The notes under the pieces were generated by a model. That model did not search any database. It was given only the letters and a program-made list of their open reading frames with translations, and was not told the DNA's origin. This document shows, in pieces, positions 1-26,392 of a stretch of 26,392 nt of DNA. Source of the DNA: a virus; the IMG/VR virus record IMGVR_UViG_3300027969_000377, positions 1 to 26,392 of that record. One strand, 5' to 3'. Position numbers and translations under genes: made by a program. The first letter of the stretch is position 1; every line of letters starts with the position of its first letter.

Positions 1-1683
1 CAAATGGGTAACGCTACCAAAGCTAATGCGTTTGGTGGATCTCGTGAAGCGTTAATGGCTGCTGAAAATCAACGTAATGCTGGTCTTGCAAAGAACCAAG
101 CTATTGGTCAAGGCTATAACAATGCGTTCCAAGCTGCTCAACAAGCTCAACAATTTGGCGCTAATTTGGGTCTTCAAGGTTATGGTCAAGCAGCTAATAT
201 GGCTGGTCAACAATTGGCTCAAGAACAAAGTATTGCCAATTTGCAAAACCAAATGGGCGCTCAACAGCAAGGTCAACAACAAAACATTATCAATCAAGCT
301 GTTCAAAACTACGCTACTGCACAACAATATCCATACCTCCAGTTAGGTATGCTTAACTCCATGTTGCGTGGTCTGCCTATGCAACAGTCTTCTACCCAGA
401 TGTATCAAGCTGCTCCTAGTACTGTTTCCCAATTAGGCGGTTTAGGTATTGCTGGTTTAGGTGGCGCTGCTATGTATAACGCAGCAAAAGGTGGTGCTAA
501 AGGCGGTATGACTGAAGATATTGCTGGATACGCACCAGGCGGTGCTATTCCAATGACAAGCTACAGCGATCCACAGTTAGCTCAAGTACAAAGAAGCCCA
601 TACTCACAGCCACTAGATAAGCTATATGCTGGTGGTATATCAATGGATCGTGGCGATATTCGTAACAATCCACAGGCAATTAGAGCTATTTCTAGTGCTA
701 ACCAACCTCAACCTGCTATGCAACAACCTATGCCACCAATGGCTGGTTTAGAAAATGCACCCACAGGTGATGTAATTCCACAGCAGTTTGCTAATGGTGG
801 AATTATGGCTTACGCTGGCGAAGATGACAGCGATGTAAAAGTTCCTAGAACTAAATCAGGTAAATTAGACTTAGAGGCACTTCTTGCAGACAGAGTAGAA
901 AGAGAAATGTCTAGAAAAGATACTGCGATGGCAGCTTATAAGCCATTGGCTGAAGCTCAAGCAGCAGATATAAAACAACAAAGAGCTATGTTAATGCCTG
1001 AGTTTGCTACTCGTTTAGGTCTTGGAATGATGACTGCACCTTCTGGAGAAGCAGGAACTGAGCTTAATAAATTAGCTTCTAGCGTTGGTAGATCTGGTTT
1101 AGGCGCTGTTTCTGGAATGTCATCTAACCTTAAAGATATTCACGCTGGTCAGAAAGCTTTAGGTCAAGGCACTATTGAGGCAGCCAAAGCTGACCAAGCC
1201 CGTCAAGATGCGCTTACAGGCACTCTTGCTAATATTTATGGCACAACAGAAAACAAGAAAATTGGTCTTGCTCAAGTAAATGCCACTAAGGCATTGCAAC
1301 TAAAATTACAAGAACAAGAACTATTTAGAAAAGCTTCTAGTGATTTTGCATCGGCTGTAGAAAAACGTTTAAATCATCTCTTAACAGACTCAACTAAACA
1401 ATTTGAATTCCAAGGCGAGGCAGGTCGTATAAAAGCTCAACAACAGGCTTATGCTGATGTTTGGGAAAAACAACCTCCTGGAATGAAGCTTATTTTACAA
1501 GCTGGATCAGACTATAATCCAGGAGCAGCAACAGCTCCAGTAGCAGCAGCTCCAGCAGTACCAGCAGTACCAGCAGCACCAGCAGGAAATAGAGCAATGC
1601 CAGCAGCACCAGCAGGTCAATTGCAGTGGGATCCTTCTGCAAATGGCGGAAGAGGTGCATTAGTAAACATTAGACCAAGTTAA
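1..1683 (+). CDS. Gln/Ala/Gly-rich internal virion protein (5' end outside window)
   Basis: The frame is already open at base 1 (CAA ATG GGT), so the ATG at base 4 is probably internal and the gene begins upstream; no ribosome binding site can be seen. From that ATG there are 559 residues. Residues 1-110 are rich in Q, N, A and G, with the phrases AFGGSREALMAAENQRN and NYATAQQYPYLQLGMLNSM. I recognise these from tailed-phage virion or DNA-transfer proteins encoded just before giant internal proteins. A Gly-rich stretch (LGGLGIAGLGGAAMYNAAKGG) follows at about 143-163, then helical Lys/Glu/Ala-rich sequence and an Ala/Pro tail at about 507-540. I see no cysteine in it. It lies 6 nt before the giant gene and is probably co-transcribed with it. 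The role as an ejection or internal protein is inferred from composition and position; no enzymatic domain is visible. Confidence 0.75.
   Translation, partial: QMGNATKANAFGGSREALMAAENQRNAGLAKNQAIGQGYNNAFQAAQQAQQFGANLGLQGYGQAANMAGQQLAQEQSIANLQNQMGAQQQGQQQNIINQAVQNYATAQQYPYLQLGMLNSMLRGLPMQQSSTQMYQAAPSTVSQLGGLGIAGLGGAAMYNAAKGGAKGGMTEDIAGYAPGGAIPMTSYSDPQLAQVQRSPYSQPLDKLYAGGISMDRGDIRNNPQAIRAISSANQPQPAMQQPMPPMAGLENAPTGDVIPQQFANGGIMAYAGEDDSDVKVPRTKSGKLDLEALLADRVEREMSRKDTAMAAYKPLAEAQAADIKQQRAMLMPEFATRLGLGMMTAPSGEAGTELNKLASSVGRSGLGAVSGMSSNLKDIHAGQKALGQGTIEAAKADQARQDALTGTLANIYGTTENKKIGLAQVNATKALQLKLQEQELFRKASSDFASAVEKRLNHLLTDSTKQFEFQGEAGRIKAQQQAYADVWEKQPPGMKLILQAGSDYNPGAATAPVAAAPAVPAVPAAPAGNRAMPAAPAGQLQWDPSANGGRGALVNIRPS
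1520..1620 (+). repeat. Ala/Pro codon repeat near the end of the first gene
   Basis: Imperfect repeats of CCAGCAG(T/C)A and GCAGCACCAGCAGG encode a low-complexity tail of alternating Ala, Pro and Val. Repetition at DNA level makes the tract slippage-prone. It is probably a flexible linker before the last 20 residues. Confidence 0.6.
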
Positions 1684-1689
1684 AAATTT

Positions 1690-4600
1690 ATGCCGTCAGT
1701 CAACATACCATATGTTGGCGTAGTTGAGTTTCCTGACACGATGTCTTCTGATGAAATATCTAATGTCATTAAAACTCAAATTATGCCTAATGCGCCACAA
1801 GCAAATGTTGCTCCTGTGGCTGGTTCTACCAAAGTAGCTGACGTATTACAAAGATCAATATTTGGTCCAATTGATGCCATCATGCCAGGATCTAACCTGG
1901 CAAATGAACCAACCCCATCTATTGGTTCTTTGGCTAAAGGAATTAAATCATTATCTAATGTTCCTACCCAGTGGCAGTTATCTTCTCAATTAGAGTTAAT
2001 TGAAGCTAACAAAAGAAAGTATGGGCAAAACTTTGAAAATGCTCCAGAAAAAGAAAAATCAGACATTCTTAATACAGTTAAGAAGGCTAGTGAGAATTTA
2101 AGTTATTTAGCGCAGTCTGGAGAAGATGTCAAAGCCATTGAACAAAAGTATGGCAAAGACCCATTATCCAAAAAGATTGATGCTTTAGAACAAAAGCCAG
2201 AGTTTAAAAAAGCTACTGAATGGCAACAGGCTGGAATGATTGGCAAAGAATATCTTAAGAACATTGATGAGTTACCTTCTTATATTGCCAACGTAGGTCT
2301 AAGTAGTCTTCCACAGTCTATTGCTATGGCTGTAGCTGCCAGATTTGGTATGGCAGCTGGTCCAACAGGCGGTTTAATTGTTGGCGGTGGCTCTTCTGCA
2401 ATGATGGAATATGGTCAACAGTACGTTGAATTAAGAGAAAGAGGTTTTAACCACGAAGAAGCCAATAACAAGGCAATGGTTAAGTCATCAATCATTGGTA
2501 TGTTTGATGCAGCTTCTTTAAGGTCAGCTGGCAAAATTGCTGAAAAGATATTTGACAATACAGCTACCAAAGTTTGGAAAGAAACAGTCAAAGATGTTGC
2601 CAAAGAAATACCAAAGCAAGCTTCTTTAGGCGCTGCTGGTGAGGGATTAGGATCTTATGCAAGCAACCAGCCTGTTAATCCTAGAGCTGTATTAGAAGAA
2701 GCTATTGGTGAAGTATTTGGCGCTCCAGCAGAAGCAGCTGCAACTTATAAGAGTAAGAAAGCAGAAGCTGAACAAGTACCCCCCTCCCCCCCTCCTGCCC
2801 CACCAGCCGTTGTTCCAGCTCCTAATGCCCCTTCTGCCCCTCCTTCTGGTTTGGTAGACGAAAGTGATCTAGAAACTTTTGTCCCACCTAATGCGCCACC
2901 ATCAGCAACACCTGTTGCAGTAGTAGCACCTGTTGCAACAAGCGATTTAGAAACAAAAATAAATGATTGGGCTGCCAAAGCAGAAGCAACTGGCGAACCA
3001 AACACTAAAGAGTTAAATAAGATAGCTAAAGAATATGGCATTACTCCAGCAAAAGAGCCACAGCAAACACTTGGTCTTTTACTGGATAAGATGAGTGAAC
3101 AGACCACTGAGTCTGTTGCTCCCCCAGCTGAAACTATTCCTCCCATTGATATGGGTGAGAACACAGAATATCGTATTGTTAAAAATGACAATGGCTGGAC
3201 GGCTGTATTGTTTGACAATGATGCCAACCAAATGGTTTCTGCAACAACATTCCCAACAGACAAGTTTGGGGATCAAGAAGGCAAACAAAAAGCTATTGAG
3301 TTTGCTCAATCTGAAGCTGAAAAAGCTGCTCCATATAACCAAGAAGCACCAGAAGAAGCTCCTTCTGAAGAAAAGCCTTCTATATTTGACCAAGTTAAGA
3401 ATGGCGAATTTGCGGGAGAAGTTACAGCTGAAGATGCCCAACAAGCTATTGATAAGCTTGTAGAAGAAGACCAAGGCGATAAAGTAACTTGGGCAGCACC
3501 TCCTCCACTAACACCAGAAGAAATAGCTCAAAATAATCGTGATAGACAAGCTGCTCAACGTGCAGAAGCACAAGGGGAAACTGTTCCTACTGTAGCGCCA
3601 GAAGCTACTGGAGAAGCCCTATCTCCAGAAGCACAAGCCGATAAAGACTTGATGGATGCTTTGGGTGAGCTATCTTGGATGGCTAGTAAAAATACCCGTA
3701 TGAATATGATGCCTGAGGATGAACAACGCCTCATGCCTACCCTTATTAAGCTTATGGATGCTGCTTTCCGTAAGGGTTATCACACCTTTAAGAAAGCCGC
3801 CAAATTTGTTCGTGACCTTATTAAACAAGCTTTTGGTAAAGATGTATCAGACAAAATTAATCTAAACCACCTTCAAGGTGCTTATATTGCTATGTCTGGC
3901 AACTATCCAGATAAAGCTACACCAATTGCTGAAGTGGCTGGTGTTAAGGCAATAGAAGAAATTGAAGTTGAAGAAGCTAAACCTGCTGGCAAGTTAGATT
4001 TAACCACTCCAGATGGCAAATACAACATTGCTTTGGTATTAGCTGACCATTTCTTAGAAGGTAATGCGTTCAGCACCATTGTTGAAGCTCGTAAATTTAT
4101 CTCTGAGTTGACTGGTGAGAAGATTGAAGCTGCCACCATGCAAGCCAAACAAGCTGATGAGGCGGTAGAAGTTGGTATCGTATTGGCTGCGCAAGAGATT
4201 TCTCAGAATTCCAAGTCACCTACAGAGGCGTATGACAGATTAGTAGACTTGTACAACAGACAGCCTAACTTGGCGGTTCGTTCCTCTACCAGCGTTAGAG
4301 AACAGGCTTACTCTACCCCAGCTCCGTTAGCGTATGTTGCCAGCCAATTAGCTGGAATCAACCAAAATACCACTGTTTATGAGCCAACTGCTGGTAACGG
4401 GATGCTTTTGATTGCAGCCAACCCTAACATTGTTATAGTTAACGAGCTGAACTCTAGCCGTGCTGAAATGCTTAAAAGGGTTTTCCCTAAAGCTGAAGTT
4501 ACTGTTGGTAATGCTTTAAAGCAAGAAGCAACTTTAGTAGACGTTGTTATTGAGAATCCTCCGTTTGGCTCTACTGGTGAAAACTTTGATATTGATGGGT

Positions 4601-7600
4601 TTAAAACCAGAGAAATAGACCATGCAATCGTAATGAAGTCTTTGCAGAACATGAAACCAAGTGGTAAGGCTGTCTTAATAATTGGCGGTGTTCGGGCTGA
4701 AGGCGAAGATGCTAGAAAAGAAGGTTATCGTTCAGCTGCGAAACGAAACTTCTTTGTTAATTTATACGACAAATACAACGTAGTAGATCATTTTTCAGTG
4801 TCTGGTGATATGTATACCAAACAGGGAGCTAGTTACCCTGTAGATGTTATTGTGATTAATGGGGATGGCAAAGCAGAAAGAGCATTGCCAGCTGCGGAAT
4901 TGCCACAACAAATCAATTCTTATGAAGAACTCAAGGAGAAATTAAATGCCAGCATGGTATCCAGAGCAAATGTCAGCCCCAGTGGGACTAACATCGGTAA
5001 ACGTACCCCAGGGGGAGCTAACCAGGAAAATGTGGCTGGAAGCCCTAGCGGACAGGCTAGTAGACCTAGTGGAGGAGAGCAACAATCCACAGGAGCTGGC
5101 AAACCAAATGTGCCAACAAATGGGGCTGGCATCAGTGGAAGACCCGAATCAACTGGGGCAGGTACTGGTGAAAAACAACCTAAACCTGCTAACAAACCTG
5201 ACAATGCTCCAGAGGGAAGTACCGTTCCCAGCGCAGGTAAGCCAAAGCAACCCCCTAGCGGAAAAGGCGCTGAAGGAAACAAGCCTGGAGGAGTGGGTGG
5301 AACTAGCGTTGTCAGTGGAGAACGCATCCAGTCTCGACTAAATGATCGTAGAGGCAAGGAAGAAGTTACCGAAGGTCAAGTTCCTTATCAACCTAAGTCA
5401 AAAGCTAACTCTGTTGGTACGCTTGTACCAGGTGGTATGGCTCAATCCATTAGGGAATCCCTGGACAAAGTTGAAGCGCAAGTTGGTGACATTGATGAAT
5501 ATGTATCAAAAGAGCTTAAGTTTACTAAGGATGAACTGTTTAATAACTTTTCAGCCGAGCAAATTGACTCTTTAGCACTGTCTATTTTCAACGCAGATGC
5601 TGGTCAAGGTTTCATTATTGGCGATCAAACTGGTGTTGGTAAAGGTCGTGTAGTGGCTGCAATGATTAAATACGCATTGAAAAATGATCGTATTCCTATT
5701 TTTGTAACGCAATTCCCTAATCTGTTCTCCGATATGATCCGTGACTTGGATGATATTGGCATGACTAAAGAGCTTGCATTGGATACTACTGATCCTAAGA
5801 TCTTTATGACCAACGTAGATCAGAAAGTTCCTTACAAGTTAGTTAGAACTGTTAATGGAGAAAAGGTAGAGAAAGAATTAACTTTAGAGCCATTCTCTAC
5901 AGATAGACCTAAACAAAATGCCAAGATGAAAGAGTTGGCAGCCCAAGGTAATTTGGGTAATTACAAGGTTATCTTTACAACTTACAAGCAATTACAGAAC
6001 GTCAAAGGTAAAGCTACTGAACGTCAACGCTTTGTTCAAGCATTAGCCGATCAGAACTACCTTATCCTTGACGAAAGCCACAATGCTGGCGTAGCTGGCA
6101 AAGAAGGAACTGAAGGTCAACAAGAAGGTGGAGATCTTGGAGAAGGAGTAGTCAGCGAGATTATTGCTCCAAACATTGGTTCGTTCATCCGTATGTTGGT
6201 TAATGATGCCTATGGCTCATTCTTCTCATCTGCTACCTATGCAAAACGTGCAGACATCATGGACTTGTATGCCAGCACAGACATGAAGCTGGCGGTTAAA
6301 AAGATCTCTGACCTAGCTGAAGCCATCAAAAATGGTGGTATTCCAATGCAACAGATTGTTGCCAATATGCTTGCCAAGGTTGGTCAATACATTCGCAGAG
6401 AACGCACCTTTGCTGGGGTTTCATATAACACTGAAGAAACCAAAGTAAACAAAGAAACAGCAGAGAACATGGCTACCTCAATGCGAGATATCCTGGCTTT
6501 CTCTCGTGCTGTAGGCATTGCTGGTAAGAAATTAGCGGGAAGTTTAGATACTTCTGGTGCGGTATTAGCCAAGAAAAAAGATAGAGTCAATGTTGAAACA
6601 GTCAATTTTGGCTCAACAATGCACAACTTGATTGACCAGATGTTGCTTTCTTTGAAAGCCCAAAGCTCTGTAGATCATGCAATATCAAGGTTAAAAGCTG
6701 GTGAAAAGGTAGTTCTTACTGTGTCTAACACAATGGGTTCTTTCCTTGAAAGTTATTCAGATGAAATGGAACTCAAAAAGGGTGATCCAATTAATCTGAA
6801 TTTTTCAAACCTTTACCTAAAGTATTTGAAGAAACAAAGACAAGTCACCATTAAGTATCCAGCTAAGAATGGCAATCCATCTTACAAAGAAGTGCGTGAT
6901 TTAACTGATGAGGAACTTGGGCCTGAATTAACTGTTGCCTATAACGCTATTGTTAAATTCATTCAAAACGCAGGATTTGAAGATGCTCCTGTATCTCCAA
7001 TTGACTATATGCACTACAAGTTACGTCAAGCTGGGTTTAAAACTGGCGAGATTACAGGTAGAAATATTGGTATCAATTACTCTGGTGCAACAGAGGCTTC
7101 AATACCTACGCTGCAAGCTATTAAAAATACTACCAAAACCAAGTACGAAGCTATTACTAAGTTTAATGGTGGTGAATTTGACGTATTGATTTTGAATCAA
7201 GCTGGCTCTACTGGCTTGTCTTTACACGCCTCTGAGAACTTTAAAGATCAACGCAAACGCCATATGATTATTGTTCAGGCTGAAAAGAACATTGATACCC
7301 ATATGCAGATGCTAGGTCGTGTTCACAGAACTGGTCAAATCATTCCTCCTGCTTACTCACAGATGATGGCTGACATCCCTGCTGAGATGCGCCCAGCTGC
7401 CATTTTGCTTAAAAAGATGGCATCACTGAACGCAAATACTACAGCTTCCCGTAAGTCTGCCGTGACTGCGGAAGGTGCTGTGGACTTTATGAATGACTAT
7501 GGCGGTCAGGTAGCCAATGAGTTGCTGGCTGATAACCCAGACTTGCATGAATCTTTGGGTGGCGATAATGCGTTCCCAGTTAAAGAAAACTCTAGCGAAG

Positions 7601-10600
7601 CTACCGAAGAAGATGTCCGTAAGCTGACTGGCTATATTCCTATCCTGCCTATTAAAGAGCAAGAAGAGTTCTACAAAGACCTAACAGAACGATATAAAGA
7701 GTTGCTAGATCGTGAGATCAGCATGGGGACTAACAAGCTTGAAGCAAAAGCACTGGACATCAATGCAAAAACATTAAGCTCTACCCCAATTACCGAGAAC
7801 AAAGGTGACTCATTATTTGCTCAACCAGCATTTATGGAATTAATTGAGGCTGATCGTACTGTTAAGCCAATGAGTTCTGAAGAAGTTATTGAGGCTGCCA
7901 AGAAAAATTTGGATGGCAAATCTCCAGGTCAGCTGTCTTTGGAGCAAAGAGATGCTCTGACAGCAAAGATGAGAGCTTATACTGCCGAAAGAATAGAACT
8001 AGAAGTAGAAAAGAAATCAGATGAGGTTCGTTTATCTACTGTCAGGGGTCAGTTAAACCTACAGGAAACCCATATTGATTCTATTTTAAGAACTTACACA
8101 GTTGGCAAGTTTGTCACCCTTACTAATGAGTTAGGTGTGGCTTTAACTGGTGCAATCATTGATGTTAAAAATGTAGGCAAAACCAAGAACCCAGCTGCTG
8201 GTACTGACTGGAAGATGACTTTTGCCTTGGCTAATGGTGATGCTAGGTCAATTACTTTGCCATTCTCACAGATTGGTAAGCAATACAAGTTAGAAACTGT
8301 ATCAAGCACCAATACCTTTAACTACGAAACTCAACAGTTTGAGGACATTCCTGTTATCAAACAGTTTGATATGGGTTCACAGATCAGACGTGAAAAGCGT
8401 TGGATGGTAACTGGAAACATCCTTGCTGGCTTTGCAGCGGTTAAAAACAAGGGTCAGATTACCAACTTCAAAGACAACGAAGGCTATGAACGTCAAGGTA
8501 TCTTGATGCCTCGTGCCTACGACTTTGCCAAAGAACAGAAAGATGCGCCTGTAGAGATTGCAACGGCTGACAATGCCATGCGTTTCCTTGATGAGATTGG
8601 TGGAACAATCACTTCAGAAGATGGCATATTGCGGATTACCAAGTCTAGCTATGGAAACCAATACCAATTTAACGTCCCAAGCTCTAAGAAAGAAGGCGGT
8701 ACATACTTCCTAGACAGAAGGCTGACTGACATTCTGGGTGACTTCTACAAGTCTGGCAGCACTATGTATGCCAGGGGAACTGCAGAAGAAGCTAGAAAAG
8801 CTATTGATGTCATCCTCAATAAGCGCCAAGAGACTTTAGTTACCAAGGACAATAAAGAAAGAGCCAAAAAGCTTTTTGCTCCAGAGCCTTTGGAAAACAT
8901 TGTTCCTCGCAAGAAGACTACAAAACAAATCTTTGACAGCAGGGTCAGAAATGAAATTATTGCTGAACAGCGTAAGTTAAATGCACAGGAAAGAAAGCTA
9001 AAACGTCAAATAATCAATGGTGAAGTAACCCTTGATGCCCAGCGTGAGATGACTTTCATTGATGAAAGAACCAAAGAGCTTGAAGAAAACTTAGAAGCCA
9101 TCAAAGATAAAACCCCACCAGATGCGTTATCAGTGCATCAACGGGCTGAAAGAGCTTTACGGGATGGCGAGATTAGCCAAGACGTATTCAATGTTATCCA
9201 TTGGATGTGGAATAACTCTCCTGCTCTGTTGACTGGTTTAAAACTGCAAATTAGAAAACCAACTTCTAAGGAAGAAGGGGCAACGGGTTCATTTAACCCA
9301 TTAGATCGTTTAGTTCGTTTGTATAAGGGAACAGAAGGGGTAACTGACCCAGAGACTGCCCGTCACGAATTAACCCACACTCTTGAACAGATGATGACCC
9401 CACAGGTCAGGAAGCTAATTGTTCAGCAGTGGGCAAAAGAAACTAAAAAAGCTATTAAGAACAATACTGATCCTGCTTCTCAGGATTACTTCCAAGCCAT
9501 CAATGATTACATGGCTAACCCAACTAAGGCAAATTACGAAAAAGTAAGGGAGCTAGTAAAAGATTTAAACCTCTATCAATACGCTAACCCATCAGATTAC
9601 TGGGCGGTTAATGCCGAGAAGCTCATGGCTATGAAGATGGGGACTGCTTGGAATCGTTTTGTATTGGCGGTTAAGAAGCTATTTGAAGGCATGAAATCTT
9701 TATTTGGCTTTGACAATCAATACATCCTATACAAAACCTTTGATGATTTGATGAAGGGCAAGACACCAAGGATGGATTACGAATCCTTGAAGCACTTCTT
9801 TGATATGACAGGTCCGTCAAATGAGTTGTTGTTCAATATTGCCGATGATGTGAAATTGCTCGATAAGATTGGAGTTGAGCAACCTCCAGTGCATACCAAC
9901 AATACTGTCCAAGACTACCTCATGGGCGGTTATCAAACGGCTAAGAACATCAAAACCAGAATATTGGAATCCCCAAGAAACCTGATTCCTGGTGCAGTGA
10001 CTGGCATAGACAAGCTGGCATTAGGATTCCGAGTTAAAGCAACTGACTTTACAGCAGGTCTGGCAGCTGAAGATGCTGTTAGATATGACAGAGAGCTGTT
10101 AGATGGCGAAGGTCGTGCTGTTGCTTCTATCGCAGCAGACCAGCAGTTAAAGGCTAACCACATTGCTACTCAAGTAGTTACTTTAGGCAAGTTGGCATTT
10201 GACCCAGTTAATCAGATGTTTAAAGCTACAGAAGACAAGAACTCTACTGGTAAGATCATTCAGCTTGCCCATGAATTTGGCAAAGAAGTAGGTGTTAAAC
10301 ACGCTTTTAGGGTAATCAATGGTTACTTTGAAGCCAAGCGTTCACGCAGCATTGTGAATGAATACCTCAAGCGCCAAGGTGAACTTGAAACATTAAAGAC
10401 AGAAGCTTTAGACCCAGACTTGCCTCCAGATCGTCAGTTGGCGTTGACAGTTGCAATTCAAAACGCCCAAGAAAACTTTGAAGGCATTGATATTGCTCGT
10501 CAGAAAGTTAACCTTAAAGATACTGAGATTGACGATCTAATAGCTTTAGAAAAGAAATATCCTGTTCTTAGAGAGATGATGGATATTTGGAATGATGTAA

Positions 10601-12741
10601 GCCGAAACATGGTCAACATGATGGAGTTTGGCAAGATTATTAGCAAACAAACTGCTGATATGTATCGCAAGATTGATGACTATGTGCCTTGGCAGCGAAT
10701 CCAACCAGAAGATATTAGCCAAGATCCTAGTAAGCCTACATTCTTCTATGGTGCTAAAGGTGTCCGTAACGTCTCCAGGGAGCATAAATTTAAGCCAGGT
10801 GAAGTTGAGTTGGCATTAAACAATGTCCTGGACAACATGGTTAATCATGTCGTTTTGACCTCTAGAAACGTCATTAAGAACTACGCTGCTAATCGTATTG
10901 CATCTGAATATGGTGAGCGCAATGAAAAAGGTAAGCTTAAAGTCTATCCAAAAGAAGACTTTGCTCGTGGCATCGTCAAAATTCTGGTAAATGGTCGCAA
11001 GATCAATATCCGCATCGTAGATCCATTGATTGCTCAAGCCGTGATTGGCATGGAAAGCATGAACATTCCTTTAATGGGATTGATGGGCTTTGGCGCACAG
11101 ACCCTGCGTAGAACCATTACTTACTCTGGAGTATTCCAGTTAAGACAGTTGTTTATGGATATTCCAAGCACCATCCTTGTTACTGGTGTTAGAAACCCAT
11201 TAAGCTTTTATGGCTCGGTATTTGGGTCTTTCGTTAAGTCTTTAAACAACAATGACCCAGTAGTGAAGATACTTAAGGCGCATGGCATTGGCAATATCTA
11301 TTCCAGCTCTAGAACTTCAATGCAGTATTACGACCAAACCATTGGTTTGTTAAATGGATCAAAGCTGCAACAGACTATTTCTTTGTTAGAGAAGATTGGC
11401 GATGCCTCCGACATGGCTCCTCGCAGAGCTACTTATCTGCGTGTAATGAAAGAAACTAAAGGGGATCAGCGTAAAGCCCTGTTAGCTTCTGCCAATGTGA
11501 TTAACTGGGATAAAAAGGGTTCGTCCAAAGTTGCCCAGACTTTAGCCCACTCTATCTCCTTTATGAACGCATTTGCCCAACAGATTGACGTTCTGTCCCA
11601 AGCTTTACTAGAACCTGTTGCCTATGGGGTAGAAAAGACTACAGGTGCTAAAGTAAAAAGCGTTAGCGGTGGTCTAAAAGGTCAAGCTCGTACAGAAGCT
11701 ATTGAGCGTTTAGCTACGGCAATTGCCTGTATGCAGATTGGTATGCTGATGTATCTGTTTGCCATTGGTGATGATGAGGAATACCAAAGGTTAGATGACC
11801 AGACCAAGATGCGTAACTTCTTTGTCCCAAGAAAGTTAATGAAACAGATTGGCTATGACCATTCATTGCTTATTCCTTTGACAACGACTGCTGGATACCT
11901 AGTTAAAGCTATCCCTGAGATGACTTACAACAGGATCATTACCCAAGGCACTAAGAATGAAGTTGATGCAACCCGCTTCTGGAAAGCTCTTAGACATGGC
12001 GGTATTGATGCCCTGTTAGGACCTCTGGCTTCTGGTCCAGTGCCAACAGTGTTCAAGCCATTTGTTGAGATTGGTATCAACCATAACTTCTTTACTGGCG
12101 GTAAGGTAGTTCCTGAAAGCATGAAGCACCTAGAAGCTTATAGACAATACAATGCCAATGTCTCCCAGTTAGGAAAATGGTTAAGCGCTGCCACCCAAGT
12201 TCCATTTACAGGCAAAAAAGATGACAAGGGTGAGCTTGTAGAAGGTAGCAAAAAACGAATTCTTAGCCCAATTGAGGCTGACCATTTAGCTCGTGGCTTG
12301 TTTGGCTCTGTCGCTGGCTTAACTATGTGGATGAGTGATCTTCTGTCTAGCAATAAGCCAACTAAGGAAGAACGCAACAATCCTCTCTATGGCTCGTTTG
12401 TAGCTCCAGAAGTTCCTCGTGGCAGGGAAGATCTTTTCTATGACCTTAAAGCACGTTCTGACGTTGCTATGACTACCTTTAAGACAGAGATGAAGAACAT
12501 GAACCCAACACAAGGTAAGAAGTGGTTTGAGGCTAACAAAGGTCTTATCCAGGCTAATGGATTTACTCAGTCAGCTGGCGCATCTCTTAATGCAATTACT
12601 GGTCAGATCCGTAGGATTGAGGACTTGCCAGAAAAAGAGATGTCTGCTCAAGAAAAGCGCAAAGAAATCAACTTCTTAAAAGGTAAAAAAGAAGAGATTT
12701 TGCAAGACACTATTAGATTCCGTCTCAAAGCTGGATTGTAA
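1690..12741 (+). CDS. Giant polyvalent virion protein: methyltransferase, strawberry-notch-type helicase, zinc peptidase
   Basis: 3,683 residues. Order: N-terminal IPYVGVVEFPDTMSSDEIS (about 6-24), a motif typical of phage virion proteins; helical region with a hydrophobic Gly-rich segment (about 203-237); Pro/Ala linkers (363-420 and about 550-655); DNA methyltransferase with EPTAGNG (898-904, SAM motif I) and NPPFG (956-960, catalytic motif IV of N6-adenine enzymes); Gly/Pro/Ser linker (about 1097-1210); SF2 helicase of the strawberry-notch type with GDQTGVGKGR (1311-1320), LDESH (1460-1464), AGSTGLSLHA (1838-1847) and QMLGRVHRTGQ (1873-1883); HELTH zinc-peptidase motif (2559-2563), possible third ligand E2643; C-terminal region with a likely membrane segment (about 3341-3359). 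P1 DarB also pairs methyltransferase and helicase and protects DNA against type I restriction. Injection with the DNA and antirestriction are inferences. The start lies 6 nt after the previous stop without a clear ribosome binding site, suggesting translational coupling. Confidence 0.9.
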   Translation: MPSVNIPYVGVVEFPDTMSSDEISNVIKTQIMPNAPQANVAPVAGSTKVADVLQRSIFGPIDAIMPGSNLANEPTPSIGSLAKGIKSLSNVPTQWQLSSQLELIEANKRKYGQNFENAPEKEKSDILNTVKKASENLSYLAQSGEDVKAIEQKYGKDPLSKKIDALEQKPEFKKATEWQQAGMIGKEYLKNIDELPSYIANVGLSSLPQSIAMAVAARFGMAAGPTGGLIVGGGSSAMMEYGQQYVELRERGFNHEEANNKAMVKSSIIGMFDAASLRSAGKIAEKIFDNTATKVWKETVKDVAKEIPKQASLGAAGEGLGSYASNQPVNPRAVLEEAIGEVFGAPAEAAATYKSKKAEAEQVPPSPPPAPPAVVPAPNAPSAPPSGLVDESDLETFVPPNAPPSATPVAVVAPVATSDLETKINDWAAKAEATGEPNTKELNKIAKEYGITPAKEPQQTLGLLLDKMSEQTTESVAPPAETIPPIDMGENTEYRIVKNDNGWTAVLFDNDANQMVSATTFPTDKFGDQEGKQKAIEFAQSEAEKAAPYNQEAPEEAPSEEKPSIFDQVKNGEFAGEVTAEDAQQAIDKLVEEDQGDKVTWAAPPPLTPEEIAQNNRDRQAAQRAEAQGETVPTVAPEATGEALSPEAQADKDLMDALGELSWMASKNTRMNMMPEDEQRLMPTLIKLMDAAFRKGYHTFKKAAKFVRDLIKQAFGKDVSDKINLNHLQGAYIAMSGNYPDKATPIAEVAGVKAIEEIEVEEAKPAGKLDLTTPDGKYNIALVLADHFLEGNAFSTIVEARKFISELTGEKIEAATMQAKQADEAVEVGIVLAAQEISQNSKSPTEAYDRLVDLYNRQPNLAVRSSTSVREQAYSTPAPLAYVASQLAGINQNTTVYEPTAGNGMLLIAANPNIVIVNELNSSRAEMLKRVFPKAEVTVGNALKQEATLVDVVIENPPFGSTGENFDIDGFKTREIDHAIVMKSLQNMKPSGKAVLIIGGVRAEGEDARKEGYRSAAKRNFFVNLYDKYNVVDHFSVSGDMYTKQGASYPVDVIVINGDGKAERALPAAELPQQINSYEELKEKLNASMVSRANVSPSGTNIGKRTPGGANQENVAGSPSGQASRPSGGEQQSTGAGKPNVPTNGAGISGRPESTGAGTGEKQPKPANKPDNAPEGSTVPSAGKPKQPPSGKGAEGNKPGGVGGTSVVSGERIQSRLNDRRGKEEVTEGQVPYQPKSKANSVGTLVPGGMAQSIRESLDKVEAQVGDIDEYVSKELKFTKDELFNNFSAEQIDSLALSIFNADAGQGFIIGDQTGVGKGRVVAAMIKYALKNDRIPIFVTQFPNLFSDMIRDLDDIGMTKELALDTTDPKIFMTNVDQKVPYKLVRTVNGEKVEKELTLEPFSTDRPKQNAKMKELAAQGNLGNYKVIFTTYKQLQNVKGKATERQRFVQALADQNYLILDESHNAGVAGKEGTEGQQEGGDLGEGVVSEIIAPNIGSFIRMLVNDAYGSFFSSATYAKRADIMDLYASTDMKLAVKKISDLAEAIKNGGIPMQQIVANMLAKVGQYIRRERTFAGVSYNTEETKVNKETAENMATSMRDILAFSRAVGIAGKKLAGSLDTSGAVLAKKKDRVNVETVNFGSTMHNLIDQMLLSLKAQSSVDHAISRLKAGEKVVLTVSNTMGSFLESYSDEMELKKGDPINLNFSNLYLKYLKKQRQVTIKYPAKNGNPSYKEVRDLTDEELGPELTVAYNAIVKFIQNAGFEDAPVSPIDYMHYKLRQAGFKTGEITGRNIGINYSGATEASIPTLQAIKNTTKTKYEAITKFNGGEFDVLILNQAGSTGLSLHASENFKDQRKRHMIIVQAEKNIDTHMQMLGRVHRTGQIIPPAYSQMMADIPAEMRPAAILLKKMASLNANTTASRKSAVTAEGAVDFMNDYGGQVANELLADNPDLHESLGGDNAFPVKENSSEATEEDVRKLTGYIPILPIKEQEEFYKDLTERYKELLDREISMGTNKLEAKALDINAKTLSSTPITENKGDSLFAQPAFMELIEADRTVKPMSSEEVIEAAKKNLDGKSPGQLSLEQRDALTAKMRAYTAERIELEVEKKSDEVRLSTVRGQLNLQETHIDSILRTYTVGKFVTLTNELGVALTGAIIDVKNVGKTKNPAAGTDWKMTFALANGDARSITLPFSQIGKQYKLETVSSTNTFNYETQQFEDIPVIKQFDMGSQIRREKRWMVTGNILAGFAAVKNKGQITNFKDNEGYERQGILMPRAYDFAKEQKDAPVEIATADNAMRFLDEIGGTITSEDGILRITKSSYGNQYQFNVPSSKKEGGTYFLDRRLTDILGDFYKSGSTMYARGTAEEARKAIDVILNKRQETLVTKDNKERAKKLFAPEPLENIVPRKKTTKQIFDSRVRNEIIAEQRKLNAQERKLKRQIINGEVTLDAQREMTFIDERTKELEENLEAIKDKTPPDALSVHQRAERALRDGEISQDVFNVIHWMWNNSPALLTGLKLQIRKPTSKEEGATGSFNPLDRLVRLYKGTEGVTDPETARHELTHTLEQMMTPQVRKLIVQQWAKETKKAIKNNTDPASQDYFQAINDYMANPTKANYEKVRELVKDLNLYQYANPSDYWAVNAEKLMAMKMGTAWNRFVLAVKKLFEGMKSLFGFDNQYILYKTFDDLMKGKTPRMDYESLKHFFDMTGPSNELLFNIADDVKLLDKIGVEQPPVHTNNTVQDYLMGGYQTAKNIKTRILESPRNLIPGAVTGIDKLALGFRVKATDFTAGLAAEDAVRYDRELLDGEGRAVASIAADQQLKANHIATQVVTLGKLAFDPVNQMFKATEDKNSTGKIIQLAHEFGKEVGVKHAFRVINGYFEAKRSRSIVNEYLKRQGELETLKTEALDPDLPPDRQLALTVAIQNAQENFEGIDIARQKVNLKDTEIDDLIALEKKYPVLREMMDIWNDVSRNMVNMMEFGKIISKQTADMYRKIDDYVPWQRIQPEDISQDPSKPTFFYGAKGVRNVSREHKFKPGEVELALNNVLDNMVNHVVLTSRNVIKNYAANRIASEYGERNEKGKLKVYPKEDFARGIVKILVNGRKINIRIVDPLIAQAVIGMESMNIPLMGLMGFGAQTLRRTITYSGVFQLRQLFMDIPSTILVTGVRNPLSFYGSVFGSFVKSLNNNDPVVKILKAHGIGNIYSSSRTSMQYYDQTIGLLNGSKLQQTISLLEKIGDASDMAPRRATYLRVMKETKGDQRKALLASANVINWDKKGSSKVAQTLAHSISFMNAFAQQIDVLSQALLEPVAYGVEKTTGAKVKSVSGGLKGQARTEAIERLATAIACMQIGMLMYLFAIGDDEEYQRLDDQTKMRNFFVPRKLMKQIGYDHSLLIPLTTTAGYLVKAIPEMTYNRIITQGTKNEVDATRFWKALRHGGIDALLGPLASGPVPTVFKPFVEIGINHNFFTGGKVVPESMKHLEAYRQYNANVSQLGKWLSAATQVPFTGKKDDKGELVEGSKKRILSPIEADHLARGLFGSVAGLTMWMSDLLSSNKPTKEERNNPLYGSFVAPEVPRGREDLFYDLKARSDVAMTTFKTEMKNMNPTQGKKWFEANKGLIQANGFTQSAGASLNAITGQIRRIEDLPEKEMSAQEKRKEINFLKGKKEEILQDTIRFRLKAGL
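2779..2801. other. C-run tract, potential G-quadruplex on the minus strand
   Basis: Runs of 6, 7 and 4 C (2779-2784, 2786-2792, 2798-2801) are separated by short spacers and encode part of a Pro-rich linker of the giant protein. The complementary strand has enough G runs for a G-quadruplex. The tract is unusual in this AT-rich sequence. Confidence 0.5.
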
Positions 12742-12745
12742 AAAA

Positions 12746-12770
12746 AGGGGTAGTTTTTTAGGCTACCCCT
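12746..12770 (-). terminator. Rho-independent terminator for the leftward RusA-like gene
   Basis: AGGGGTAG (12746-12753) pairs perfectly with CTACCCCT (12763-12770) around a 9-nt loop. Read leftward, the hairpin is followed directly by a run of six U (the A-run 12741-12746), the classic arrangement for the minus strand. Read rightward there is no U-run after it. Confidence 0.75.
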
Positions 12771-12783
12771 ATGAGGACGTGAA

Positions 12784-12810
12784 GGAGCATAGCTCCGTCT
12801 TCATTTTATA
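12784..12810 (+). terminator. Possible rightward terminator after the giant gene
   Basis: GGAGC (12784-12788) pairs with GCTCC (12792-12796) around a 3-nt loop, followed by the T-rich GTCTTCATTTTAT. The stem is short, so this is a weak or partial terminator of the late transcript. It lies between convergent genes. Confidence 0.35.
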
Positions 12811-13139
12811 TCTATTTTTACCATTCCTTTTACTTCGTCAGAAAAAATAAATGTTGGTAAAAAACACCTATCGTTTACCCTTAGAGCATCTGCCAGACCA
12901 TCCAATCCAGACTTGATTGCTGCAACCATGTTATCGGCATCCCTATGGCGTTTATCAGGGGGATAGAAGGTTATATCCAACTTTATCTTTGGATCGCTTG
13001 TAGCCGCTAATTTAGCCTCCAAAGCCAATGCCCAGCAGGTATGGCGGTAGGTCTTCTTGTACTTGGCTTTCTTAGCCCAATGCAAGGCTGCGTTAGGGGA
13101 TAACTCCTTTGGAGGCCAGGGCAAAATAACTGTTTTCAT
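12801..13139 (-). CDS. rusA-like: RusA-like Holliday junction resolvase
   Basis: From the internal ATG at 13139 the protein has 112 residues, the usual length for RusA-family resolvases; an upstream ATG at 13175 would add 12 residues that do not look like the family. It begins MKTVILPWPPKELSPNAALHW, matching the RusA N-terminal 'PPxxxSPNxxxHW' pattern. It contains KRHRDADNMVAAIKSGLDGL, the Asp-rich 'D-x-DN' motif that supplies metal-binding catalytic acids. RusA enzymes cut four-way DNA junctions made during recombination or replication, for example before packaging. This is the only leftward gene between the late and early blocks, with its own terminator downstream. Neither candidate start has a good ribosome binding site, so the start is the least certain part. 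Confidence 0.82.
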   Translation of the reverse strand: MKTVILPWPPKELSPNAALHWAKKAKYKKTYRHTCWALALEAKLAATSDPKIKLDITFYPPDKRHRDADNMVAAIKSGLDGLADALRVNDRCFLPTFIFSDEVKGMVKIDIK

Positions 13140-13168
13140 AGTAGATGAATTAATATGGGTACGACCTA

Positions 13169-13197
13169 TTGACATGGGTATAACTCTGAGAGATACT
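13169..13197 (+). promoter_or_regulatory. Strong sigma70-type promoter for the early operon
   Basis: A perfect -35 TTGACA (13169-13174), a 17-bp spacer and a -10-like GATACT (13192-13197, 4 of 6 matches) lie 30 bp before the first early gene. Predicted transcription start is near 13204. An imperfect dyad, CTGAG (13186-13190) with CTCAG (13202-13206), straddles the -10 and could be an operator; the small ribbon-helix-helix protein downstream is one candidate binder. The operator idea is inference. Confidence 0.6.
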
Positions 13198-13227
13198 TTA
13201 ACTCAGTTTACTGCTAGGGAGAACTAA

Positions 13228-14103
13228 ATGAAGCTAACTAATAAATTTAACATTCCACAGACATTCGTTAATGTCTTAGAAAGACCAACTTACTCCAAAG
13301 GTAAGGCTAATCTGTCTGTTACTCAGTTGATTAACAGTCCCAAGATTGTTGCCCTGACCAAGAAGTACGATGAAGATATTGAGCAGGATGTAGCCGACAT
13401 GGTTTGGTCATTGTTTGGCTCTGCCGTCCATAACATCCTAGAACATGGCAAGGATGAGAACCACATAGTCGAGCAACGCATCCATGCCGAGTTAGAAGGG
13501 TGGCATATTAGCGGTGCGGTAGACCTACAGGTCAACCATGAGGGCGGTGTATCCATCAAAGACTACAAAACCACCAGTGTTTGGGCGGTAATGAATGAGA
13601 AGATTGAATGGGAATACCAACTCAACATCTACGCTTGGCTAGTGGAAAAGGTTCGGCAGATGCCTGTTACCGATCTAGGCATTGTGGCTATCCTGCGTGA
13701 CTGGAAAGCTAGAGAAGTAGAAACCAAGGAAGGCTACCCTGAAGCCCCAATCAAGGAAGTGCCTATTACCTTGTGGACTATGGAAGAAAGGGAAGAGTTC
13801 ATTAAAGCTCGTATCTCTGTTCATTCAGCTTGTGAATTTGCTTTAGAAACTGATGCAGACTTGCCTGAATGTACTTCTGAAGAGATGTGGGAAAAGCCAC
13901 CAGTTTGGGCTATTAAGAAGATTGGCGGTAAAAGGGCGCACTCACTATACCAAACGGCAGAAGAGGCTAATCAAGCCATCTTTCCACTAGGTAGTGCCTA
14001 TGAAATAGAAGTACGCAAAGGCGAAAGAACTCGTTGTGCAAGCTATTGCCCTGTTAGTCAATGGTGCAATCAATATCAAAATTACTTGAAGGAACAAGCA
14101 TGA
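13228..14103 (+). CDS. Cas4/RecB-like PD-(D/E)XK nuclease with Fe-S-type cysteines
   Basis: 291 residues after a good ribosome binding site (TAGGGAGA). Visible motifs: GSAVHNILE (64-72) with the conserved His, GAVDLQV (97-102) with the metal-binding Asp, SIKDYKTT (109-116) giving D-x-K, and QLNIYAW (131-137), the QxxxY motif of RecB-type nucleases. Cys215 with the C-terminal set Cys270, Cys274 and Cys280 fits the four-cysteine iron-sulfur cluster of Cas4/AddB enzymes. These act on DNA ends to make single-stranded tails. The next gene is a single-strand annealing protein, so the pair probably forms a Red-like recombination module. It is the first gene of the early operon and shares ATGA with the next. 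No CRISPR genes are present, so a CRISPR role is not supported. Confidence 0.85.
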   Translation: MKLTNKFNIPQTFVNVLERPTYSKGKANLSVTQLINSPKIVALTKKYDEDIEQDVADMVWSLFGSAVHNILEHGKDENHIVEQRIHAELEGWHISGAVDLQVNHEGGVSIKDYKTTSVWAVMNEKIEWEYQLNIYAWLVEKVRQMPVTDLGIVAILRDWKAREVETKEGYPEAPIKEVPITLWTMEEREEFIKARISVHSACEFALETDADLPECTSEEMWEKPPVWAIKKIGGKRAHSLYQTAEEANQAIFPLGSAYEIEVRKGERTRCASYCPVSQWCNQYQNYLKEQA

Positions 14104-14804
14104 AAACATATGCTGAATTAAAGAAAATCAATGTTAATGAGCATACAGAGAAGAAGGGATCACTAACCTATCTTTCTTGGGCATGGGCAGTGGATCAGTT
14201 GTTAATGAATGATCCTGATGCCACATGGGTGTTTGAGCCACCTGTTGAATACAATCAAACCATGATGGTTCGTTGCAAGGTTTTTGCGTTTGGCAAAGAA
14301 ATGCAAATGCACTTAGCCGTTATGGATAATCGTAACAATGCAATCGTCAATCCTGATGCTCGTAAGATCTCCGATGCACAGATGCGTTGCCTAGCTAAGT
14401 GTATTGCTTGCTTTGGCATAGGTCTTTACATTTACGCAGGTGAGGATCTTCCTGAAGAAGATGAGCCAGTAAAAAAACCTAAAGATACATTCCCTAATGG
14501 AACACCAATTTCAAAGCCAAACTCCCCAGTCTTTACTGTGGAAAAGAAACCAATCGTAGGTCAAAAGGGCGAGTTTCAAATTGTTGCCCCTGCCAAACCT
14601 GATGGCGATCCTGCAGACTGGCTTGCTTTAATCAAGACTTCCTCACATATGTTGCTAGACCTATGCTCTAGCGATGCCGATGTAATGACAATCTTCAAGA
14701 AGAATAAAGCCCTTTTTGATGTTGTCAAAACAACAGACCCTGATTTCTTTAAAGAGATGATGGTCAAATTTACCGAAACCAAAAACAAATTTGAAAAGGA
14801 GTAA
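14100..14804 (+). CDS. sak-like: Sak-type single-strand annealing protein (DUF1071)
   Basis: The ATG at 14100 overlaps the preceding stop as ATGA and gives 234 residues; a longer reading from upstream in the same frame lies inside the nuclease gene and is not needed. The N-terminus has SLTYLSWAWAVDQL (21-34), the hallmark of the DUF1071/Sak family, followed by the 'PDATW' phrase. A second conserved block, DAQMRCLAKCIACFGIGLY (92-110) ending AGEDLP, completes the pattern. Proteins of this group are Rad52-like annealing proteins that coat and pair complementary single strands in phage recombination. Next to an exonuclease-like gene and upstream of a possible SSB, the assignment is consistent. 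The C-terminal half (about 120-234) is less conserved and rich in Lys, Asp and Pro. Confidence 0.85.
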   Translation: MKTYAELKKINVNEHTEKKGSLTYLSWAWAVDQLLMNDPDATWVFEPPVEYNQTMMVRCKVFAFGKEMQMHLAVMDNRNNAIVNPDARKISDAQMRCLAKCIACFGIGLYIYAGEDLPEEDEPVKKPKDTFPNGTPISKPNSPVFTVEKKPIVGQKGEFQIVAPAKPDGDPADWLALIKTSSHMLLDLCSSDADVMTIFKKNKALFDVVKTTDPDFFKEMMVKFTETKNKFEKE

Positions 14805-14806
14805 TC

Positions 14807-15082
14807 ATGGGTTACGACAAACCATACGAACCAAAACCGAACACTGGCAGTCTGTTCAAAAACACCTTTAAAAAAGATGGTGACAAACAACCAAACCTTA
14901 GAGGTGACATTCACCTTGATAAGACATTCCTTATTAACATGATGGATCAATCTAAAGGTCCATTGGTCAAGCTATCTATCAGTGCTTGGTCAGGCGAATC
15001 ACCAAAGGTCGGCAAGTTCTTGACTTTAAATATTGGTGAACCATATGTTAAACCATCGCAAGATGATGATCTTCCATACTAA
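14807..15082 (+). CDS. Small protein with SSB-like acidic tail
   Basis: 91 residues after a strong ribosome binding site (AAAAGGAG). The body reads NTGSLFKNTFKKDGDKQPNL, then a predicted beta-strand part (VKLSISAWSG, FLTLNIGEPY). This matches a widespread class of small phage proteins beginning 'NTGSLFKN' that are often found near recombination genes. The C-terminus is DDDLPY (86-91), strikingly like the DDDIPF tail by which bacterial SSB recruits partners. It follows the annealing protein directly. A single-stranded-DNA-binding or partner-mimicking role is inferred; no structure-defining OB-fold motif can be proved by eye. Confidence 0.55.
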   Translation: MGYDKPYEPKPNTGSLFKNTFKKDGDKQPNLRGDIHLDKTFLINMMDQSKGPLVKLSISAWSGESPKVGKFLTLNIGEPYVKPSQDDDLPY

Positions 15083-15091
15083 GGGGCTGAC

Positions 15092-15424
15092 ATGACTATT
15101 TTTAAATCAAAACTTAAACAAGTTAGCCAAGAAATTATCAAAAAACGTGGCAGACCAGTAGGTTCTTCTAAAAAACCAAAAATATTTAAAGATGTTCATC
15201 CTGAAACATTGATGGATACCTTAAAAAAGTGGGATGAAATGGAAGCCCAGCCAGTACAAACTGATTGGGAAACTATTGCCAAGAAACAAGAAGAACGGCT
15301 TAGTGCTTACATATCAGAGAATGAAGAATTGGCAAAGATCTGCATTATGCGCTGGGAAGAGATTCAGCATCTTAAATACCTAGTAAAGTATTTGGAAGGC
15401 AGACATGAAGACACTTCAGTTTGA
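15092..15424 (+). CDS. Hypothetical protein with AT-hook-like N-terminus
   Basis: 110 residues, with AAGGGG upstream of the ATG. Residues 17-30 (KKRGRPVGSSKKPK) match the AT-hook pattern, a GRP core flanked by basic residues that binds the minor groove of AT-rich DNA. Residues 45-110 are Glu/Lys-rich and look helical or coiled-coil (WETIAKKQEERLSAY). The gene overlaps the next by 20 nt. DNA binding is likely from the motif; the biological role is unknown. Confidence 0.6.
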   Translation: MTIFKSKLKQVSQEIIKKRGRPVGSSKKPKIFKDVHPETLMDTLKKWDEMEAQPVQTDWETIAKKQEERLSAYISENEELAKICIMRWEEIQHLKYLVKYLEGRHEDTSV

Positions 15425-15827
15425 AGCCGTCAAAGTAGCCCTAAAGCAGGATAAGACAGGCTATGTCCTGACCTTATCTCTGCACCCAGACGAGATCCCA
15501 GAAGACTTACTTCGGGATTTTGTTGGGGCTAGATACCAAGCCGTCCTTGTCAGAATGGATGGCAATGAGAACCCAATGGATAAAGCCCAAGAGTTTGCAG
15601 GAGACAGGGCTATTCGGATTGCAGGGTTACTTTGCCGAGATCCTAAGTTCTGGAAGTTCTTACATTCTGATGATCGCATCTTTGACGAGGACATGGAAGA
15701 AGCCACTGAATGGGTGCGTAGCTATCTTAATATTCCATCTAGGGCAGATCTTAAAACAAATCGGGAAGCACAAATCCTATTGGACAGACTACACAGAGAG
15801 TATACGGAATGGACACAAAAAAACTAA
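15405..15827 (+). CDS. Conserved phage hypothetical protein
   Basis: 140 residues, starting inside the previous gene. The pattern 'LSLHPDEIPEDLLRDFVGARYQAVLVRM' (split here: LSLHPDEIPEDLL, then RDFVGARYQAVLVRM) with a C-terminal helical segment WVRSYLNIPSRADLKTN is familiar from phage recombination/replication operons. I cannot attach a function. No catalytic motif is obvious. The position between annealing and regulatory genes suggests an accessory to DNA metabolism. Confidence 0.65.
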   Translation: MKTLQFEAVKVALKQDKTGYVLTLSLHPDEIPEDLLRDFVGARYQAVLVRMDGNENPMDKAQEFAGDRAIRIAGLLCRDPKFWKFLHSDDRIFDEDMEEATEWVRSYLNIPSRADLKTNREAQILLDRLHREYTEWTQKN

Positions 15828-16090
15828 TACCTTATTCGGTGTATTTACCAGAGGAACACCATATAAAGCTCAAGCAGTTTGCCAAAGAAAGAAAGGCATC
15901 CGAGTTAATTCGTGATGCCATTGGTATGTTGGTAGATGGCACAGATGTATTTAATACTGGCTACAACAAAGGTATCCAGGATGCTGCAAAAATTATTTAC
16001 AACTGCCAGGAAGCTCAAATGATTGCCATTAAAGGCAGGGATATGGGGGATGTTCTATCTGAGTTAATAGAGGAACTTGTAAAAAAATGA
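15809..16090 (+). CDS. Ribbon-helix-helix DNA-binding protein
   Basis: 93 residues, overlapping the previous gene by 19 nt. Residues 6-12 (LIPYSVY) form a likely beta strand, followed by LPEEHHIKLKQFAKER and KASELIRDAIGMLVDG as two helices. This is the ribbon-helix-helix layout, with the 'SELIRDAI' second helix typical of Arc/MetJ-like repressors and plasmid antitoxins. The C-terminal 45 residues are a longer helical extension. It probably dimerises and represses a promoter in this region, perhaps the one at 13169. It ends in an ATGA overlap with the next gene. Confidence 0.7.
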   Translation: MDTKKLIPYSVYLPEEHHIKLKQFAKERKASELIRDAIGMLVDGTDVFNTGYNKGIQDAAKIIYNCQEAQMIAIKGRDMGDVLSELIEELVKK

Positions 16091-16443
16091 ACAGGTATGA
16101 AATTTCTTTTTATGAGGTTAGAACGCATTTAGTTACTTATGAAGTATTGGCTACCAATCAAGAGAAAGCTATTAAAAAAGCTTCTAAATGCCATAAAAAT
16201 GCCAAGCCAATTGAAGATCAGATGATTGATGTTGAAGCTGGCAAGATGTTTAAGTGTTATTTGACGGAAACCAAAGTTAAGATGCCGTCTAAAAAGAAAG
16301 TTTCATACGGCTACGATAGCGAAGAACCAAGCTATGAATATTCCCATGTAGCCTGTCCGTCATACCCCAATTGCGATATTGATCCTAATGGGTGTAGGTT
16401 GGATATGGGTAACGATGTTGAAGAATACGGAATGAGGGATTAA
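16087..16443 (+). CDS. Hypothetical protein with VEA-like mini-domain and cysteine cluster
   Basis: 118 residues. The N-terminus RYEISFYEVRTHLVTYEVLA followed by NQEKAIKKASK has the 'beta strand - x - E-V-x-A-x(n)-E-A-x-x-x-A' pattern of many tiny phage proteins (DpnD/PcfM-like). It resembles several genes of the leftward cluster at 22.8-24.4 kb. The C-terminus has CPSYPNC and GC spaced to suggest a metal site. Function unknown. Confidence 0.55.
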   Translation: MNRYEISFYEVRTHLVTYEVLATNQEKAIKKASKCHKNAKPIEDQMIDVEAGKMFKCYLTETKVKMPSKKKVSYGYDSEEPSYEYSHVACPSYPNCDIDPNGCRLDMGNDVEEYGMRD

Positions 16444-16671
16444 ATGAATAAAGAACCATTAACAGGTGCTGAGTTGGGATACGCTTTGATGGAGTTTATT
16501 GCCACTTTAGAAGGCACACCAGTGCAGGGAGTCTTGGCTGCGTTAAGCGTGGTCACAGCAACAATAGCTTGTGAAGCTGGCTATGAAGAAGAGAAAGCTG
16601 TTTATGCTTTCCGTAAATCTTACGGGGAAGCCAAACGCAGGATTGAGAAATTAAAAAAGGAACTTAACTAA
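16444..16671 (+). CDS. Small hypothetical helical protein
   Basis: 75 residues directly after the previous stop, with GAGG upstream. Residues 8-42 are Ala/Leu/Val-rich (VQGVLAALSVVTATIACEAG), followed by a charged helix ending KLKKELN. The hydrophobic part could be a buried helix or a weak membrane segment. No family recognised. Confidence 0.55.
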   Translation: MNKEPLTGAELGYALMEFIATLEGTPVQGVLAALSVVTATIACEAGYEEEKAVYAFRKSYGEAKRRIEKLKKELN

Positions 16672-16844
16672 TGAACGAGCAAGACCTAAGAGATTGCTTT
16701 GCCTTTATGTTGACAGTTGGTTTTGCCATGAAAGGAGAAGTAAACCCCAAAGCAATTTGGGAAATAGCCGATCTAATGGTGGAAGCCAGAGACCAGAAAC
16801 ACACTGCAGGATTGCCTCCTATTAAAAGGAGAACCAAAAAATGA
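16671..16844 (+). CDS. Small hypothetical protein (57 aa)
   Basis: 57 residues, beginning MNEQDLRDCFAFML and ending in basic IKRRTKK. Its ATG overlaps the previous TAA by one base and AAAGGAAC lies upstream; its own stop overlaps the next ATG (ATGA). Coupled spacing and a helical composition support a real gene. Function unknown. Confidence 0.55.
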   Translation: MNEQDLRDCFAFMLTVGFAMKGEVNPKAIWEIADLMVEARDQKHTAGLPPIKRRTKK

Positions 16845-16999
16845 GAAAGGTAAGCATACGAACAGTTGAAAATACTATTGGGCTGGCACGTAGTGTCGCT
16901 AATGGAACAACCAAGTTTCCTTTTATGGGTTATTGCGCAGACCTGATGGAAAAAATGTTAGAAGAGATTAAACAGGCAAGAAAGGCACAAGAGAAATGA
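16841..16999 (+). CDS. Small hypothetical protein (52 aa)
   Basis: 52 residues, starting MRKVSIRTVENTIGLARS, with a strong AAAAGGAGA upstream inside the preceding gene. It overlaps both neighbours by 4 nt, the pattern of a translated polycistronic unit. The second half is a charged helix (DLMEKMLEEIKQARKAQ). Function unknown. Confidence 0.5.
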   Translation: MRKVSIRTVENTIGLARSVANGTTKFPFMGYCADLMEKMLEEIKQARKAQEK

Positions 17000-17466
17000 G
17001 GATAGACCTGACAGTCCATGAAATGTTGGTCTGTCAAACTCTAGGTGTCTTAAGAAGAAGCTCTGCTATGGGCAATGTCAAAGATCAACAAATGGGCGAT
17101 CAAAGTCCTTGGAACATTGATATTGATGGGGTTATTGGCGAGATGTGCGTAGCCAAGCACTTCAATGTATTCCCAGATATGACTGTTGGCATCCGTAAAG
17201 GTGGTGCTGACCTTACGATTGAAAATAAATCTGTTGATGTAAAGACTACCAGAGTGAAGTCTGGCAGGTTACTATCAACGCTAAAGAAGGTAGAAGACCC
17301 TTGTGATATCTATGTCCTTGTCATTGTTGATGATAAAGGTGGCGATATGGTGGGATGGATAAATAAAGAAGAATTGTTTTTGCCAGAAAATATCACGGAT
17401 CTAGGTCATGGTCGGGGATATGGATTAACCCAAAGCCAGTTAAAAAAATTTAAGGAGGGCGAATGA
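16996..17466 (+). CDS. PD-(D/E)XK-fold putative nuclease
   Basis: 156 residues. The core GVIGEMCVAKHF (45-56) supplies a conserved Glu49, and GGADLTIENKSVDVKTTR (69-86) supplies Asp72 and the Asp81-x-Lys83 catalytic pair. This is the active-site layout of the restriction-endonuclease-like superfamily. The length fits a single compact catalytic domain without a recognition module. It differs from the Cas4-like enzyme at 13228 (no cysteine cluster, no QxxxY). Possible roles include host DNA degradation, junction cleavage or defence; I cannot choose among them. Both ends overlap neighbours by 4 nt. Confidence 0.7.
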   Translation: MRIDLTVHEMLVCQTLGVLRRSSAMGNVKDQQMGDQSPWNIDIDGVIGEMCVAKHFNVFPDMTVGIRKGGADLTIENKSVDVKTTRVKSGRLLSTLKKVEDPCDIYVLVIVDDKGGDMVGWINKEELFLPENITDLGHGRGYGLTQSQLKKFKEGE

Positions 17467-17690
17467 CTACCTTTACAACCCAAGACAGAGAAGAGGAAGA
17501 ACAGTATCTTCGTCTGCAAATCAAGATTCAGCAGGACGAAATAGACCGCCTAAATGGTAGAATAATGCTCGTTGAAAAAGAAAGAGATGCCTATCAAATG
17601 GCTTATTCTGCCTTGTTAAACCACAATATATCCAAAAGTGTCCGTCTTAACAAAGACGATGAAGACTTCGACATGGATGGTCGTTGTTAA
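17463..17690 (+). CDS. Small coiled-coil hypothetical protein
   Basis: 75 residues after a near-perfect ribosome binding site (AAGGAGGGCGA). Residues 8-50 (EEEEQYLRLQIKIQQDEI, DRLNGRIMLVEKERDAY) show heptad-like spacing of hydrophobic residues, so it is probably a coiled coil. The tail is acidic (DDEDFDMDG). Function unknown; a scaffold or partner of an adjacent nuclease is possible. Confidence 0.6.
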   Translation: MTTFTTQDREEEEQYLRLQIKIQQDEIDRLNGRIMLVEKERDAYQMAYSALLNHNISKSVRLNKDDEDFDMDGRC

Positions 17691-17980
17691 TGTATCGAAA
17701 TAGGAAATTACTTGATTTACTTAGAAAATCCCCATGCCAGATATGTGGTAGAGAAGACGGCACAGTTGTGGCTGCACATTCCAATCAGCTTCGGGATGGT
17801 AAAGGCAGAGGACTTAAAGCCCATGACTACCGATGCGCTGCCCTATGTTTCACCTGCCATGCTGATATTGACCAGGGCAAATTGCTCTCCAAGGCTGAAC
17901 GTATTGAAGCGTGGGAGGAAGCACACCGCAAAACAATTGGCTGGTTATTTGAGAATAACCACATAAATACAACATATTGA
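17690..17980 (+). CDS. ybcO-like: YbcO-like nuclease (DUF1364)
   Basis: 96 residues from the ATG at 17690, which overlaps the preceding TAA by one base; an in-frame TTG six bases upstream is possible but less likely. Cys16 and Cys19 (CQICG), His30 (AAHSNQ), the GKGRGLKAHD segment and Cys53, Cys56 and His57 (CFTCH) reproduce the DUF1364 pattern of lambdoid-prophage YbcO. That family is a small HNH-like metal-dependent nuclease. It is the last gene of the first early block. Its stop codon overlaps the -35 box of the next promoter. Recombination or host-DNA cleavage is inferred. Confidence 0.8.
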   Translation: MYRNRKLLDLLRKSPCQICGREDGTVVAAHSNQLRDGKGRGLKAHDYRCAALCFTCHADIDQGKLLSKAERIEAWEEAHRKTIGWLFENNHINTTY

Positions 17981-18007
17981 CAAAATTTTGTAGTTTTGTG
18001 CTATATT
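17977..18007 (+). promoter_or_regulatory. Promoter of the candidate small RNA
   Basis: A perfect TTGACA (17977-17982) overlaps the stop of the preceding gene. TGCTATATT (17999-18007) provides an extended -10 (TG-n-TATATT, 5 of 6). The spacer is 19 bp, longer than ideal but compensated by the extended -10. Predicted start is near 18014, exactly where a hairpin begins. Confidence 0.6.
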
Positions 18008-18013
18008 TAGTAG

Positions 18014-18127
18014 GTCAGCCCACTCTGACACGCACATTACTTCTCCTAGCAGAGACTTGTGCAATGCAAGCCCTCGGATCAACACACGATCCTAAACCCC
18101 CAGCCTAAAAAACTGGGGGTTTTTCTT
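18014..18127 (+). ncRNA. Candidate trans-acting small RNA (about 114 nt)
   Basis: There is no credible + strand ORF between the promoter and a strong terminator. Predicted architecture: 5' hairpin GTCAG/CTGAC (18014-18029); an unpaired pyrimidine-rich stretch holding CACATTACTTCTCCTAGC (18033-18050); a small hairpin CTTGT/GCAAG (18056-18070); hairpin GGATC/GATCC (18076-18092); terminator (18094-18127). An exposed seed between stem-loops is the usual layout of bacterial regulatory RNAs. The seed is an anti-Shine-Dalgarno sequence perfectly complementary, over 18 nt, to the initiation region of the mini-ORF at 18186. It is partly complementary to the ribosome binding sites of the genes starting at 18527 and 25454. 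Everything here is predicted from sequence; transcription is unproven. Confidence 0.55.
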
Positions 18128-18190
18128 TGTCAAACTATTGCAAATAATTTTCAGCCGTAGTAACCTAGTCGGGCTAGGAGAAGTAATGTG
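18033..18190. repeat. Perfect 18-bp inverted repeat around the small-RNA terminator
   Basis: CACATTACTTCTCCTAGC (18033-18050) is the exact reverse complement of GCTAGGAGAAGTAATGTG (18173-18190), separated by 122 bp. The right arm contains AGGAG and an ATG at proper spacing. A third related segment, TACTTCTCC (18223-18231), can pair with the right arm as well. Such a match over 18 bp is not expected by chance in a region this small. Confidence 0.9.
18094..18127 (+). terminator. Strong Rho-independent terminator of the small RNA
   Basis: AAACCCCCAG (18094-18103) pairs over 10 bp with CTGGGGGTTT (18113-18122), with loop CCTAAAAAA and a T-rich tail TTTTCTTT. The orientation is rightward; the opposite strand lacks a U-tract after the stem. 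Confidence 0.85.
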
Positions 18191-18263
18191 TAGACAAACG
18201 ATTAAGTTCGTATGTTTGTGCCTACTTCTCCCTGCCGTACTCCAAACGATATCAAGAACCTAA
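18186..18263 (+). CDS. Candidate 25-aa hydrophobic peptide, possible type I toxin
   Basis: ATG at 18186, preceded by AGGAG at ideal 5-nt spacing (GCTAGGAGAAGTAATG), opens a 25-codon frame ending TAA. The peptide has a basic N-terminus (MCRQTIK), a hydrophobic core (FVCLCLLLPAVL) and a polar end (QTISRT). This is the size and layout of membrane-acting type I toxins such as Ibs, ZorO, ShoB or DinQ, though I see no sequence match to them. Its ribosome binding site can be hidden by pairing with TACTTCTCC inside its own coding region. It is also perfectly complementary to the upstream small RNA. No convincing separate promoter is visible, so it may depend on readthrough. It could instead be a leader peptide or no gene at all. 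Confidence 0.4.
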   Translation: MCRQTIKFVCLCLLLPAVLQTISRT

Positions 18264-18471
18264 CTGGGTTGCGTGGAAGAGAACATAGGCTAATCATTCA
18301 CCCGATTGCAAGCCTCGTAGCCTTAAATGGGGACTACACAAGAGGGATAGACCAGTGGTGAGACAAACTATCCATCGATTGAACATTAACTCAGGTAGGA
18401 CTGGATGTATTCATACATTGGGTCAGGTGTGATGCTTATCACCCTTGGGGTAACTATGGATGAGATTTATG
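18264..18471 (+). other. Intergenic region rich in hairpins, no gene seen
   Basis: No ORF with a good ribosome binding site. Several inverted repeats are visible: a bulged CCTC-TAG / CTA-GAGG hairpin near 18313-18345, GGATAG/CTATCC near 18346-18374, ATGTAT/ATACAT near 18406-18419 and GTGAT/ATCAC near 18428-18441. This may be a structured leader, part of a larger noncoding RNA or an origin-like region. The evidence is inspection of stems only. Confidence 0.35.
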
Positions 18472-18499
18472 TTGTATGTTTGTTATTTTTTGCTAAACT
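18472..18499 (+). promoter_or_regulatory. Promoter of the ParB-like/helicase/primase operon
   Basis: TTGTAT (18472-18477), 16 bp, then TAAACT (18494-18499) preceded by TGC, an extended -10. The start would fall near 18506 on the small palindrome GGAATTTCC (18500-18508), which could bind a regulator. The ribosome binding site AGGAG is at 18516-18520. Confidence 0.45.
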
Positions 18500-18526
18500 G
18501 GAATTTCCATTTGCTAGGAGAAAGAA

Positions 18527-19333
18527 TTGAAAAAATTAAATATATCCGTCATTCGTATTGATGGCGGAACACAATCAAGAAAAGAACTAAACCAATACAA
18601 AGTAGCTGAATACGCTGATTTAATGAAGGATGGGGTCGTATTCCCACCCATTACAGTGTTCTTTGATGGATCTGATTACTGGCTTGCATCAGGATTCCAC
18701 CGCTACTTTGCCACCAAGACCAATAACATTGTTTCCATTGAGTGCGACATCAAAGACGGCACTGTCAGGGATGCCAAACTGTTCGCCTATGGCGCTAACA
18801 ATCATGGGCTACCCCATACGGCAGAAGAGAAGCGTGAAATCGCCTTGAATATGTTTAAGGACTCTGAATGGAACAAATGGTCAAATGCCACCATTGCCAA
18901 GCACATTGGTGTGTCAGCCATGACCATAGGTCGTATCCGTAAGTCACTGGATGAACCGCAAAAGGATGAGATTGTCTACCTTAAAGACGGCAAAGAGACT
19001 GTGATGAAGACCAAGAACTTGGGCAAAAAGAAGGAAGAACCCAAGGTAGAGGTTACAGAAGCCGATCCAGTAGAGGAAAAGATTCAGGAATTGACAGACA
19101 CCATCGTCATACTGGATAAGGAACTAACCCAAGCTAGAGATGTCATCGCTACCAAACGATGGAACGCAAGCGAGATTGAGGTTGAGGACATACACGATAC
19201 AGTAATCAATTTGCGTGAGCAGATTCGTGTCCTTGAGATTGATAACAAAGCTTTGCGTGATAGCAGAGATATGTATCAGAAAAGGAACGCAGAACTGATT
19301 CGTCAGTTAAAAGCCCAAGCCAAGAAGAAGTAA
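18527..19333 (+). CDS. ParB-like DNA-binding protein (TTG start)
   Basis: 268 residues from TTG at 18527; the strong AGGAG at 18516-18520 sits 6 nt before it and no better ATG is near, so the TTG is preferred. Residues 14-62 carry the ParB/Srx-type N-terminal pattern: GTQSR, then FPPITVFFDGSDYWLASGFH with a conserved Gly-Phe-His-Arg. Residues 118-140 (WSNATIAKHIGVSAMTIGRI) form a helix-turn-helix. Residues 190-268 look like a long coiled coil ending in Lys-rich sequence. ParB-like N-domains bind nucleotides in partition proteins; phage versions have varied regulatory or nuclease-like roles. It is first in a three-gene operon with helicase and primase, so it may bind an origin or control replication. 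The TTG start and complementarity of its ribosome binding site to the upstream small RNA suggest limited translation. Confidence 0.8.
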   Translation: MKKLNISVIRIDGGTQSRKELNQYKVAEYADLMKDGVVFPPITVFFDGSDYWLASGFHRYFATKTNNIVSIECDIKDGTVRDAKLFAYGANNHGLPHTAEEKREIALNMFKDSEWNKWSNATIAKHIGVSAMTIGRIRKSLDEPQKDEIVYLKDGKETVMKTKNLGKKKEEPKVEVTEADPVEEKIQELTDTIVILDKELTQARDVIATKRWNASEIEVEDIHDTVINLREQIRVLEIDNKALRDSRDMYQKRNAELIRQLKAQAKKK

Positions 19334-19336
19334 GTC

Positions 19337-20821
19337 ATGGATTTAGTATTGCGTGAACATCAGATGGGAGTGGTGGATTCGCTTCGTCAAGGGTTTAAGG
19401 ACGGGCATAGATGCCAACTTCTCTATGCACCAACGGGCTTTGGCAAGACAGAGGTGGCTATCTACCTGATGAAGGCTACGGCAGACAACTATAAAAAAAC
19501 AGCCATGATCCTTGATCGGATCGTTTTGATAGATCAAACCAGTCTTCGTCTTACCAAGTATTCCATCAAACATGGGGTTATCCAGTCAGATCACTGGAAG
19601 AAAGATCCTACCCAACGCATCCAGATTTGCTCATCTCAGACCATTGAGAAACGGCAAAACTTCCCCGACATTGACCTATTGGTTGTGGATGAATGTCATA
19701 TCACTCGTCAGCAGATTACAGAGATCATCCAAACTAACCCCAAGATCAAGGTTATTGGGCTAACCGCTACCCCATTCACCAAGGGCTTGGGCAACATCTA
19801 TTCCAATGTTGTCTGTGCTTCTACGACAGAATCTTTAGTCAATAACAAGTGGTTAGCACCGCTAAAAGTCTTTATTGCCAAAGAAATCGACATGACAGGG
19901 GTAAAGAAAGTCGCAGGAGAATGGAGTCCAGACCAAGTAACGCAAAGAGGTATGCAGATTACTGGCGATATCGTGGAAGAATGGATTAAGAAGTGCCATG
20001 AGATCTTCGGCAAACCACGCAAGACAATCGTGTTCTGTGCAGGTGTGGCTCATGGTCAAGACCTGGTGGAGCAATTCGCCAGGAAGGGTTACAACTTCGT
20101 CAGCGTATCCTATAAGGACAATAGTGAGTATAAACAGGAGGTAATTGATGATTTCTCTAAGCCCGATACATCTATTCATGGTCTTATTGCTACTGATATT
20201 CTCACTAGGGGCTTTGATGTTCCTGATGTTATGGTTGGGGTATCAGCTCGCCCTTTTAGTAAGTCACTTAGTTCTCATATTCAGCAATTGGGTCGTGTCA
20301 TGCGAGCTTGTGACGGCAAAGACTTTGCTCTTTGGCTAGATCACTCAGGAAACTATGTCAGATTCAGGGATGACTGGGAAGAAATCTATGCAGAAGGTGT
20401 CAAGGCACTCGATGACAAAGGTGAGAAAACCAAGAAAGAACCTACCGATAAAGAAAAGGCAGAGTCTAAATGTCCTCAGTGTCACGCACTTTGGGCTAAA
20501 GGTGCTTCGTCATGTGCCTCCTGTGGCTATGTCAAACCAAGAAAGCAAATAGAAGCAGTAGAAGGAGAGCTTGTAGAGCTTGGCTTTAGTGGTCGTGTCA
20601 CCACCGATGTTAAACAAGCTTTTTATTCTGAGTTGTTATACATCGCCCAAGAGAGGGAATATAACCCTTACTGGGCAAGCAATAAGTATCGGGAAAAGTT
20701 TGGAGTTTGGCCTAGGGGATTGACTGATACCACACGCACTCCGTCACACGAAACTAAAAAATGGGTTCAACACCGCAATATCGCTTGGTCTAAACGGCAA
20801 AACAAAATGAGGGCAACATGA
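19337..20821 (+). CDS. SF2 DEAD/DEAH-type helicase with C-terminal zinc ribbon
   Basis: 494 residues beginning 3 nt after the ParB-like stop. Helicase motifs in order: LREHQMGVV (Q-like region, 5-13), APTGFGKT (31-38, Walker A), DECH (118-121, Walker B), TATP (143-146, motif III), IATDILTRGFDVPDV (284-298, motif V) and QLGRVMRACDGK (318-329, motif VI with the arginine finger). A four-cysteine zinc ribbon follows: CPQC (379-382) and CASC (393-396). This layout matches phage replicative or recombination helicases of the RecQ/UvsW/RadD-like range. Its place between a ParB-like protein and a primase suggests DNA unwinding at replication or recombination forks. It overlaps the primase gene by 4 nt (ATGA). 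Confidence 0.88.
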   Translation: MDLVLREHQMGVVDSLRQGFKDGHRCQLLYAPTGFGKTEVAIYLMKATADNYKKTAMILDRIVLIDQTSLRLTKYSIKHGVIQSDHWKKDPTQRIQICSSQTIEKRQNFPDIDLLVVDECHITRQQITEIIQTNPKIKVIGLTATPFTKGLGNIYSNVVCASTTESLVNNKWLAPLKVFIAKEIDMTGVKKVAGEWSPDQVTQRGMQITGDIVEEWIKKCHEIFGKPRKTIVFCAGVAHGQDLVEQFARKGYNFVSVSYKDNSEYKQEVIDDFSKPDTSIHGLIATDILTRGFDVPDVMVGVSARPFSKSLSSHIQQLGRVMRACDGKDFALWLDHSGNYVRFRDDWEEIYAEGVKALDDKGEKTKKEPTDKEKAESKCPQCHALWAKGASSCASCGYVKPRKQIEAVEGELVELGFSGRVTTDVKQAFYSELLYIAQEREYNPYWASNKYREKFGVWPRGLTDTTRTPSHETKKWVQHRNIAWSKRQNKMRAT

Positions 20822-21648
20822 TTGATTTCGTCAATTTCGCAAAGGTTCATGGCTTAATTCTGAATAACAGTTTGGTCTACGACAAATGGACGGCTACCCC
20901 AACAGAAGACCACCCAAGATCATCCAATGGTCGCTACAAGTTCTTAGGAGAGGTTGGATGGGTCATCAACTGGGCTACGATGGAAAAGCCAGTCACATGG
21001 TTTGCTGATGGCAAGTCCGCTTCGTCAAAAGAAGTAAAAGATCGGATCGCTTCGTCAAACAATGATAGAGCCGAATTAGCCAAAAAAGCTTCGTCAAAAG
21101 CAGAATGGATTCTTTCTCAAACCAGTCTGGATACGCACCCATATTTGGAAAAGAAAGGGTTCGATGCGGAACAGGGGAATGTATGGGTAAAGGACGATAG
21201 AAAGATATTAGTCATTCCAATGAGATTTAATAACACCCTTGTGGGATGCCAACTCATCGATGACGAGGGGAACAAGAAGTTCTTGCATGGTCAAACGAGC
21301 AAAGGAGCAACTTTCACTATTGATGCAAAAGGGACTCCGATATTTTGCGAGGGTTATGCCACTGGTCTGTCCGTCAGGAACATTATGAAACAGATGAATA
21401 TCCCTTATAAGGTCTATATTTGTTTTAGTGCAAGTAATATGGAGTTTGTAAGTAGGAACATCAGGGATGGGATCATCGTTGCGGATAATGACCCCAACAG
21501 TATCGGAGAAACGACTGCCAAAAAAACAGGCAAGCCGTATTGGATCTCCGAAACAGTCGGGGAAGATTTCAATGATTACCATATCAGGGTAGGCAATTTC
21601 AAAGCATCCCAGTCTCTAAAGAAACTGCTACTTTCTTTACAAACTTAG
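20818..21648 (+). CDS. TOPRIM-domain primase-like protein
   Basis: 276 residues sharing ATGA with the helicase gene. The N-terminal half has a WFADGKS-type region seen in phage and plasmid TOPRIM proteins. The TOPRIM core is CEGYATGLSV (177-186, catalytic Glu) and GIIVADNDPNS (218-228, the Asp-x-Asp metal pair), followed by GEDFNDYH (248-255), typical of the family's end. No CHC2 zinc-finger cysteines are visible at the N-terminus, so this is a shortened primase or a TOPRIM accessory needing a partner. Three nearly identical Ala-Ser-Ser motifs at residues 68-93 come from repeated GCTTCGTCAAA. The last 50 bp overlap the convergent sigma-like gene. Confidence 0.82.
   Translation: MIDFVNFAKVHGLILNNSLVYDKWTATPTEDHPRSSNGRYKFLGEVGWVINWATMEKPVTWFADGKSASSKEVKDRIASSNNDRAELAKKASSKAEWILSQTSLDTHPYLEKKGFDAEQGNVWVKDDRKILVIPMRFNNTLVGCQLIDDEGNKKFLHGQTSKGATFTIDAKGTPIFCEGYATGLSVRNIMKQMNIPYKVYICFSASNMEFVSRNIRDGIIVADNDPNSIGETTAKKTGKPYWISETVGEDFNDYHIRVGNFKASQSLKKLLLSLQT
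21019..21098 (+). repeat. Three direct repeats GCTTCGTCAAA inside the primase-like gene
   Basis: Copies at 21019-21029, 21049-21059 and 21088-21098, spaced 30 and 39 bp, all in the same reading frame and each encoding Ser-Ser after Ala. They are the densest cluster of the TTCGTCA heptamer in the window. Confidence 0.85.
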
Positions 21649-21880
21649 CTTCAATCTGCCGAATTCTTTCTCTAGTCAGGGTATAAACTTCACCAGTCTC
21701 TATCAGTGTATGCCCATTAGACCGCATTTTTAAAACACCCCAGTATTTATCCCGAAGTGTTTTGTTATTACGCTTAAAGAGTTCGTCAAACTGCTCCCTA
21801 GTGGGGAAATCCACAAACTTGTAGTGAATATCCCCTCCCACAAAGACTGGCACTTTGCCTTTACAGTCCTTTAGGTTCAT
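21599..21880 (-). CDS. Sigma-70 region-4-like mini-protein
   Basis: 93 residues from the ATG at 21880, inside the end of the upstream gene; longer in-frame starts at 21919 (ATG) or 21928 (TTG) are possible. The C-terminal part NGHTLIETGEVYTLTRERIR (55-74) continuing QIEAKFVKKV closely matches the helix-turn-helix of sigma-70 region 4 ('TLEEVG..FG.TRERIRQIE'), which in full sigma factors recognises the -35 box. Regions 1-3 are absent. The N-terminal 50 residues are not recognised. It may bind phage promoters, act as a sigma-like adaptor or compete with host sigma. Its coding end overlaps the convergent primase gene by 50 bp. Confidence 0.7.
   Translation of the reverse strand: MNLKDCKGKVPVFVGGDIHYKFVDFPTREQFDELFKRNNKTLRDKYWGVLKMRSNGHTLIETGEVYTLTRERIRQIEAKFVKKVAVSLETGML
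21618..21638. terminator. Weak bidirectional hairpin between convergent genes
   Basis: AAAGAAA (21618-21624) pairs with TTTCTTT (21632-21638) around a 7-nt loop, within both coding ends. It is AT-rich and weak; a role in termination is only possible. Confidence 0.25.
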
Positions 21881-22031
21881 CTTCTGCTTTCTTTGGATCG
21901 TGAATGATGACTGTGCCATGTTGGTCAATGTAATAAAGATCGCCTAGTTCTTTGGCTTTAATCAGATTGCGATACTGCACTTTCTGATTCATCTCCATCC
22001 ATTTTTCTGCATCTTTGTCGGCTTGGTTCAT
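21861..22031 (-). CDS. Small hypothetical protein (56 aa)
   Basis: 56 residues, MNQADKDAEKWMEMNQKVQ at the start and DPKKAEDEPKGL at the end. Its ATG shares ATGA with the stop of the gene upstream (ending at 22028) and it runs into the sigma-like gene, filling what would otherwise be a gap. Charged helix followed by a predicted beta hairpin (DLYYIDQHGTVIIHD). Function unknown. Confidence 0.6.
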   Translation of the reverse strand: MNQADKDAEKWMEMNQKVQYRNLIKAKELGDLYYIDQHGTVIIHDPKKAEDEPKGL

Positions 22032-22612
22032 GCTTGCTCCTCTTCATCTTCGTCTTCAAATGATTCATAGCTATCGGCAATACCCATCTCTGCATCCAGT
22101 TCTTCAGGAATGTTCTCACGCACCCACACGCTAGTCTTCGTGCCTTCAGGTGGATCAATGTTATAGAAGTCCTCTACACCATCTTCCCATGATCCACAAA
22201 AGGCACAACCACCTTCATAGTAATGGGCTTTGATCTCATAGCCCTCTTCATGCAGATACTCATACAAATCAGTGGGAGGACTCCACGCAGTAGAAAACGA
22301 TGCCCTGATAGATTTGCCATGCTCATTCTCTTGAATGTCCATATAGCTTTCATCGGAGACAATCTCCCACTTTGTTCCCCAGTTCTGTAATCGCCAATCC
22401 CACCATGCTTGGTCTGGTTCGACAAACTCAGGCTTTTCCTGCCCAGTAGCCATGTTCATTGGGAATGTGGGCTTTACTTTGACCTGTGTGTAATCAGGCT
22501 CAGGTCGCAGTGTTGCAAAGAATTTATTGTTCTTCCATCCTTCAATGGCTTTGTCCACCATCTTTGGGTCTGTGTGTGATAAATACAATGTGTTGTCGCA
22601 CCAATTAGGCAT
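22028..22612 (-). CDS. YubB/Api92-like protein (ferredoxin-like fold)
   Basis: 194 residues from ATG 22612, chosen over a longer upstream reading because AAGGAGA lies 8 nt before it and the family begins MPNWCDNTLYLSH. MPNWC(x)N is the signature start of the YubB ferredoxin-like domain proteins of plasmids and phages. The middle has WWDWRLQNWGTKWEI and STAWSPPTDLYEYL, also typical of the family. The C-terminus is very acidic (ESFEDEDEEEQ). The molecular role of the family is not established. It ends in an ATGA overlap. Confidence 0.8.
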   Translation of the reverse strand: MPNWCDNTLYLSHTDPKMVDKAIEGWKNNKFFATLRPEPDYTQVKVKPTFPMNMATGQEKPEFVEPDQAWWDWRLQNWGTKWEIVSDESYMDIQENEHGKSIRASFSTAWSPPTDLYEYLHEEGYEIKAHYYEGGCAFCGSWEDGVEDFYNIDPPEGTKTSVWVRENIPEELDAEMGIADSYESFEDEDEEEQA

Positions 22613-22787
22613 TTTGATTCTCCTTGTTATTAAGTTTGTCCGCATAAGTTTGGGCTTGTGATTTGTCCCGATACTTGATGCCCTTTGATTCAAATTTATA
22701 TTTGCCATCAACCATGACTGTCCTGCCAACTTGGTAGTAATCGTCATAGTCAAAGAATGGCACTATTTTCCATTTAGTCGGCATCAT
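22605..22787 (-). CDS. Small hypothetical protein (60 aa)
   Basis: 60 residues beginning MMPTKWKIVPFFDYDDYY; the second Met (22784) may be the true start, since GAGGTGC is closer to ideal spacing from it. Aromatic N-terminus and a C-terminal helix SQAQTYADKLNNK. Overlaps neighbours on both sides, consistent with coupled translation. Function unknown. Confidence 0.6.
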   Translation of the reverse strand: MMPTKWKIVPFFDYDDYYQVGRTVMVDGKYKFESKGIKYRDKSQAQTYADKLNNKENQNA

Positions 22788-22974
22788 GCACCTCGATTAC
22801 ATTGTCAATGTATTCATCGGCATTAACTACTTCACCCTTGTCAATGATTGAAGAAGAACCCTCATTGAACCTTTCCCATGCCATGTCTTCAGCTTTGCTT
22901 TCGGTTTTGGCATTGACATCAACCCAATAAAAGGTGGTCTCTTCCCTTGCTATACATACTCGATATTTAGGCAT
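22774..22974 (-). CDS. Small 'MPK' family protein A (66 aa)
   Basis: 66 residues from ATG 22974, with GAGGTG 6 nt upstream. MPKYRVCIAREETTFYWVDV plus a Lys/Glu-rich helix (NAKTESKAEDMAWERF) gives the pattern beta strand, 'V-D-V-x-A', helix. It is similar to the next gene upstream (MPKYFVVFTEESTKDYGYYV then EAKNKGQAYLKAEDKYF). I infer they are paralogues made by tandem duplication. Function unknown. Confidence 0.6.
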   Translation of the reverse strand: MPKYRVCIAREETTFYWVDVNAKTESKAEDMAWERFNEGSSSIIDKGEVVNADEYIDNVIEVHDAD

Positions 22975-23149
22975 TTTGCACCTCATGTCCTAAAGTTTTG
23001 GCATAGCCAGTGCTAACACTGTCAGCTTCTTGAAAATTAAAGTATTTATCTTCAGCTTTTAAATAGGCTTGACCTTTGTTTTTGGCTTCCACATAGTAGC
23101 CATAATCCTTTGTGGATTCTTCGGTAAAAACTACAAAATATTTAGGCAT
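22967..23149 (-). CDS. Small 'MPK' family protein B (60 aa)
   Basis: 60 residues with a purine-rich GAGGAGGAAGAAG upstream, which also encodes the acidic tail of the preceding gene. Starts MPKYFVVFTEES and contains YYVEAKNKGQAYLKAEDKYF, the VEA-type mini-domain. Likely paralogue of the gene immediately downstream. Function unknown. Confidence 0.6.
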   Translation of the reverse strand: MPKYFVVFTEESTKDYGYYVEAKNKGQAYLKAEDKYFNFQEADSVSTGYAKTLGHEVQNA

Positions 23150-23303
23150 CTTCTTCCTCCTCTTCTGCCATTTCGTCTAAATAACACTGTCTTGCTTCTT
23201 GATAAAAAGTAATGACCCTGTTGCCATCTTCATCCCAGTCCATAGACCAGTCTGTATGACCAAACTCTTCTTCACAATATTCATCTAATAAATCACTAGG
23301 CAT
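23142..23303 (-). CDS. Small acidic hypothetical protein (53 aa)
   Basis: 53 residues, MPSDLLDEYCEEEFGHTDWS at the start and ending EMAEEEEEDA, strongly acidic overall. AAGGAGTTAGAAA precedes the ATG. Overlaps its neighbours by 8 nt on each side. Acidic tiny phage proteins are often DNA mimics or host-enzyme inhibitors; that is only a possibility here. Confidence 0.6.
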   Translation of the reverse strand: MPSDLLDEYCEEEFGHTDWSMDWDEDGNRVITFYQEARQCYLDEMAEEEEEDA

Positions 23304-23475
23304 TTTCTAACTCCTTATGTTGATGTTCAGCCAGTCTTCTTTCTTTCATTTTGTATAACTGTCCAAATCGAATTTTGTCTCCCAAAGACCATTCACCATA
23401 TTGCATTTTGCAAGTGTCGTAGTAGTAATAAATTTGATTGATTTCATCTTCAATTTGTTTAAGTGTTTTCTTCAT
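23296..23475 (-). CDS. Small basic/helical hypothetical protein (59 aa)
   Basis: 59 residues, starting MKKTLKQIEDEINQIYYYYD and ending ERRLAEHQHKELENA, mostly helical and charged. GGAG lies upstream and the ATG shares ATGA with the stop of the preceding gene. Function unknown. Confidence 0.6.
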   Translation of the reverse strand: MKKTLKQIEDEINQIYYYYDTCKMQYGEWSLGDKIRFGQLYKMKERRLAEHQHKELENA

Positions 23476-23693
23476 AAAATCTCCATAATTCGGTAATCAT
23501 GTGGGTCATACGCATCTTCCATAGCACCATTGGTATAGGCTTCATGCTGATTAGCAAGAAAGTCTGTCAACTCCTCTAGGGCTTCCGTGTATGTTCTAAA
23601 AATCATGGGAGTGCAAATCCCATGATCGTCTTCAATGCTCCAACAATTCATCCATCCATCGCAGATGGTGTAGGTTTGGACTTCGTATGCCAT
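23472..23693 (-). CDS. Small conserved hypothetical protein (73 aa)
   Basis: 73 residues from ATG 23693 (TAATG overlap). The sequence YEVQTYTICDGWMNCWSIED, then TPMIFRTYTEALEELTDFLA, follows a pattern common in phage and plasmid unknowns: 'T-x-x-x-GW-x-N-x-W', then 'F-x-T-x-x-EA'. No function is known to me. The ribosome binding site is weak, so it likely depends on coupling to the gene upstream. Confidence 0.65.
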   Translation of the reverse strand: MAYEVQTYTICDGWMNCWSIEDDHGICTPMIFRTYTEALEELTDFLANQHEAYTNGAMEDAYDPHDYRIMEIL

Positions 23694-23986
23694 TATTCGC
23701 TTGCCCATCCAAAGAATAGATATTCATCGGTGTTAGGAATAGCTATACATCCTGCATCCCCCCATTTGTCGTTGATTCGTGGATCGTCTTCTTCCATCAA
23801 CTTGTCAGCCAATTCCATCGGGGTCATGCCATCAGGCAAAGGGATCATTACAAAACTGCTCTTCTCAGCAATCGTGCCAGTGTAGCCACTATGCCCATGA
23901 TCGTATTGGGCTTCCTCTACTGCTTTCTTAAAAGCATCTTTGGCATTTTTGCCTACTTCAATGTGGTAAAAATTTACTGCACCCAT
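23693..23986 (-). CDS. Conserved phage hypothetical protein (97 aa)
   Basis: 97 residues after a strong AAGGAGA. The phrase AFKKAVEEAQYDHGHSGYTG followed by TIAEKSSF is a recognisable signature of small proteins in many phages and plasmids. The C-terminal half has INDKWGDAGCIAIPN and ends YLFFGWASE. Function unknown. Good start and family-like sequence make it a confident gene. Confidence 0.75.
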   Translation of the reverse strand: MGAVNFYHIEVGKNAKDAFKKAVEEAQYDHGHSGYTGTIAEKSSFVMIPLPDGMTPMELADKLMEEDDPRINDKWGDAGCIAIPNTDEYLFFGWASE

Positions 23987-23996
23987 GTGATTCTCC

Positions 23997-24248
23997 TTAT
24001 CTCATTACAGGTAAACAACCTTGTTTTTCATCAGAAGTGAATAACGCACCTCCACCATTACCCTCATCATCACGACTAGGGAAAAACCACAAACCATCTT
24101 GGGTTTGGAAAGCAACACTTCTTTCATACCAACCCATGTCATCTGCTTCTTCCTGCGTTAAATAACGAACATTCACAATGCGTTTGTGAAGCAATAATTT
24201 CTTTGCTTCTTCTAGCCAGTATTTGTCGTAGTCTTTGATATCTTTCAT
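23997..24248 (-). CDS. Conserved small hypothetical protein (83 aa)
   Basis: 83 residues sharing ATGA with the upstream gene. The pattern RYLTQEEADDMGWYERSVAF, then DGLWFFPSRDDEGNGGGALF, is common in phage and plasmid unknowns ('GW-x-x-R', 'P-S-x-D-D-E-G-N-x-x-G-x-L'). A compact beta-rich domain is likely. Function unknown. Confidence 0.75.
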   Translation of the reverse strand: MKDIKDYDKYWLEEAKKLLLHKRIVNVRYLTQEEADDMGWYERSVAFQTQDGLWFFPSRDDEGNGGGALFTSDEKQGCLPVMR

Positions 24249-24418
24249 TCTTGCTCCTCTTCAATTAGGTCAGCTTCTTCACATACAAACAGGGGATACT
24301 CAGGTCGCACTTCGCAACTTTGATACATCTTTAGCCCCTGCATCTCTGCTTTGGCAGGAGTATCTGCTTCCACTTCGATATACTGGGCAGTGGTCATCAT
24401 CACATTCCATTTAGGCAT
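24245..24418 (-). CDS. Small 'MPK' family protein C (57 aa)
   Basis: 57 residues from ATG 24418 with GGAG upstream; a longer in-frame reading lies inside the preceding gene. Starts MPKWNVMMTTAQYIEVEADT followed by PAKAEMQGL, the strand-VEA-helix pattern shared with the genes at 22774 and 22967. Acidic C-terminus (EEADLIEEEQE). Function unknown. Confidence 0.6.
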   Translation of the reverse strand: MPKWNVMMTTAQYIEVEADTPAKAEMQGLKMYQSCEVRPEYPLFVCEEADLIEEEQE

Positions 24419-24698
24419 GGTCAGTCTCCAATTCATATTCAACTTCGTAAATATGGGGATTGTCTTTATCAATCTCGACAATGGTGAAGTCTTCGCCATC
24501 GTTAAGAACATCGCCCACTTTCAGGTTTGCCATTTCTTCGGGATCAAGGTAGAAGTAAATCTTTTCATCTGCCCATCCCCAAAAAGCTTCTTCAGGATGA
24601 TCGTCTCTATCCGCAACTCCGATAAGGACGGATGCACCATCCTCATACCATTCGTTTTGGATAACAGTGTCATACGCTTTGATAAGTATCTTTGGCAT
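24411..24698 (-). CDS. Small acidic 'MPK' hypothetical protein (95 aa)
   Basis: 95 residues from ATG 24698, one base after the preceding stop, with GGAG upstream. Starts MPKILIKAYDTVIQNEWYED; the second half, ANLKVGDVLNDGEDFTIVEI, looks like a small beta barrel. Strongly acidic overall. Only the first residues resemble the other MPK proteins, so relation to them is doubtful. Function unknown. Confidence 0.65.
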   Translation of the reverse strand: MPKILIKAYDTVIQNEWYEDGASVLIGVADRDDHPEEAFWGWADEKIYFYLDPEEMANLKVGDVLNDGEDFTIVEIDKDNPHIYEVEYELETDHA

Positions 24699-24699
24699 A

Positions 24700-24975
24700 T
24701 CAGCACTCCACAAAGTCAAATGGCACAAGGGTTTGTGATAGAACATCCCCTTTGCCGTTATAGACAAGAACATAAAATCTCTTCTCTTCATCGTCCTGCT
24801 TGACCATGACATAGCCACCCATCTTGACTACGCATTGTTGATCGGTATCCCATACATCGAGATTGACAACTACCGAACCATCATCAAGAGAATCGGTAGT
24901 CATCTCAATCACTTCGTCATTACTGGATGCAGGATCGTGATTGCCCTGATATCCGTCTTCGCAAATATTTTGCAT
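24700..24975 (-). CDS. Small hypothetical protein (91 aa)
   Basis: 91 residues from ATG 24975 with AAAGGGGA upstream; an in-frame TTG at 24993 is less likely. Beta-rich middle (GSVVVNLDVWDTDQQCVVKM, KRFYVLVYNGKGD) and many acidic residues. Ends one base before the next ATG. Function unknown. Confidence 0.6.
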   Translation of the reverse strand: MQNICEDGYQGNHDPASSNDEVIEMTTDSLDDGSVVVNLDVWDTDQQCVVKMGGYVMVKQDDEEKRFYVLVYNGKGDVLSQTLVPFDFVEC

Positions 24976-24986
24976 GGTTATCCCCT

Positions 24987-25454
24987 TTACCAACTGGCTT
25001 GATAGCTAAATGAGTATTCGTCAGGTAGTGCCAAAACCCTTTCCAAACCCTCTACAGTGTTCTTCAGGTCTTGGTAATACCATTCGTCTTTTTCATACGA
25101 ACCAAAGAAAAACCCTTGCGTTGGCTCTAGGTCTGCATCCCTTTCGGCATCAGGATGTTCCAGTATGTCCTTGCACAAATCATGCAGGGTTTGCAACTGG
25201 CTTCTTTCTACCTCGTATTCTCGGCAGTTATCCTCCCCATCCTGCACTACATTCACGAACCATCCATGAATGGCATTGGCTTTCCTCCAATACATAGCTT
25301 CAAGGGATATCTCTTTCACGACCAGACTTGAACCATTGAATCGTCTTTCCTGATCGCCCTGAACCCCGATAATCTCGCCTACTTGTTCCGATATCGCTTT
25401 GTCTTTGTCAGACCACAAGTAGCGTTTTGCTGATAAATACATATCTAAACCCAT
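24987..25454 (-). CDS. Conserved phage protein, MGLDMYL family (155 aa)
   Basis: 155 residues after CTGCTAGGAGATTGAA, a strong ribosome binding site. Begins MGLDMYLSAKRYLWSDKDKA and contains EAMYWRKANAIHGWFVNVVQ, DNCREYEV and GFFFGSYEKDEWYYQDL. This is a well-defined family I recognise from many phages and mobile elements, with invariant Trp/His and acidic residues, but I know of no assigned activity. Its ribosome binding site is complementary over 11 nt to the small-RNA seed at 18041-18052. Confidence 0.8.
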   Translation of the reverse strand: MGLDMYLSAKRYLWSDKDKAISEQVGEIIGVQGDQERRFNGSSLVVKEISLEAMYWRKANAIHGWFVNVVQDGEDNCREYEVERSQLQTLHDLCKDILEHPDAERDADLEPTQGFFFGSYEKDEWYYQDLKNTVEGLERVLALPDEYSFSYQASW

Positions 25455-25543
25455 TTCAATCTCCTAGCAGTTAATCAAAGACCACCTTACTGCATCGTTC
25501 ACTCAATTAAGGTGATTCAGGTGGTTTCGCCCTTACAGGCTCA
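25455..25543 (-). promoter_or_regulatory. Leader region with hairpin before the MGLDMYL gene
   Basis: The 89-bp gap is the largest in the leftward cluster. ACCACCT (25481-25487) pairs with AGGTGGT (25519-25525). No convincing -35/-10 pair was found leftward. It may be a processing site, attenuator or unrecognised promoter region. Confidence 0.35.
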
Positions 25544-25804
25544 TCAGTTTGATAATTTAAAACTCTGATACCTACGCACTGGGCTATCGTTGTTAGTGTG
25601 AATCTCAACGAACTGGGGTTTAACTCCTTTGGCTTCCAGTGCCATCAGGAAGACCGATAGATCGCAGTCTTCTTCAAGGTATGCCATCTCGCCCCTCATG
25701 TAGGAATAGTGGCTTATCTTGTCAGCTATGCCCAACTCCTTAATCAGGCTAACAGGCACTTCACCCCATCCATGTGCAGGGTCAGCATAAAATTTAATTT
25801 CCAT
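25544..25804 (-). CDS. Conserved small hypothetical protein (86 aa)
   Basis: 86 residues from ATG 25804, with TAGGAG upstream; the longer in-frame extension is unsupported. Starts MEIKFYADPAHGWGEVPVSL, continues HYSYMRGEMAYLEEDCDLSV and ends with a beta strand (RRYQSFKL). The pattern resembles small plasmid/phage unknowns ('DPGHGW..V'). Function unknown. Confidence 0.7.
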   Translation of the reverse strand: MEIKFYADPAHGWGEVPVSLIKELGIADKISHYSYMRGEMAYLEEDCDLSVFLMALEAKGVKPQFVEIHTNNDSPVRRYQSFKLSN

Positions 25805-25814
25805 CTTAAAACTC

Positions 25815-25994
25815 CTAGTCAAAAATGATTGAAAATTTGCCAACTTTGTTGCCGTTGGTATCACGCACAATTCCCTCTTTTTGTTGAGAATCAACCTGTC
25901 TCGCAACAACCATAAGATTTGCACACAATTCGTCATACAGTGATTCTTCGTAGACTGCGTTATCTATGCAAATCTCCAACTTAAACTTACTCAT
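25815..25994 (-). CDS. Small hypothetical protein (59 aa)
   Basis: 59 residues from ATG 25994, whose TGATG overlap with the upstream stop suggests reinitiation. Starts MSKFKLEICIDNAVYEESLY and ends VGKFSIIFD. A strand-helix-strand pattern is likely. Function unknown. Confidence 0.55.
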   Translation of the reverse strand: MSKFKLEICIDNAVYEESLYDELCANLMVVARQVDSQQKEGIVRDTNGNKVGKFSIIFD

Positions 25995-26110
25995 CAGAAC
26001 CCCCCAGTTTTGATAAAGAGATACAGGGCTTGTGGGAACATAAAGAAAGCTATATATGCCCAAGCCACCACCAGTAATGCGTTAATCAACCAATCTTTTT
26101 CATTGAACAT
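25994..26110 (-). CDS. Single-span membrane peptide (38 aa)
   Basis: 38 residues from ATG 26110 with GAGGAGC upstream. Residues 8-33 (LINALLVVAWAYIAFFMFPQ, ALYLFI) form one clear transmembrane segment with a short charged N-terminus. It could be a small inner-membrane effector or holin-like peptide; the early-type location makes a lysis role less likely. Confidence 0.6.
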   Translation of the reverse strand: MFNEKDWLINALLVVAWAYIAFFMFPQALYLFIKTGGF

Positions 26111-26264
26111 CGTTATGCTCCTCAAATTGAAATTTAAAGACCCTTTGGCAGAATAAGCACTGCTCGATATAGGTTTCCCCATCATCAGACAATGCGACTG
26201 TCCTAGCCCCATCTAAGGGGCAGGAGAAAGGGTTATCTACATCTGCGTAGAAAACCCCATCCAT
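26100..26264 (-). CDS. Small cysteine-containing protein (54 aa)
   Basis: 54 residues from ATG 26264 after AAAGGAGTTTGAATA. Cys15 (FSCPLDGA) and a Cys36-x-x-Cys39 pair (CLFCQRVF), with His50, could form a small zinc site. Overlaps both neighbours. Function unknown. Confidence 0.6.
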   Translation of the reverse strand: MDGVFYADVDNPFSCPLDGARTVALSDDGETYIEQCLFCQRVFKFQFEEHNDVQ

Positions 26265-26392
26265 TATTCAAACTCCTTTGGCACGACTACATCATATTTA
26301 CGCAACAACTCTATGGCTTTATGGGATAAGCACATTACCCCATCGTATTCAGTCAGTGTGCGGATGCCGACTGGATCAATGCTGAACCACAG
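26264..26392 (-). CDS. Partial gene cut by the window edge (last 42 codons)
   Basis: The frame is open at the right edge and ends at TAA (26264-26266), overlapping the next ATG (TAATG). Visible residues include WFSIDPVGIRTLTEYDGVMC and AIELLRKYDVVVPKEFE. Continuous coding and the coupled stop support a real gene; function cannot be judged. Confidence 0.55.
   Translation of the reverse strand: MWFSIDPVGIRTLTEYDGVMCLSHKAIELLRKYDVVVPKEFE

Follow-up and report, generated by a model that had tools for sequence, protein, structure and literature searches.

A two-RNA control switch with a co-evolving antisense seed predicted in freshwater phages

Introduction

In the ColE1 RNAI/RNAII system, a long structured RNA carries in its 5′ domain the target of an antisense RNA of ~110 nt, and the system is marked by alternative folding and diverging specificity. 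The zor/orz, tisB/istR, and shoB/ohsC loci comprise a small RNA and its target in tandem, with a short antisense match near the start codon. Among phages, the CI RNA of P4 and the c4 RNAs of P1 and P7 are immunity antisense RNAs (PMC4825925, PMC12197685), and SprY is a prophage-encoded sponge RNA (PMC12197685).

Here, we analyzed a 26,392-base stretch, the IMG/VR virus record IMGVR_UViG_3300027969_000377, which we call the window. It carries one instance of a previously undescribed two-RNA control switch of freshwater phages, which is made up of a putative antisense RNA (sRNA1) and a structured partner RNA (RNA2) whose predicted 5′ end, T, is the sRNA1 target. Judged from sequence, this module resembles P4 CI RNA, P1 c4 RNA, and ColE1 RNAI but has none of the defining features of these systems that were tested. 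It shares with ColE1 the size of the antisense RNA, the 5′-domain target, the alternative folding, and the diverging specificity; however, sRNA1 is not cis-antisense, its seed is short and in two parts, and the RNA2 bodies are swapped between unrelated classes. The tandem layout and short antisense match recall zor/orz, tisB/istR, and shoB/ohsC, whereas no conserved peptide is found here and it is a non-coding RNA whose 5′ end is targeted. As in P4 CI and c4, a small phage RNA displays an antisense sequence in a loop and would act on a nearby phage transcript via its 5′ leader, but P4 CI is processed from the transcript of its own target and acts by termination (PMC4825925, PMC12197685), while sRNA1 has its own predicted promoter and terminator. 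The target here is instead the 5′ end of a structured non-coding RNA, and a tyrosine integrase (PF00589) was found in none of 30 records, several of them 61 to 65 kb long, so that a role in lysogen immunity has no support from this search. Also encoded by a phage, SprY pairs with a regulatory RNA (PMC12197685), but in the present module both partners belong to the same phage and appear to co-evolve. No system uniting a hypervariable co-evolving seed with interchangeable structured bodies and a ribosome-binding-site regulon was found in the open-licence literature searched.

Results

The relatives comprised 48 IMG/VR loci collected using the ParB-like and helicase neighbor genes as queries, 16 contig stretches retrieved with a pattern on the conserved 3′ side of the seed, and additional loci obtained with patterns for two RNA2 bodies; individual loci are designated by L numbers. 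Genes for ParB, helicase, and primase lie just downstream of RNA2, and a tRNA search of the window returned none. Searches for protein-coding or cultured-phage relatives of the locus gave weak matches at most; by these searches, the phages carrying the module have no close cultured representative. Elsewhere in the window, a single open frame at 1690-12741 encodes 3,683 residues of methylase- and helicase-looking sequence, and its predicted product looks like a large polyvalent phage protein. The features of the RNA pair and of its putative targets are collected in Table 1.

Table 1. Features of the two-RNA module and of its predicted targets in the window
Feature	Position	Strand	Basis
sRNA1 promoter, TTGACA ... 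TGC TATATT	17977..18007	+	sequence
sRNA1, four-hairpin antisense RNA, ~115 nt	18012..18127	+	fold z -4.4; 30 relatives
sRNA1 hairpin 2, GCACA...UGUGC, seed in loop	18032..18062	+	folds; stem exchanges
Seed, variable CACATTACTT plus constant CTCCTAGCAG	18033..18052	+	complementarity and comparison
RNA2 promoter, TTGCAA-N17-TAACCT	18138..18166	+	box in place in nearly all T-bearing loci
T, sRNA1 target, predicted 5′ end of RNA2	18173..18190	+	18/18 complementary; co-varies
25-codon open frame	18186..18263	+	judged no conserved gene
A2, cis partner of T, closes RNA2 5′ hairpin	18223..18241	+	inverted repeat; comparison
RNA2 body, class A structured RNA	18235..18455	+	16 distinct relatives aligned
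Extended ribosome-binding site GCTAGGAG of ParB-like gene (18527-19333)	18513..18520	+	ParB-like by PHROG
Extended ribosome-binding site CTGCTAGG of recombination exonuclease gene (13228-14103)	13211..13218	+	exonuclease by PHROG
Extended ribosome-binding site AACTGCTAGGAG of 155-aa gene (24987-25454)	25461..25472	-	motif position

A sequence-only reading of this DNA had described a promoter, several hairpins, and a terminator at sRNA1, and all of them can be read directly from the letters. The -35 box (17977-17982) and the extended -10 box (TATATT at 18002-18007, preceded by TGC) are separated by a spacer of 19, longer than the ideal 17, and relatives have a comparable TTGACA/TATATTTAG arrangement upstream of sRNA1. 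The predicted transcript opens with hairpin 1 (18014-18029), continues through the seed-bearing hairpin 2 and a further hairpin (18076-18092), and ends in an intrinsic terminator (18094-18127). Its fold (-36.6 kcal/mol, z -4.4) is more stable than those of all 200 shuffled sequences. The same order, i.e., promoter, hairpin 1, GCAC-variable-CTCCTAGCAG-...GTGC, hairpin 3, and terminator, is common to the 16 pattern-found stretches, with hairpin 3 built as GGATC/GATCC or GGTGA/TCACC in relatives. Since MAFFT aligned the diverged sRNA1 stems poorly, the architecture was judged from per-sequence folds, and nearly all of the 30 sRNA1s folded in this way gave four hairpins of identical architecture with the seed in a loop. 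The closing stem of hairpin 2 is formed by different complementary pairs in L004, L006, L007, L015, L037, and L090; across the folded sRNA1s, the hairpin 2 stems include GCAC/GTGC, TTGCCATT/AATGGCAA, CCGTCA/TGACGG, TACCGTCA/TGACGGTA, and GCCGTC/GACGGC. With its own promoter-like box, a terminator, and a conserved loop seed complementary to ribosome-binding sites, sRNA1 has, by sequence, the features of a trans-acting base-pairing small RNA with ribosome-binding sites as its predicted targets.

The seed consists of a constant part, CCUAGCAG, and a fast-changing 5′ flank. In the window, the match to T that the sequence-only reading had proposed holds at 18 of 18 positions: 18033-18050 and T form an inverted repeat of 18 nt with 100% complementarity, the longest perfect one in 17681-18826. 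By chance, ~1e-4 perfect 18-nt matches at distances within 300 nt would be expected in 26 kb (26392 x 300 / 4^18). When whole contigs were scanned with the seed, T was the top non-self site in the window and in six of seven other contigs, and ribosome-binding sites bearing the CTGCTAGG-type motif came next best or close. Co-variation was evaluated on 27 distinct seed/target pairs from which the constant block had been removed. The variable parts of cognate pairs had a mean energy of -15.6 kcal/mol, a value reached in 0 of 200,000 permutations, compared to -7.1 kcal/mol for non-cognate pairs, and nearly all cognate targets ranked their own seed first among all seeds. In two loci outside this set, L069 and L087, the seed predicted from T was found 180 to 240 nt upstream, inside an sRNA1 of the common architecture; in these two, the constant block as well is altered on one or both sides. 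Together, the co-variation and the two predicted pairs provide strong comparative evidence for RNA-RNA pairing.

The exception lies close at hand. Among independent contigs, L003/L054 is the closest, with 99.6% identity to the window across 5.9 kb; L003 is the only pair in which the match is clearly lost, its seed being altered and its T unchanged. Set against the conditions under which the earlier reading would fall, the outcome is mixed: the 25-codon frame at T is not conserved, and the antisense match is lost in the nearest relative, yet it is kept through co-variation in nearly all of the more distant ones. Of the 22 differences between the window and L003/L054, six are crowded into 33 nt in the seed hairpin (binomial p 2e-9, although recombination could also cluster changes). 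This clustering, with the seed changed and T intact, points to the seed as a hot spot of change. A search of IMG/VR for a lost partner of the new L003 seed returned no other match. Ten of the 22 differences to L054 lie within 240 nt (15494-15734), which suggests a small recombination patch separate from the seed.

The constant seed is complementary to an extended ribosome-binding site, AACUGCUAGGAG (also read as AACTGCTAGGAG), and about 60 distinct phage genes carry this motif 5 to 8 nt ahead of the start codon, mostly with AA before it. In the 27 records with sRNA1 and RNA2, CTGCTAGGAG occurs 113 times, compared to 3 times for the reversed control; roughly one occurrence per record is sRNA1 itself on the other strand, and the counts are not independent because the records are related. 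The motif is missing from 25 of 29 related records outside this set. Among the four records that do contain it, L036, L041, and L039 have an sRNA1-like RNA, and the L040 record ends before the place in question. Across these records, the putative ribosome-binding-site motif tracks the presence of predicted sRNA1 genes. In the window, three genes bear it, namely those for the exonuclease (start at 13228) and the ParB-like protein (18527) and the minus-strand gene starting at 25454, while the other main genes have ordinary ribosome-binding sites. That the constant seed covers the extended ribosome-binding sites of the ParB-like gene, the exonuclease gene, and small genes is well supported. Being constant, this complementarity gives little co-variation evidence; the homologous exonuclease gene of L069 has the same motif, and its ribosome-binding site alone seems to share the variable part of the seed. 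Upstream of parB-like genes (e.g., L004 2950-3000), a conserved promoter-like TTTGATAnACT abuts the AACTGCTAGGAG site, leaving a very short leader. In the leftward gene block (e.g., L093, L095, and L098), a small hairpin (e.g., GAAACATCCGAAAGGATGTCTTTGA) lies ahead of many small genes with a AACTGCTAGGAG site.

Since CTGCTAGGAG is almost palindromic, a dimeric protein could bind it, and the repeats might act as DNA, either as a protein-binding operator or as a cruciform. Both the CTSCTAGSAG symmetry and the location of the motif at gene starts would fit. Nevertheless, the motif is always in the sense orientation at ribosome-binding-site spacing in genes and antisense in sRNA1, the 8 to 11 bases beyond it co-vary by complementarity, and the sRNA1 stems co-vary while the terminator is kept; we consider a DNA-level role highly unlikely.

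RNA2 is preceded by its own promoter box, with the consensus TTGCAA-N17-TAAYCT in relatives, and in most of the 16 stretches a GCTAGG element lies 120 to 180 nt downstream, after this box. The predicted transcript start falls at T itself. The two RNAs thus have separate promoter-like boxes with a strong terminator between them, with read-through being possible. T is sequestered in cis by A2: in 26 distinct RNA2s, T and A2 form the 5′ and 3′ arms of a long hairpin, A2 changing alongside T, and 0 of 100,000 permutations reached the observed level of compensatory change. These comparisons show that T, unless captured, is predicted to be closed in a hairpin with A2, and that its pairing with sRNA1 at the 5′ end of a structured non-coding RNA appears to be maintained by co-evolution. 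The 5′-domain hairpin enclosing T amounts to roughly 35 to 50 kcal/mol. With T hidden in so stable a hairpin of the mature RNA2, only co-transcriptional capture would work. A switch in which A2 pairs with the ribosome-binding site of ParB was also considered and rejected, as the ParB-like gene has its own promoter-like box and may itself lie more than 1 kb away.

The sequence-only reading had taken T to be the ribosome-binding site and start of a putative type I toxin, a 25-aa hydrophobic peptide whose synthesis sRNA1 would block. The 25-codon frame (MCRQTIKFVCLCLLLPAVLQTISRT) does exist; it opens with AGGAG-5 nt-ATG, encodes a basic N terminus and a hydrophobic core, and has both its ribosome-binding site and its start covered by the seed. 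However, the frame and its start codon are restricted to this phage and two near-identical relatives, and the ATG falls within the variable part of T (L061 reads ACG-TG-TAG against ATG-TG-TAG in the window). No frame of at least 10 aa with any start codon was present at T in L024, L037, L042, L043, L044, L061, or L090, seven distinct relatives in which the RNA pairing is kept, and the remaining relatives have unrelated frames that differ in start codon, frame, and length. As the other relatives lack the 25-codon frame, the toxin-antitoxin reading is not supported, and we regard it as very improbable. The seed-T pairing is conserved, but the partner RNA has no conserved ORF; the idea of a new phage riboregulator that works by an antisense RNA in trans through a short seed holds up, whereas the hydrophobic-peptide toxin does not.

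Following the T:A2 hairpin, RNA2 contains a structured body of ~230 nt. In the window, this body belongs to class A, for which an alignment of 16 distinct sequences gave 47 consensus pairs, 26 of them with two-sided compensatory change. It matched no Rfam family, and the RF02932 covariance model gave no match in the window. Inspection distinguishes at least six (about six) interchangeable classes of body at this slot. Those of classes B and C match RF02932 (Betaproteobacteria-1 RNA) with E values of 1e-14 to 1e-17. The bodies of classes D (L043 and L006), E (L008/L015), and F (L044) had no Rfam match in the loci searched and probably represent further new structured RNAs. Behind a terminator-like hairpin, class A bodies are also present in other phages devoid of T or sRNA1, which argues that the body has an independent function. 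In these T-less phages (L066, L072-L086, and L009 at 2580-2700), a long terminator-like hairpin, AAGCCGTTTT...AAAACGGCTTTTTT, replaces the T:A2 hairpin before class A. In bacteria, RF02932 scored above the cut-off in 3 of 398 sampled genomes of the phylum, with no obvious sRNA1 or T adjoining the copies. One bacterial genome, represented by L108, L112, and L113, has up to three RF02932-like copies, each alone. Neither Betaproteobacteria-1 RNA nor RF02932 was mentioned in the open-licence literature searched.

These bodies bear on what RNA2 is for. RNA2 could be foremost a dedicated sponge, or anti-sRNA, that titrates the phage's own sRNA1 and thereby frees the marked genes, its 5′ end mimicking the ribosome-binding-site targets with a cognate extension and its body serving stability or timing. 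T indeed has the GCTAGG(AG) block of those targets plus 8 to 11 additional matching bases, as is typical of decoys. A target locked in the 5′-domain hairpin would, however, make a poor sponge, and the bodies are long, conserved, and also found without T, which points to a role of their own; a sponge is thus conceivable but, in our view, unlikely. Alternatively, RNA2 might be a replication pre-primer whose folding is spoiled by sRNA1, such that sRNA1 binding sets the copy number and the incompatibility between related phages. The ColE1 logic of a small antisense RNA, a 5′ target, a refolding long RNA, and diverging specificities is all here, and RNA2 adjoins replication genes. Against such copy control, the gene for sRNA1 does not lie on the strand opposite RNA2, and there are several unrelated classes of RNA2 body, one of which also stands alone in bacterial chromosomes. 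An origin at the RNA pair, looked for by GC skew, was also rejected: the skew shows no change at the pair and turns instead at ~21.5 kb, together with the change of coding strand. Overall, we find copy control quite improbable.

Discussion

The model that we favor, and hold to be reasonably probable, is a phage two-RNA antisense module that affects both the folding of RNA2 and a ribosome-binding-site regulon. We infer the direction and purpose of this regulation from sequence features, as follows. If abundant enough, sRNA1 would catch T while RNA2 is still being transcribed and A2 has yet to appear, and the captured RNA2 would be unable to fold or would be degraded. Translation initiation at the motif-marked genes would be blocked by sRNA1 as well. 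As genome copies multiply and sRNA1 accumulates with them, RNA2 and the marked genes, presumably early functions, would be turned down, and the cognate variable part would make the sRNA1 of each phage specific for its own RNA2. The L003 seed, which no longer fits its own T, counts against this model, as does the presence of sRNA1 without T in some phages (L009 and L036).

A bolder and rather improbable extension is that the pair forms an RNA-only self/non-self module between competing phages. The hypervariable seed and target would then be a password: sRNA1 would silence the ribosome-binding-site motif or RNA2 of co-infecting relatives, the cognate RNA2 would tune the phage's own sRNA1, and the interchangeable bodies would be a slot for RNA effectors.

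The module offers dozens of natural, independently diverged antisense pairs within one phage group, and hence a data set on the evolution of RNA-RNA specificity. RF02932, an Rfam family of unknown function, is placed in a genomic context and given a promoter and a candidate regulator, and class A is a new structured RNA that occupies a slot also used by RF02932. Finally, a post-transcriptional regulon is predicted in phages that, by these searches, are without a close cultured representative.
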